A stretch of DNA of 47,908 nt. Source: Candidatus Saccharimonadales bacterium (GTDB taxonomy: Bacteria; Patescibacteriota; Saccharimonadia; Saccharimonadales; Saccharimonadaceae). The stretch spans positions 1 through 47,908 of the forward strand of contig DATHGB010000012.1 in assembly GCA_035317825.1 (NCBI GenBank), in the 5' to 3' direction. The notes below the pieces were generated by a model. The model was not told the DNA's origin, did not search any database, and saw only the letters and a program-made list of their open reading frames with translations. Shown here one piece after another: positions 1-47,908 of the stretch; position 1 is the first letter of the stretch; each line of letters starts with the position of its first letter. Made by a program: the position numbers and the translations under genes.

Positions 1-9
1 TGAAGACAT

Positions 10-549
10 ATGAAAAAACAAAAAATATCTACGAAGCGCCTATTAGGTTATCGATTTCTAGCCTACAGTACAGACTTTGTTATTTTGATGATAATCGTGA
101 TGGGAGTTCAATTTGGATTTAGTTATCTGACGGATGGAGTCGTTAATAATAACCTTACGACATCTTGGTCTATTTATGCTTGGGTGCTAGGAACCGTGAC
201 TCTACCGGTGTATTTATATTTTATCTTATCTGAATACTCGAAAAAGCACGCCACAATTGGTAAACGTCTGTTCGGGTTAAAAGTGGTATCAGACAAGAAT
301 GGTGTTACGCTATGGCAATCTTTTATACGAAACTTCATAAAAGTGATTATTCCATGGGAAGCTACGCATATTGCACTACTTTTTCCAACTCCTATCTTAG
401 CGAACCCGACGAGTAGCGAATTTAGAGTAGCCCTCTTTGCGCCGTATGTTATATTTGCCATTTACGGAACATACCTCCTTATCACCAAGGGTCGAAAAAC
501 ACTTCACGACGCGGTGGCCGGAACAAATGTCCAGTACAATGTGAAATAG
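10..549 (+). CDS. RDD family membrane protein
   Basis: An integral membrane protein of 179 residues with the RDD-family layout. The first helix (about residues 17-41) is preceded by the basic stretch KRLLGYRF and contains the Asp of the family pattern (YSTDF); a second helix lies at about 55-75 and a third at about 142-160, with a basic amphipathic loop (KKHATIGKRLFGLKVVSD) between helices two and three, which is typical of RDD proteins. RDD proteins are widespread and their role is mostly unknown; some have been linked to ion transport. The gene starts only nine bases inside the window, so its promoter and any upstream operon partner cannot be seen. The next clear signal downstream is a strong hairpin at 709-749. 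Confidence 0.8.
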   Translation: MKKQKISTKRLLGYRFLAYSTDFVILMIIVMGVQFGFSYLTDGVVNNNLTTSWSIYAWVLGTVTLPVYLYFILSEYSKKHATIGKRLFGLKVVSDKNGVTLWQSFIRNFIKVIIPWEATHIALLFPTPILANPTSSEFRVALFAPYVIFAIYGTYLLITKGRKTLHDAVAGTNVQYNVK

Positions 550-708
550 CGTCTATACCATCCAATTGAACCTCGCTTAAACCTTTACCGATTCTAGCCT
601 TTTATCATCAAAAACAACTAAATCGTGAAATTTCGTGATAGCAATATGGTATTTTTCTAGTGCAGAAGTCGTTGTCAGCAGAGTTTGAACAAAATCTGCT
701 CCTCCCGA

Positions 709-749
709 CCATAGAAAAAGTCCGGCATTATACCGGACTTTTTCTATGG
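709..749. terminator. Bidirectional hairpin terminator between convergent genes
   Basis: A 17-bp perfect inverted repeat (709-725 with 733-749) around a 7-nt loop, with runs of A and T inside the arms so that it can end transcription from both sides. It lies between the RDD gene (plus strand) and the stop of the beta-helix gene (minus strand). Confidence 0.85.
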
Positions 750-768
750 TTTTGTTACTGGATTTGCC

Positions 769-2337
769 TTAATCAAGCGTACAAGCGACGTTGGAAAGTC
801 CAAGCGCTGCACCGGTTGCAATGTTGCTACAGTAAACAATGTTGCCAAATTGAACGGCTGTCGATACGACGTTAAATCCGTATCCACTAGCGTTCACATT
901 TGCAGTGTTTGCTTTAAATGCGTTGTTTGCACCCCAGCCAGCATACACACTGTGTACCTGGAAACCATCGACAAGTGTATTTGTACCTATGTTGTTTTCG
1001 ATTAGGTAGTAGTTGCCTTTGGCATCAATCCAAGAGTCAGCACTGTTTTGTCCAGAAATCGAACTGCCCTCGAATGTATTGCCTGCAATGTATCCGCCAG
1101 TTGATCCTTCTTTTAGATCAATGCCTTCAGCTGTGAAGTCTGTAAAAGTATTATTAAGAACGATGTTACGGTCAGATTTGTCAGGCTGGCCACCTGTGTA
1201 CGTACCCCAGTTAGAGTTGGCGCTTCCGATGTAAACGCCTTCGCCGTACTGCGCTGATTTTTTACCTGTACCTGTGATTTCGCTATCACGGATAACGTTA
1301 TAACGAGAAAACGCGCGGAAGTGAACCGCTTCTTGACCGACATTACTTACTTTCATATTGTTAAGAAATACATGGTTGCTACCATCAAGGACGATGCCTT
1401 TTGAAGCATTAGCAACGGTAAAACCATCAAGGTTCCAGTAGTCTGCGCCGTAAAGGTACAGTCCGTAGCGGCCACCAATACCGTTACCGTCGATGATCGC
1501 GTTACGAGAACCTTTTAACGTAATCGGATTTGTTTCCGTGCCATCTACTGTTGCTGCAAATGATCCGGTGTAATTACCTGCGACCATAGAACTTGCATAT
1601 ATACCGTCAGCCATAGTAATCGTGTCGCCAGGCTGCGCGTTAATGATTGCTGCTTTTAGTTCGGTTGAGTTTGTTACCGCAACTTGACGGCCAGTGCTTG
1701 GTGTCATTGTTGGGTCTGAGGGAGTTGGCAAACTTTGGTTTGGATCACTTACTGGCGGCGGAAGTGTCGTAGCCACAGGCGTAGGATTAAGTGTCACTGT
1801 TGAGCTTGTTTTGAGCGTTGTCACGTCAAAGGTAGCGTTGCTACTCACTGTGCCGACGCCTACTTTAGCTGCAGCCGTATTAGTATCGGCTACCTTCACA
1901 AGATACGTGCTATTTAGATATAGTTTCACTTCCCCGCTCTTCTTGCGAACTTCTACCGTATACGTCTGACCGGCATTAACACGATTTGCATATCCTAAGA
2001 GTTTAGTAGGTACACCGTTAGACACCTTGTAAACACCGCTTAGGTAGGTCGCGTCAGCAGTTGAGAAATTGGCATAATAGTAGTTTTCAGCATCAGTATA
2101 TTCAAATACAAGTGAGAAGTTAGCGGGAGTACCATCGCTATTTGCTATAGGAGTAGCATTTGATTTAAGTGTCCACTCACTAGCGGTTACGGATACATTC
2201 TGATCGATAGCTGTGTTTGGTCCATTCTGACTAATAGTAAGAGCGGCGGCAGACGCAGGTGCGACAATACCCAAACTAAAAACAAAAGCACTAAATACTG
2301 CAATAATGGACGGTAATTTTTTAAATATTTTCTGCAC
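769..2337 (-). CDS. Secreted right-handed beta-helix protein, polysaccharide-lyase-like
   Basis: A 522-residue exported protein. Residues 1-31 form a signal peptide (basic KIFKK, hydrophobic core, APASA cleavage region). Residues about 35-180 look like a concanavalin-type jelly-roll module (short strands, many Asn/Tyr, the pattern YTVEVRKKSGEVKLYLN). A Pro/Thr-rich linker (about 185-215) leads to a parallel beta-helix from about 218 to the end. The helix opens with a PGDTITMADGIY turn like that of PL6/chondroitinase-B-type lyases, followed by repeated N-x-x-hydrophobic rungs (IIDGNGI, LDGFTV, VLNNTF). Whether it cuts a polysaccharide cannot be decided: I see no certain catalytic pair. The start is GTG at 2335-2337, chosen because GGAG lies just upstream at a good distance. 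A TATAAT at 2411-2416 on the minus strand would give a leader of about 65 nt. Confidence 0.75.
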   Translation of the reverse strand: MQKIFKKLPSIIAVFSAFVFSLGIVAPASAAALTISQNGPNTAIDQNVSVTASEWTLKSNATPIANSDGTPANFSLVFEYTDAENYYYANFSTADATYLSGVYKVSNGVPTKLLGYANRVNAGQTYTVEVRKKSGEVKLYLNSTYLVKVADTNTAAAKVGVGTVSSNATFDVTTLKTSSTVTLNPTPVATTLPPPVSDPNQSLPTPSDPTMTPSTGRQVAVTNSTELKAAIINAQPGDTITMADGIYASSMVAGNYTGSFAATVDGTETNPITLKGSRNAIIDGNGIGGRYGLYLYGADYWNLDGFTVANASKGIVLDGSNHVFLNNMKVSNVGQEAVHFRAFSRYNVIRDSEITGTGKKSAQYGEGVYIGSANSNWGTYTGGQPDKSDRNIVLNNTFTDFTAEGIDLKEGSTGGYIAGNTFEGSSISGQNSADSWIDAKGNYYLIENNIGTNTLVDGFQVHSVYAGWGANNAFKANTANVNASGYGFNVVSTAVQFGNIVYCSNIATGAALGLSNVACTLD

Positions 2338-2416
2338 TAAAGAATCTCCTCATACGTTGATATATTAATAATCTCACAGCTGTTACTTGCTGTAAACGCA
2401 AACCGTAAGCATTATA

Positions 2417-3622
2417 TTAGTAAATCATTACGACAGGAGATTTGGGATCATTATAAAGGAGTAGTCCTATATGAACTCCCCCTGTTGCAGCGGCCGGGAA
2501 TGGTGTTGTTGAGACGGTGGACTTGATAATAATAAGATCACCCTGAGCACATTCAACATTCGCCAAGACACTGGCAGTCGTATCGGTCTCAGAGATAGTC
2601 GCGGTAAGCACCGTATCGCCTGTTGATTTTCGAATGGTAAATGTCCGCGAAGCACCGAGCCCGGGTGGAGTTATTAATTTTACGTATAAACCCCGGAGCG
2701 TACATGGACCAGGCATCATGAAGCGTGCGCTTTCTGTTGCGTTCCAAGCCCCTAACCCAATACCTAATAATTGTTCGAAGTTAGCCACTGTAGTTGACGG
2801 AGCACTCGCCGACCCAAATCCCATAAAGTTCTCTCCTGTATTGGTCGGCGTAAAAGCAACCCCGAATGAAGGCGTGACACCGGACGGTGAGCTCGTAGGC
2901 ACGGCACGTATCGTCAAACTATCTCCAGCAATAACCGAAACAGTATGAGTCGTATCGCTAGCCAGCGTATTACTGTCAGCGAGAATAGCCTGTAAACCTG
3001 TAGGTAATCCATTTTTCATCACCGTTAGTTCGTATGAATTGCCCGAACCTGGCGCGCCCGATGCCTTAACGTATAGATTCGAAAGCGTGCCAGACGTAGG
3101 GACAATAACCTGCATGTCAGATTCGGTTGCTGACCAGCCAGCCGCGCTGTTGTGACCTGCCAACATACTGCCATACCGGGTAAGAGAGCTGGACATTGAT
3201 GCTAAACCTGTTAATAACGGTGCCGATTGCCCGCTCGTATCAACTTGAATGTTCCAATACTGATTACTTGGTACGTCAGGAGTCCCAGTAGGCACAGCTC
3301 GCAGTGAAACCGTGTCCCCTGGCGCAAACGAAATTGCATGCGTCGTATCTTCGGCTGATGTTGCTGAGTCCGCAATAATTACCTCAAGTGCCGTTGCGAT
3401 ACCATTTTTCATAACCGTAAACGCGTATGACTTGCCTACGCCAGGGGGTGTATCGATCTGAACGTAGAATCGAGATAGATCCATTGCTACAGGTACGACT
3501 AACCGACAGAAAAACTCATTCGATGACCAAGAGGATGGGAATATAGAGTTTAATCGGTTAAACTCACCCGTCCCGCTTGCCGACGGCCCGTTATTATCTG
3601 CACCGAATAAAAAACATTTCAT
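2417..3622 (-). CDS. Triple-repeat protein, downstream partner of the tail-fibre-like gene
   Basis: A 401-residue protein of no family that I recognise with certainty. It is built of three copies of a roughly 125-residue unit. Each unit runs hydrophobic strand, L-x-x-L/F-Y-V-K/Q, PPG/PGxG, then a FTVMKNG or FTIRKSTG hairpin, an I(A/S)xxxT(T/A)S turn, and a GD-x-(V/L)-x-I/L-(R/K) strand; copies start near residues 40, 165 and 300. This is a beta-sandwich-like pattern common in phage tail and surface adhesin modules. There is no signal peptide. Its start codon is one base after the stop of the upstream 500-residue protein, so the two are almost certainly translated from one message and probably act together. 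Function is inferred only as structural or adhesive. Confidence 0.6.
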   Translation of the reverse strand: MKCFLFGADNNGPSASGTGEFNRLNSIFPSSWSSNEFFCRLVVPVAMDLSRFYVQIDTPPGVGKSYAFTVMKNGIATALEVIIADSATSAEDTTHAISFAPGDTVSLRAVPTGTPDVPSNQYWNIQVDTSGQSAPLLTGLASMSSSLTRYGSMLAGHNSAAGWSATESDMQVIVPTSGTLSNLYVKASGAPGSGNSYELTVMKNGLPTGLQAILADSNTLASDTTHTVSVIAGDSLTIRAVPTSSPSGVTPSFGVAFTPTNTGENFMGFGSASAPSTTVANFEQLLGIGLGAWNATESARFMMPGPCTLRGLYVKLITPPGLGASRTFTIRKSTGDTVLTATISETDTTASVLANVECAQGDLIIIKSTVSTTPFPAAATGGVHIGLLLYNDPKSPVVMIY

Positions 3623-3623
3623 A

Positions 3624-5126
3624 TTATGGTATAAACTTTAAGATTATCCCGAGTCCCTTTGCGCCAATACCAGCAACATCGACATCAACAGTGACAAGAT
3701 CACCCGTAGTAACAGTATCGTTATTGGTGTCCACAACAGCAGGTGTAGCAGCTGTATATGACGTATTTTCGTTAGCATCAATAGTAATAGGCGTCGAAAG
3801 CATGTCAGCATTTCCGTTTGTTATATTCCTGATCTGGATTGTAGGCGTACCCGATGTAGATACCGAAGTAACATATGCATCAGCATCAGCGAGGTTCATA
3901 GCGTTTAACTCTGCAGAAATCGCAAAGGTAAACTTTCCATCGCCGATCGTAAGGATTGTTGCGTCATCCATCAGCTTCACCTGAACCGTTTTATCGCTGC
4001 TGCCGCCACCGCTTGGTGCTGCCCATTTAACACCGCTCGCCTGGGTTGAATCGGCCGTAAGCACATGAGTGTCCGTGCCTACTGGAAGCCGGGCTGGGGT
4101 ACTTGCAGCCGTGGCAACATACAGATCACCTTTTGTCGTTAAGGTAGATGTATCTGTTTTCCCATTCAAAGCCGTCGTCGTAGCCGCACTGACTGGCTTA
4201 TTCACGTCACTGGTATTGTCAACGTTGTTAAGGATCAGGTCTGTCTTGACTTGGGTTGGGGTACGGTTAGTCCAGACACCAGCTTTTCGTTGCAGGAGGT
4301 CGTCGTTCGTGGGGGTAAGGGCTGCTATGGCAGTAAGGTCTGGGTCTATTGGTTGGATGGTCGTGCCGCTTGCGGCGGTAATACGGCCGTCGGCCCGGGT
4401 GTCGGCGGCGGCGTTAAAGTCGGAGATAGTTGAGGCGGTTTGCGTCCCCGTGTGGTTAGCTCTGTTTAGGAGGGCGGCGTCGGAGGAGTTGGCGGTAGCG
4501 CCAGTAGCAATGCCAGCGAGTTTGGTTTTTTCAGTGGCGGAGTATTGTTTGTTTGTCGTACCATCGGGTATGTCGTCTTGGGTGGCGGCAGTCCCTGCCG
4601 TCACAAGCCCTTTGGCGTCGTAGGTGATTTTGGTGTTGGTGGCACCTGTGATGGCACTGTTAGCTGTGACCTTAGTGGCAAGGCCAGGGACGGTAGGTGA
4701 TCCCGCTGTTCCACCTAAATCACCAGCGAGTTGAAGTTTCCCCTTAGTGGAGGCGTCAGCATCAGGAGTACCAGCCGAAGCGGTGGCATCAACATATGAC
4801 TTATTGGCCGCCTGCGTAGGGCTGCCAGGCGTAGGGACGATCGGCGATGCGGTAAACGTTTTAATTCCATCAATGGATTCATTGCCAGTGTTATGAACAA
4901 CGGCTAAGTCAGCCGCTTTGGATACTAGAGCAGCTGGAAGTCCCGCAACTTTGGCTTGAGAAATAGAAGAAACCTGCGTATCACCAATGCTTCCATCTTG
5001 AATCGCATTGGCATCGACTGCATCGGCTTTTAACGTTCCGTCGGTATCGTGCGAGATAGACAAATACTCGTTAAGGATACCTCCCCAAACGCTATCATCA
5101 CCACCTGGACTTGGAAGACGTGCCAT
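3624..5126 (-). CDS. Phage-tail-fibre-like protein
   Basis: A 500-residue protein that reads like a phage tail or neck fibre. The N-terminus (MARLPSPGGDDSVWGGILNE) is an attachment-type module; residues about 40-370 carry fibre repeats such as DGTTNKQYSATEKTKLAGI and NHTGTQTASTISDF, well known from tail fibres, and IKTFTASPIVPTP followed by AANKSYVD, a collar-type signature. Residues about 375-500 form a separate Asp/Thr-rich globular end. It has no signal peptide and no phage capsid, portal or terminase genes nearby, so it is either a leftover of a prophage or a host-adopted tail-like or surface fibre. The middle of the gene (about 4250-4500) is clearly richer in G+C than its ends, which suggests a recombined or borrowed segment. 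A weak AAGGAA precedes the start. Confidence 0.7.
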   Translation of the reverse strand: MARLPSPGGDDSVWGGILNEYLSISHDTDGTLKADAVDANAIQDGSIGDTQVSSISQAKVAGLPAALVSKAADLAVVHNTGNESIDGIKTFTASPIVPTPGSPTQAANKSYVDATASAGTPDADASTKGKLQLAGDLGGTAGSPTVPGLATKVTANSAITGATNTKITYDAKGLVTAGTAATQDDIPDGTTNKQYSATEKTKLAGIATGATANSSDAALLNRANHTGTQTASTISDFNAAADTRADGRITAASGTTIQPIDPDLTAIAALTPTNDDLLQRKAGVWTNRTPTQVKTDLILNNVDNTSDVNKPVSAATTTALNGKTDTSTLTTKGDLYVATAASTPARLPVGTDTHVLTADSTQASGVKWAAPSGGGSSDKTVQVKLMDDATILTIGDGKFTFAISAELNAMNLADADAYVTSVSTSGTPTIQIRNITNGNADMLSTPITIDANENTSYTAATPAVVDTNNDTVTTGDLVTVDVDVAGIGAKGLGIILKFIP

Positions 5127-5360
5127 GCTGTTTCGTTTATTCCTTATGCTTTATGTCTGTATTATACACTATACGTTATACATAAAACGATCCTAGTAAG
5201 TTTTAAATCGCTTAGTTCATTTTCAATATTTGTAGTTAATTTTACTACCATCACTCTTCCTTGTCCTGAGAAAAGAGCAGATAAAATGCTTTTTATATAT
5301 ACGTGATGCTTTCACAAAAATGTTAAAATTAACTTGTAAATTAATGGGAGGGCAAGATTT

Positions 5361-6020
5361 ATGAGAATGAAGAAATCAATTTTGATGCGTGCCATTACGA
5401 GCCTGTGTCTTGTGATCGGACTATGCGTAGGGTTAATACCCGCCGGAACAGCATCTGCCGCAGACCGTAACGACTTTACCGGGGTTCGTTTTTGGAACCC
5501 ACATCTATGTATCCTAGTACACAACGGTGTCTGGGAATCGTGGCCAATCGCTACCGCGGCAGCCTATTTTGACTCTAGTGGCGTCGTAGATATAGTCGTT
5601 CGCAAGGAAAGCCAAGGAGGATGCGGCAACTATTGGCCGTTCCAAGTATTACATGTTCGACAGGCCAACCTAGGGAATAATACGTGCGGAACACATGGAG
5701 GAACAGGGACACCTTACCCGTCAACTGATCACCCATGGAATCCCTACTATGAGTACGTCTATGGCTACCCGTCAGGTGTCGGTGGGCATGCAACACCTTC
5801 CATGACGCTTAATTCGGGTTGGTCCGCATGTTATAACTCGAATATACGACTCGCAAATACTGCTTCACAGAGTATAGGCAACGCACTCGGGCTTAGCCGA
5901 TTATATGAGGCAAAGTCTACACCAACGGTAATGCTTGACTCTGATTACAATAACGCACGCACGCCTTGGGCAACCGCTTATGATCGAAACAATCTTTACG
6001 CTCTTTACTACAGACTATAG
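5361..6020 (+). CDS. Secreted matrixin-like protein with degenerate zinc site
   Basis: A 219-residue exported protein. Residues 1-34 are a signal peptide ending ASAA. The mature part has six Cys (residues 50, 88, 109, 157 and others nearby), which may form disulfides. Near the C-terminus the segment QSIGNALGLSR (170-180) aligns with the matrixin/metzincin helix HExGHxLGLxH, but all three zinc histidines and the catalytic Glu are replaced (Q170, S171, N174, R180). TVM (189-191) sits where the Met-turn would be, and the end (DRNNLYALY) also matches matrixins. It therefore looks like an inactive relative of an M10-type protease, perhaps used for binding. The start has a strong GGGAGG ten bases upstream. 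A hairpin terminator follows directly. The family call rests on this short C-terminal match and is moderate. Confidence 0.55.
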   Translation: MRMKKSILMRAITSLCLVIGLCVGLIPAGTASAADRNDFTGVRFWNPHLCILVHNGVWESWPIATAAAYFDSSGVVDIVVRKESQGGCGNYWPFQVLHVRQANLGNNTCGTHGGTGTPYPSTDHPWNPYYEYVYGYPSGVGGHATPSMTLNSGWSACYNSNIRLANTASQSIGNALGLSRLYEAKSTPTVMLDSDYNNARTPWATAYDRNNLYALYYRL

Positions 6021-6041
6021 TTAATTTGTAGCGTTTCAACT

Positions 6042-6076
6042 TTAAAATACCTCGCAACTTTAGCGAGGTATTTTAA
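6042..6076. terminator. Hairpin terminator after the matrixin-like gene
   Basis: A 14-bp inverted repeat (TTAAAATACCTCGC, 6042-6055, with its complement at 6063-6076) around a short loop. The A/T arms make it able to work in both directions. Confidence 0.85.
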
Positions 6077-6104
6077 TTGCATTATTTTAATGATATGTTA
6101 TAAT
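6077..6104 (+). promoter_or_regulatory. Promoter of the GC-rich orphan cassette
   Basis: TTGCAT (6077-6082), a 16-nt spacer and TATAAT (6099-6104) preceded by TG at 6096-6097 (extended -10). Transcription should start near 6111, giving a leader of about 50 nt that contains the hairpin GATTCC-AATAA-GGAATC (6117-6133). Confidence 0.6.
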
Positions 6105-6159
6105 TTATCTGAGAGTTGATTCCAATAAGGAATCTGCGCATCGCACGGAAGGTTTCATC

Positions 6160-6405
6160 ATGACCTTGCATTTGTTCGAACCGCTCCCGATCCAGGATGA
6201 GGACTTCGTCCCGGCCGAGACCGGCAACGAGTGGCCCTTCGGCTGCTTCGACGGCTCGGCCAGTGATCCCGGTCCGGACGACGAGCACGGAACCGACGGC
6301 AACAGCGGCGAGGACCGGAAGGCCGAGGACGGTCCCGATGGGCCGTACGACCGGACCGGCAACGAGTGGTTCTGCGAGCCCGACGGGCTGCTCGTCGCAG
6401 CCTAA
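6160..6405 (+). CDS. Orphan GC-rich small acidic protein with a duplicated TGNEW motif
   Basis: An 81-residue protein of unknown function. It is very acidic and rich in Asp, Glu, Gly and Pro, and has no signal peptide or membrane helix. The pentapeptide TGNEW occurs twice (about residues 21-25 and 66-70); each copy is followed by Phe, Cys and D-G within a few residues, and the underlying 15 bases are identical. Third codon positions are almost all G or C, very different from the neighbours and similar to high-GC actinobacteria, which is why this frame was chosen over the other open frames in the same stretch. A promoter stands upstream and a strong hairpin follows. AAGG lies about ten bases before the ATG. 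It could be a transferred gene or a peptide precursor; there is no proof of expression. Confidence 0.5.
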   Translation: MTLHLFEPLPIQDEDFVPAETGNEWPFGCFDGSASDPGPDDEHGTDGNSGEDRKAEDGPDGPYDRTGNEWFCEPDGLLVAA

Positions 6406-6420
6406 CCCTCAACAAGACAC

Positions 6421-6521
6421 GCTACGCACCACCCCCGCGTAGCTGCGTCGCCGCATCTTGGTGATGCTAACGCCAACCAAGATGCGAAGAACCCCCGACC
6501 GCCACAAGCGGTCGGGGGTTC
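6421..6521 (+). other. Three consecutive hairpins downstream of the GC-rich small gene, last one terminator-like
   Basis: Three inverted repeats follow each other: 7 bp (6421-6427 with 6437-6443), 11 bp (6452-6462 with 6476-6486, 13-nt loop) and 14 bp (6489-6502 with 6508-6521, loop CACAA). The last has a G+C core and is probably the transcription terminator, though it lacks a clean T run. Within the second, GCATC (6453-6457) can pair either with GATGC at 6463-6467 or with GATGC at 6481-6485. Confidence 0.6.
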
Positions 6522-6671
6522 TCTCATATTCTGCCGTTCTAACCGAAAGGATTCGCACGCACTGATACGCTAGAATAACGAATTCTCCTGGTTCTAAAGA
6601 GGAGATATTATCCTTAAAATTGCAATCCTATTCTTATTCCGTCATAGTAAAAAATGAAATAAGGAGGTGTT

Positions 6672-7073
6672 ATGAGTCAGAAAAAAGGTCAAGATATATT
6701 TACCCGTTTTACAAGTAATGTCGCTTCAATTTTGGGACATGCATGGGTGTTTGCATCAGCCCTACTTATACTTATCGTGTGGGCAGTGACTGGTCCATTA
6801 CTTGGGTTTTCGGACACGTGGCAATTAATTATTAACACCGGAACAACGATTATTACTTTTTTGATGGTGTTTATTATTCAAAATACGCAAAATCGGGATA
6901 ATCTTGCGATGAATCTGAAGATGGATGCACTGATGCAGAAAGCCGGCATCACTGCAAGCGATTTGATGGAAGCCGAAGACAAAAGCGATAAAAAACTTGA
7001 ACATGAGAGAAAGCGCATGCGACGCAAAGTAAGTAATAAGACTGGGGAAAGTAAGAAGACACGTAAGAAATAG
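6672..7073 (+). CDS. Low-affinity iron permease family small membrane protein
   Basis: A 133-residue protein with two membrane helices (about residues 21-42 and 50-72) and a long charged, Lys/Arg-rich C-terminal tail. The segment FTRFTSNVASILGHAWVF, then W-x-x-x-GP-x-x-x-FS-x-TWQL and the ending TTIITFLMVFIIQNTQNRD, match the bacterial low-affinity iron permease family (Pfam Iron_permease). The family name comes from a yeast iron transporter; transport by the short bacterial members is not well established. Translation starts at ATG 6672 directly after a very strong AAGGAGGTG. The tail is probably cytoplasmic and is unusually basic (KRMRRK, KKTRKK). Confidence 0.75.
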   Translation: MSQKKGQDIFTRFTSNVASILGHAWVFASALLILIVWAVTGPLLGFSDTWQLIINTGTTIITFLMVFIIQNTQNRDNLAMNLKMDALMQKAGITASDLMEAEDKSDKKLEHERKRMRRKVSNKTGESKKTRKK

Positions 7074-7146
7074 GCCGGCAATTGTGCTCGGTACTACTTA
7101 TGTATATACTTAGCTAAAAGAACCTAATGACAAACGAGCTGGAAAT

Positions 7147-7749
7147 ATGTTGCATATAGACAAGCCACGCCACTTTCCCGTAAAAGGCCTTATAGTGACT
7201 ATTGTTGCACTTCTTTTTGTGATCGTTGGTGCGTACATTTTACTACTTGTTCTTACACCGAATATACCGTTCCTATATTCCTCGCAGCCGCTTAACGTAA
7301 AGGCTATGGGCTCACCTAAAGTAGGGGTGAATAAAATTATGATACCTGGAATTGGCGTCGATATACCGTATGGATCTAATGGACAAGCTTCACTTGACAG
7401 TGGTGCTTGGTGGCGCTATCCAGAGCGTGGTGATCCAGCAAAGGGCGGTAATTTTGTTATTGCCGCACACAGATTTAGCATTCAACCAACCCCACGTGAA
7501 ACAGCTATTAAATCACCCTTTTACCACTTAGATAAAGTAAAAGTGGGCGATCCAATTATTGTTGATTTTCAGGGCAAACGATATGGATACAAAATAAGCA
7601 AAGCATACACGGTCAAGCCTAGCCAAACAGAAATCGAAGCACAGACAGATAAGCCTAAAATGACATTATATAGCTGCGAGCTAGGCGGATCTAGTGCTGG
7701 ACGTACCGTATTTGACGCCGAACCAATGGGCGAAATAACCGTCCAATAG
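7147..7749 (+). CDS. Sortase (class D/E-like transpeptidase)
   Basis: A membrane-anchored cysteine transpeptidase that would join surface proteins to the envelope. Residues 14-38 form an N-terminal membrane anchor; the sortase beta-barrel follows from about residue 58. The catalytic triad is visible: His108 in IAAHRF, Cys177 in TLYSCEL and Arg186 in GRTVF. The HR after the active-site His and the LYSC context resemble class D/E enzymes, which in Gram-positive bacteria recognise LPNTA or LAxTG-type signals. A candidate substrate with LANTG lies at 46520-46735. The length of 200 residues is normal. Upstream there is a possible -10 near 7098 and only a weak ribosome site, so the start is likely but not certain. 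No pilin or substrate gene is adjacent. Confidence 0.88.
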   Translation: MLHIDKPRHFPVKGLIVTIVALLFVIVGAYILLLVLTPNIPFLYSSQPLNVKAMGSPKVGVNKIMIPGIGVDIPYGSNGQASLDSGAWWRYPERGDPAKGGNFVIAAHRFSIQPTPRETAIKSPFYHLDKVKVGDPIIVDFQGKRYGYKISKAYTVKPSQTEIEAQTDKPKMTLYSCELGGSSAGRTVFDAEPMGEITVQ

Positions 7750-7751
7750 AA

Positions 7752-8249
7752 TTATTTACCTGTGAGCGAACGTGTATTTTCAAGGTATTGTTGAGGATTC
7801 AAGCCATCGACAATATCCGCAGCCCTAATAAGGTGTGGGGCGCCTCGACACAATTCCCTAAATTCCTTTGGAGAAACCCATTTTGCTTCGACAATCTCAT
7901 GCATATCTGGCGTAGCGGTAGCATTAACATTAGTTGCCATAAATAGAAAATGGACAAAGTCCTTCCTGTCATCTTGAGGATGGTGATAGACAACATCTAC
8001 GAATTTGATTTGACTAGATACGAGAGAGATATTCACCTCTTCTTGAAGTTCGCGTAGAGCTGCCTTTTGCGGCGACTCGCCTTCGTCAACAACTCCGCCA
8101 GGAACTGACCAATGGTCTTTGTAAGATGCTTTTACAGCGAGCATCTTGTTTTCCTTATTAACACAAATCATAGCCGCACCACATGGTTTTGCAGGTAAAT
8201 TATTATGCCAGTTAGCTTTTTCCTCAGTTGTAAAAGGAGTAATAGCCAT
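7752..8249 (-). CDS. NUDIX hydrolase
   Basis: A 165-residue NUDIX-fold pyrophosphatase that would cleave a nucleoside diphosphate linked to another group. The Nudix box runs from about residue 52 to 74 (GVVDEGE, then RELQEEVNI): the metal-binding REUxEE is intact, while the Gly near the end of the box is Asn. The N-terminal segment GAAMICVNKENKMLAVK forms the first strand pair. Substrate cannot be told from sequence. The gene starts 12 bases after the rny stop, so it is probably co-transcribed with ribonuclease Y. Confidence 0.88.
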   Translation of the reverse strand: MAITPFTTEEKANWHNNLPAKPCGAAMICVNKENKMLAVKASYKDHWSVPGGVVDEGESPQKAALRELQEEVNISLVSSQIKFVDVVYHHPQDDRKDFVHFLFMATNVNATATPDMHEIVEAKWVSPKEFRELCRGAPHLIRAADIVDGLNPQQYLENTRSLTGK

Positions 8250-8261
8250 AGTATTTACCTT

Positions 8262-9752
8262 CTACTTAGCAAATTCAATTGCGCGGGTTTCGCGGATGAC
8301 ATTTACTTTGATCGTTCCAGGATATTGCATGGTGCTTTCAATCTTGGTTGCAATGTCGCGGGCTAGTTTGATAGCAGATAAATCATCGATTGCCTTTGGA
8401 CTCACGATAACGCGGATTTCACGACCAGCACTAATAGCGTAGGCTTTGTCAATACCCTTAAAGCTAGTTGCAACATTTTCAAGATCGCGCATACGTTCAA
8501 CAAAGTTTTCAGCGCTGATGTTCCTAGCACCTGGACGAGCAGCTGAAAGTGCATCACACACACGGACAACTAGCGCTTCTGGAGTAGTTGCTTCAATATC
8601 GTCATGGTGAGCTTCGATTGCATGGGCAATGTCTTCACTCATGCCATATTTACGGGCAAGTTCCGCACCGATGTGGTGATGTTTTCCTTCGATTTTATGC
8701 GTCACCGCTTTGCCAACATCATGAAGCAATGTCGCGATTTTAGTCACACGAACATTCGCACCAATTTCTTCAGCAATGAGTCCTGCCATATGCGCCATTT
8801 CGGTACTGTGCATCAAAACATTTTGACCATAGCTTGTACGGAATTTCAGCTCACCAAGTAGGCGAATCATTTCCTTTGGAATACCAGCAACACCGACTTC
8901 GCGGGCTGCATCTTCCCCTGCCCTGGTAATGTCTTTATCAATTTGTTTCCCGGCTTTTTCGACAACTTCTTCGATGCGGCCCGGGTGAATACGGCCGTCT
9001 TTCATCAGCATTTCAAGTGTTAACCTAGCAACCTGGCGGCGAATTGGATCAAAGCTAGATAGGATAATCATACCTGGAGTATCGTCAACCAAAATATCGA
9101 CGCCCGTTGCACGTTGCAGTGCCTGAATATTACGTCCTTCTTTGCCGATAATACGGCCTTTCATTTCATCATCGGTGAGTTTGATTGCAGTCACCGTGCG
9201 CTCAGCCGTGACTTCACTAGACATGCGCTCCATAGCCGTTACCAAAATTGTTTGCGCACGTTCTTCAGCATCTTCCATGGCGTCGTGCTGCAATTTTGTC
9301 ACAAGTCCGACAAGGTCTTCCTTGATGTCACGCTCTGTCATTTGCATTAATTTGTCGGCAGCATCGGCTTTTTTAAGCCCTGCGATCTTTTCAAGTTTTT
9401 CTTGCTGGCGGGTACGGATATCCCGAATTTCGTTCTTTAATTCTTCGACTTCGCTTTCGCTAACGCGCAATTTTTCGGCTCGCCTGTCGATTTCATCGAG
9501 TTTTTTATCAAGGCTAACTTCTCGGTCCGCCAATCGGTTTTCGGTTTTTTTCCATTCTTTTCGACGTTCGTTTTCAAGCTCTACGGCTTCATCTTTTGCC
9601 TTTAAGACAATGTCGCCCGCTTTTGTTTTCGCCTGCGCGATTTCTTTTTCTGCTTTATTTCTGCCATCGGTTAGCCGGCGCTTCTCGTAAACGACTGTTC
9701 CGCCTACGCCAAAAACTACCCCTAGAACAGCGGCAATTAATCCCTCTATCAT
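8262..9752 (-). CDS. rny: Ribonuclease Y
   Basis: Membrane-anchored endoribonuclease that starts mRNA decay in many Gram-positive-type bacteria. The 496 residues show the full layout: an N-terminal membrane helix (about 4-22), a long charged coiled coil (about 30-170), a KH RNA-binding domain with GRIIGKEGRNIQAL, and an HD phosphohydrolase domain with LLHDVGKA and, further on, the metal-binding H-H pair (AHHDD). The ending RVNVIRETRA-type motif (here KVNVIRETRAIEFAK) is the usual conserved C-terminus. A leader of roughly 100 nt or more seems to precede it (possible TACAAT on the minus strand near 9886), with GGAGAAAGGA before the start. The NUDIX gene follows in the same direction. Confidence 0.97.
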   Translation of the reverse strand: MIEGLIAAVLGVVFGVGGTVVYEKRRLTDGRNKAEKEIAQAKTKAGDIVLKAKDEAVELENERRKEWKKTENRLADREVSLDKKLDEIDRRAEKLRVSESEVEELKNEIRDIRTRQQEKLEKIAGLKKADAADKLMQMTERDIKEDLVGLVTKLQHDAMEDAEERAQTILVTAMERMSSEVTAERTVTAIKLTDDEMKGRIIGKEGRNIQALQRATGVDILVDDTPGMIILSSFDPIRRQVARLTLEMLMKDGRIHPGRIEEVVEKAGKQIDKDITRAGEDAAREVGVAGIPKEMIRLLGELKFRTSYGQNVLMHSTEMAHMAGLIAEEIGANVRVTKIATLLHDVGKAVTHKIEGKHHHIGAELARKYGMSEDIAHAIEAHHDDIEATTPEALVVRVCDALSAARPGARNISAENFVERMRDLENVATSFKGIDKAYAISAGREIRVIVSPKAIDDLSAIKLARDIATKIESTMQYPGTIKVNVIRETRAIEFAK

Positions 9753-9912
9753 AAATTGTTCCTTTCTCCGAGGACCAATCCTACTTGTAAAGACAAGACG
9801 TATCTGTTACTAAATCAAAATGAGGACTAGTCTGGAAATTTCAAAAAGTTTCGTGAGAGCCTAAATCATAGACTTCTTTTATTGTAGCTCTTTTTACCTC
9901 AACCAAGCAAGC

Positions 9913-10299
9913 TTATTTGCGCGGTTTTGTGATATGGGCGTCACTGCCGTACAGAGGAAGAACAATCTGATCGTTTTGGCCAGACTGTAGTTTGATAATA
10001 ACTTGGTCTCTCCATGTTTCGCCCTCTCCACCTACAATCGGAATTGCCAAACTATCGGCCATGGTATTTAAAACCGTCAGGCCAATTCGAAGACCCGTAA
10101 AACTGCCTGGTCCGCGAAATACGCCTATTCCAGAAATATCCGTAAACGTTTTACCATTTTTTTGTAATTGTTCTTGCAAATAGTTAAGCAGACCTCTAGC
10201 CAGCGTGCGGTCCGCTTGCCATTCGTCGTTATAATGCCAGTCACTATCGACAAGCATAATTTTACAGACAGGAGTGGACGTATCGAGTAAAAGAATCAT
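9913..10299 (-). CDS. tsaB: TsaB, short form (tRNA t6A biosynthesis)
   Basis: Partner protein of the TsaBDE complex that makes N6-threonylcarbamoyladenosine on tRNAs reading ANN codons. The N-terminus MILLLDTSTP and the diagnostic RGPGSFTGLRIG (residues 62-73) are TsaB signatures. The protein has only 128 residues, against about 220-235 in most bacteria: the N-terminal ASKHA half is present but most of the second half is missing, and it ends with the usual terminal phrase (LPLYGSDAHITKPRK). The reading frame is clean, so this looks like a naturally shortened form and not a frameshift. Its start overlaps the end of tsaE by four bases, so the two are translated together. Confidence 0.9.
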   Translation of the reverse strand: MILLLDTSTPVCKIMLVDSDWHYNDEWQADRTLARGLLNYLQEQLQKNGKTFTDISGIGVFRGPGSFTGLRIGLTVLNTMADSLAIPIVGGEGETWRDQVIIKLQSGQNDQIVLPLYGSDAHITKPRK

Positions 10300-10751
10300 A
10301 CAAGCGCCTTTACGAGCTGGGTACTTTTTTCACCGCCAGCCGACAACATAACCTTGCGAGAGTTTTCGGTTGGAGAAGTAATCTGAATTGTGAGCCTATC
10401 GGCCGGTAGTACGCCGCTTACGATCTCGGCCCATTCAATCATCGTAACGGAGTGAGGATCATTAAGTGTTTCGTGCAGCTCGCTCGTCATAATTCCCGCA
10501 TCATTCAGCCGATAAAAGTCATAGTGTGCTAACTGTAGATTATTTGCCGCCACGTACACCCGGCTAATGGTAAAACTAGGGCTTTGTACGTCTTCGTCAA
10601 CGCCAAAGCCCTTCGCAATTCCTTTGGCAAGGGTCGTCTTCCCAGCACCGACATCACCAACAAGCTCAATAATTTCCCCACCATTAAGAAGCGCTCCGAG
10701 CCGAGCACCAAACTCCTTCATTTCGTCTTCACTTTCGGTAGTGATTGTCAT
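10296..10751 (-). CDS. tsaE: TsaE, tRNA threonylcarbamoyladenosine biosynthesis ATPase
   Basis: P-loop ATPase that works with TsaB and TsaD in t6A synthesis. Walker A is GDVGAGKTTLAKG; the family signature SPSFTISRVY and the HYDFYRL segment (with the Asp of the active site) are present, as is the EWAE motif (MIEWAEIV). An upstream ATG at 10760 lies inside the probable -10 box (TATAAT, 10759-10764, minus), so the second ATG at 10749-10751 is taken as the start; the message would then be leaderless. This gives 151 residues, normal for the family. The tsaB gene follows with a four-base overlap. Confidence 0.94.
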   Translation of the reverse strand: MTITTESEDEMKEFGARLGALLNGGEIIELVGDVGAGKTTLAKGIAKGFGVDEDVQSPSFTISRVYVAANNLQLAHYDFYRLNDAGIMTSELHETLNDPHSVTMIEWAEIVSGVLPADRLTIQITSPTENSRKVMLSAGGEKSTQLVKALV

Positions 10752-10758
10752 CTTAAAC

Positions 10759-10764
10759 ATTATA
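10759..10764 (-). promoter_or_regulatory. -10 box of tsaE-tsaB
   Basis: TATAAT on the minus strand; seven bases separate it from the ATG at 10751. This predicts a leaderless tsaE message. Confidence 0.55.
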
Positions 10765-10829
10765 CCCGTTTATAGCGCGTTTCATCTAGCGTTTTGTCAT
10801 TTTCCCAGGTACAATGGAGCGTAAGCAGT

Positions 10830-12611
10830 ATGCGTATTTCAGATATTACTATCGAAAAGTTGCTCGAGCGCAGCGGCGTGGTCAACGCAGAGCAAATCGC
10901 CGTTCTTAAGGAAGAGAGCGCTCGTTCAAGACGCTCTTTGCAAGACCTTGTTATTCAAAATGATCTTATAGACAACAAGACACTCACGAAACAATTTGCC
11001 GAATATGCACAAATACCTTTTGTCGAACTCGATCCGGCCCAAATTCCACACGATGTTTTAAATAAAATCCCAGAACGTATTGCCCGGCAATACAACACGG
11101 TCCTGTTCAAGATTGATGAAGACGGCACGATGCATCTGGCAATGGACGACCCCGACGATGTTCAGGCTGTCAGTTTTATTCAAAAAGAAATCGGCGAAAA
11201 CACTAAAATTTATATCGCAACACGCGATAATATTCTTTCTTGTCTTGAAAATTACCGAGGTGATGTCAACCAAGAACTAAACGCAGTTATTAATATTCAA
11301 CGTGAAGACAAAGGTGACAACCAAACAGTCACTGAAGCCGATGTTGCTGAAGATTCGCCGATTGCCCAAACCGTAAACCTTTTGCTTGAATACGCCATTC
11401 GTAGTAATGCCAGCGATATCCATATCGAACCCCGCGAAGAATTTGTTCAGGTCCGCTACCGTATTGACGGGGTACTAAAAGAGGTGAATCGCCTACCCCG
11501 AAATGTTATTGGCGCGCTGACGAGTCGCATTAAAATCCTTTCCAACCTTAAAATTGACGAACGTCGCGTACCTCAGGACGGCCGTTTCAAGATTAAAATT
11601 GCGGGGAAACAATACGCTCTACGTGTCAGTACACTGCCTGTAGCTGATGGTGAAAAAGTCGTTATGCGTATCTTGGATGAATCAAACCAAGCTATCACGC
11701 TCCAGGACCTTGGTTACTGGGGACACTCCCTGGAAGTTATCTCCGAGGCTATCACCGAGCCAAACGGCATGGTTCTCATTACCGGACCGACAGGATCGGG
11801 TAAATCTACCAGTCTCTTTAGTGTCCTCACCATGCTTAATACGCCCGACGTTAATATTTCAACGATTGAAGATCCGGTTGAGTACAAAATCCCAGGAGTG
11901 AACCAAACACAAACCAACGTAAAGGCAGGTATGACCTTTGCCAGCGGGCTGCGCGCGCTCCTTCGTCAAGATCCGAACGTTATCATGGTTGGTGAGATCC
12001 GTGACGGCGAAACTGCCAACTTAGGCGTGCAAGCGGCACTAACCGGACACCTTGTTTTTAGTACGCTGCACACCAATAACGCAGCGACATGTCTGCCTCG
12101 ACTTCTCGACATGGGGATTGAACCCTTCCTTATCGCCAGCACGGTTAAAGCCGTTGTGGGTCAGCGTCTTGTCCGGCGTTTATGCACAAATTGCCGTCAG
12201 ACCTACACGCCGACCGCTGATGAGATAAAAGCCATTACTCATCTATTCAACCTCCACGACAATCAGGATTTTGGGCACATTCATGATCTTGAAGAACAAG
12301 CGCAGAAACAAGCTGTCGGTGGGGATACGCCCCTTGGCACATCCGAAACAACGATTACAAACCTATGGAAAGCCGCGCCTGAAGGCTGCGACGAATGCAG
12401 CCATACGGGATACAGAGGCCGTATTGGTATCTACGAAGTCTTAGGAAACACCGTTCCTGTTCAAAAACTGATCGTCGCTAACGCAACCAGCAATCAGATC
12501 CAAGACCTAGCAATTGCCGAGGGAATGGTCACTATGCAAACTGACGGACTCGTCAAAGCACTCCGCGGTAATACAACAGTCGAAGAAGTCCTGAGAGTGA
12601 CTAAAGAATAG
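10830..12611 (+). CDS. pilB: Type IV pilus assembly ATPase PilB
   Basis: Cytoplasmic hexameric ATPase that powers pilus extension. The order of domains is canonical: an N-terminal MshEN-type domain (about 1-150), then the secretion ATPase core with Walker A GPTGSGKS (about 318-325), Asp and His boxes, Walker B VGEIRD and the AALTGHLVFSTLHTN motif, and a four-cysteine zinc site (CxxC near residue 451 and CDEC near 519) that separates PilB/GspE from the retraction ATPase PilT. The start at 10830 is preferred over an ATG 36 bases earlier because GGAG sits ten bases upstream and the sequence MRISDITIEKLLERSG matches the family's usual start. First gene of the pilus operon; pilC follows after two bases. 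Confidence 0.97.
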   Translation: MRISDITIEKLLERSGVVNAEQIAVLKEESARSRRSLQDLVIQNDLIDNKTLTKQFAEYAQIPFVELDPAQIPHDVLNKIPERIARQYNTVLFKIDEDGTMHLAMDDPDDVQAVSFIQKEIGENTKIYIATRDNILSCLENYRGDVNQELNAVINIQREDKGDNQTVTEADVAEDSPIAQTVNLLLEYAIRSNASDIHIEPREEFVQVRYRIDGVLKEVNRLPRNVIGALTSRIKILSNLKIDERRVPQDGRFKIKIAGKQYALRVSTLPVADGEKVVMRILDESNQAITLQDLGYWGHSLEVISEAITEPNGMVLITGPTGSGKSTSLFSVLTMLNTPDVNISTIEDPVEYKIPGVNQTQTNVKAGMTFASGLRALLRQDPNVIMVGEIRDGETANLGVQAALTGHLVFSTLHTNNAATCLPRLLDMGIEPFLIASTVKAVVGQRLVRRLCTNCRQTYTPTADEIKAITHLFNLHDNQDFGHIHDLEEQAQKQAVGGDTPLGTSETTITNLWKAAPEGCDECSHTGYRGRIGIYEVLGNTVPVQKLIVANATSNQIQDLAIAEGMVTMQTDGLVKALRGNTTVEEVLRVTKE

Positions 12612-12613
12612 TC

Positions 12614-13840
12614 ATGCCTAAGTTTATTTACATAGCGACAAACAGCCTGAATAAATCAATTACCGGCACACTTGAGGCAGCCGACAAATCAGCCGCTATC
12701 GCGGCAATCATCAAACAAGGCATGCGGCCTATCAGCGTCAAACCTGGATCAGGTGGCGCCAAAGCATTTAGCTTTAACGATTTTCTGGGTGGCAATAAGG
12801 TAAAATCCGACGACCTTGTTATGTTCACACGCCAGCTCAGTGCCATGGTAAGTGCCGGTGTCCCCCTTCTTCGTGCGCTTAGCTCCCTCCAACAACATAG
12901 TGAAAGCCCGGCTCTTAAAAAAGTACTTGCAACAGTCATTAAAGACGTAGAGGGCGGCGCACCTCTGGGTGATGCTTTAACAAAGTACCCTAATACCTTT
13001 AGCGATGTTTACGTGAACATGGTCCGTGCCGGTGAAGCCGCAGGTATTCTAGATGAAATTTTAAAGCGACTAGCTTTGCAACAAGAAAAAAACGCGACGA
13101 TTCGTAAAAAAGTAAAAAGTGCCATGACCTATCCGATGGTTCTGATTTTTATTACCGTTATCGCCTTTTTTGGACTTATGATATTTGTTATTCCACAAAT
13201 TGGTAAAATCCTCAAAGACCTCGGCGGACCTGATGCGGAGCTGCCGCCGCTAACACAAGGGATGCTGTCGATCAGCGGATTTATAACCAGCTATTGGTAT
13301 ATTGTCTTCCCCGCGCTTATTGCCGGCGTTGTCTTTTTGGTTCGTTACATAAAGACGCCAAAAGGTAAAAACCAATTTCATCATCTTATGTTAAAAATGC
13401 CCGGAGTTAACACTATTGTTAAAAAGCTAGCCGTCGCCCGTTTTGCGCGCACCTTCTCGGCATTAATGGGTGCGGGTGTCGCCGTACTTGAAGCCCTGAC
13501 CGTCACGTCGCGGGCAGTAGGAAATGTCGTCTATGAAAAGGCTCTTCTTGATGCAGCCGAAGCCGTTAAAAATGGATCAACCCTTTCGTCGGTCATTGAA
13601 AAGAACCCGCTGTTTCCAGCCATCGTTGCGCAGATGCTTTCTGTGGGTGAAGAAACGGGTCAAACTGATATCGTCCTCGTCAAAGTCGCGGATTTCTACG
13701 AAGAAGAGGTCGACGTAGCCATCGAAGGCATCAGTTCGATTATCGAACCGGTCATGATCGTTCTTATGGGTGGAATGATCGGGTTGATCGCAGCGAGCGT
13801 CATGGGCCCGATTGCCGGCCTTGCTCAAAACGTCAAATAG
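12614..13840 (+). CDS. pilC: Type IV pilus inner-membrane platform protein PilC
   Basis: Polytopic platform protein around which the pilus is assembled, turned by PilB. The 408 residues contain two repeated T2SF domains (about 70-195 and 275-395), each ending in a membrane helix; hydrophobic helices are visible near 170-192, 222-242 and 378-400. Family motifs include FTRQLSAMVSAGVPLLRALSSL and GEETGQTDIVLVKVADFYEEEV (split here for length). The gene starts two bases after the pilB stop. A gap of 68 bases with its own -10 box separates it from pilM. Confidence 0.95.
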   Translation: MPKFIYIATNSLNKSITGTLEAADKSAAIAAIIKQGMRPISVKPGSGGAKAFSFNDFLGGNKVKSDDLVMFTRQLSAMVSAGVPLLRALSSLQQHSESPALKKVLATVIKDVEGGAPLGDALTKYPNTFSDVYVNMVRAGEAAGILDEILKRLALQQEKNATIRKKVKSAMTYPMVLIFITVIAFFGLMIFVIPQIGKILKDLGGPDAELPPLTQGMLSISGFITSYWYIVFPALIAGVVFLVRYIKTPKGKNQFHHLMLKMPGVNTIVKKLAVARFARTFSALMGAGVAVLEALTVTSRAVGNVVYEKALLDAAEAVKNGSTLSSVIEKNPLFPAIVAQMLSVGEETGQTDIVLVKVADFYEEEVDVAIEGISSIIEPVMIVLMGGMIGLIAASVMGPIAGLAQNVK

Positions 13841-13872
13841 GGGTGGAAATACCTGCCAAAACAAAGTGCTCA

Positions 13873-13881
13873 TGGTATACT
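13873..13881 (+). promoter_or_regulatory. Internal promoter (extended -10) before pilM
   Basis: TGG followed by TATACT (13876-13881), an extended -10 pattern. It would give a leader of about 20 nt before pilM and allow pilMNO expression apart from pilBC. Confidence 0.5.
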
Positions 13882-13908
13882 ATTAAGCAGTAATCTTAGT
13901 GGGCATCA

Positions 13909-14964
13909 ATGGCAAAATTATTCTATAAAGACAAGCCAATTATCGGACTTGATATCAGCCAAACCGGTATCAAGGTCATGGCTGTGGACCCAAAAAAGTG
14001 GTCCGTTTTAGGATACGGTTCGATTGATCTTGACCCGGCCAAGGTACAAGAGTCACTTGATAGTGACGATACGTATCTGAGCGAAAATATCAGTTTGTTA
14101 CTAGGCGAAAAGCTCATCGGGGAACTACCTAGCAATCATGCGATTATCGGTATCCCTACAAGTCGAACTTTCTCCCGGACGTTTACCGTCCCGGCAAAGG
14201 CAGAGAAGACTCTCGCGGATGCCGTCGAAATTGAAGTTGATCAATATATTCCTATCCCTATGAGCGCGCTTTACGTGGATTACGAAATCATCGAGCGTAC
14301 CAAAGAAAACCTGACTATTATCATGTCCGCCGTTCCAAAAGTATTAGTAGACAGCTGTATGGCCGCATGTCTTGCCGCCAATCTAAGGCCAATCATGATA
14401 GAGCCTGGAATCAACTCCGTCGCCCGCGTTCTTGAAACAACCGAGGAAGGACACTTGCCTACCTTGATTGTTGATATTGGCCCAGCAAGTACGGATATTG
14501 CCGTCCTTGATGGAGGTGCTATTCGCGTGAGTGGGGGTGTCGGTATTGGTGGAAATACGTTTACGCTCGATATTGCTAAAAAGTTAAATGTTGCGCTTGA
14601 AAATGCCCATCAGCTAAAAGTCTTAAACGGACTCAGCACGGGCCCTAGGCAAGCCAAAATAAACGGCGCGTTAGGACCTAGCCTGCAACGAATCGTCACA
14701 GAGATCCGTAAGGTTATCCGTTATTACAACGAACGTCTTAACGATGACCGCAAAATCGAACAGGTCCTCGTCGTAGGAGGTGGTAGCAACGTACCCGGTA
14801 TTGGAGACTACTTCACCAACGAGCTCGTCATGGCTGCGCGAGTCGCAAGCCCTTGGCAGAAACTTGATTTTGGTAAATTACCTCAACCTAGCAAACAATT
14901 CCGCCCTCGTTACATAACTGTCGCCGGCCTTGCGAGTGTCAACGAGAAAGAGGTCTGGAAATGA
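13909..14964 (+). CDS. pilM: Type IV pilus assembly protein PilM
   Basis: Actin/FtsA-like ATP-binding cytoplasmic protein that holds the N-terminal tail of PilN and links it to the assembly machine. The first phosphate motif is visible (IIGLDISQTGIKVMAVD), then the FSRTFTVPA and VDQYIPIPM segments typical of PilM, the second phosphate motif (LIVDIGPASTDIAVLDGG) and the adenosine motif (VLVVGGGSNVPGIGDYF). Length (351) is normal. Its last four bases overlap the start of pilN. Confidence 0.95.
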   Translation: MAKLFYKDKPIIGLDISQTGIKVMAVDPKKWSVLGYGSIDLDPAKVQESLDSDDTYLSENISLLLGEKLIGELPSNHAIIGIPTSRTFSRTFTVPAKAEKTLADAVEIEVDQYIPIPMSALYVDYEIIERTKENLTIIMSAVPKVLVDSCMAACLAANLRPIMIEPGINSVARVLETTEEGHLPTLIVDIGPASTDIAVLDGGAIRVSGGVGIGGNTFTLDIAKKLNVALENAHQLKVLNGLSTGPRQAKINGALGPSLQRIVTEIRKVIRYYNERLNDDRKIEQVLVVGGGSNVPGIGDYFTNELVMAARVASPWQKLDFGKLPQPSKQFRPRYITVAGLASVNEKEVWK

Positions 14965-15515
14965 TCAACCTTTTACCTCCAGCCAATAAACGTCAGATAA
15001 GAGCAGGTCGCAGCAATACGCTGCTTGTCCGCTATAATTTCTTTTTGCTTGGCGCGTTAGGGTTTCTTTTAATCGCAATCGGTTTTGTTTACTTCTACCT
15101 CGTCAATACGAAAACAAGTGCCGAAGCGGTAGTCCAAGAAAACCAGACAAAAGTTACCGACTTCCGACAAGTTGAACAAGAGGCAAACGAATTTAAAAAC
15201 AACCTCGCCGTCGCTAAACAAATTCTTAGCAAGGAAGTTGTCTATACGAAAGTCATCCTCGAAATCGCCGCACTGATACCAAAAGGCGTCGTGCTTGATA
15301 ACCTTAATCTTGATGCCAAGACATTCGGTACTGAAACAACTCTGACGGCTCGTGCCAAGACTGTTGATGACGCAATTGCTCTTAAAAACTCGTTCCAAAA
15401 TTCACCATCCTTTTCTAATGTCCATTTTCAAAGTATTGCCACTGCCGAAGCAGGAGGTACATATCCTATTAATGTCAGTTTAAACGTTACTATCAATAAG
15501 GATGCAGCCAAGTGA
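14961..15515 (+). CDS. pilN: PilN-like fimbrial assembly protein
   Basis: Bitopic inner-membrane protein of the PilM-N-O alignment complex. MINLLPPANK at the N-terminus is the conserved peptide that binds PilM; one membrane helix follows (about residues 24-48), then a periplasm-side or outside coiled coil and a small ferredoxin-like domain. The 184-residue length fits the family. Four-base overlaps with pilM before and pilO after show tight coupling. Confidence 0.92.
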   Translation: MINLLPPANKRQIRAGRSNTLLVRYNFFLLGALGFLLIAIGFVYFYLVNTKTSAEAVVQENQTKVTDFRQVEQEANEFKNNLAVAKQILSKEVVYTKVILEIAALIPKGVVLDNLNLDAKTFGTETTLTARAKTVDDAIALKNSFQNSPSFSNVHFQSIATAEAGGTYPINVSLNVTINKDAAK

Positions 15516-16117
15516 AAAAACGTCAGTTAACCGCTACCGCCCTACGCCTTATCTTAACGACTAGCCTGTTCGCTACTGCAGGAATTGGCATTGCCGTGTT
15601 CTCAATAGCCGACAAAACGTTAAAAGGTACCGCGGTAGCAACCAGCCATTCTGTTGCCGACGCCAGTGCAAGCCAAAATAACCTCCAGAACCTACAAAAA
15701 CTCCAACAAGACCTTATTAATAAAAAAGATGTTGTCACACGAGCAGAAAGTATCGTGGCCGAAAGTCGAAGCTACGAGTATCAAAACCAGATTATAAATG
15801 ACCTTAACGATTACGCCGCCCGAGCTAAGCTTAGTATTACCAACATCACCTTTAACGCAGCTGCTGCGGCAGGTGGCGCGGCAACAACTCCCGCGACGCC
15901 AGCTCCATCAACGACAATCGTTAACGGTGTGAAATCAACGTCCGTATCAATTACCCTTAAAAATCCTGTCGACTACATTAGTATGCTCAAGTTTATTAAA
16001 TCCATCGAGCAAAACCTTACTAAAATGCAGATATCGAACATTGCCCTTTCACAGAGCACAGACGGCCAACCCGGCATTTCCAGTGATACATTAAACATTG
16101 AAGTATATATTAAGTAG
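15512..16117 (+). CDS. pilO: PilO-like pilus assembly protein
   Basis: Bitopic partner of PilN by position and architecture: a short basic N-terminus, one membrane helix (about residues 11-34), a coiled coil (about 48-100, LQNLQKLQQDLINKK), an Ala/Thr/Pro-rich hinge (about 115-135) and a compact C-terminal domain. Sequence similarity to canonical PilO is weak, as is usual; the call relies on gene order pilM-pilN-pilO and the four-base overlap with pilN. 201 residues. Confidence 0.8.
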   Translation: MKKRQLTATALRLILTTSLFATAGIGIAVFSIADKTLKGTAVATSHSVADASASQNNLQNLQKLQQDLINKKDVVTRAESIVAESRSYEYQNQIINDLNDYAARAKLSITNITFNAAAAAGGAATTPATPAPSTTIVNGVKSTSVSITLKNPVDYISMLKFIKSIEQNLTKMQISNIALSQSTDGQPGISSDTLNIEVYIK

Positions 16118-16124
16118 GAATTAT

Positions 16125-16412
16125 ATGAACATATCTCTTACCAGTATTAAAAAACTCATCCTCGCATTACTTCATCGTTTTCACGCTATTATCTTTGTCG
16201 TTGTAGTTGTTGGCGGCTTGGCCGCAGTAGTACTTTTGCTTAACAGTATTATCGTGTCGTCTAGCGAACAAGGCGACTATGTTCCCCCCGGCAGCAATCC
16301 GTCGTCATTCGACCAAACGACAATTGACCGTATCGAGCAACTAAAAACCCGTACTGATTCGACAGCACCTCTTGATCTTTCGAAAGGTCGGACTAATCCT
16401 TTTGTTGAGTAG
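16125..16412 (+). CDS. Small membrane protein at the end of the pilus operon
   Basis: A 95-residue protein of unknown family. It has a basic N-terminus, one strong membrane helix (about residues 22-46, rich in Val) and an outside tail with a Pro/Ser-rich part and the ending STAPLDLSKGRTNPFVE. It starts seven bases after pilO; an upstream in-frame ATG at 16098 lies inside pilO and is less likely. By position it may play a PilP-like connecting role in a cell without a typical outer membrane; this is inference only. Confidence 0.65.
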   Translation: MNISLTSIKKLILALLHRFHAIIFVVVVVGGLAAVVLLLNSIIVSSSEQGDYVPPGSNPSSFDQTTIDRIEQLKTRTDSTAPLDLSKGRTNPFVE

Positions 16413-16433
16413 TTACACGAAAACGTTTATACT
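16405..16433 (+). promoter_or_regulatory. Promoter of the PRC-barrel gene, leaderless start
   Basis: TTGAGT (16405-16410), exactly 17 nt, then TATACT (16428-16433). Only six bases lie between the -10 box and ATG 16440, so transcription should begin at or next to the start codon. Confidence 0.7.
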
Positions 16434-16439
16434 AAAAGT

Positions 16440-17015
16440 ATGTTACTCGCTGGATCTCGACTCATAGACGCACCCGTTTTGGGATTACAGACAGGCAGCG
16501 AACTTGCAAGGACTAGCCGCCCTATTATCGACCCTGCTAAACTTGAAATCATCGCCTATGAAGTAAATGGCCCGCTCCTTGACCTTCACCCTTCACTCCT
16601 GCGGGTCGCGGACGTACGAGAGTTTAGCGATATTGGTATTATCGTCGATTCAAGTGATGAATTTGTCACGCCTGACGATATTATTAAGCTTGATGAAATA
16701 TATAAGCTTCATTTCGATATTGTTGGTATGCGTGTCATTGATGAAAAAAGGCGAAAGCTTGGTAAGGTCAGTGCCTACACTATTGATACGACTGGCTTTT
16801 TAATTCAACAACTAAGCGTCAAACGACCTCTTCTAAAAAGTTTGAACGACACAGAACTTTTGATTCACCGGTCGCAAATTACCGAGATTAACGATCATGC
16901 GATCGTGGTCCATTCACAGGCAAAAATTCCTCAGCCTGCTATACCTTCGGTTCGCACCGCATATGTTAACCCATTTCGTAAAAGCGCGAACGCGGAACAA
17001 ATTGATCAAAAATAA
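16440..17015 (+). CDS. PRC-barrel domain protein
   Basis: A 191-residue soluble protein with two PRC-barrel-like units. The first (about 1-75) begins LAGSRLIDAPVLGLQTG; the second (about 90-165) contains VGMRVIDEKRRKLGKVSAYTID, a clear PRC-barrel strand pattern. PRC barrels bind RNA or proteins in RimM and reaction-centre H subunits; free-standing forms have no single known role. It follows the pilus operon but has its own promoter. The last residues (NPFRKSANAEQ) echo the NPF near the end of the preceding small protein, possibly by chance. Confidence 0.75.
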   Translation: MLLAGSRLIDAPVLGLQTGSELARTSRPIIDPAKLEIIAYEVNGPLLDLHPSLLRVADVREFSDIGIIVDSSDEFVTPDDIIKLDEIYKLHFDIVGMRVIDEKRRKLGKVSAYTIDTTGFLIQQLSVKRPLLKSLNDTELLIHRSQITEINDHAIVVHSQAKIPQPAIPSVRTAYVNPFRKSANAEQIDQK

Positions 17016-17017
17016 CT

Positions 17018-17656
17018 TTATTCTTCGCTTTCGGCAAGAGCCTGCTTTATATCGTCATAGCTAAAACCCTGCCTAGCTAAATATTGCATGAGTTTTTGTG
17101 CGTCCGGATAGCGCGCGCGCTTCTTGGCAATAACCTTCTGTAATTCGTCTGTATCATTTCTAGGGGATTGGTCAACAAAGTGTTCGATAATTGATGATTC
17201 GACACCCTTGCTGCGAAGCTCGGATATAATCTTTCTTTGACTGGCACCTTTTGTAAGATTGCGATTCTCTACCCAAAAACGCGTGAATTTTTCATCATCG
17301 ACATAGCCTTTTTCGAGCAAACGATCAAAAACTCGATTTGTTAGCTCTACACTGACGCCTTTTTTAATTTGGCCGGTCTTCGTTCTGGCGTCGCGCGTCT
17401 TACGATATAGATAGTCACGAACTTCACGCATACTATGAGGCCGCATCAGGCTATATTCGAGTGCTCTTGTGTATAATTTTCCAAATTGGCTCTCGGTCTC
17501 TAGTTCCAGTAGTTCTTCGTCGGTATATTCTTTGCCTATGCGAATACCTAGATCGGCCACCTGTAGAATATCCAGACTGAATCGATACTTGCCGTCAACC
17601 ATCACGTTGACGCGGTCCCTGTCTTTCTGCTGTGCGGTAATGCCAGTGATCTTCAT
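17018..17656 (-). CDS. recX: Regulatory protein RecX
   Basis: Modulator of RecA that binds within the filament groove and limits its activity. The 212 residues consist of an N-terminal beta extension (about 1-60) and repeated three-helix RecX units: SMREVRDYLYRK, then VFDRLLEKGYVDDEKFTRFWVENR, GASQRKIISELRSKGV and FSYDDIKQAL. The gene lies close to recA (18277-19314) but not adjacent; a small membrane protein separates them. A -10 box (TATACT, 17663-17668, minus) ends six bases before the ATG, predicting a leaderless message. Confidence 0.93.
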   Translation of the reverse strand: MKITGITAQQKDRDRVNVMVDGKYRFSLDILQVADLGIRIGKEYTDEELLELETESQFGKLYTRALEYSLMRPHSMREVRDYLYRKTRDARTKTGQIKKGVSVELTNRVFDRLLEKGYVDDEKFTRFWVENRNLTKGASQRKIISELRSKGVESSIIEHFVDQSPRNDTDELQKVIAKKRARYPDAQKLMQYLARQGFSYDDIKQALAESEE

Positions 17657-17662
17657 TGTCTC

Positions 17663-17679
17663 AGTATAGCTGATATACT
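17663..17679. promoter_or_regulatory. Back-to-back -10 boxes of recX and its divergent neighbour
   Basis: On the minus strand TATACT occupies 17663-17668, six bases from recX ATG. On the plus strand TG-A-TATACT gives a -10 at 17674-17679, six bases from ATG 17686. The two boxes are five bases apart, so the two start sites should lie on the outer sides of a shared core. Confidence 0.65.
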
Positions 17680-17685
17680 AAAGGC

Positions 17686-18219
17686 ATGACAAAACCCAAA
17701 CAAACATCAAAGGCTAGCTGGAAAATGAGTAGCGCCGAACCACCTACGTCTAAATACACGGCTTTTTACCTCATTTTACTTATTCTTACCACAATAAGTG
17801 CTATATTTGGCCTCACTGGGTTTAGCGGAATAGGTGATTCCCTACGCTATGTTCACGATGCCCCGATCCTAACCTGCATCACGTTTGGTCAGTATATCAC
17901 CACTCTATTGATGATAGCCGGGGTTGTATTTCTTTATAAAAAACAAAAGGACGGTTTGTACCTTTTGTTTGGCGCATATGCCTTCACTATCATCACAATG
18001 ACGGTCCTGCCCTTTGCATCCGATCCAATTATCCTTGAGACAGCCAGACAGCTTACTATCCAAGAAGGTGCTAAGATTAGCATGCAGGACGCCGAAACTT
18101 TTGCTCGTATTGCCTTGAATATTATCGCTGTGCTTAACATCATTTCTAGTCTTCTCTTTGCCCTATTGTGGCAGCTTGCCTGGAACAAGCAGGCCAAGAG
18201 GGATTCTCTCGTTAAATAA
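17686..18219 (+). CDS. Four-helix membrane protein, function unknown
   Basis: A 177-residue membrane protein that I cannot place in a family. Four hydrophobic helices are seen at about 26-48, 66-86, 92-112 and 145-168, with a polar stretch (about 113-140) between the third and fourth. The N-terminal 20 residues are polar and basic. It is encoded divergently from recX and convergent with recA, with which it shares a terminator. The start is fixed by the -10 box six bases upstream. Confidence 0.6.
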   Translation: MTKPKQTSKASWKMSSAEPPTSKYTAFYLILLILTTISAIFGLTGFSGIGDSLRYVHDAPILTCITFGQYITTLLMIAGVVFLYKKQKDGLYLLFGAYAFTIITMTVLPFASDPIILETARQLTIQEGAKISMQDAETFARIALNIIAVLNIISSLLFALLWQLAWNKQAKRDSLVK

Positions 18220-18253
18220 AAACTACGGGTCTCGTTACGAGACCCGTAGTTTT
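18219..18253. terminator. Bidirectional terminator between the membrane protein gene and recA
   Basis: A 16-bp perfect stem (18219-18234 with 18238-18253) and a 3-nt loop, with A and T runs at the two ends. It serves two convergent genes. Confidence 0.92.
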
Positions 18254-18276
18254 AAAGTGAGCGCACCAAGAGCTTT

Positions 18277-19314
18277 TTAGGCGGCTTCTTCAGCAACCTT
18301 TACGCGAACCTTTTTGTCGATCTCCGCAAGAACTTTAGGGTTTTCTTTCAGATAGACTTTGGTAGCTTCACGGCCTTGGCCAATTTTGGCTTCGTTATAG
18401 TCGAACCATGCGCCAGCTTTGCCTACAATGCCATGCTGGACGGCTAGGTCAAGTACGTCACCAGTGCCCGAGATACCTTCGTTATACATGATATCGAATT
18501 CGGCAATACGGAATGGAGGGGCAATCTTGTTTTTCACCACCTTCACCTTAGTCCGGTTACCTACTATATCTTCGCCCGATTTAATCTGGCCGGTGCGGCG
18601 GATATCCAGTCGGACTGATGCGTAAAATTTAAGCGCATTACCACCCGTGGTCGTTTCGGGGTTGCCAAACATAACACCAATCTTCATACGAATCTGGTTG
18701 ATGAAGATGACGGTTGTTTTGCTTTTGCTGATAATACCAGTTAGCTTACGGAGCGCCTGGCTCATCAAACGAGCTTGGAGACCCATATGGCTATCGCCCA
18801 TTTCACCGTCAATTTCAGCCTGAGGAACCAGGGCTGCAACCGAGTCAACGACAACAAGATCAACAGCATTTGAACGAACAAGCGTTTCAGCAATCTCTAG
18901 TGCTTGTTCGCCGTTATCCGGCTGTGAAACAAGCAGGTTATCCGTATCAACGCCTAGTCGCTTTGCATAGGCTGGGTCAAGTGCGTGCTCTGCATCGATG
19001 AACGCCGCTGTTCCGCCGGCTTTTTGCACTTCAGCAATAGCATGCAGGGTTAACGTTGTCTTACCTGAACTCTCAGGTCCGTAAACCTCAATGATACGGC
19101 CTTTTGGATAGCCACCACCAAGGGCCAAGTCAAGGCTCAGTGCGCCCGACGAAATTAATTCGACATCTACTTTGTGCGCTTCACCTAATTTCATAATTGA
19201 CCCATCACCAAATTGTTTGGTGATTTGATCCATTGCAAGACCAAGTGCTTTTAGTTTGCCTTCATTGGTCGTTGATTTTTCAGCCATTTCTGGTTTTTCA
19301 GTCTTTTTAGCCAT
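18277..19314 (-). CDS. recA: Recombinase RecA
   Basis: DNA strand-exchange ATPase of homologous recombination and the SOS response. Walker [10 protein letters not shown] lies at residues 79-87; the family signatures [14 protein letters not shown], the L1/L2 DNA-binding loops ([23 protein letters not shown] and [14 protein letters not shown], each under the core of the fold) and [11 protein letters not shown] are present. The N-terminal extension of about 18 residues is Lys/Glu-rich, and the C-terminus is short and lacks the long acidic tail of E. coli. 345 residues. A TATAAT at 19339-19344 on the minus strand is a possible -10. No LexA-type box was seen by eye. Confidence 0.98.
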
Positions 19315-19365
19315 ATTCTCCCTCTCTTATCTATATCTATTATACGCTAGAGTTTGGCAAAATTT

Positions 19366-19373
19366 GCTATAAT
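19366..19373 (+). promoter_or_regulatory. Extended -10 of the prepilin at 19381
   Basis: TGC directly followed by TATAAT, with TATAAT at 19368-19373. Seven bases separate it from ATG 19381. The earlier ATG at 19372 overlaps the box and cannot be transcribed from this promoter. Confidence 0.6.
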
Positions 19374-19380
19374 GGTGACA

Positions 19381-19767
19381 ATGAAACACTCTAAAGGATT
19401 TACCGTTATAGAGCTAATCGTCGTGATTGCCGTAGTTGGCGTCACCGCAGCTCTTTTACTCATACAGAAAAACAACCTAGCCGCAACCGAGCGTGATGAT
19501 AACCGAAAAATTGCGATCAACGCAATGTATTACAACCTTGAAGAAGTATTTTTCGAAAAAAACGGCTACTACCCTACCACCATCGACAGTAAGGTACTTC
19601 GTGCAATGGACCCTGGTCTTTTCACTGATCCAAATGGATTCAAAGTAGGAGACAAAGATTCAAGTTACCGTTATGAACCTACGAACTGCGAAGACAACAA
19701 ATGTAAGGGTTACTCACTTCGTACAAGTCTTGAAAAAGAAGCAGATTACGTTAAAACGAACCGTTAA
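19381..19767 (+). CDS. Type IV prepilin-like protein
   Basis: A 128-residue prepilin. The leader MKHSKG is followed by the cleavage and methylation motif FTVIELIVVIAVVGV, with the Glu at position +5 of the mature protein and the long hydrophobic helix that packs in the pilus core. The mature domain is small, with a Cys pair (NCEDNKCKGYSLRTS) that may form the C-terminal loop. The start at 19381 is chosen because a TATAAT lies seven bases upstream and the leader then has the usual six residues. It lies divergent from recA, away from the pil operon, so it may be a minor or alternative pilin. Confidence 0.85.
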   Translation: MKHSKGFTVIELIVVIAVVGVTAALLLIQKNNLAATERDDNRKIAINAMYYNLEEVFFEKNGYYPTTIDSKVLRAMDPGLFTDPNGFKVGDKDSSYRYEPTNCEDNKCKGYSLRTSLEKEADYVKTNR

Positions 19768-20534
19768 TCTACGACCGGACGGCCATTCTTGAACGCCTCA
19801 ACGGCATTATTCAGCGTAGCTATTTCTCGCTTGGGATTAGAGACATAGTTAAAGCGGTAGGTTGTTTCATCACCCTCGGTGCTGAGGCGGATCGAGCCGT
19901 AATCCAGCATAGATTGTATCAATCCATTCTGACGATAACTCGCGTCTTCGATATTAGACAAACTAACCGTCTGTTCGTGTTTTGAGAACAGGCTCGTTTG
20001 AATCTCTTGAATAACACTTTCGTTCGTAAGGAAGAAGCGGTTGTTTATATATACCCAAACAGCAATATATCCACCAATCAAGAAAAGAAGCGTCAAAAGG
20101 CTGCCGCTAAAGAAAATCGAAGCATACGATGGAGGGTTAAGAACTCCTAGTGATTCGACAATCAGTGGGTAATTAATCATGAGCGAAAGAACAAGAGCAA
20201 CACAAAATACCGTCAAACCCACAGGCAATACCAGTCCGATTGGATGACGACGCACCGCGCTGATAACGAACTCTTCATCGCTAAGGTTAAGCTGCGGGTA
20301 GCGACGCATAGAATCTTCATGCCTTGCTTTTACTTCCGGGGTTATTTCAGGCTTTTCAGGAGATACCGCTCGGGTCATATGAACAACTTGTGGTGTTGAG
20401 GTAGGAGGCGCGGCATACAGTGGGCGGCCCTCGCTATCATAGGCGACAGGCTCTGGAGTTTGATCACCCGCTACCGGCTTTTGAGGCTGAGGAGGAAGAT
20501 TGGGCGGAATTGGTGGAGGTGGGTTCTGATCCAT
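19764..20534 (-). CDS. Membrane protein with bacterial PH domain
   Basis: A 256-residue protein. Residues 1-60 are Pro-rich (PPPPIPPNLPPQPQKP), likely disordered; two membrane helices follow (about 112-135 and 145-170), and residues about 172-250 form a YdbS-type bacterial pleckstrin-homology domain (NNRFFLTNESVIQEIQTSLFS, then VSLSNIEDASYRQNGLIQSMLDYGSI, a hallmark of this group). Role unknown; such proteins are common in Gram-positive bacteria. The -10 box TATAAT (20541-20546, minus) lies six bases upstream of the start and overlaps the end of ruvB. Confidence 0.82.
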   Translation of the reverse strand: MDQNPPPPIPPNLPPQPQKPVAGDQTPEPVAYDSEGRPLYAAPPTSTPQVVHMTRAVSPEKPEITPEVKARHEDSMRRYPQLNLSDEEFVISAVRRHPIGLVLPVGLTVFCVALVLSLMINYPLIVESLGVLNPPSYASIFFSGSLLTLLFLIGGYIAVWVYINNRFFLTNESVIQEIQTSLFSKHEQTVSLSNIEDASYRQNGLIQSMLDYGSIRLSTEGDETTYRFNYVSNPKREIATLNNAVEAFKNGRPVVD

Positions 20535-20540
20535 ACAGTT

Positions 20541-20546
20541 ATTATA
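20541..20546 (-). promoter_or_regulatory. -10 box of the PH-domain gene, inside the ruvB stop region
   Basis: TTGC then TATAAT (extended -10) on the minus strand; six bases to ATG 20534. It overlaps the ruvB stop codon at 20542-20544. Confidence 0.6.
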
Positions 20547-21570
20547 GCAATTCTTGCTGGTTTTCGGCTGGTTTTCGGCCGAGGTGAACGTACGCTTTTG
20601 CTGTTACTCGACGACCCCGAGGGGTACGCTCAATAAATCCAAGCTGCAAAAGATAGGGTTCGTAGAAATCCTCGATTGTTGTCGCTTCGTCACCGGTTAG
20701 GGCCGCGATCGTATTAAGTCCTACGGGATTATTACCATAGTTATCAATGATACTAAGCAGCATATTACGGTCTGCGGGGTCTAGCCCTAATTCATCGATC
20801 TCCATCATTTCAAGTGCTTTGGTGGTCGTAATCGTATCGATAATACCGTCGCCATTAACATCCGCGTAGTCACGAACGCGTTTTAGCAAACGGTTAGCGA
20901 TACGTGGCGTCAAGCGTGCGCGGGTTGAAAGCATCTGGGCAGCTTCTGCGTGAATTTTACTCTCTAGAATTCCTGATGACCTTGCAATAATCTGTGATAT
21001 TTCCCCAGGGGTATAAAATTCATGACGGTAGATATGGCCAAAGCGGTCTCGGAGAGGAGCGGTCAACGCACCAGTTCTTGTCGTTGCGCCAATCACCGTG
21101 AACCTAGGCAAATCAAGGCGCACACTTCGCGCAGCTGGCCCTTTACCGATAACGATATCGAGTTTAAAGTCTTCCATCGCACTATACAGTACTTCTTCGA
21201 CGGCATGGCTAAGCCTGTGAATCTCGTCAATAAATAACACGTCGCCATCGTCTAAGTTTGTCAATATACTCGCAAGATCGCCTGCTCGCTCAATCGCCGG
21301 TCCTGCAGTAACGCGAATATTTGTTCCCATTTCATTAGCGATAACGGTTGCCATTGTGGTCTTGCCTAGTCCTGGAGGGCCATATAAAAGGACGTGATCA
21401 ATAGGCTCGTTACGTTTTTTGGCCGCGTCTATCGCTAATTTTAGGTTCTTTTTCAGCCGTTCCTGGCCAATGTATTCCGAAAAGTTCTGCGGACGCAGGG
21501 TCACTTCAATTTGCTGCTCATCACTATCGTCGTCGTGGACGCTTGTGTCTACAATCCGTTCTACTGCCAT
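20542..21570 (-). CDS. ruvB: Holliday junction branch-migration ATPase RuvB
   Basis: AAA+ hexameric motor that drives Holliday junction migration with RuvA. Walker A GPPGLGKT (64-71), Walker [10 protein letters not shown], sensor I ATTRTG and the arginine finger region (APLRDRFG) are all present, followed by the winged-helix domain with [24 protein letters not shown]. 342 residues, normal. It starts 16 bases after ruvA and is co-transcribed with it. Confidence 0.97.
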
Positions 21571-21586
21571 AATTCGTGCCTATTCA

Positions 21587-22165
21587 TTATTTACTTCTTA
21601 GCGCCTGCGTTACCCGGTCAGCTGTTGAAAGATCAGTCGAGATGCCCTCCAGAGCTCTTGTGGCGTCATTCAGGTTATAGCCGAGTGCCATTAACGCTTC
21701 GAGTGCTTCATCGCTATGTGCAAGCTGCTTCGATGCGCCTTCGTTACTCACATTAGTTCGGATCGCTAGGCCGACTTTGTCGGTCAGATCAACGACCACA
21801 CGCTCTGCAATACGCTTGCCGACACCGCTTGCCTTGGTTATAAACGCGCTATCAGCATTTGCAATCGCATTGCGAACCGTTTCGCTTTCACCTAAACTCA
21901 AGATTGAAAGTGCAGCCTTTGGGCCAACACCCTGCACGGTAATAAGCATTTCAAACAGTTTTTTAGCCGCTAAACTTGTAAACCCAAAGAGTTCCTGCGA
22001 TTGTTCTCGAATATGGTGATGCGTGTAAAACTTCACTGGCTCGTTAAGAAGCGTCTGCTCGAAGTCGCCAAGCGCAACAGCAACTTCATACCCGACACCG
22101 TGAACATCAACTATTATCGAAGAATTAAATTTTTCAGAGGCAACCCCAGAGACATGTGCAATCAT
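21587..22165 (-). CDS. ruvA: Holliday junction DNA-binding protein RuvA
   Basis: Tetrameric junction-binding subunit of RuvAB. Domain I is an OB fold (MIAHVSGV to about residue 62, with VDVHGVGYEV), domain II carries two helix-hairpin-helix motifs (LITVQGVGPKAALSIL and ITKASGVGKRIAERVVVDL), and domain III (about 145-192, EALMALGYNLNDATRAL) contacts RuvB. A minus-strand CATAAT with an upstream TG (22173-22178) ends seven bases before the ATG, again suggesting a leaderless message. First gene of ruvAB. Confidence 0.96.
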   Translation of the reverse strand: MIAHVSGVASEKFNSSIIVDVHGVGYEVAVALGDFEQTLLNEPVKFYTHHHIREQSQELFGFTSLAAKKLFEMLITVQGVGPKAALSILSLGESETVRNAIANADSAFITKASGVGKRIAERVVVDLTDKVGLAIRTNVSNEGASKQLAHSDEALEALMALGYNLNDATRALEGISTDLSTADRVTQALRSK

Positions 22166-22172
22166 ATCTATT

Positions 22173-22178
22173 ATTATG
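22173..22178 (-). promoter_or_regulatory. -10 box of ruvAB
   Basis: CATAAT preceded by TGT on the minus strand, seven bases from ATG 22165. Confidence 0.5.
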
Positions 22179-22203
22179 ACATACTACCGCGCTTTACGAA
22201 GCA

Positions 22204-24399
22204 TTACGGATTGATAGGTGGAATAACAGGAGTTGTTGGGGTCGTACCTCCCCCGCCAGTTCCCGGATCTATTGGCGTGGTTGGAGTTGTGGGTGTCGTC
22301 GGCGTTACTGGTGTCTCTGTTGTCGGTTCTTCTTCTTTAGGTTTTTCTTCTTCCTTCTTTGGAGGTGCTACTGGCGTACATGTCGCTGTTGGCAATCCCC
22401 AGGCAAGGAAATACTCGTTATATGTGCCGTTACCGCTACTTGAGGCAAGCCCGCCATTGCTATAGCAGACAGCTCGCTGTACAACTCCAGACGGCGCTGG
22501 GAATTTCGTGTCAGCAACCCCCTGCAAACCCTGTTTCATCGTATTCACCCAAATCGGTCCGGCCATTCCCGACCCACCGTTAAGCATGGCATGGTTATCA
22601 TTATTCCCTACCCATACGCCGACTGCTAGCTGCGGCGTATAGCCGATTGTCCAAGCGTCGCGCTGATCATCTGTTGTCCCCGTTTTAACCGCCGCCGTTT
22701 TGCCGCTCACTGTCAAAGACGAACCGAATATCGGGGCACGCGCACTATTATCAGACAAAATATCCGATATTAGGTACGCGCCTTCTTTACTGATAACCGT
22801 TTTGGCCTTTTCGTTGGCTTTGAAAATATTATTATCGTACTTATCGTTCACTTGTTTAATGATTGTCGTATCGTACTGCTGACCCTGATTGGCAAATGCC
22901 GCATACGCGTTGGTCATTTGCATCAGAGGCACTTCTGCGGTTCCAAGGGCGAGTGCTAGGCCATAGTTTTTATTGCTATCAATTGTTGTAATACCCATTG
23001 TTTTGGCTTGTTCGATCGCTGTATCGATACCTACTTTTTGCAGTACTTTTACCGCTGGAATGTTGAGTGATCGTGCCAAAGCGTTCCGTACCGAGACGTT
23101 ACCGCTAAACGTTCGGCTAGCATTTTGCGGGCTATAGCCGCCAAAATCAGTCTTTACATCTTGCAAGATTGTCGCAGGCGTAATGATATTATCCACGAGC
23201 CCGCGACTGTAATAAATAGGCTTAAAGCTAGACCCAGGCTGGCGTGCTGTTGTCGCCATGTTCACCTTACCCCAATCCGTATTGTTCCAGTCTGCGCTAC
23301 CCACGAGTGCCCGTACCTCACCCGTTGTCGGGTCAACGGCTATCCCGCCTGCATTTGAACCCCCGTTTCGCTGAATATAATTCATGTGATTGGCGATATT
23401 ATCAGTCAATTGTTTTTGAAGCGTTAAATCAAGGGTTGTCTTTACCTGATACCCTGAACGTGCAACGTTGTCTTCCCCGTACTTTTTATATAGTTCGTCT
23501 AATACCATCTGCGTGAAGTGCGGTGCATTGTTATTGGCCGTATCAGTCATCGGTTGGTAGGCTAATACTTCGGCTTTAGTCGTCGCCTTCTCAGCTTCGG
23601 TAATATACCCGTTCGTCACCATTCGGGATAGTACGGTATTCTGACGCTCGGTTGCGTATTCAATATTGCCAAGGGTAGGGGAGTAGTTATTTGGTGATGG
23701 CAAAATTCCAATGAGCATTGAACTTTGCGCAAGGTCCAGGTCTTTAGCCGACTTTCCAAAGTATGCCTGTGCCGCGTCCTCTATGCCAAATATGTTCCCT
23801 CCGAAAAAGGCCGAGTTCAGATACATTTCAAGGATTTGATCTTTACTGTACCGCTGCTCAATAGCAATTGAAATCGTCAGTTCCTGGTATTTTCGCAGGA
23901 ATGTCTGCTTTGTGGTTAGTAGCGTATTCTTTGCCAGCTGCTGCGTCAAGGTGGATCCCCCACCTGTCACCTGCCCAGCTAAAAGATTGCCGTAGAGAGA
24001 CCGGAAAATACCCGTGACCGAAAAGCCATCGTGTTTATAAAAGTCTTTATCTTCAGCTGCTACAAGTGCATGCTCGACGTTATCAGATATTTCACTTAGT
24101 GGAATCATCTTACGATGCTCGGCGCGACCAGTTTCGTAAAAGACTTTGCCATTTTTGTCCGTTAAAACAATTCCCGTGTTATTTCGGTTCATCAACCGTT
24201 CTTGATCGGCAATATCGTTGTAATAAAATGCGTAGGTGAATAGGGGAGTCAGCGCTAGAAATAGAATGACGGGTGCCGCAATAACGGCAATCTTTTTCTT
24301 TTTTGACATTTTGCTAAACCAGCGCCAGTGACGCCGGGTTGTTCGTTTTGCTTTTCTGACAGGTGATACCTTTTTGGTATATTTTCCTTGACGGATCAT
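22204..24399 (-). CDS. Class A penicillin-binding protein (transglycosylase/transpeptidase)
   Basis: Bifunctional peptidoglycan synthase. A basic cytoplasmic start (about 1-36) and one membrane helix (38-58) precede the GT51 transglycosylase domain, with the catalytic Glu116 in AAEDKDFYKH and the motifs GGSTLTQQLAKN, RKYQELTISIAIEQ and ILEMYLNSAFFG. The transpeptidase domain shows SxxK (RQPGSSFKP), SxN (ARSLNIP) and KTG (AVKTGTTDD). The end is a Lys/Glu then Pro/Thr/Gly-rich tail of about 60 residues that may span the wall. 731 residues. The -10 box TATACT (24406-24411, minus) stops six bases before the ATG. It implies that this cell builds its own peptidoglycan. Confidence 0.95.
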   Translation of the reverse strand: MIRQGKYTKKVSPVRKAKRTTRRHWRWFSKMSKKKKIAVIAAPVILFLALTPLFTYAFYYNDIADQERLMNRNNTGIVLTDKNGKVFYETGRAEHRKMIPLSEISDNVEHALVAAEDKDFYKHDGFSVTGIFRSLYGNLLAGQVTGGGSTLTQQLAKNTLLTTKQTFLRKYQELTISIAIEQRYSKDQILEMYLNSAFFGGNIFGIEDAAQAYFGKSAKDLDLAQSSMLIGILPSPNNYSPTLGNIEYATERQNTVLSRMVTNGYITEAEKATTKAEVLAYQPMTDTANNNAPHFTQMVLDELYKKYGEDNVARSGYQVKTTLDLTLQKQLTDNIANHMNYIQRNGGSNAGGIAVDPTTGEVRALVGSADWNNTDWGKVNMATTARQPGSSFKPIYYSRGLVDNIITPATILQDVKTDFGGYSPQNASRTFSGNVSVRNALARSLNIPAVKVLQKVGIDTAIEQAKTMGITTIDSNKNYGLALALGTAEVPLMQMTNAYAAFANQGQQYDTTIIKQVNDKYDNNIFKANEKAKTVISKEGAYLISDILSDNSARAPIFGSSLTVSGKTAAVKTGTTDDQRDAWTIGYTPQLAVGVWVGNNDNHAMLNGGSGMAGPIWVNTMKQGLQGVADTKFPAPSGVVQRAVCYSNGGLASSSGNGTYNEYFLAWGLPTATCTPVAPPKKEEEKPKEEEPTTETPVTPTTPTTPTTPIDPGTGGGGTTPTTPVIPPINP

Positions 24400-24405
24400 A
24401 TGATT

Positions 24406-24411
24406 AGTATA
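24406..24411 (-). promoter_or_regulatory. -10 box of the PBP gene
   Basis: TATACT on the minus strand, six bases from ATG 24399. A leaderless message is predicted. Confidence 0.55.
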
Positions 24412-24529
24412 CTACTTTCAAGCTTAAAATTGCCCCACCCTGCATCGGTATGACATATCTTCATACTGCTACTTATTATCTCATATCGGTAGATTATTAC
24501 AATTTCCATACACGAGTATAGTACTGGGA

Positions 24530-24558
24530 TTGACTTTTACCAATAAATATGATAAAAT
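24530..24558 (+). promoter_or_regulatory. Strong promoter of the orphan gene at 24595
   Basis: TTGACT (24530-24535), a 17-nt spacer and TAAAAT (24553-24558). The transcript would begin near 24565 and carry a leader of about 30 nt. In it CTCCT (24576-24580) can pair with AGGAG (24585-24589), which is the ribosome-binding site. Confidence 0.7.
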
Positions 24559-24594
24559 AAATACACTTCTGTTCGCTCCTAGCAAGGAGAAGAG

Positions 24595-25224
24595 ATGGCG
24601 TACCTTACTGAAGCAGAGCAACTCGAAATAGTGAGAAAAGTGCTCACAGGTGACTTGCGACGCGATGACTTCGCGACGCGGCCTCTCTGGTCACTTCCCA
24701 CACTGACCTATGTAGGCGTCGCTATGACGCTTGCTGGGCGGTACAGGATCAACGACGACAATCAGGTCTGCGTACCCCTCCAGAAGATTCTCAATGAAGT
24801 CATTCTGATGGGCTTCGAGGAGGTGGAGAAGGAGTACACCAGGGACGAGTACGAGGACTACCAACTACGCGAATCGGTAAGGCGTCTCAAGCTTTGCCGC
24901 AGAGCACCTCAGGGTAGTCGTCCCTACCAAGTAGTGCTCGACCCGTCGCCCGCACTTCAATCCCTCATCGCCGAGCACCAAGACAGCCCAAAGATCGAAG
25001 ACTTCTTCAGAGACATGGCTGAAGGCTTCGCGCGCCATGCAGGCTGGAAGATGAGGCGTGAGATGCAATTTCTCCAGCGAGAGCAAGAGGAGAAGCGGCT
25101 ACGTCTTCAAGGGCCGATGACCCGTGAGGCGCATCAGCTTGTCGCGCGGTTCAAGGAAAAGTACGGTTTCGACGGCCTTGCTGCTCTACGCGCTCAGCTC
25201 GACGAAGCGCAAGAGCAACAGTAA
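24595..25224 (+). CDS. Orphan soluble helical protein in a self-contained cassette
   Basis: A 209-residue protein that I do not recognise. It is hydrophilic and mainly helical, with no signal peptide or membrane segment. Residues 1-60 look globular (EAEQLEIVRKVLTGDLRRDDF), 75-105 are acidic (EEVEKEYTRDEYEDYQLRE), and about 140-209 is probably a long helix or coiled coil (MRREMQFLQREQEEKRLRLQ). Codons are richer in G/C at third positions than in the neighbouring genes. It has its own promoter, a ribosome site (AAGGAGA) caught in a small hairpin, and its own terminator, so it behaves as an independent cassette inserted between the PBP gene and ruvC. Function unknown. Confidence 0.7.
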   Translation: MAYLTEAEQLEIVRKVLTGDLRRDDFATRPLWSLPTLTYVGVAMTLAGRYRINDDNQVCVPLQKILNEVILMGFEEVEKEYTRDEYEDYQLRESVRRLKLCRRAPQGSRPYQVVLDPSPALQSLIAEHQDSPKIEDFFRDMAEGFARHAGWKMRREMQFLQREQEEKRLRLQGPMTREAHQLVARFKEKYGFDGLAALRAQLDEAQEQQ

Positions 25225-25245
25225 GACGATCATCGTGAACAGAAG

Positions 25246-25281
25246 AAGCCGCATTCCCTGCACCTGCAGGGGAAGCGGCTT
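25246..25281 (+). terminator. Terminator of the orphan gene
   Basis: A long G+C-rich hairpin (AAGCCGC at 25246-25252 paired with GCGGCTT at 25275-25281, plus an inner stem TTCCCTGCA with TGCAGGG) followed by T residues. Confidence 0.88.
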
Positions 25282-25295
25282 TTTCGCCTTTTAGA

Positions 25296-25772
25296 CTACT
25301 GCATTTTAATCATAAACGCGCACATAATTGCGGCGGCAAGTGCATCGGCGCAGTCATCGGGTTTTGGCACGTCTTTTAATCCTAGCTGGATTCGCACCAT
25401 TTCTTGTACCTGCTTTTTATCAGCCTTGCCATACCCTGTAATTGTTTGTTTGATTTGAAGGGGAGTGTACTCTTCGATTTTTAGCTTTGCCTGCTTGCCT
25501 GTTAACATTGCAACGCCACGGGCATGCGACACGCTCATTGCGGTCGTCACGTTTTTAGCAAAAAACAGTTGTTCGATTGCCATAAATTCGGGCTTGGTTT
25601 CTTTAATGATGCTGGTAAGCTCTAGGTATATCTCCTCTAGCCTATCCGCAAGGGGAGTGTGTGCGGGTGTCGTAATAACACCCGCTGTCACCAGCGTCGT
25701 CCTCCCTGCCTTGGCGTCAATAACGCCAAACCCCAAGATTCCAGTACCCGGGTCAATCCCAATGATTCTCAT
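25296..25772 (-). CDS. ruvC: Holliday junction resolvase RuvC
   Basis: Endonuclease that cuts Holliday junctions placed by RuvAB. The four acidic catalytic residues are in the expected spacing: Asp7 (GIDPGTG), Glu67 (AIEQLFF), Asp140 and Asp143 (KPDDCADALA). 158 residues, normal. It is apart from ruvAB, separated by the PBP gene and the orphan cassette. A minus-strand TATACT (25779-25784) ends six bases before the ATG, so the message is probably leaderless. Confidence 0.97.
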   Translation of the reverse strand: MRIIGIDPGTGILGFGVIDAKAGRTTLVTAGVITTPAHTPLADRLEEIYLELTSIIKETKPEFMAIEQLFFAKNVTTAMSVSHARGVAMLTGKQAKLKIEEYTPLQIKQTITGYGKADKKQVQEMVRIQLGLKDVPKPDDCADALAAAIMCAFMIKMQ

Positions 25773-25778
25773 AGTCTT

Positions 25779-25784
25779 AGTATA
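25779..25784 (-). promoter_or_regulatory. -10 box of ruvC
   Basis: TATACT on the minus strand, six bases from ATG 25772. Confidence 0.55.
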
Positions 25785-25876
25785 CGATAGTTACTTGTTG
25801 TCATGCATAACCACAAGCTCTGCTTAAAATACCTGTCATAATTAAATATAGCTGGAAATGAGTTGAGGCTTCTAGC

Positions 25877-26602
25877 TTATTCTGCAGGTTCGACCGTAAT
25901 GTCGGCATTAGTGTGAACGTTTACGACGTCGTCTAGCTCATCAAGCGCATCAAGAACTTTAAAGGCTTTTCGCGCTGTCTCTGGATCACTAATTTCAACA
26001 GGAGCATTAGGAACGTATTGCAGTTCGGCTTCTTTCACTTCTAGACCTGCGTCAATGAGTGCTGTACGCACTTTGGCTAGATCTTTTTGCTCAGTGTACA
26101 CGATCACTTCCCCGTCTTCTTCAACGGCATCTTCTGCACCTGCATCGAGAATGGTCAAAAGCGCGTCTTCACCGCTCGCGGCAACGCGAATAACGCCCTT
26201 TCGCGTAAATTGAAACGCTACGCTGCCAGGTTCTGCCATGCTTCCGCCATTCTTAGTAAAAGCACTGCGCACTTCTGGGTAAGTTCGGTTTTTGTTGTCA
26301 GTCGCTGTTTCAACGATGATACCCATGCCTCCAGGCCCATACCCTTCATATGTTGCCTCTTCCATGACGGCGGCGTTCTTGTCGCTTACACGATCGATGG
26401 CACGTTGAATATTATTGTTAGGCATATTCGCCTGTTTAGCCTTCTCAATTGCTAGGGCTAATGCCGAGTTCATTGTCGGGTCGACTCCACTACGAGCCGC
26501 AATAGCAATCTGATTACCAATTTTTGTAAATACAGCACCACGCTTGGCGTCTTTTGCACCTTTTTCACGCTTAATTGTTGACCACTTGCTGTGTCCTGAC
26601 AT
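25877..26602 (-). CDS. YebC/PmpR family protein (regulator or translation factor)
   Basis: A 241-residue member of the TACO1/YebC family. The start MSGHSKWSTIKREKGAKDAKRG, the segment ANMPNNNIQRAIDR and GPGGMGIIVE TATDNKNRT-type middle (written in parts) are diagnostic. YebC proteins were first described as DNA-binding regulators; more recent work links family members to helping ribosomes through difficult stretches such as prolines. A clear CGGAG precedes the start, and TTATAAT lies upstream, so this gene has an ordinary leader. It follows the usual bacterial neighbourhood with ruvC. Confidence 0.95.
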   Translation of the reverse strand: MSGHSKWSTIKREKGAKDAKRGAVFTKIGNQIAIAARSGVDPTMNSALALAIEKAKQANMPNNNIQRAIDRVSDKNAAVMEEATYEGYGPGGMGIIVETATDNKNRTYPEVRSAFTKNGGSMAEPGSVAFQFTRKGVIRVAASGEDALLTILDAGAEDAVEEDGEVIVYTEQKDLAKVRTALIDAGLEVKEAELQYVPNAPVEISDPETARKAFKVLDALDELDDVVNVHTNADITVEPAE

Positions 26603-27029
26603 AAAAAATCTCCGTTAAGACCTGTATCGTTTTCTTTATTATAACAGATGGAGAAAGGTTATTCTACGGAGTTTAAAGACTCCAGAAGCAAATCAATGCC
26701 CATATAGGAATATAGGACCTGTAAGACTTCGAGTGGTCTTGATAAAGTTGTTTACGGAATTTTGGAGTTTGGTTATATATTGAATATCTCTTGTATATAT
26801 TTAGATATAAGAGAAAGAGAAAAGAGATTAACGGTAGTAATTAAAAAAGATAGCTACAATACCGGTATTGTAGCTAATGCGCTTCTAATTTTAGTTAAAT
26901 CGCAATGCAGCTATCCCGTCTGGGATAGCAAAAACAAAAGAACGAACCTCGAAAATGAGATTCGTTTCACATGATTGACCGAAAAGGCTCGAACCAATGT
27001 ATTTCTAGACGAAATCAGTAATATGAATC
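26603..27029. other. Intergenic region with several inverted repeats
   Basis: No convincing gene lies in this 427-base A+T-rich stretch. It holds a short repeat GGAGT/ACTCC (26668-26683), a 26-bp perfect palindrome (26851-26876), GCTATCCC with GGGATAGC around a 4-nt loop (26910-26929), and a weaker ACGAA/TTCGT hairpin (26942-26965). Read on the minus strand, the palindrome is followed by TCTTTTTT and may end transcription of the prepilin gene at 27030-27584. Confidence 0.6.
26851..26876 (-). terminator. Perfect 26-bp palindrome, probable terminator
   Basis: Two 13-base arms (TAGCTACAATACC and its exact complement) with no spacer. On the minus strand a T run follows, in the direction of transcription of the upstream prepilin. 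The lack of a loop is unusual, since about four bases must open at the tip. Confidence 0.55.
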
Positions 27030-27584
27030 TTAAATACGTGTCATCCGGTAATTACTAATGTTCGCATACGGACTTATTACCGGTGCGGTCGTACAGTTAC
27101 CGTTGAGCGTGTTCGTCTGCGCACTACCTTCTAATCGATAGACAATCAGATACATCTGGTTAAAGCCCGCTCCGCATGAGGTCGCCGCATTATTAGAAAG
27201 GTAAGCGTAATTGTAGCCGACTGGTGTCAAAACGTTGACATTTGACGTACTGGTTGGATCGGATGGCACGTTGTTGTCCATGTATGGCTTCAGTGCAGTC
27301 ACAAGTGTTTGCCAGCTAGCATCTGCCGTTGTATTCCAAGCATTGCTCATTACCGTTGCGCCGCCACTGGTTGGGTATTTATGATTATCCAAATAATACA
27401 GCTCCAGGCCCTTGGCAAGCTCAGCAATATCGTTCTGTCGCCTGCTATCCCGCGCACGCCCTTGGCTGCCGTTATATGCAATGATGCTAATTGACGCCAA
27501 AATACTGATGATAACAATAACGACTAAAAGCTCAACCAGAGTGAATCCTTTAGTATGAATCTTTTTTAGGTTGCCCACCTGCAT
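27030..27584 (-). CDS. Type IV prepilin (GspG/PilA-like)
   Basis: A 184-residue prepilin. The leader ends KKIHTKG, followed by FTLVELLVVIVIISILASISI, the mature N-terminal helix with Glu at +5 (given here in full at its limit of 21 minus one by omitting the last residue in analysis: core FTLVELLVVIVI). The next part (YNGSQGRARDSRRQNDIAEL, then YYLDNHKYPTS) is the major-pseudopilin-like region of small CPR pilins. The C-terminal part has Cys residues (SCGAGF and GNCTTA) that may form a disulfide loop. The ATG at 27584 is preferred over one 39 bases upstream because the promoter (TTGTAT, 17 nt, TATACT) lies between them. Confidence 0.88.
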   Translation of the reverse strand: MQVGNLKKIHTKGFTLVELLVVIVIISILASISIIAYNGSQGRARDSRRQNDIAELAKGLELYYLDNHKYPTSGGATVMSNAWNTTADASWQTLVTALKPYMDNNVPSDPTSTSNVNVLTPVGYNYAYLSNNAATSCGAGFNQMYLIVYRLEGSAQTNTLNGNCTTAPVISPYANISNYRMTRI

Positions 27585-27594
27585 AATACCTACC

Positions 27595-27623
27595 AGTATA
27601 CTGTTTTTATAAAAGATATACAA
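27595..27623 (-). promoter_or_regulatory. Promoter of the second prepilin
   Basis: On the minus strand TTGTAT (27618-27623), a 17-nt spacer and TATACT (27595-27600). Ten bases separate the -10 box from ATG 27584, leaving at most a few bases of leader. Confidence 0.6.
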
Positions 27624-27708
27624 AAGCTCATTAAAAATTCCGGACGTTGATCTAATTCATAAAGAGATACGAAAACAGCGAAGTAATTTACTTAATGCCC
27701 AGTAGTAG

Positions 27709-28128
27709 TTATACAATATCTTTCCAATAGCAAGTGTAGTCACCACCTTTATTAAAGCCGAGCTGTTCATAGCGACTGTCTAGCTCACTTTCGCCAACTG
27801 GTGAATAAACTAGTACTTGTGTATGCCCTCTTTCTTTTAATATGCCAAGGGCCTTGTTAATGAGTTCGGCAACAACCGTTTTATCATTACCAGCTACAGC
27901 GAAGCGGAATAACCATGCTACGCGTCCATCATCAATTAGCGAAACTGTGCCAATCAGACTGGCATCGTCCTCTGCAAGTAAAATTGCATCTGAGTCAGCT
28001 TCGATTTTTTTGCGTAAACGTTCTTCACCGTCACGAGCTTCATCGAATTGTCCTCCATACAGCGAACTATTTTCATATAAGGCTCTCAATGATTTGTAGT
28101 CTGATGGCTGATAAGTTCTTATATTCAT
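27709..28128 (-). CDS. GNAT family N-acetyltransferase
   Basis: A 139-residue GNAT-fold protein: N-terminal MNIRTYQPSDYKSLRALYE, a middle strand pair (ILLAEDDASLIGTVSLIDDG), motif A region (WLFRFAVAGN, where the usual Q/RxxGxG/A loop is replaced by AGNDKTVVAELI), and the late YEQLGFNKGGDYTCYWK that is typical of the GNAT C-terminus. Acceptor unknown. The pyrophosphate loop differs from consensus, so activity is not assured. The -10 box TATAAT (28135-28140, minus) ends six bases before the ATG. Confidence 0.78.
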   Translation of the reverse strand: MNIRTYQPSDYKSLRALYENSSLYGGQFDEARDGEERLRKKIEADSDAILLAEDDASLIGTVSLIDDGRVAWLFRFAVAGNDKTVVAELINKALGILKERGHTQVLVYSPVGESELDSRYEQLGFNKGGDYTCYWKDIV

Positions 28129-28134
28129 GGACTC

Positions 28135-28140
28135 ATTATA
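28135..28140 (-). promoter_or_regulatory. -10 box of the GNAT gene
   Basis: TATAAT on the minus strand, six bases from ATG 28128. Confidence 0.55.
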
Positions 28141-28171
28141 GCTGTTTATAATTTCTACCCCAATAAAACAA

Positions 28172-28193
28172 AAACGCCACTATATTAGTGACG
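28172..28193 (-). terminator. Terminator after tRNA-Lys
   Basis: Hairpin CGCCACTA (28175-28182) with TAGTGACG (28186-28193), one mismatch, followed on the minus strand by TTTTTGTTTT. Confidence 0.75.
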
Positions 28194-28219
28194 CCTAGTC
28201 TCATCTTTGAATGATTTCA

Positions 28220-28296
28220 TGGAGGGTCCAGTGGGGCTTGAACCCACGACACCCTGCTTAAAAGGCAGGTGCTCTAACCAGCTGAGCTATGGACCC
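28220..28296 (-). tRNA. tRNA-Lys (anticodon TTT)
   Basis: A full cloverleaf on the minus strand, 77 nt including an encoded CCA. The acceptor stem pairs GGGTCCA with TGGACCC, the D arm contains AGCTCAG...GGTTAGAGC, the anticodon stem CCTGC/GCAGG encloses CTTTTAA (anticodon TTT, lysine), and the T arm has GTGGGTTCAAGCCCCAC. A terminator follows directly, so it is transcribed alone or as the last element. Confidence 0.97.
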
Positions 28297-28359
28297 GAAT
28301 TGTGAATGCTATTAGCGAGAAGCTAACTTATAAAAGATAGCATTTTAAAGGGTAGTTTG

Positions 28360-28845
28360 TCAATGTTTGCTAGGTGATTTAGACCGTCCAGGCGTCCTGG
28401 TTAAGAAAACATCGACAATGGCGAGTATCAGACCGGCAGTGATAATTAAGGTCCTGTGTTCTACCATGTAGTCATACACAGTTTTACCTACGCCCTCGAT
28501 CACGAGCGCCGATCCTAATGAATCAAGTAGAAGGGCAGTGGCAAAAAGAGAAAATGCGAGCGCGCCACCTATTCGCTGCGGCAGTGATTTGTACGTTGGC
28601 CCGCTTACTAATAAGAGTAATGCGGGTAGTAATGTAATTGCGGCAGCAACAACACTTTGAAGCGGCGGTTTGACTAGGACAAAACCAGCACTGGCAACAA
28701 CAGGCGTTACGTCCCCTGTCCAGGTTGTAGCTAGCATCGACCCGGCAGCAAGCGCGAGCCCCAATACGCCAAAACGTCGTTTCGTAAAGAAGGTAAGAGC
28801 AAATAGGGAAGCGATGACAATTAAAAATACGATAACAAAACTCAT
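28360..28845 (-). CDS. Multi-helix membrane protein, function unknown
   Basis: A 161-residue very hydrophobic protein with about four to five membrane helices (near residues 2-20, 27-44, 62-82, 93-112 and 132-150) and a short basic C-terminus (RTPGRSKSPSKH). I see no family motif. Its start overlaps the end of the DUF192 gene by four bases, so the two are made together and perhaps function together at the membrane. Confidence 0.65.
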   Translation of the reverse strand: MSFVIVFLIVIASLFALTFFTKRRFGVLGLALAAGSMLATTWTGDVTPVVASAGFVLVKPPLQSVVAAAITLLPALLLLVSGPTYKSLPQRIGGALAFSLFATALLLDSLGSALVIEGVGKTVYDYMVEHRTLIITAGLILAIVDVFLTRTPGRSKSPSKH

Positions 28846-29333
28846 AACTTAAAGCCTCCTTCTAGGTGGTTTTCGTCAAAGGCCGCCTGCCCTCCTATTT
28901 TAATTGATTTCTTGTCAGCCGTACCGGCCAAAACCTCAACAACGTACCTGGCATCTTCTTTCGATATAAACTTTTCGTACGGGTAGCTTTCGGGTGGGGC
29001 GTTTTTAACGATATGGACCACTTTTTTATCTTTATCTAGCCAGACGATATCTATTGGATAGTTCATGTCTTTCATCCATATCGCCCACTTCCCGTCCGTT
29101 CCAAATACAAATAGCAACGCCTGGTCGTCGCGTAGTTTAGGAGTCTTTGAAAGTCCCTTTTCTCGTTCATCAGGCGTCCTGGCTACGCTCGTCTTGAATA
29201 CTCCATCACCCATACGAAGCGTCGTACGGGGTTGCAGCTGCGGCCACAAGATATAAAGTCCAGCCGCACCCACAAGAATGAGGACAAACCCTACAAGCAT
29301 CCACGAAAGAAGCGGGCTTCTTCGTTTGCTCAT
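28842..29333 (-). CDS. DUF192 family protein, membrane-anchored
   Basis: A 163-residue protein with an N-terminal anchor (about residues 10-31) and an outside DUF192 domain (about 38-155). Signatures are VARTPDEREKGLSKTPKL, ALLFVFGTDGKWAIWMKDMNYPIDIVWLD and the late YVVEVLAGTADK; the FxxxxxxxxWMKDMxxPID pattern is diagnostic for the family. The domain resembles a small beta-barrel; its biochemical role is not settled. Forms a two-gene unit with the following membrane protein (four-base overlap). Confidence 0.88.
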   Translation of the reverse strand: MSKRRSPLLSWMLVGFVLILVGAAGLYILWPQLQPRTTLRMGDGVFKTSVARTPDEREKGLSKTPKLRDDQALLFVFGTDGKWAIWMKDMNYPIDIVWLDKDKKVVHIVKNAPPESYPYEKFISKEDARYVVEVLAGTADKKSIKIGGQAAFDENHLEGGFKL

Positions 29334-29381
29334 TGCCGTATGCCCATGTATACCATAGGCATTATTATATCAGGTAAGTGG

Positions 29382-30287
29382 CTAGGCGCCGATTTTGTCT
29401 TTTTTGTTGCGGCGCTTAGCGTTTAGCTCGATATATTCGATGATTTTTTCGGCGACATTTCGACCCGTAATAAGTTCAGGCGTTTTTAGGCTGGCAGACG
29501 AATTAACCTCGAGTACGAGTGGTCCGCGTTCAGAACGCATCATGTCGACACCGCAAATACTGAGCCCCATGGCTTTGGCAGCTTTAACAGCTGTTTTCGT
29601 TTCTTCGTCAGTAAGCTTTACTATCTTGCCTACACCACCTTGGTGAGTGTTAGAGCGAAAATCATCATCAAGGCTTTGACGAACAATGCTTGCCACAACT
29701 TGGCTACCAACAACAAACGCGCGAATATCCGTACCTGCAGATTCTTTAACAAATTCCTGTACCAAGAAGTTCACACCCTCAACATAGAATGCCTGCATTA
29801 CGGCTTTGGCCGCTTTTGGAGTTTCGGCAAGTACAACACCATTTCCGTGGGTGCCTCGAGCAACTTTGATGATTAGCGGCGTACCGCCCGCAAGTTCAAC
29901 AACGTCTTCAAAGTTAGCGGTTTCGCGAGCGAACACGGTTTTTGGGATTCCAACGCCAGCTTTAGCTAAAATCTGATATGCACGCAGTTTGTCGCGTGAA
30001 CGCACGATCGCAAGTGAGCTAGCGGTTGAATAGGCACCTTGTGATTCGAATTGGCGGACAACAGCAGTCCCGTATTTCGTATAACTTTGCGCGATACGTG
30101 GGATAATCGCATCAAACTGACCAAGCGATTCACCTCTATATCGAATAACCGGTTGATCTTTTTCTATAGAGATATAACATTGTGCATAGTTAATAACGCG
30201 CACGTCATGTCCGCGCGCTTTAGCTACTTCTTTTAGGCGCTTCGTCGAGTAATTTGCATTACCTTTTGATAAAATTGCGATTTTCAT
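29382..30287 (-). CDS. rimK: RimK-type ATP-grasp ligase
   Basis: An ATP-grasp enzyme that adds an amino acid (Glu in the best-known member, RimK on ribosomal protein S6) to a carboxylate through a peptide bond. It opens MKIAILSKGNANYSTKRL, with DAIIPRIAQSYTKYGTAVVRQFE, RDKLRAYQILAKAGVGIPKT, the ATP-binding VARGTHGNGVVL and the metal-binding LVLEVNSSASLKTPELITG; these match RimK closely. 301 residues. A TTG at 30302 overlaps the stop of the protease gene, but the ATG at 30287 fits the family start. It is translated after the RimB-like gene, and such pairing is known from rim operons. Confidence 0.88.
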   Translation of the reverse strand: MKIAILSKGNANYSTKRLKEVAKARGHDVRVINYAQCYISIEKDQPVIRYRGESLGQFDAIIPRIAQSYTKYGTAVVRQFESQGAYSTASSLAIVRSRDKLRAYQILAKAGVGIPKTVFARETANFEDVVELAGGTPLIIKVARGTHGNGVVLAETPKAAKAVMQAFYVEGVNFLVQEFVKESAGTDIRAFVVGSQVVASIVRQSLDDDFRSNTHQGGVGKIVKLTDEETKTAVKAAKAMGLSICGVDMMRSERGPLVLEVNSSASLKTPELITGRNVAEKIIEYIELNAKRRNKKDKIGA

Positions 30288-30298
30288 AATATGTATTA

Positions 30299-30763
30299 TC
30301 AACCTTTCAGTAATGATTGCAATTGATTAAACCTTGTCTCATCTAAAGCATTCAGCGAACGAGGTCCGTTCTGGACGTCAACGATGAATTTACCTCTCAA
30401 CGTATTTCTACCGACAAGAATCGGGTAGGCCTGCGTTGATCTATCCGCCAAAGTACAGAATGTCTTGATACGGACGCCTTTAATTTGAACTGTTAGCGGA
30501 ACCCTATACCTTTTTTGTACATGTCCGTTGGAGCTTGCGACCACTATCTCGGTATAGGTCGGTTCAACGATAACTTTTCCTGTATAAAACGGGCTGCTTT
30601 TCCCAAAAAGTATATATTCCAGTCCTGCCTCTGTTTCTTGAACATAACTAGCCCAAATTGAGGACGTTCTTGCTCCAGTGTCTATTCTAGCAGGTACTTT
30701 TTTTAATTCGTCGCGCACAAGCCACACATACTCCGCTCGACCGATTTTTTTCTTTTTATCCAT
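30299..30763 (-). CDS. RimB-like retropepsin-type protease (PF05618, ATP-dependent zinc protease family)
   Basis: A 154-residue single-domain protein. The core motif ARIDTGARTSSIWA contains the DTGA of retropepsin-like aspartic proteases; later LADRSTQAYPILVGRNTLRGKFIVDV is the second family signature. Members are annotated as ATP-dependent zinc proteases, although the sequence looks like an aspartic protease half. In rim operons the relative RimB acts with RimK on poly-Glu tails of S6. Here it precedes rimK directly and its stop overlaps a possible TTG start of that gene. A TATAAT (30775-30780, minus) lies eleven bases from the ATG. Confidence 0.85.
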   Translation of the reverse strand: MDKKKKIGRAEYVWLVRDELKKVPARIDTGARTSSIWASYVQETEAGLEYILFGKSSPFYTGKVIVEPTYTEIVVASSNGHVQKRYRVPLTVQIKGVRIKTFCTLADRSTQAYPILVGRNTLRGKFIVDVQNGPRSLNALDETRFNQLQSLLKG

Positions 30764-30774
30764 AATGTGTTATA

Positions 30775-30780
30775 TTATAA
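30775..30780 (-). promoter_or_regulatory. -10 box of the protease-rimK pair
   Basis: TATAAT on the minus strand, eleven bases from ATG 30763; predicted leader of only a few bases. Confidence 0.5.
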
Positions 30781-30813
30781 CATACCGAGGTATAAAAGTA
30801 AATACCTTACATC

Positions 30814-30842
30814 TTGACTTATACTCTGTTATCACCTATAAA
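30814..30842 (+). promoter_or_regulatory. Promoter of the ATP-grasp/glycosyltransferase pair, leaderless GTG
   Basis: TTGACT (30814-30819), 17 nt, TATAAA (30837-30842), then six bases to GTG 30849. The overlapping ATG at 30847 runs straight into TGA, so GTG must be the start. Confidence 0.7.
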
Positions 30843-30848
30843 TAATAT

Positions 30849-32078
30849 GTGAAAACAATCTTCTACGTAGGAAAACCTTATCTACATCGCGATGCATTAC
30901 TGCGGTTAAAATCAGCCGGCTATACGCTGGGCATACTGCACGATATATCTCTCGTACTAAAAAACAAAGATATTTTCGATCACATCATTGAGCTCGATTA
31001 CTCATCCGAGCGCAGTTTTAAAAAGTCACTCGAGGAAGCAGCCGACGTTCCGAAAATTGACGGGTTACTGTGTCCGTACGAGAACTACATTGTCTTTAAA
31101 GCAATTGCCGCAGAAACATTATCCCTCCCTTCTTTATCGATAGACTCCGCACGTGCTTGCACCGATAAATACCTGATGAGAAGCCGTTTTTTACGATATA
31201 ACACCGCAATAACCCCGGAATTTACATTTGTTGACTCCGAGCAGCAGCTGCTTGATTTCGCGGAGAGAGTTGGCTACCCTCTCATTTTGAAACCCACAAA
31301 TCTGGTTAAAAGCCTACTCGTAACCAAGTGCTCCACTAAAGACGAGCTTTTACTCGCCTATAAAAATACTCTGGAGCAAATTAATGATATTTACATCAAG
31401 CTTCATGTGACAAATCGTGCTCCCGGTCTTATCCTAGAAAAATTTATCGAGGGTCGTATGTGCTCAGTGGCGGCATTTGTCGACCAAGATGGTACACCCC
31501 ATTTTTGTGATGGTATAGTCGATCTCGTCACCGCACAAGACATAGGATATGATGATAACTTTCTGTATGCCCGTAAACTCCTCAATGATTTTGATCCGGT
31601 ACTCAAGGCAAAGATTTTTAAAGTCGCGAGAGAGGGCATCGCTGCTCTTGATATGCGTTCATCGCCAGCACATGTCGAAATTATTTATAACGACGCTGAA
31701 GTTCAGCTCGTAGAAATCGGTGCGCGAACCGGAGGCTACAGGCCATTTTTATATATGCAAAGTTACGGAATCGATATGCTAGAACAAGAAGCGCGCAATG
31801 CGGTGGGTGATCAACCTCGTATGAACGGCGTCTTTAAAAATTACGCAGCACTGTATGAACTTTTTCCGCGATCGAGAAGTACTTTCCTAAAACTTGAAAA
31901 TTTACAGCCAAAGACAAGCTATGCATACCTTCATGAAGTCGCACACCCTGGTGACGAAGTGGGATGCGCAAAAGACGGTTACAAATCACTGGCTATCATT
32001 GGCATTGCAGACCCGGATATCGCTTCTTTCACGGCACGTAGTAATGCTATAGAAGATATACAGGTCGTGACCACATGA
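30849..32078 (+). CDS. ATP-grasp carboxylate-amine ligase-like protein
   Basis: A 409-residue ATP-grasp enzyme. An N-terminal Rossmann-like part (about 1-100, KTIFYVGKPYLHRDALLRLKSAGYTLGIL, given as two parts in the fold) precedes the grasp domain: CTDKYLMRSRFLRY (start), GYPLILKPTNLVKS (phosphate loop), GLILEKFIEGRMCSVAAFV and the metal site HVEIIYNDAEVQLVEIGARTGG. The layout is like biotin-carboxylase or L-amino-acid-ligase members; the acceptor is unknown. Start is GTG with no leader. The following glycosyltransferase overlaps by four bases, so the pair may build a modified sugar, lipid or peptide. Divergent from the RimK unit. Confidence 0.85.
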   Translation: MKTIFYVGKPYLHRDALLRLKSAGYTLGILHDISLVLKNKDIFDHIIELDYSSERSFKKSLEEAADVPKIDGLLCPYENYIVFKAIAAETLSLPSLSIDSARACTDKYLMRSRFLRYNTAITPEFTFVDSEQQLLDFAERVGYPLILKPTNLVKSLLVTKCSTKDELLLAYKNTLEQINDIYIKLHVTNRAPGLILEKFIEGRMCSVAAFVDQDGTPHFCDGIVDLVTAQDIGYDDNFLYARKLLNDFDPVLKAKIFKVAREGIAALDMRSSPAHVEIIYNDAEVQLVEIGARTGGYRPFLYMQSYGIDMLEQEARNAVGDQPRMNGVFKNYAALYELFPRSRSTFLKLENLQPKTSYAYLHEVAHPGDEVGCAKDGYKSLAIIGIADPDIASFTARSNAIEDIQVVTT

Positions 32079-33079
32079 ACATCGCGCATGTCGTTCCGTA
32101 CAGCATAAAATTTCCACTTGATTCACATAATGGAAGGTACGATTGGGTTTTACAGTTGGCGAGCTTGCAGACGCAACGCGGACATACGGTGACTATCTAC
32201 TGTAACCCTGGCTCGGCTATTGATAACATACGCACCGTTGGCATTGAGCACGCGACCGAAGACAAAGAACATAATAATCTAGAGACCTTCCGCGCTGCGC
32301 TACGCAATAATCACGACATATATCATAGTCATTTTGACGACTTACACTATAAAGTAGCCCACGAGACTACAAAGCAGATTGTATTCACGCAGCACTGGTG
32401 GCCCAAAGACAGCGTAATAAAACTGGCAGATTTGAACCCCAAGAATGTTTGGGCGGTTCCACCTACGCAATATATGTATGATTTTGATATCCAATCAGGT
32501 ATTAGATCAAAAGGTTTTATTCATCATGGCATTGATCTTGAATTGTTTCGCGTCCGTCATGCTCAGAAGAATAACCGTCTTCTGTTTGTCGGCCGCATCT
32601 CTCCAGAGAAGAACCTTGAGACCGCACTTGCTGTTTCAAAAAGAAGCGGCATCGGACTCGATATAATTGGAAAGGTCGCCGAGAAAAATCTTCCGTATTG
32701 GAATACCTTACAGTCATACATTGACGGAGAGCAGGTTCGCTACTTAGGACAAAAGAACCATCAAGAGCTGGTCGGATACTACGCCTCAGCGCTGGCTGTC
32801 ATATTTCCGGCGGACATTCGAGAAGCTTTTGGACTCGTCGCGATCGAGTCCCAGGCATGTGGAACGCCGATCATTATGAAAAGAGGCGGCTCTCGCAAGG
32901 AACTCGTCGAAGAAGATAAGACTGGTTTTTTATGTGAGACCGAGGATGATTTTACTGCGGCGGTTCAACGTGCGGACACGCTACAGGCTTCTGCTTGCTT
33001 TGAGTTTGCGAAGCGATTTGACATACACACAATGGTAGAAAAATATGATAATTTATACAAAGACCTACTGGCTATCTAA
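32075..33079 (+). CDS. Glycosyltransferase family 4 (GT-B fold)
   Basis: A 334-residue retaining glycosyltransferase. The N-terminal domain opens MNIAHVVPYSIKFP with the DWVLQLASLQTQRGHTVTIY segment; the donor-binding domain has LLFVGRISPEKNLETAL, then the E-x7-E region REAFGLVAIESQACGTPII, which binds the nucleotide sugar, and GFLCETEDDF. This is the typical UDP/GDP-sugar GT4 pattern. Acceptor unknown. It follows the ATP-grasp gene with a four-base overlap (ATGA), so the products probably work in one pathway, likely for surface material. Confidence 0.92.
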   Translation: MNIAHVVPYSIKFPLDSHNGRYDWVLQLASLQTQRGHTVTIYCNPGSAIDNIRTVGIEHATEDKEHNNLETFRAALRNNHDIYHSHFDDLHYKVAHETTKQIVFTQHWWPKDSVIKLADLNPKNVWAVPPTQYMYDFDIQSGIRSKGFIHHGIDLELFRVRHAQKNNRLLFVGRISPEKNLETALAVSKRSGIGLDIIGKVAEKNLPYWNTLQSYIDGEQVRYLGQKNHQELVGYYASALAVIFPADIREAFGLVAIESQACGTPIIMKRGGSRKELVEEDKTGFLCETEDDFTAAVQRADTLQASACFEFAKRFDIHTMVEKYDNLYKDLLAI

Positions 33080-33103
33080 AGTTCGTAGGATACTTTCCTT
33101 CAT

Positions 33104-34198
33104 TTAGAATATGCCACGCTTTTTGGCATCATCAAATTGCCCTAGCAGATCTTTTTGCTTTTTTGTAAGTTTAGTCGGCGTATCGACAAGAATACTGACA
33201 ATATGCGCGCCTCGTGAGCTACTGCGCATGTGAGGAACACCGTGATTAGACAGCTTGAAGTCGGTACCGCTCTGTGTACCAGCTGGAATTTTCATTCGAA
33301 CATTGCCGTCCACTGTCTCAACTTCAATTTCGGTCCCAAGAGCCGCATCAATCATACTAATATGCTCCTCGGATAGAATAATATCGCCTTCGCGGGTGAA
33401 CTTTTTGTGAGCTTTTACCCGGATATGCACGTAGAGATCACCTCTTGCGCCCCCACCAATTGCTTCGCCGCGCTCTTTTAAGCGAATCGTCGAGCCATCA
33501 TCAATACCAGCAGGAATTTTAAGCGTTACCGATTGTTTACGACGCTGTGTTCCCTTACCTCTACATACAGTACAGACTTTTTCGGGTACTTTACCTGTTC
33601 CCTTACACGTTTCACAGGTAACAGCTTGCTGAATCTGACCAAAGATCGTATTCATGACACGAGTTTGCTGGCCAGCACCTTTACAGGTGGGACATGTTTT
33701 CATACTGTGACCAGGCTCGACCGTTGTACCATGGCAGTGTTCACATTCGTCGTCCATATCTAGAACGATTTCTTCTTCAACACCGAATACGGCTTGTTCA
33801 AATGTTAGCGTTAAGCTAGTTTCAACATCACGACCGCGTTTTGGTCCGCGTTGTTGCTGGCCACCGCCACCAAAGAACTGTCCGAAAATATCACCCAGGC
33901 CACCATCCCCGAAGTCAAAGTTAACGTTTTGGCCGCCAAATCCTTCGAACGGATTGCCACCACTTGCGCCACCACCATTACCGCCAACTCCGGCGTGACC
34001 GAACTGATCATAGCGTTGGCGTTTTTGCTGATCTTTTAAAACTTCATATGCTTCGTTGATTTCTTTAAACTTTGCTTCGTCACCACCTTCTTTATCAGGG
34101 TGGTGTTGAACAGCAGCCTTTCGGAAGGCTTTTTTAATTTCATCTGCACTGGCGGTTTTTGATACGCCAAGGACTTCGTAATAATCGCGTTTGCTCAT
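33104..34198 (-). CDS. dnaJ: Chaperone DnaJ
   Basis: Type I Hsp40 co-chaperone of DnaK. J domain with the HPD tripeptide (QHHPDKEGG), a Gly/Phe-rich linker (about 70-125), four CxxCxGxG zinc repeats ([32 protein letters not shown]; the first ends TT instead of xG), and the C-terminal substrate-binding barrels ([28 protein letters not shown]). 364 residues. It lies about 8.6 kb from dnaK and has its own CIRCE operator. The -10 box ends eight bases from the ATG. Confidence 0.97.
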
Positions 34199-34206
34199 CT
34201 CTATTT

Positions 34207-34244
34207 ATGATACAAAATTAGCACTTGCATGTCTAGAGTGCTAA
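34207..34244 (-). promoter_or_regulatory. CIRCE operator and promoter of dnaJ
   Basis: CIRCE inverted repeat TTAGCACTT-N9-GAGTGCTAA (34218-34244), binding site of HrcA; one base differs from consensus. On the minus strand TAGACA (34230-34235), 17 nt and TATCAT (34207-34212) form the promoter, with the -35 box inside the CIRCE spacer and arm. Bound HrcA would block RNA polymerase directly. Confidence 0.9.
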
Positions 34245-34263
34245 GACTTTACCTATGACTAAT

Positions 34264-34908
34264 TCAGCCTTGGTCAAGATAATCACGAAGTCGTTCCATG
34301 TGTAAAATATAGCTTCTTCTAGAGTGAGCGATCAGTTTAAGCATCTCTAGTTTTTTGAGCTCGATATTCGTTGTTTCGCGCGTCAGCCCAAGTGAATCAG
34401 CGATCTCTTGTTGGGTGACCGAGATCTTTAAGTGGTTGGTAAATTTGTACGATTTTAAAATCCCCCCCAGTTGATCGGCCATGTACAGAAGCGTAAATGC
34501 CACTTTATCACTAGCTCTTGATTGTTCGAGGGCATGAATCCTAGATATACTCGAAAGGAGAATTATCGTCATCTTTACTTGGCGGTTATACATACTTTCC
34601 GGATTAGCATGGAGATGTTTTGTAAACTTTTGATGGGGCACTAGACGAACGGTGCATTTGGTAAATGCTTCGTAAAAATACTGTGATTCTTCGATTAGTC
34701 CAAAAGCAAACCCTACCGGGAAATCTTCATCTTTGCGACCAATTGACACAAGACGTTCGTCACCAGTCTTCGTAATACTATACGTTTTGACGAGACCCGA
34801 CTCTATGACATAGACGCATTTTGGACGCTCCCCTTTTAGGAGAATCGTTTCGCCTTTCTTGAAGGACTGCTGAGGATAGTGAGAGATAAATTGTTTAAAA
34901 GTGTCCAT
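34264..34908 (-). CDS. Crp/Fnr family transcriptional regulator
   Basis: A 214-residue regulator: a cyclic-nucleotide-binding-type beta-roll (about 15-120, FKKGETILLKGERPKCVYVIESG), a dimerisation helix (about 120-145) and a winged helix-turn-helix (about 160-205) with the recognition segment VTQQEIADSLGLTRETTNIELKKL. The effector is unknown; no FNR-type Cys cluster is seen at the N-terminus. It is followed at a distance of about 90 bases by the surface-protein genes, on the same strand but upstream in their order (it lies downstream of their ends), so a regulatory link is only suggested by proximity. Confidence 0.9.
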   Translation of the reverse strand: MDTFKQFISHYPQQSFKKGETILLKGERPKCVYVIESGLVKTYSITKTGDERLVSIGRKDEDFPVGFAFGLIEESQYFYEAFTKCTVRLVPHQKFTKHLHANPESMYNRQVKMTIILLSSISRIHALEQSRASDKVAFTLLYMADQLGGILKSYKFTNHLKISVTQQEIADSLGLTRETTNIELKKLEMLKLIAHSRRSYILHMERLRDYLDQG

Positions 34909-35001
34909 GCCCTTAGACTACTTTCTTGAATTAATGCCTGAAGCGAGCTACAAATATCGCTCCCGAGGGCTTCTTATCTCTTTATACACCCGTTGTAAAG
35001 A

Positions 35002-36711
35002 TTACGCAAGTCTACTCCTACGGGTTAGTCCTACTGCCATTGTTGCGAGAATACTAAGGAATAGAACTGTCAATAAAATCGCAAGGAATGGATTCATACC
35101 ACGCGTAGCTGATGTGGTTTTAGGTACTTGGTTTTGTACAGAATTATCCGTAGTTGTTATTCCAAGTACTTCGGGAGCAGCTTGGGTATCCCCGCTGCTG
35201 TCATCTAGTATCGGAGTCTCCGCTGAACTCTGCTGGTTAGATGAAGTTTTGGGCACGAATCCTAAGCTAAATGGTGGTGAAGCCTCCTGTCCGGCATCGG
35301 TTGGTACAGGAGGAGCTGATGAAGCTGGTTGATCACCGCTGGCCGTATCGACACCAAAGCTTCCGTCCCAATGACCAAATACGTTGATGAACAATATGCC
35401 AAACCAGTCAGAAAGGCCGAAGCTACTCATATTAACGTTTAGGATGTTAGCCGAAGCCGTTGCATTGCCACTCGACGCGTTGCCGGCACTTGTATTGCCC
35501 GTCACGCCAGCATTACCCGAGTGTGCCGTAACATCAATATTATTCGTAATCTGACTGTTGTTGTTTGCCGTTATGTCTTGGCCGCCATTACTATCCGTTA
35601 CGCCGCTACCTAGCATCGCCGCCGTCGCACCAGGGGCGTCCACGATAATCCCCACCCAAGTTCCAAGGACATTCACGAATACCAGTAGACTATTGCTTGC
35701 AACTACTTGGTGACCTGAAAGATTAAGGATAGTTAGGTTAGTTGTTGCCGTCCCGGTTGTTGCTTGCCCTGCAGACGTGTTATTGGTAACTTCAGCCGAT
35801 CCACTCGTCGCGCTCAGTTGTACGTTGTTTACGATAGACTGAGTGTCATTCGACACCACAGAAGCGGATGCATCTTGTGCATTACTAGCAAGTAGTTGAG
35901 GAATAAATTCTGGTGATATAAGTATGTCGCCGTTCAGATTACCGTAAATATTAATCGTTCCAATAAATGATTTATTTGCTGCAATAATTGAATTGATAAG
36001 GTTTATAACATTTGCAACTGCGTTTGCACTACCTGTTGTTGCGTTCCCGGCACTGGTATTGCGGTTAACGTTAGCATCGCCGCTACCAGCATCGACCGAA
36101 ACGTTATTTGTTATAGCCGCGGAATTATTAACCGTAGTTGTCGCATCAGCATTTGATTGCTGCGCCGATAAATCGCCAATCGCTGACGATAAAGTAATAT
36201 CACCCGTTACGTTTCCGTAGATGTCGGATGTAAAATGAGCAACGCCGACCGTGTCACCCCCTACGGTAGAATGTACCGTGCTCACAGTTGTTGTCGTAGC
36301 AGCTGCATTACCACTTGTTGCGTTCCCGGCGCTGGCATTCGCTGAAACACCCGCGTCCCCTGACTGCGCTACCGAAGACGTATCGTTTTGAATATTCACA
36401 CCGGCATTCGATGTACCCGTTGAGGTATCGGTTGTCGATGTCGAAGGTTGTTCATTAGTCGTCTCGGGATCTGAAGGTACAATTTGCGTATTTTCTGGAG
36501 GTGGTGCTGGTGTAGATTTAGCCTTGTACGTACCTGATTGGCTATCATATTCCCATGTGGTCGTATTCCAGTGACCCGTTATCGGATCATAGGTATATGT
36601 TGGACTCGGCGCAGCATCAAGTGCCATTGCCGTCAAAGGATATCCGCCAGCTATCACTACCACGAGCGCATAAGATATACATACTCGCATGATACGTTTA
36701 AACTTTTGCAT
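35002..36711 (-). CDS. Large exported repeat protein, solenoid-like, membrane-anchored
   Basis: A 569-residue surface protein. A signal peptide (about 1-32) is followed by a Pro/Thr/Ser-rich region and four imperfect repeats. Each repeat has SG(D/N/S)AxVxxN(T/A)SAGxA(T/S)(T/S)G, then an Asn/Ala/Val stretch and a hydrophobic phrase such as NIYGNLNGDI or FINVFGHWDGSF. The pattern suggests a beta-solenoid or curli-like fibre. After a Ser/Thr/Pro linker it ends with VPKTT, a hydrophobic helix and RRSR, like a sorting signal of an unusual kind. The start at 36711 is chosen for the AGGAGG just upstream; a longer frame exists but has no support. The neighbouring gene at 36828 shares the repeat. Confidence 0.65.
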   Translation of the reverse strand: MQKFKRIMRVCISYALVVVIAGGYPLTAMALDAAPSPTYTYDPITGHWNTTTWEYDSQSGTYKAKSTPAPPPENTQIVPSDPETTNEQPSTSTTDTSTGTSNAGVNIQNDTSSVAQSGDAGVSANASAGNATSGNAAATTTTVSTVHSTVGGDTVGVAHFTSDIYGNVTGDITLSSAIGDLSAQQSNADATTTVNNSAAITNNVSVDAGSGDANVNRNTSAGNATTGSANAVANVINLINSIIAANKSFIGTINIYGNLNGDILISPEFIPQLLASNAQDASASVVSNDTQSIVNNVQLSATSGSAEVTNNTSAGQATTGTATTNLTILNLSGHQVVASNSLLVFVNVLGTWVGIIVDAPGATAAMLGSGVTDSNGGQDITANNNSQITNNIDVTAHSGNAGVTGNTSAGNASSGNATASANILNVNMSSFGLSDWFGILFINVFGHWDGSFGVDTASGDQPASSAPPVPTDAGQEASPPFSLGFVPKTSSNQQSSAETPILDDSSGDTQAAPEVLGITTTDNSVQNQVPKTTSATRGMNPFLAILLTVLFLSILATMAVGLTRRSRLA

Positions 36712-36827
36712 GGCGGCCTCCTTTTTTAACCAAATAATTTCATCCGTGGACGGGGAGAATATGTAGTCGTATCCTCCCCGAAGCTCAAACACCCTGGAAA
36801 ATTATCATGTAGACAAATAACCAAGAG

Positions 36828-37415
36828 TTAGTTTTTAAGGTTCACCGTCACACTTGTTGAGTTAGTGTTCGATACATTGCCAGATGTGGCTGAGCCACCA
36901 GTCGTGTTATCCTCAACCTCTGCTTCACCAGACGTAGCCGTTTGGCTTGTAGAGCTTGAGATATTGAAGTTATTGTTGTTTTCAACCTTCAGTTTATTGA
37001 CCGTCTTAGACTTGACGACATTCGTAGAATCAGGACCGGTTTGCGTAATAGATCCTGAGTCACTGCTGCTGTTCCCGCCACTACCCAAAGCTCCAGTTGT
37101 GGCAGAATTATCGACTGTTAAACCAACGCTCATGGCATTTGCCTGCGCTACCGTACCGCTCGTAGCGTCTCCACCAGTCGTATTGCCTTCCGATGAAGCT
37201 TCACCAGAAGATCCATTCTGAGACGTTGAGCTGTGAAGATTTAGGTTATTATTATTTTTAACCTTTGCCTTATTGATCGTTTTACTCTTAACGGCATTAT
37301 AAGAGTCGGGGCCGGTATTCGTAATTGAACCCGTTGCGGCTGATGCGAAACCACTAAGACCAACTACAAGACCCAGTGATAATAACGTGGCACCTACTGA
37401 TTTTTTGATTTTCAT
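36828..37415 (-). CDS. Exported repeat protein sharing the motif of its neighbour
   Basis: A 195-residue secreted protein. Residues 1-26 are a signal peptide (GFASAA). The mature part is two copies of an 80-residue unit: (T/Q)TGPDS(Y/T)N(A/V)VKSKT(I/V)NK(A/L)KV(K/E)NNNN, then SSTSQ, SGEAxxExNTTGGxATSG. The SGEA...NTTGG.ATSG part is the same motif as SGDA...NTSAGNATTG in the larger neighbour, so the two may form one structure. No anchor is seen at the C-terminus, so it is probably free or polymerised. Family unknown to me; no enzyme motif. Confidence 0.7.
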   Translation of the reverse strand: MKIKKSVGATLLSLGLVVGLSGFASAATGSITNTGPDSYNAVKSKTINKAKVKNNNNLNLHSSTSQNGSSGEASSEGNTTGGDATSGTVAQANAMSVGLTVDNSATTGALGSGGNSSSDSGSITQTGPDSTNVVKSKTVNKLKVENNNNFNISSSTSQTATSGEAEVEDNTTGGSATSGNVSNTNSTSVTVNLKN

Positions 37416-37520
37416 TTTTGACCTCCTTTATTCTTATTGGTAGATTAGTTTTTTCGGGTGTTCGCCCGACCTCAGAAAATGGTGTCATTCCTAGGGTCGT
37501 CCGACCACATAGATGAATCT

Positions 37521-38009
37521 CTATTCAGAATTTTCTATGGTCGTCTCCTGCTCACTACTCATATTTAATTGAACACTCGTGGAAGAATTAGACTGATTAT
37601 CGGTTGTGGATGAAGTATCAATAGACACGTTTAACTTGGTCTGCCCGTCATCGCTTTGAATTGTTTTATGAATAGAGCCGTTTGGCGGCAACTGTATTGA
37701 TTGATTGTTGATACGCACAGTAGAAGAAGACCGGCTTTGATCCGGCTGCGCTGAGGTGTTTGTGCTGGTTTCTACGATATCTGACTGGTTGGCTGAGGTT
37801 TTTGAATTTGCGGACGGAAGCTTAATGTCAACCGGTTGAACTTTATCATAGGAAGTCTGAGTCGCTTTACTTGAGTGTAAACTTAACGGTGCTACTGTCG
37901 CGAACAACGCGAATGCACCTATTGCCCACATCGTTCTGTGCACTTTACTAGCAAAAAGATAAGGAATAGCGATCTTCAAACGAGTGATAGATGATGAATA
38001 ACTCCACAT
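37521..38009 (-). CDS. Membrane-anchored Ser/Thr-rich protein, function unknown
   Basis: A 162-residue protein with a basic N-terminus, one hydrophobic helix (about residues 27-45) and an outside tail that is Ser, Thr, Asn and Gln-rich, ending in acidic residues. Within the tail a short ordered part (TVRINNQSIQLPPNGSIHKTI, then TKLNVSID) could form a small beta domain. It lies at the start of the surface-protein cluster and is transcribed in the same direction as the two repeat genes. I do not recognise it. Confidence 0.55.
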   Translation of the reverse strand: MWSYSSSITRLKIAIPYLFASKVHRTMWAIGAFALFATVAPLSLHSSKATQTSYDKVQPVDIKLPSANSKTSANQSDIVETSTNTSAQPDQSRSSSTVRINNQSIQLPPNGSIHKTIQSDDGQTKLNVSIDTSSTTDNQSNSSTSVQLNMSSEQETTIENSE

Positions 38010-38102
38010 GTTAACCCCACTTTCTCTCCAATCAAAGAATATCTTTAAAAAAACGAACGGTATGTGAAGATTCTCACATATAGAACGTTTTACATAAGCT
38101 AT

Positions 38103-38534
38103 CTAACGGTTAATTAAGAAGTGAGGTTTTTGCAAATAGAAAATTAGTTTAGCCTTAGCACCATTTTTAATTTTAATAAGATGCGTGTGTTGATGCTTAA
38201 CCGAACGTGTAATACTGCCCATGCCACGAGCGTATACGTTATAGCCTTTTGCTTCATACTCGCCTGCAAGGCTCATCAAGTCCAGCTTCTCTTGATCCGT
38301 AAAATCATTTAATGATTCGACATGCCGCTTAGGCACAATCATAAGGTGGTCAAGCACTGCGCGTCCTTCAAACACATCATAGGAAACCCGATTAAAAACA
38401 ACCTGCATCGTGTCGTTACTTTCAGCCTTTTGTTCGTGAGTTATATTGTGACAGAACGTACACGAAGTACCTTTTTGCTTGTCGTCTTTGTTTTTCTGGG
38501 CATATTTCTTGTAGGTTTTTCGGTAATGATACAT
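38103..38534 (-). CDS. HIT family protein (histidine triad)
   Basis: A 143-residue nucleotide-binding HIT-fold protein. The triad HQHTH lies at 114-118, preceded by a normal HIT core (FEGRAVLDHLMIVPKRHVESL). Two Cys (C25 and C28, CTFC) may bind zinc, as in many HIT hydrolases. The N-terminal 20 residues are Lys-rich. Substrate unknown; HIT enzymes typically split nucleoside phosphoramidates or transfer nucleotides. The HIT gene follows the FAD oxidase gene with only six bases between, suggesting co-transcription. Confidence 0.85.
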   Translation of the reverse strand: MYHYRKTYKKYAQKNKDDKQKGTSCTFCHNITHEQKAESNDTMQVVFNRVSYDVFEGRAVLDHLMIVPKRHVESLNDFTDQEKLDLMSLAGEYEAKGYNVYARGMGSITRSVKHQHTHLIKIKNGAKAKLIFYLQKPHFLINR

Positions 38535-38540
38535 ATTCTT

Positions 38541-40187
38541 TTAAAAGTGTTTGCGAATATGGCTAAAACTAAAGTCCCAGTTCGCATCAGTCTTTTTATG
38601 TGGATTAAAGATATTTTGCGGATCGTAAATATGCTTCATCTCTTTCATATAGCCAAATACAGTCGGTCCGTACATCCGTTCCAGCCATGGACCACGAATA
38701 AGTCCGTCGTTGTGTTCGCCCGAGACTGATCCACCGTAGTAAAGTACGCGCTCGTTAACTTCTTTCATGGCAGGTTCTAATTTGGCACGTTCACTTGGCT
38801 CTTCAATCTTCATAAGTGGAATAACGTGGAAGTTACCGTCGCCTAGATGCCCAGCGATTGTTGCAAGAAGTTTGTACTTTTTAATTATCTCGCGAAGTTC
38901 CGGCAAAAATTCAGTCAGCCTAGCTGGCGGTACGACAAAGTCGTCGATAAAAGGAGCAGTGTGCTTGTCTTTTACCTTTGATCGAAGCAAGTTAAAGCTT
39001 TCACGGCGCATCAACCAAAACTTACGTGATTTGGCTTCGGTGCCGTCCTCTTCCATATAGGTGAAATGGAATCGTTCAAGGTCTTTCCTGGCCGTATGAA
39101 TTTTGTGCTTCACTTCGTCAACGGTGTCACCCGTAAATTCAATCAATAGAATTAGCTTTGGCACACCCTTGAACAACATTAATCCATCAGGGATAAGCTG
39201 GAGTGCAAGCTTGATCCAAGACCACAGTCCAAGCCGGGTTAAAAAGGCAAAGAAGAACTTAAAGCTCAGCCACAAAGTATTGTCATCGAAACACTCAAAA
39301 GTGGCGGGTTTATGCGACAGAACCGCTGGAATCACGTCACCAAGCTCATCGATTGTGTGCATATAACAAACAAGCGTACCCGAATGCGGTGCTTTTGGTA
39401 CTAAACGGAACTTGATATCCGTTACGATCCCTAAAGTCCCTTGAGATCCTACAAATAATTTAGTCAAATCAAAAATACCCGTATCGCGTTTCCAAACGTT
39501 CCACAGATGATAGCCCGTAGAATCTTTGCTGACTTTAGGAGCAGCTGCCTGAATTTCGTCGTAGTGCGTGTCGAGAAGTTCGAACGTTCGACGATACAAA
39601 TCGCCCTCGTAGTCGTCCTGTCCCATCTTGGCATTGAGCTCATCACGGTTTAACGGACCGATCGTATATTCATTACCGTCGGCAAGGATTACTTTAAGTT
39701 CCGTCACGAAGTTATCGGTTTTGCCATATTCAAGCGACTTTTCACCGCCCGAATTATTGGCAACCATTCCACCAACTGATGCCAATTCACGACTGGCCGG
39801 GTAACTAGGCATAAGGCTGCCTTGCTTGAATGTCTCTACCTCGAAATCCTTGTACATCATCCCTGGCTGAACGTGCGCGGCAGTCGCACTCGCCTCGTAC
39901 AGTTGATTCATGTGCTTACTGACGTCCAGAATGATAGATTCGTTGACTGCGCCGCCCGACATGTCGGTTCCCCGTCCTCGCGGTGTAATATTTAGATCAG
40001 GATGTTCAGCCTTGTTGTCGTTGACAAATTTAACGGCTGCTTTAATATCATCGCTACTTGAAGGAAATGCAACGACCTGCGGACGTAATTCAAATAAGCT
40101 TGCGTCGTGACTGTAAAATTCCAATGTTTCAGCTGAAGTATCGACCTCACCCTTAAAGATCTTCGAGAGTTCTGTTTTTATATCCAT
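38541..40187 (-). CDS. FAD-linked oxidase, glycolate oxidase GlcD / D-lactate dehydrogenase-like
   Basis: A 548-residue flavoprotein. The N-terminal PCMH-type FAD domain (about 30-250) contains VVAFPSSSDDIKAAVKFV, the flavin motif TPRGRGTDMSGGA and the SVGGMVANNSGGEKSLEYGKT stretch. The C-terminal FAD-oxidase domain has the metal-binding GHLGDGNFH and SGEHNDGLIRG. Such enzymes oxidise 2-hydroxy acids such as D-lactate or glycolate. A moderately hydrophobic segment (about 310-360) may touch the membrane. No partner iron-sulfur subunit is nearby. The start is at 40187 because GGAG lies just before it; a longer frame to 40205 has no support. In a cell expected to have little respiration, the electron acceptor is an open question. 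Confidence 0.9.
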   Translation of the reverse strand: MDIKTELSKIFKGEVDTSAETLEFYSHDASLFELRPQVVAFPSSSDDIKAAVKFVNDNKAEHPDLNITPRGRGTDMSGGAVNESIILDVSKHMNQLYEASATAAHVQPGMMYKDFEVETFKQGSLMPSYPASRELASVGGMVANNSGGEKSLEYGKTDNFVTELKVILADGNEYTIGPLNRDELNAKMGQDDYEGDLYRRTFELLDTHYDEIQAAAPKVSKDSTGYHLWNVWKRDTGIFDLTKLFVGSQGTLGIVTDIKFRLVPKAPHSGTLVCYMHTIDELGDVIPAVLSHKPATFECFDDNTLWLSFKFFFAFLTRLGLWSWIKLALQLIPDGLMLFKGVPKLILLIEFTGDTVDEVKHKIHTARKDLERFHFTYMEEDGTEAKSRKFWLMRRESFNLLRSKVKDKHTAPFIDDFVVPPARLTEFLPELREIIKKYKLLATIAGHLGDGNFHVIPLMKIEEPSERAKLEPAMKEVNERVLYYGGSVSGEHNDGLIRGPWLERMYGPTVFGYMKEMKHIYDPQNIFNPHKKTDANWDFSFSHIRKHF

Positions 40188-40240
40188 ATTCTCCAACTGT
40201 AACACTTTTTAAGAGGTAAGCGCAAGCAAAAAGGCTAGGG

Positions 40241-40277
40241 ATCGCTTCGCCGGGACATAATATCCAGGCGAAGCGAT
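40241..40277 (-). terminator. Terminator of the GNAT gene with the structured leader
   Basis: Hairpin ATCGCTTCGCC (40241-40251) with GGCGAAGCGAT (40267-40277), followed on the minus strand by CCCTAGCCTTTTT. Confidence 0.82.
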
Positions 40278-40282
40278 TTGGT

Positions 40283-40951
40283 CTATAGCAGCCTGACGTT
40301 TTGCGAAGCCCATTTAAGCGCGTCAACTGCTTGCCGGCGTGCTACGAGCGAATGCTTCGGCGGTCGCTCACCATGCCACCATTGACTCCAAAAAGGGTCG
40401 TTCGGGTTGAGACATTCCAGGTTGTCCTGATGCCTTAGCGTCCCATCGATGAAACTAGTGTTTCGCTCGATGTAAACCAGGTCATAGCCAGACTTTTGCA
40501 GCGCCTTCAGGCTGGCGACATTCCCCTGGTACACCGCTGACATGATTCTGTGCAGCCCCAGATGCTGGAATGCATACCAGGTACGGGCTTTGTGGATACT
40601 GCTCGCGATCCCCTTACCCCAGTACTCGTGGCGGAAGATCATTGAACCGCTGGTTGCTTGGTGGATATGGTTTTTGGTTATGTCAAATAGCGTCGTGTCA
40701 CCAATAAGGATACGTTCGTCACTCTCGACGACATATATCCCCCACGTTAGGCTCTCTTTCTCTTCCCTGATACGCTCAAACCATTCCTGTTCATCTTCCA
40801 GTACGGGTGCAGAGCGGCGGCTGAGATAGCGGGTAACGCTTGCCTGTTGCATGCCGGGGTTGATAAACTCCGGCATGTTGTCTTTTGTAAGCGGCGCAAG
40901 TTCGACCTTTAAATCGCCTACTTGTAGCTGCATGATTGGTCCAAATGCCAT
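40283..40951 (-). CDS. GNAT family acetyltransferase, RimJ/RimL-like
   Basis: A 222-residue acetyltransferase of the RimJ/RimL type, which act on N-terminal amines of proteins or on antibiotics and similar small molecules. Visible parts are VELAPLTKDNMPEFINPG, WGIYVVESDERILIGDTTLFDI, the acetyl-CoA loop RHEYWGKGIASSIHKA (here Y-x-G-K-G-I-A), HRIMSAVYQGNVASLKALQKSGY and a longer C-terminal tail (about 165-222). Two in-frame ATGs exist; the second (40951) is eight bases from AGGAGG and is preferred. The gene is monocistronic, with a 170-base leader containing a short ORF and hairpins, and a terminator right after the stop. Confidence 0.85.
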   Translation of the reverse strand: MAFGPIMQLQVGDLKVELAPLTKDNMPEFINPGMQQASVTRYLSRRSAPVLEDEQEWFERIREEKESLTWGIYVVESDERILIGDTTLFDITKNHIHQATSGSMIFRHEYWGKGIASSIHKARTWYAFQHLGLHRIMSAVYQGNVASLKALQKSGYDLVYIERNTSFIDGTLRHQDNLECLNPNDPFWSQWWHGERPPKHSLVARRQAVDALKWASQNVRLL

Positions 40952-40977
40952 GATCATGACCTCCTTTTAGTTAATCG

Positions 40978-41041
40978 GTCTCTTTTGAGACCGGATGAGC
41001 CTCCGCCTGGGAAATGAAAAACCTCCGAGACCGGAGGCTTA
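40978..41041 (-). promoter_or_regulatory. Possible attenuator in the GNAT leader
   Basis: On the minus strand the leader holds a terminator-like hairpin CCTCCG-GTCT-CGGAGG followed by TTTTT, then GGCGGAGGC, which can pair with the same GCCTCCG, and then GGTCTC-TTTT-GAGACC just before the ribosome-binding site. GGTCTC and CGGAGG each occur twice, so two alternative folds are possible. Confidence 0.5.
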
Positions 41042-41064
41042 TCTAGTGTCAAAAATAGTATGTG

Positions 41065-41124
41065 TTAAGAGAAAAGATAAGCCATGCCAAAAGAAATGCC
41101 GCCGAACGTGCCGTCCTTATTCAT
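41065..41124 (-). CDS. Candidate 19-residue leader peptide upstream of the GNAT gene
   Basis: ATG at 41124 to TAA at 41065 encodes MNKDGTFGGISFGMAYLFS. It lies about 25 bases before the terminator-like hairpin, the position expected of a leader peptide in an attenuated gene. It contains Phe and Gly more often than chance (3 Phe, 4 Gly in 19). No strong ribosome site precedes it. Because it is so short it may be accidental. Confidence 0.35.
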   Translation of the reverse strand: MNKDGTFGGISFGMAYLFS

Positions 41125-41197
41125 TTCAGATTGGTATGATTTACAAGTGATCATAAGTTATTTATAACACATGATGTTTATGTTAGCAAACAAAATA

Positions 41198-41227
41198 TTG
41201 TTTATTCGTCGTTTTTCACGCTATACT
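41198..41227 (+). promoter_or_regulatory. Promoter of the glycosidase-like gene
   Basis: TTGTTT (41198-41203), 18 nt, TATACT (41222-41227). Nine bases lie between the box and ATG 41237. Confidence 0.55.
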
Positions 41228-41236
41228 GACCATAAG

Positions 41237-42343
41237 ATGAAATTCTTTATTCGAAATATCGGCCGTATTGTTGGAACGCTGCGGGCAGAGAAACGACAAC
41301 TTGTTAACCGCTATTTTACCAAGATTCCACGGCTAGAAGGTAGCGCTGCCGAAATTTGCCGTCAGATCGTTGAAAAACTATGGGAAGGTGATTTTTATCG
41401 TACAAGCCTTGGCCATTTCGATTTTTTCTGGATGCGCGACTTTGGAACGGTGTCCCAGTCACTTGTGAATACTGGCTACAAAAAACATACCCTACATACG
41501 CTTAGATGGGCACTGCTGCACTACCGTCGAGCTGGTAGGGTTACGACATGTATCGATAAAGCCGGTAACTGTTTTGAAGCCCCAGGCCATGCCGTCGATT
41601 CGCTACCTTGGCTACTACACAGTCTCGTTGTAAGTAACTATGATCTAAACATGTCTGAGCGGAAGTTTCTCGCGGGCGAGCTAGACCGTTACTGCAAAAA
41701 ATACCTTGATACGGCTGGGTATGTACGGCCAATAAAGTTCGCCGAGATGCGCGATGCGGTTATATATGACCGAAGCGCCTATGCTGTCACGCTAATCGCC
41801 CGCATGGCATATTGCGTTGAGGTGCTCCAGCTTCAAGGCTTTCCTTATGAGCTACTGCAATACCAAGAAGAATTACTGAGTCGTTATTGGAACGGGCAAT
41901 ATTTTAATGCAGACCGAAGGACAAACGCGTTCAGCGCGGAATGCGCGCTGTTCCCTTTCTTCCTAGGGGTCATAGACGACGAAGCAATGGCAGGGGTGAC
42001 ATTCGACTACATTAACCAAGAAAAACTGAACGAACCCTTCCCGCTTATATACACAAAACAACCTAAAGCCTTTCAATACCATTGGTGGATGACCAAGCCT
42101 TTTATGCCAAACTACCAAGAGGAGACGCTATGGAGCTGGCACGGTGTGTTTTATTTGCATCTTCTAAAACGCTACGGCCGGCCAGAATACAAGCAGCAGC
42201 TCGAGAAATTCTCAAAAGGTATGATTGAAAAACATGGCTCTTTCCCCGAGATGCTGAACAAAGACGGCAGTTGGTACTACGCACCGATCTACAAGGGTGA
42301 CCCTGGCATGGTGTGGGCCGCGCTATATCTTGAGTTAGCGTGA
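41237..42343 (+). CDS. Six-hairpin glycosidase-like protein
   Basis: A 368-residue protein with an (alpha/alpha)6-barrel pattern, as in glucoamylases, debranching enzymes and neutral invertases. HFDFFWMRDFGTVSQSL has the W-M-R-D often found at the substrate cleft; later segments are GHAVDSLPWLL, DRSAYAVTLIARMAY, YFNADRRTNAFSAECALFP and ETLWSWHGVFYLHLLKRYG. The ending SWYYAPIYKGDPGMVWAALYLELA fits the last helix. No signal peptide, so it would act in the cytoplasm, perhaps on stored or imported oligosaccharides. The ATG at 41237 is preferred over ATGs at 41171 and nearby, because the -10 box lies between them. Exact family and substrate are unclear. Confidence 0.65.
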   Translation: MKFFIRNIGRIVGTLRAEKRQLVNRYFTKIPRLEGSAAEICRQIVEKLWEGDFYRTSLGHFDFFWMRDFGTVSQSLVNTGYKKHTLHTLRWALLHYRRAGRVTTCIDKAGNCFEAPGHAVDSLPWLLHSLVVSNYDLNMSERKFLAGELDRYCKKYLDTAGYVRPIKFAEMRDAVIYDRSAYAVTLIARMAYCVEVLQLQGFPYELLQYQEELLSRYWNGQYFNADRRTNAFSAECALFPFFLGVIDDEAMAGVTFDYINQEKLNEPFPLIYTKQPKAFQYHWWMTKPFMPNYQEETLWSWHGVFYLHLLKRYGRPEYKQQLEKFSKGMIEKHGSFPEMLNKDGSWYYAPIYKGDPGMVWAALYLELA

Positions 42344-42769
42344 GGCAGGTGGTTTTATCGTAACTATGTTAATTGAGGGGTAAATAACTTTTAAAAAGTT
42401 AACGATATTGATAGAAATATCCAACCTTTGAGAAGCTTCATTTAAATCCCAGTAGGCAATATCATCAAACTTCTCAGGTTCAGCGCAAGCTGGAACATCT
42501 GATCCAATAATCTCTGCCACGAACCATGTGTAGTTCCAATTAACACCGTCATCCACAAAACGTGCATCCCCGATGTTCTTTAAAACACGCACGGTAAGTC
42601 CTGTTTCCTCAAGAGTTTCCCGTCTTGCTGTTTCTTCTAACGTTTCGCCGTCTTCTTGTTTGCCACCCGGTAATTCCCATTGAGTCAAGCGAGGAGTATT
42701 TCGGTGAATAAGCAAAAGCTCGCCTTTCTCGTTAAAAATAACAGTTCCGGCGAGCTCTTTCGTTTTCAT
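42335..42769 (-). CDS. NUDIX hydrolase (MutT-like)
   Basis: A 144-residue NUDIX enzyme with a complete box: GKQEDGE, then RETLEETGL (residues about 36-58), preceded by QWELPG. Small MutT-like members clean oxidised or unusual nucleotides. Its end overlaps the glycosidase-like gene by nine bases on the opposite strand, and it begins 12 bases downstream of the dnaK stop, so it may be read through from dnaK. Confidence 0.92.
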   Translation of the reverse strand: MKTKELAGTVIFNEKGELLLIHRNTPRLTQWELPGGKQEDGETLEETARRETLEETGLTVRVLKNIGDARFVDDGVNWNYTWFVAEIIGSDVPACAEPEKFDDIAYWDLNEASQRLDISINIVNFLKVIYPSINIVTIKPPASR

Positions 42770-42781
42770 AAAACGATTAGC

Positions 42782-44671
42782 CTATTTTTCGTCTTTCTTT
42801 TCGTCGACGACTTCACCTTCAACAGGTTCGTCCTTTTTGTCATCTCCAGAGGCAGGTGCTTCCTCTTTTGCTGCAGCTTCGTACATCTTCGCACCGATTG
42901 GCATGATGGCGTCATTTAATGCTTTAGCGGCGGCTTCTAGTTCTTCTTTGTCTTCAGACTTTTCGTGCTTTTTAGCCTCTTCGACAGCGTCGGTGATGAC
43001 TTTTTTGTCGTCATCGCTGATCTTGTCTTTGTATTCATCTGGCATTTTTTGAGCATGGTAGATAGCGTTTTCTAGAGTATTACGAGCATCAACCGCTTCA
43101 CGCTTTTTCTTATCTTCATCAGCGTGGGCTTCGGCTTCTTTTTGCGCTTTTTCAATGTCGTCTTTGCTCATATTGCCACTGTCTTGGATGGTCACTGAGT
43201 TTTCTTTACCAGTTCCCTTGTCTTTAGCGGTAACATTCAAGATACCGTTCGCATCAAGGTTAAAGGTAACTTCAACCTGAGGAACACCACGAGGTGCAGG
43301 CGCGATGCCGTCTAAGATAAAGCGACCAAGTGATTTGTTATCAGTAGCCATTTCTCGCTCACCCTGAAGCACGTGGATTTCAACTTGTGGCTGGTTATCA
43401 GCAGCAGTACTAAACGTTTCAGATTTACTGGTAGGAATAGTGCTGTTACGTTCGATTAGTTTGGTTGTTACACCGCCCATTGTTTCGATACCAAGTGAAA
43501 GTGGGGTTACATCCAGTAGAAGTACGTCTTTGACGTCACCCGCAAGCACACCACCTTGGATAGCCGCACCGACAGCAACGACTTCGTCAGGGTTAACACC
43601 CTTTAGCGGGTCTTTGCCGAAGATTGATTTAACCTTCTCTACGACTGCTGGCATACGTGTCATACCACCAACAAGGACGATTTCGTCAATGTCACTTGCT
43701 TTTAGACCAGCGTCTTTGATGGCCTTTTCGACAGGTTCAACGACCCGGTCGATGAGGTCTTTTACTAGGTCTTCAAGCTTACTTCGAGTCAGTTTGTATT
43801 CGAAGTGCTTTGGACCATCGGCGTCAGCCGTAATAAACGGCAGGTTGATTTCAGTTTCGGGAGTACTTGAAAGCTCTTTTTTAGCCTTTTCAGCTTCGTC
43901 TTTTAGACGCTGCATTGCTGCTTTGTCACCCTTAAGATCAATGCCTTCGTTTTGTTTGAATACGTCAAGGAAGTGATTAACGATACGGTTATCGAAGTCT
44001 TCACCGCCAAGATGCGTGTCACCATGAGTTGACTTCACTTCAAATACGCCATCGCCAAGTTCTAGAATGGATACGTCAAACGTACCGCCACCAAGGTCGA
44101 ATACAGCGATCTTCTCGTCTTTTTTACCTTCTAGGCCATAAGCAAGCGCTGCGGCGGTTGGCTCGTTAATGATACGCTTCACTTCAAGTCCAGCAATCTT
44201 ACCAGCGTCTTTGGTAGCTTGGCGCTGGCTGTCGTTAAAGTAGGCAGGTACGGTAATAACCGCTTCGGTTACCTTTTCACCGAGGAACGATTCTGCATCA
44301 GCCTTGATCTTTGAAAGAATCATTGCAGATACTTCTTCTGGCGTATACTCTTTGTCGCCCATCTTCACAGCAACGCCATCGCCCTTTTTGACGATTTCGT
44401 ATGGCATAATGTCATGATCTTTTTGGACTTCGTCGTCACCAAACTGACGACCGATAAGGCGCTTAACACCATAGATAGTGTTTTTAGCATTTGTCACGCG
44501 TTGGCGCTGTGCGACTTGACCGACAAGACGTTCGCCGTTTTTGTTGATCGCAACGACACTTGGAGTCGTGCGATTGCCTTCGGCGTTGGCGATAACTTCT
44601 GGTTTACCTGCAACCATGTACGCAAATGCGCTGTTTGTAGTACCGAGGTCGATTCCGATAATTTTACCCAT
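42782..44671 (-). CDS. dnaK: Chaperone DnaK (Hsp70)
   Basis: ATP-dependent chaperone, 629 residues. The ATPase domain begins [18 protein letters not shown] and contains the [22 protein letters not shown] and [12 protein letters not shown] signatures; the linker [15 protein letters not shown] precedes the substrate domain. The lid is followed by an acidic C-terminus ending [12 protein letters not shown]. It is controlled by HrcA through one strong and one weaker CIRCE. AAAGGAGAG stands before the start. Confidence 0.99.
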
Positions 44672-44721
44672 TAATTTGCTCTCCTTTTACTATGAATCAT
44701 TTGTAAATATCTATCATTATT

Positions 44722-44748
44722 TTAGCACTCTAGTTGTTAGATTGCCAA
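44722..44748 (-). promoter_or_regulatory. Second, degenerate CIRCE in the dnaK leader
   Basis: TTAGCACTC-N9-GATTGCCAA, with one perfect arm and one arm differing at two or three bases. It sits directly at the predicted start of transcription (about 44750). Confidence 0.6.
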
Positions 44749-44756
44749 TATATTTG

Positions 44757-44795
44757 ATTGTAATAAAATTAGCACTCTATGTCAACGAGTGCCAA
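44757..44795 (-). promoter_or_regulatory. Primary CIRCE and promoter of dnaK
   Basis: CIRCE TTAGCACTC-N9-GAGTGCCAA (44769-44795), one base off consensus. On the minus strand the promoter TTGACA (44780-44785), 17 nt, TACAAT (44757-44762) runs through it, so the -35 box is inside the operator. Confidence 0.93.
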
Positions 44796-44857
44796 TTTTA
44801 CATAAATAAATGCAAGACAACCGTATTACTGGCTCAGGTTATGACAAAAACAAGAAT

Positions 44858-45070
44858 TTAACTTGCTTTTGGCTGATCTTTTTTGCCGCCATAGACAGCA
44901 CTGCCATATCCAAGGCTTTGCTTGTTTTTAGACGAAGTGCTCAGACCATTCATTGTCTTAACAACAACAGCAGCTCCTGTGATTGCTGCGATTCCAACAC
45001 CGACATGCTTAAGGAAGTCTAAGCGGTTCATCGGTTTTTTTAAGAGAGAATCAACTTCATCTTTCATCAT
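44858..45070 (-). CDS. Small protein with a Tat-signal-like N-terminus
   Basis: A 70-residue protein of unknown family. The segment NRLDFLKHVGVGIAAITGAAVVV (given as two overlapping parts: NRLDFLK and the hydrophobic core) resembles a twin-arginine signal S-R-R-x-F-L-K with Asn in place of the first Arg. A short polar tail contains SLGYGSAVYGG. tatC is the next gene upstream in this orientation (45144-46262), with the same direction. It may be an exported peptide or a small substrate or partner of Tat. Upstream AAGG is eleven bases from the start. Confidence 0.55.
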   Translation of the reverse strand: MMKDEVDSLLKKPMNRLDFLKHVGVGIAAITGAAVVVKTMNGLSTSSKNKQSLGYGSAVYGGKKDQPKAS

Positions 45071-45143
45071 AATGATCTTGCCTTTTTATTTTGTTTTTGT
45101 ATACACCAAGCTTACGTAATACGGTTACGCTTGTCAAGAAATT

Positions 45144-46262
45144 TTATCCTCGCATTGGGCCAAAATCACTAATAAGTGGGCGTCGGTTTGGAACTTGCAA
45201 CTGAGGTTGAGAGCGCGGGGTAACATTTATGACCGGGGCTGAGGGAGCAGCAACTGAGGCGTGGTGCATTGGGGCTACGGGTCGAGATGAACGCACGACC
45301 ATACCGTCAATCGATACAACTTTTCTTCTTAGTGGCTGCTGCGGAAGAGGTGGAGCTACAGTACTCTCAGCTGCAGCAACAACTGGTTTGGGCGTAACGG
45401 CTAGGGCTGGAGCTTTTACTTCATTATCAATTGGGGCTGGTTGAATGACAACTTCATTCCGAGCTGCCTTTTTTTGCACTTTGCGTGCTTTTCTGATCGA
45501 AAGCAGTACGGATATTACCCCAAACTGATACACGATAATGATTGGTACTGCAATAATCGTCTGACTAAGCGCATCGGGAGAAGGTGAAATTATCGCAGCA
45601 GCTATAAATGCACCTACAATTATGTATCGTTCCGAATTCAATAACCCCTTTGGCTTAATCGGACTGATCCAGTGCCAAAACAGCAAAAGAAGCGGCAGTT
45701 CAAAAAGAAGGCCGATACCAAACACATAGCCCAGTACGAAGCTCAAGTAGGATTCTGCCGTTAACGATGGTGTTACGTAACTGCTTGCAAACTCCGTTAA
45801 GAATCGTAACCCGCCTGGTACGGCATAAAGGTAGCCGAATGTCGCACCCATCGCCATGAGGATAGTTGCCGCTAGGACAACTTTAAGCGGTAGGTTTCTT
45901 GCCCGTGTTGGAATGGCAGGTTTTAAGAACGCGTAGAGCTGATACATCAAAAACGGCAATATTAATAGGATAGTCACATAAAATGTCACCATAAAGATGA
46001 ACGAGAAACCACCCGTAGGTGTAAGATAGATAAGCTTTTGCCCGTTTAGGGGCTGCATAATTAATTTTACGAAAAAATCATGGTATGTGTATACCAGAGT
46101 ACCCGCTACCAGTCCAACAAGAATAGACCAAAAAAGCCGTTTTCGAAGTTCACGAATGTGCTCAGTAAATGTCTGTACTACGTGACTTTCGACTGCCCGA
46201 TTAGGCTTGGTTGTTTGTATCTTTGGTTGGGACTGATGTCTTCTTTTCTTCCTTAGAGCCAT
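45144..46262 (-). CDS. tatC: Sec-independent translocase TatC
   Basis: Six-helix membrane core of the Tat export system, which moves folded proteins. The conserved cytoplasmic N-terminus is TFTEHIRELRKRLFWS, followed by helices with FYVTILLILPFLMYQLYAFLKPAI, FLTEFASSYVTPSLTAESYLSFVL and FELPLLLLFWHWI (in order). After the sixth helix there is an extra cytoplasmic tail of about 130 residues that is Pro/Ala/Val-rich and basic (RRKVVSIDGMVVRSSRP), longer than in most TatC. The start at 46262 has AAGGG upstream and lies inside tatA, in another frame, giving an overlap of about 62 bases. Confidence 0.94.
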   Translation of the reverse strand: MALRKKRRHQSQPKIQTTKPNRAVESHVVQTFTEHIRELRKRLFWSILVGLVAGTLVYTYHDFFVKLIMQPLNGQKLIYLTPTGGFSFIFMVTFYVTILLILPFLMYQLYAFLKPAIPTRARNLPLKVVLAATILMAMGATFGYLYAVPGGLRFLTEFASSYVTPSLTAESYLSFVLGYVFGIGLLFELPLLLLFWHWISPIKPKGLLNSERYIIVGAFIAAAIISPSPDALSQTIIAVPIIIVYQFGVISVLLSIRKARKVQKKAARNEVVIQPAPIDNEVKAPALAVTPKPVVAAAESTVAPPLPQQPLRRKVVSIDGMVVRSSRPVAPMHHASVAAPSAPVINVTPRSQPQLQVPNRRPLISDFGPMRG

Positions 46263-46422
46263 CACTCACACCCTTTCGCAACTCTTTGATTGACGTACCA
46301 ATACTTCGCGATAGTTGCGGTAATTTGCTTCCACCGAAAAGCAACAAAATAATTGCTAGGATAATGATTAGCTCTGGCGTGCCTAATCCTAGAATCTCCC
46401 CAAAATATGTAACTGATGACAT
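46201..46422 (-). CDS. tatA: Sec-independent translocase TatA
   Basis: 73-residue pore-forming subunit of the Tat system. A short N-terminal membrane helix (about 12-30, LGTPELIIILAIILLLFG) is followed by the FGGSKLPQLSRSIGTSIKEL hinge and amphipathic helix, and a charged tail. The ATG at 46422 has GAGGG upstream and is preferred over a GTG at 46437. One TatA-type protein next to one TatC points to a minimal two-part system, as in Gram-positive bacteria. Confidence 0.95.
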   Translation of the reverse strand: MSSVTYFGEILGLGTPELIIILAIILLLFGGSKLPQLSRSIGTSIKELRKGVSDGSKEEKKTSVPTKDTNNQA

Positions 46423-46519
46423 CTTGTCTTCCCTCACTTGCGATAACGCTATGCTTACTATATACTGCTACTATAAAGCGTAAGAAGTAAAAAAGCAAGA
46501 ATCTAATCGAGATATAAAC

Positions 46520-46735
46520 ATGAAACTATCACCATATACGGCAGCAACTTACAACTGTAATGCGTATGGTGCTGGCACATATAGTAATGGCGCGACATGT
46601 TCAACCGGCGCCAACACATCCGGAGGACTCGCGAATACTGGTGTCGATTTCTGGATTCCGCTAGTCCTAGGTGCTGTCCTGCTCATCGGAGGTATTTTTC
46701 TTCTGATTCGCCGTATGGTTCGTAGCGCTAAATAG
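46520..46735 (+). CDS. Small surface-anchored protein with LANTG sorting signal
   Basis: A 71-residue protein. The N-terminal half is polar and Tyr/Gly/Thr/Asn-rich with two Cys (YNCNAYGAGTYSNGATC). The second half is a sortase-type anchor: LANTG (37-41), a hydrophobic helix (about 44-63) and a basic end (RRMVRSAK). LAxTG is the kind of signal read by class E sortases; the sortase at 7147-7749 is a candidate enzyme. No N-terminal signal peptide is seen, so insertion may rely on the C-terminal helix alone. Divergent from tatA. Probably real, given the complete anchor in so short a frame. Confidence 0.7.
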   Translation: MKLSPYTAATYNCNAYGAGTYSNGATCSTGANTSGGLANTGVDFWIPLVLGAVLLIGGIFLLIRRMVRSAK

Positions 46736-46738
46736 AAT

Positions 46739-47203
46739 TTATTTCTTACTTACCTTTACCATAGCGTGACGAACTGGGCGTCCGTTAAGAGTGTACCCGG
46801 CTTGTAATTCTTCGGCAATAACTTCCTTCTCACCTTCTGCTTCTTCGTCAAACTGGATGGCTTCATGCAGGTCCGGATTAAAATCCGTACCGGGTGTTGA
46901 CTCGATTCGTTTTAAATTCAAATTTTCGAGTGATTTTTCAAGATTTTTCGTAAGGGATGCGATTCCATTTGCCCATTTGTTGTCTTTTAGCTCTTCGGGC
47001 ATATAGGTAACAGCCCGTTCGATATTATCAATCACGGGGAGTAACTTTAAAATAGCGTTCGCTTGTCCCCCGTCGCGGGCAGCTGTTTTTTCTATCTCGA
47101 CACGCTTTCGATAGTTCTCAAAATCCGCTCTTGTGCGCTGTAGATCCTGAGTTAGCTCGAGAACTTGCCGTTCAAGCTCTTCTTGTTTTTTACTTTTTGC
47201 CAT
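46739..47203 (-). CDS. grpE: Nucleotide exchange factor GrpE
   Basis: Co-chaperone that frees ADP from DnaK. 154 residues: long N-terminal helix (about 1-55, ELERQVLELTQDLQRTRADFENYRKR), then the beta domain with the family signature (PDLHEAIQFDEEAEGEKEVIAEELQAGYTLNGR as separate parts) and the ending PVRHAMVKVSKK. It starts three bases after the hrcA stop, forming an hrcA-grpE unit. Confidence 0.97.
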   Translation of the reverse strand: MAKSKKQEELERQVLELTQDLQRTRADFENYRKRVEIEKTAARDGGQANAILKLLPVIDNIERAVTYMPEELKDNKWANGIASLTKNLEKSLENLNLKRIESTPGTDFNPDLHEAIQFDEEAEGEKEVIAEELQAGYTLNGRPVRHAMVKVSKK

Positions 47204-47206
47204 TAT

Positions 47207-47908
47207 CTATAAAACCTCCTCTAACATTGCTCCAGTGTGACGGACAAGGCGCATAACCCTGCCATAGCTTTGCCTGGTCGGACCAAGCACGCCGATATAA
47301 CTTCGATCTGAATATGGTGAACGGAAACGACTAATGATAAGTGTTGCACCGCTTGTCTTGCCAATAGGGTTCTCTGCTCCGATATAGACATTGAGCGGTT
47401 CATTTGGTGCAGCTTCACGAAGCCATGGCTCAAGGTTATCTAGTAACCGTGCGACCGCCTGCGCGTGGGTACCGCTCATAAATTCGGGCTGCGAAAACAA
47501 GTTTCCCATGCCACTCATATATAGTTCGTCACCGATTGTCGCAAGTCCTAGATTCTGTGTTAAATCTACCAGACTATCAACGGCACTACGAATTGCCCTA
47601 TCCGCTCGGTCGCCATGAGTGTTCACTCGTGCATCAATCGCTCTCGCACTGCGATCGAGTTGTGGCACCTCGTTAATTTGGGCTTCAGTGAGTGTGTTTA
47701 CATAAAATCTATAGCCTTGGTCCGTAGGAATACGACCGCTACTTGTGTGAGGCTGCGCTATAAAGCCCATTTCCTCTAATCGAACCATCTCGCTTCGAAT
47801 TGTCGCACTTGAAACACCGAATAACTTCGCCAGCGTTACGCTACCGACAGGGGCAGCAATCTCGGCATATTGTTCAATAATAGTCGCTAGAATGGCAATT
47901 TGACGATC
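47207..47908 (-). CDS. hrcA: Heat-inducible repressor HrcA (5' end beyond window)
   Basis: Repressor that binds CIRCE and controls dnaK, dnaJ and its own operon. The frame stays open from an internal ATG at 47788 to the edge of the window, adding 40 codons with the winged-helix DNA-binding part (VGSVTLAKLFGVSSATIRSEM, in family position), so the true start is off the right side. Further on are GFIAQPHTSSGRIPTDQGYRFYVN (family signature, split) and the C-terminal GPTRQSYGRVMRLVRHTGAMLEE. At least 233 residues are seen; full members have about 340, so the C-terminal domains are also somewhat short. Confidence 0.95.
   Translation of the reverse strand, partial: DRQIAILATIIEQYAEIAAPVGSVTLAKLFGVSSATIRSEMVRLEEMGFIAQPHTSSGRIPTDQGYRFYVNTLTEAQINEVPQLDRSARAIDARVNTHGDRADRAIRSAVDSLVDLTQNLGLATIGDELYMSGMGNLFSQPEFMSGTHAQAVARLLDNLEPWLREAAPNEPLNVYIGAENPIGKTSGATLIISRFRSPYSDRSYIGVLGPTRQSYGRVMRLVRHTGAMLEEVL

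Follow-up and report, generated by a model that had tools for sequence, protein, structure and literature searches.

The stretch of DNA analysed here, referred to as the window, comprises 47,908 nt of a Candidatus Saccharimonadales genome (GCA_035317825.1, contig DATHGB010000012.1, positions 1 to 47,908 of the forward strand). The bearer is a tiny bacterium, probably a parasite. The window contains a short GC-rich unit built around an orphan ORF with two TGNEW motifs. According to annotation and our own interpretation, the neighbouring genes encode a secreted protein, an iron-permease-like protein, a sortase, a Nudix hydrolase and RNase Y. The rny-nudix-sortase block is conserved, while the gene order to its left varies among relatives. 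The unit and its surroundings consist of the following features:

6042..6076, plus strand: native, AT-rich hairpin that terminates the upstream gene and bounds the intergenic region on the left (perfect inverted repeat of 14 bp, fold z -8.7)
6077..6104, plus strand: promoter-like site, TTGCAT, 16 nt and TATAAT preceded by TGT (extended -10; from the sequence)
6118..6134, plus strand: small leader hairpin GATTCC/GGAATC (fold of 6095-6175)
6147..6152, plus strand: Shine-Dalgarno-like GGAAGG, 7 nt ahead of the ATG (from the sequence)
6160..6405, plus strand: orphan ORF of 81 aa with two TGNEW motifs (translation, composition, codon periodicity)
6181..6518, no strand: GC-rich island (Viterbi segmentation and genome-wide comparison)
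6219..6241, plus strand: 23-nt repeat, copy 1, with TGNEW copy 1 (repeat search)
6354..6376, plus strand: 23-nt repeat, copy 2, with TGNEW copy 2 (repeat search)
6420..6443, plus strand: first 3' hairpin, approximate limits (fold of 6400-6525)
6452..6486, plus strand: second 3' hairpin, CGCATCTTGGT/ACCAAGATGCG (fold and inverted-repeat search)
6488..6522, plus strand: terminal GC-rich hairpin without a T-tract (15-bp perfect stem)

A synteny search by way of the iron permease gave no result, and one by way of rny showed conservation on the nudix-sortase side only. No empty allele of the TGNEW site was found among relatives, because both neighbours of the unit are lineage-specific. Other genes of the window also deserve mention. 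The secreted protein encoded at 5361-6020 (plus strand, 219 aa) has no Pfam match; its C-terminus, QSIGNALGLSRL...TPWATAYDRNNLYALYY, presumably resembles the end of a matrixin-type metalloprotease that has lost its HExGH site. At 3624-5126 (minus strand), a 500-aa protein weakly matches a phage lower-baseplate N-terminal domain as well as the DUF5907 repeat and may, judging from these, be a tail-fibre-like surface protein. A further ORF with raised GC content (0.56, GC3 0.64) is located at 24595-25224 on the plus strand.

An earlier reading of the sequence alone had described a jump in base composition at this site and an 81-residue product with two copies of TGNEW, and both observations hold. 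Two-state Viterbi segmentation delimits an island at 6181-6518 with 68% GC, compared with 45.7% for the genome. The best 246-nt stretch reaches a GC content of 0.70, about 5 sd above the window mean (0.456, sd 0.048), and the island ranks third among the GC-rich 250-nt peaks of the whole 1.116 Mb genome. Within the ORF, GC depends strongly on codon position (GC1/2/3 of 0.68/0.46/0.87, p = 2e-7), and GC3 is even along its length, at 0.85-0.89 in each third. The repeat reported as 15 identical bases is present and proved to be one base longer: GACCGGCAACGAGTGG occurs at 6219-6234 and 6354-6369, 16 identical bases within the 23-nt repeat of 87% identity. Likewise, Phe, Cys and Asp-Gly follow each TGNEW in the order described, but their spacing is unequal, TGNEWPFGCFDG in one copy and TGNEWFCEPDG in the other. 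A repeated 5-mer appears in 0.5% of shuffles of the protein (930 of 200,000), so the duplication is unusual without being overwhelming. The protein is acidic, with 12 D and 9 E against 1 K and 2 R (21 D+E, 3 K+R) and a pI of 4.05. It is predicted to be mostly disordered; the AlphaFold model, computed from the single sequence with no alignment, is of low confidence (mean pLDDT 53).

The codons had been called actinobacterial in appearance, and this is borne out. On a synonymous codon log-likelihood scale trained with a small set of 13 Nonomuraea and Nocardioides ORFs against ORFs of the own genome, the TGNEW ORF scores +0.47 to +0.48 per codon, within the range of Nonomuraea and Nocardioides genes (+0.45, sd 0.24). 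The own genome has 883 ORFs with a length of 150 aa or more, and none of them reaches this value (mean -0.95, sd 0.24, maximum 0.45); among all its ORFs of at least 60 aa that pass the GC filter, the TGNEW ORF scores highest. GC3 alone agrees (0.87 versus 0.44, sd 0.07).

The two sides of the ORF differ in character. Upstream, the proposed native-looking promoter TTGCAT-16-TATAAT stands in part: the region is AT-rich and native-like and the -10 element at 6099-6104 is perfect and extended (TGTTATAAT), but the -35 element at 6077-6082 is poor (3 of 6 matches) and a promoter scan reports no site here. TATAAT occurs nine times on the ORF's strand of the window, and finding one within 120 nt upstream has a chance probability of about 2%. 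The leader hairpin at 6118-6134 is no more stable than shuffled sequences (fold of 6095-6175, z -0.8). Downstream, a stretch of 126 nt holds three hairpins (fold of 6400-6525, z -10.3). A fold as strong as that at 6488-6522 is seen at only one of 230 native 3' ends of the genome, and GC content is back at background immediately past it. This hairpin is the probable terminator of the unit, and the right border first placed at 6521 corresponds to its end (6522).

We could not find a relative of the 81-aa protein in Pfam, NCBIfam, PHROGs, PADLOC or PDB. Neither the protein nor its DNA has a relative in phages, plasmids or IMG/VR; on the actinobacterial side, the sensitive searches covered phages and plasmids. 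The own lineage was sampled at family (198 genomes), class (392) and phylum level (380), with overlap between the samples and with the own genome as the one member of its genus; the protein was present in the own genome only. Patescibacteria gave weak matches (E 0.003-0.09 per genome), about as many as a search of hundreds of genomes should yield. Scanning 84,980 genomes (genome_contigs) for exact 8-mers returned a single match, in Nocardioides (L012); it reads antisense to a histidine kinase gene and was rejected as a chance match. The search suggested by the sequence-only reading, against actinobacterial and CPR proteins, thus yielded no relative, with actinobacterial chromosomes covered by the exact 8-mer scan, which would detect close relatives and could miss a diverged one. 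The same reading had suggested looking for the cassette at other sites. The genome has no second copy, but it contains about twenty unrelated units constructed in the same way.

These sister units were found in the own genome, a draft of 30 contigs in which GC islands were sought everywhere except in the last 0.67 kb of contig 25, and in G022, a complete single-contig relative. The own genome has 39 GC islands totalling 20.6 kb. Selecting ORFs by codon usage and by GC at each codon position, blind to the composition of the flanks, gave about 22 unit-type ORFs here and about 27 in G022. One of them encodes a DUF397 protein (PF04149, E 8e-20) on its own GC island (C3:18653-18892, L142) that is 72% identical to a protein of Nonomuraea gerenzanensis. 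The XRE-like gene that precedes DUF397 in Nonomuraea is absent here. DUF397 is found in two of the 198 genomes of the family, the own and G022, which carries it twice (L143, L144). A WhiB gene (PF02467, E 1e-25) likewise has its own island (C15:15090-15425); with a GC3 of 0.65 it is not among the 22 units, and the WhiB family is present in 42 of the 198 genomes (L145-L154). DUF397 and WhiB are actinobacterial families, WhiB being typical of actinobacteria and their phages. Most of the remaining island ORFs have no family match. Of 27, the DUF397 protein and a HIT protein are the only unit proteins of the own genome that match G022. In G022, we also noticed a GC-rich cluster (148807-152388, L163) encoding proteins that by eye are ThiF-like, JAB-like and ubiquitin-like; possibly, it is an imported ubiquitin-like system.

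The units share the asymmetry of the TGNEW unit. In a comparison of the 22 and 27 units free of hand selection, GC content of the 120 nt upstream equals that of native genes (0.41 versus 0.41, p 0.66, in the own genome; 0.40 versus 0.42, p 0.15, in G022), while on the downstream side the best 50-nt fold in the first 120 nt is -26 kcal/mol for units and -14 for native genes. This excess of 3' hairpins is significant in both genomes (p 1.7e-9 in the own, 3.8e-11 in G022), and the stems have a GC content near 0.70, compared with 0.53 in native hairpins. When 42 units were aligned by start codon and by hairpin end, some antisense or operon frames having been removed manually, GC content was 0.33-0.46 further upstream, 0.47 over the 20 nt that directly precede the start and 0.36-0.42 past the 3' hairpin; this profile takes the strongest hairpin within 130 nt and is therefore biased towards a GC drop behind it. 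The foreign stretch in the units is transcript-shaped. We found no sign of a common recombination site: apart from two tandem neighbours, no 14-mer is shared among the flanks of 15 units, among the matches listed. The best terminal inverted repeat of the TGNEW unit measures 5 nt, which is at chance level. Terminal inverted repeats are not supported as a general unit feature: repeats of at least 9 nt occur in 5 of 44 units versus 2.6% of mismatched pairs, led by two units at the atp site described below.

One conserved site is occupied in several genera. Between two genes that we take to be atpD and atpC, five genera have units of differing appearance, each with an ORF for a small membrane protein (GC3 0.60-0.84) and a hairpin at its end:

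G000 C25:98569-99079 (L217): atpD-atpC unit of the own genome; further loci are L218, L220, L221 and L229

These units are bounded by inverted repeats with the core GATAGATAG/CTATCTATC. In one genus, the core reads GATAGGGAGCAA/TTGCTCCCTATC, so that both arms of the repeat changed together. Most units, that of TGNEW among them, lack repeats of this kind. The five proteins are only weakly alike. If they form one fast-evolving family, GC-richness is maintained there and recent import is unnecessary; if each was inserted separately, the site is a hotspot.

The sequence-only reading had considered transfer from an actinobacterial host plausible. Transfer as a process in this genome is upheld by the DUF397 protein with its 72% identity to Nonomuraea, by WhiB and by their own islands, whereas the TGNEW protein itself has no actinobacterial relative that we could find. 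To judge from these sequences, this lineage has indeed received genes from actinobacteria, independently of the TGNEW orphan. The presence of about twenty single-gene units with sharp terminator ends suggests repeated uptake of foreign genes, one transcript each. For the TGNEW unit, we somewhat favour the view that it is a transcription unit of one gene that came fairly recently from a high-GC donor of actinobacterial type and encodes a small, acidic, largely disordered protein of the cytoplasm with a duplicated motif, possibly for docking. The acquisition of the gene is well supported, by composition, codon usage, unit borders and membership in the genome-wide set; we infer an actinobacterial donor, and the gene is probably expressed. 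The foreign portion would extend from about 6140 to 6522, from the ribosome-binding region through the gene's own GC-rich terminator, and the promoter ahead of it would be the AT-rich, native-like one. Because the Trp/Phe/Cys motif is duplicated and disorder is predicted, these being its two grounds, the TGNEW-(P)F-x-C-x-DG segments might be paired linear docking motifs for a partner protein, which we regard as a long shot.

Several observations do not fit easily with acquisition. As no search produced a relative, the donor is unproven. Moreover, donor DNA should bring GC-rich upstream sequence, which neither this unit nor any of the others has. Drifting flanks would mean drifting GC3, and the third codon positions have not drifted; therefore, the promoters of the donor either did not come along or were removed or replaced. 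Their absence can be explained if a functional native promoter was selected for and useless flanks were deleted.

It is also conceivable, if unlikely, that the GC-rich units including TGNEW are not recent at all and form a class of ORF plus hairpin kept by selection, for instance because it favours stable RNA or because the products or RNAs act in a high-GC host. The atpD-atpC units in five genera, with their co-changing inverted repeats, suggest that high GC can be maintained, and transcript-shaped borders are common to all units. On the other hand, nearly all units differ between genomes, as turnover by acquisition predicts, DUF397 and WhiB are actinobacterial families, and the weakly similar proteins at the atp site may stem from separate insertions. 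Saccharibacteria of this clade might repeatedly capture transcript-sized units (ribosome-binding site, ORF and terminator, no promoter) from high-GC actinobacteria by a dedicated cassette mechanism or an RNA intermediate, placing them behind native promoters, with the TGNEW gene as one case. We consider this quite improbable.

It seems very unlikely that the ORF is untranslated and the island a structured RNA or a leftover fragment. The strong fold of the 3' 126 nt (z -10.3) and the lack of protein relatives would fit, but the codon-position pattern is strong, even along the ORF and in the exact frame that follows the Shine-Dalgarno-like site, such hairpins also follow other unit ORFs, and Rfam gave no match near its gathering score, with weak sub-threshold matches alone. 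The likeness to precursor peptides raised earlier found no backing either. An orphan RiPP precursor, with residues 1-20 as leader, two TGNEW cores, acidic spacers and an enzyme encoded elsewhere, would account for a duplicated short Trp/Cys segment in an acidic carrier; yet no precursor or leader family in NCBIfam or Pfam matches, the immediate neighbours include no modifying enzyme and the genome has no LanC-like protein, so that we give this idea very little credence. Contamination is unlikely, and an assembly or binning artefact that joined a piece of a high-GC genome into the contig is hardly credible, the draft state of the genome (30 contigs) notwithstanding, given that the piece is shorter than 400 nt, lies inside one contig between stretches of native DNA and has transcript-shaped borders, and given the same unit type, with DUF397 twice, in single-contig G022.

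Genes that an epibiont has taken from its prey are candidate tools against that prey, and their codon usage could indicate which host an uncultured lineage has. Should further genomes confirm the transcript-sized borders, a gene-capture mechanism in ultra-small bacteria would become directly testable. In the part of the literature covered, by titles and abstracts, we found no paper on WhiB or DUF397 in Saccharibacteria or on such units.

Among known systems, RiPP precursors with repeated cores share the short repeated segments and the acidic carrier, but the TGNEW unit has no nearby modifying enzyme and no leader family. The actinobacterial DUF397 and WhiB genes of the same genome are also small and of actinobacterial type, lie on their own GC-rich islands and are followed by a hairpin; they belong to recognisable families, unlike the 81-aa protein. 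Integron gene cassettes likewise consist of one ORF followed by a structured element, with no GC-rich promoter of their own, whereas here no shared recombination site is seen and every unit comes with an upstream sequence and a hairpin of its own. Orphan genes that were acquired horizontally and keep donor-like codons show the same foreign composition, sporadic presence and lack of relatives in close genomes. The TGNEW unit differs from them in being limited to ORF and terminator behind an AT-rich, native-like promoter and in being one of a whole set: ordinary as a lone orphan, it is more interesting as a member of a set with transcript-shaped borders.

Follow-up and report, generated by a model that had tools for sequence, protein, structure and literature searches.

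The window, i.e., the whole stretch of 47,908 nucleotides that was analysed, is contig 12 of a Saccharibacteria-type genome with a total of 1.12 Mb. On its minus strand a short ORF, a terminator-like hairpin with a T run, a second hairpin, a Shine-Dalgarno (SD) sequence and the start of a GNAT acetyltransferase gene were all present, as the preliminary description had stated. The competing GGCGGAGGC that it named was found as well, overlapping positions 40994–41006. The full leader element reaches about 41189, beyond the span given earlier (Table 1).

Table 1. Features of the leader and of the acetyltransferase gene in the window, in the order of transcription.
Feature	Position	Strand	Basis or role
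-35 element TTGCTA, leader promoter	41184..41189	-	TTG at -35 to -33 across 44 aligned leaders
-10 element TATAAA	41161..41166	-	6 nt 5' of the leader ATG
Leader ORF MITCKSYQSEMNKDGTFGGISFGMAYLFS, 29 codons + stop	41065..41154	-	Predicted leaderless, A of ATG = +1
Segment 0, TCATACCAA, codons 6-8	41131..41139	-	Pairs with 1'; covarying partner in most loci
Gly-Gly codons GGC GGC, codons 18-19	41098..41103	-	Candidate stall/control codons
Segment 1', TTGGCATGG	41082..41090	-	Pairing partner of segment 0
Segment 1, GGCTTATCT, A-Y-L codons	41075..41083	-	1:2 = antiterminator
Segment 2, AGATAAGCCTCCG	41032..41044	-	Common to antiterminator, terminator and 2:4 helix
Intrinsic terminator, segments 2:3 + T5	41017..41040	-	Hairpin CCTCCG-GTCT-CGGAGG with TTTTT; found by terminator scan
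Segment 4, CGGAGGCTCATC	40994..41005	-	Pairs with the whole of segment 2; covariation
Hairpin P5, CGGTCTC-AAAA-GAGACCG	40976..40993	-	Covariation
Shine-Dalgarno AAAAGGAGG of GNAT	40960..40968	-	Sequence; AAAGGAG in most homologues
GNAT acetyltransferase, RimJ/RimL/SpeG type	40283..40951	-	PF13302, E 4e-20

The AlphaFold model of the GNAT protein had a pLDDT of 93, and its best structural match was M. smegmatis RimJ (Z 21.7). Further matches were a lasso-peptide acetyltransferase, SpeG and RimL, and at a lower level AAC(6') enzymes and MccE. From these matches the predicted fold class is clear. The mechanical ORF begins at 40957, which was first taken as the start of the acetyltransferase; the start is probably the ATG two codons later, at 40951 (MAFGP...), which lies 8 nt after the SD and is the one used in nearly all homologues. 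The near relatives of this GNAT belong to Candidatus Saccharibacteria. A protein scan of genome contigs gave 5 GNAT loci, from Candidatus Saccharibacteria and Candidatus Microsaccharimonas, and the plasmid search showed only distant GNATs (25–34% identity) among the matches listed.

The promoter region was compared in 44 leaders aligned at the leader ATG. TTG at −35 to −33 was present in 70–80% of them, TG at −15/−14 in 82 and 59%, respectively, and TATAAT at −12 to −7 from the A of the ATG in 50–84% per position; a minority of leaders had the −10 element up to ~4 nt further upstream. With the A of the leader ATG as +1, the −35 and −10 positions match standard promoter coordinates. Judging from this alignment, the leader transcript apparently starts at the leader ATG or within a few nt of it, i.e., it is leaderless. 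The leader ORF comprised 24–55 codons and kept the same position in the 44 loci. It had been proposed to start at 41124, 30 nt downstream; since both the homologues and the promoter place the start at ATG 41154, the later start was rejected.

The GNAT homologue search covered several hundred genomes and gave some 29 close homologues. Upstream of 23 GNAT loci, window included, the attenuator plan was shared, with the ORF and with stems carrying compensatory changes, and the neighbouring genes differed. Six GNAT homologues had no such leader (L014, L017, L018, L020, L034, and L035). A search with a first covariance model of the leader gave further leaders in many genomes that lack this GNAT, and there the next gene was nearly always an MFS transporter of about 390–400 aa. 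A second model was used to scan the family, phylum, and order. Nearly all inspected new matches again preceded an MFS transporter, including matches in other families of the phylum, and in one genome of another family (G709) the leader match preceded a GNAT 34% identical to that of the window. The earlier idea of an attenuator with a leader peptide is supported by these results: leader ORF and stems are both conserved, and the same leader stands before MFS transporters elsewhere.

One exception was L070 (genome G166, about 1450–2650 on the reverse complement), in which the leader is followed by an 81-aa ORF and then by what looks like an alanyl-tRNA editing protein, its match being to the C-terminal portion of PF01411 (class II alanyl-tRNA synthetase). 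The L070 leader is of the simple type, carries a terminator and has Gly-Gly as codons 18–19. Another match, L127 (37 bits, 90-aa ORF), was set aside as a likely false positive. The closest models to the MFS proteins were those of tetracycline or multidrug efflux, with scores far short of the curated cut-offs. The likeness of the layout to that of resistance genes, drawn in the preliminary description, gains weight because the recurring targets are RimJ/RimL-type GNATs and efflux-like MFS transporters.

The segment 1 motif GGCTTATC forms the last sense codons of the leader ORF, and the stop codon ends a median of 10 nt beyond segment 1. The core of segment 2, written GATAAGCCTCCG / GATAAGCC, pairs with segment 1, 3, or 4. 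Three helices exclude one another: the anti-antiterminator 0:1, the antiterminator 1:2, and the terminator 2:3. At nearly all loci the latter two share segment 2. The 2:4 helix of ~10–17 bp is followed by P5 and then by the SD. Exclusive folds had been proposed from repeated blocks of the sequence. The conserved alternatives of segment 2 bear out this idea, but the GGTCTC repeat is incidental: as the terminator loop sequence varies among homologues, we rejected this repeat as a switch. The pairing of early leader codons with bases before and into segment 1 was absent from that proposal.

Helices 1:2, 2:4, and P5 covary. In helix 1:2, 93% of cells were paired and both sides had changed in 6/9 pairs (0/500 shuffles). 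For 2:4 and P5 together, 90% were paired and both-side changes were observed in 11/18 pairs (0/500 shuffles), divided into 8/12 pairs for 2:4 and 3/6 pairs for P5. Slid controls stayed far below the real 1:2 and 2:4/P5 scores. The 0:1 pairing gave p = 3e-13 in a combined test, a value uncorrected for relatedness. Against synonymous-codon randomisation of the ORF, the combined p was 9e-11 for 0:1 and 6e-6 for 1:2, likewise uncorrected for relatedness. The window leader RNA folded better than dinucleotide shuffles (z −3.57; terminated form, z −2.49), and the 0:1 protector helix was present in its folded structure. In the minimum free energy fold, segment 1 was also paired with the SD of the GNAT, which on inspection was unsupported in relatives.

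The MAYL peptide was lost in L021 and L031, where the RNA pairing was kept at least in part, which indicates that the MAYL motif reflects the RNA. The overall conservation of the peptide was weak (pooled pN/pS 0.70). Two simple leaders, L012 and L013, had neither segment 4 nor P5; where present, these elements may tune read-through or translation. Just 5' of segment 2, a U-rich stretch AUUUUUGAnAC was conserved in most GNAT leaders (41046–41057 in the window, minus strand); it might serve as a pause site of RNA polymerase or as a protein site.

By inspection, about 35/44 leaders had a U-tract. It was missing in about 9/44, namely L006, L007, L111, and the MFS leaders L113–L115 and L117–L120 of one genus. 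Intrinsic termination is therefore not the universal output of the leader, and another output has to be assumed there, which may be translational. The leaders without U-tract retained segment 2 and usually the 2:3 hairpin. For the one genus we also asked, by inspection, whether part of segment 4 acts as an anti-SD; the idea was dropped because the complement to the SD was good only in L115 and L117.

A Gly codon was found in frame within codons 17–21 in 39/44 leaders. Shuffled peptides (2000 trials) gave a mean of 13.4 and a maximum of 24 leaders, and the other two frames gave 2 and 9 leaders; as the leaders are related, the p-values for the Gly codons are indicative only. In the seven held-out leaders, which lay outside the definition of the rule, the Gly codon was found at this position in 5. 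Codons 1–16 contained 9 Gly among 704 codons of the 44 leaders. The 40 anchoring Gly codons were 29 GGC, 10 GGT, and 1 GGA, compared with 58 GGC, 83 GGT, 31 GGA, and 25 GGG in six window genes (P = 2.6e-5 for the bias of the anchoring codons, again indicative). Tandem Gly codons were present in 15/40 anchored leaders, and most MFS leaders had a single Gly codon. The position of the Gly codon was constant relative to the leader start, not to segment 1. The conserved Gly at codons 17–21 is likely to be the stall site, and its constant distance to the start would fit a ribosome queue with the trailing ribosome over segment 0.

Folding was computed for the nascent leader as far as the U-tract, with the ribosome footprint held unpaired; the resulting probabilities describe equilibrium, not co-transcriptional, folding. 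With no ribosome, 0:1 and the terminator formed (P(2:3).91). A ribosome at the stop codon gave a P(1:2) of 0 and a P(2:3) of.95 (42 leaders). When segment 0 was covered (codons 3–12), or with a pair of ribosomes at codons 18–19 and 8–9, P(1:2) rose to.37–.45 and P(2:3) was.57–.64; covering of segment 0 gave a P(2:3) of about.57 and a P(1:2) of.45. Covering segment 0 thus shifts the balance, but many loci retain the terminator, and P(1:2) exceeded P(2:3) in only about 20/42. In long leaders, one ribosome at codon 18 was not enough to free segment 1 (mean P(1:2).19); for this, segment 0 had to be masked as well. In the window leader, P(2:3) and P(1:2) were.96 and 0 with the ribosome at the stop codon, and.51 and.88 with the ribosome at codon 18, respectively.

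We consider it highly probable that the element is a ribosome-controlled transcription attenuator on a leaderless transcript, induced by elongation stress. When translation of the leader runs through to the stop codon, segment 2 would pair with segment 3, as the ribosome at the stop covers segment 1, and the terminator would keep the GNAT off. When the leader is untranslated, segment 0 would pair with segment 1, and the terminator would form again. With segment 0 (codons about 5–12) occupied by a ribosome, or by ribosomes queuing behind a stalled one, the 1:2 helix would form, the terminator would be disrupted, and the GNAT would be made. This on state would be reached by a ribosome held at the Gly codon 17–21 together with a trailing ribosome on segment 0, some ten codons behind. 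In this way the GNAT, or the efflux-like MFS transporter in relatives, would be induced by elongation stress, and the inducing signal is probably a translation inhibitor or the loss of usable Gly-tRNA. The best reading, in our view, is an attenuator that controls resistance-type genes and perhaps senses stalls at Gly codons. A wider version, in which such leaders make up a phylum-wide Patescibacteria family reading stalls at a Gly ~19 codons from a leaderless start, is at present rather improbable.

Instead of a general or drug-specific block of elongation, the signal of the same attenuator might be the supply of glycyl-tRNA, with targets that serve amino-acid or host-nutrient stress and not drug resistance. 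Saccharibacteria rely on amino acids from their host, and this general dependence would suit such a sensor, as would the tandem Gly codons in 15/40 anchored leaders, the GGC or GGT anchoring codon in 39/40, and the L070 leader before the 81-aa ORF and the alanyl-tRNA-editing-like protein. Yet the single Gly of most MFS leaders is few for a starvation sensor, and amino-acid biosynthesis genes are absent among the targets. The nearest models of the MFS proteins, those of Tet or multidrug efflux, also speak for drugs, though the scores are far below the cut-offs. We regard glycyl-tRNA supply as a possible signal, but clearly less probable than the preferred reading.

The short ORF could also be incidental to an RNA switch that binds a ligand or a protein. 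The sequence conservation of segment 4, P5, and AUUUUUGAnAC, all unneeded in a trp-type attenuator, would be explained in this way. It would leave unexplained why the ORF, the position of its stop relative to segment 1, the promoter–ATG spacing, and the in-frame Gly are kept while the peptide and RNA sequences vary. L012 and L013 moreover do without segment 4 and P5, and Rfam 15 gave no relevant match for the window leader or five leader loci, which makes a switch of this kind unlikely.

A functional, possibly exported, double-glycine peptide is more improbable still. Many GNAT leaders have Gly-Gly ~19 residues from the start, which resembles double-glycine export signals; against this, the C-terminus of the peptide is set by the RNA pairing, which L021 retains although it has lost MAYL, the second Gly is missing in most MFS leaders, and pN/pS is 0.70. 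As terminator-like sites in the region were no commoner than chance (6 found, 4.6 expected), the case for an attenuator rests on comparison. An ordinary, unregulated terminator and promoter brought together by chance is contradicted by the conservation and covariation seen in dozens of genomes, and we do not consider it a serious explanation despite this near-chance rate.

The attenuator proposed here resembles several known systems. The trp and his leader attenuators of Proteobacteria have four segments, and both full translation and no translation lead to termination. Segments 0, 1, 2, and 3 correspond to segments 1, 2, 3, and 4 of the trp attenuator. Unlike the trp and his leaders, the present ones have no run of codons for a pathway product, and they show an additional segment 4 with P5 and a predicted leaderless start. 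In the leaders of Bacillus subtilis vmlR (PMC9226507) and streptococcal msrD, the uORF, anti-antiterminator, antiterminator, and terminator overlap in a like order, structure is likewise present near the SD, and the target is a resistance gene. The vmlR uORF has three codons and its own SD, whereas here the ORF has ~30 codons, is predicted to be leaderless, contains segment 1, and carries a Gly at ~19. The targets here are GNAT and MFS genes, and the likeness to vmlR and msrD is one of layout.

The mycobacterial leaderless poly-Cys attenuators (Canestrari et al. 2020), as described in PMC9031893, have a leaderless short ORF that controls the downstream gene via elongation speed, much as is predicted here. 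In that description they use runs of Cys codons, in contrast to the one or two Gly codons and the other targets found here, and none of the 44 leader peptides had Cys runs of the mycobacterial kind. The toiL uORF before topAI in E. coli (PMC12121999) senses several ribosome-targeting drugs, a role close to the one proposed here. It acts on translation with Rho-dependent termination, whereas most leaders here have an intrinsic terminator.

Against Rfam 15, the window gave only a tRNA at the gathering score, and five leader loci had no relevant match at E ≤ 1. The open-access literature on attenuation, leaderless messages, and noncoding RNA in Saccharibacteria contained nothing that describes this element. 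We thus found neither an Rfam 15 family nor an open-access paper that matches the conserved attenuator. Gene control in Patescibacteria is almost unknown (PMC11665869). The proposed switch is conserved and compact, probably senses translation, and stands before resistance-type genes in bacteria whose hosts produce antibiotics or are exposed to them. It would show that genes in reduced genomes can stay inducible by drugs or stress with no need of protein regulators. It would unite leaderless translation with trp-style attenuation, and it could supply a natural inducible expression module for organisms without one. As to the inducing signal, the Gly rule yields a specific prediction.

Two further observations concern other genes of the window. 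Divergent to the leader, a plus-strand ORF of 390 aa with no Pfam match has a mechanical start that overlaps the leader promoter (41171–41250, plus), and its true start is therefore probably a later ATG; in L040, L049, and L050 a homologue of this ORF lies on the opposite side of the GNAT. At 35002–37415 on the minus strand, two neighbouring secreted-looking proteins with repeated S/T/N/A/G-rich units resemble surface or appendage proteins.
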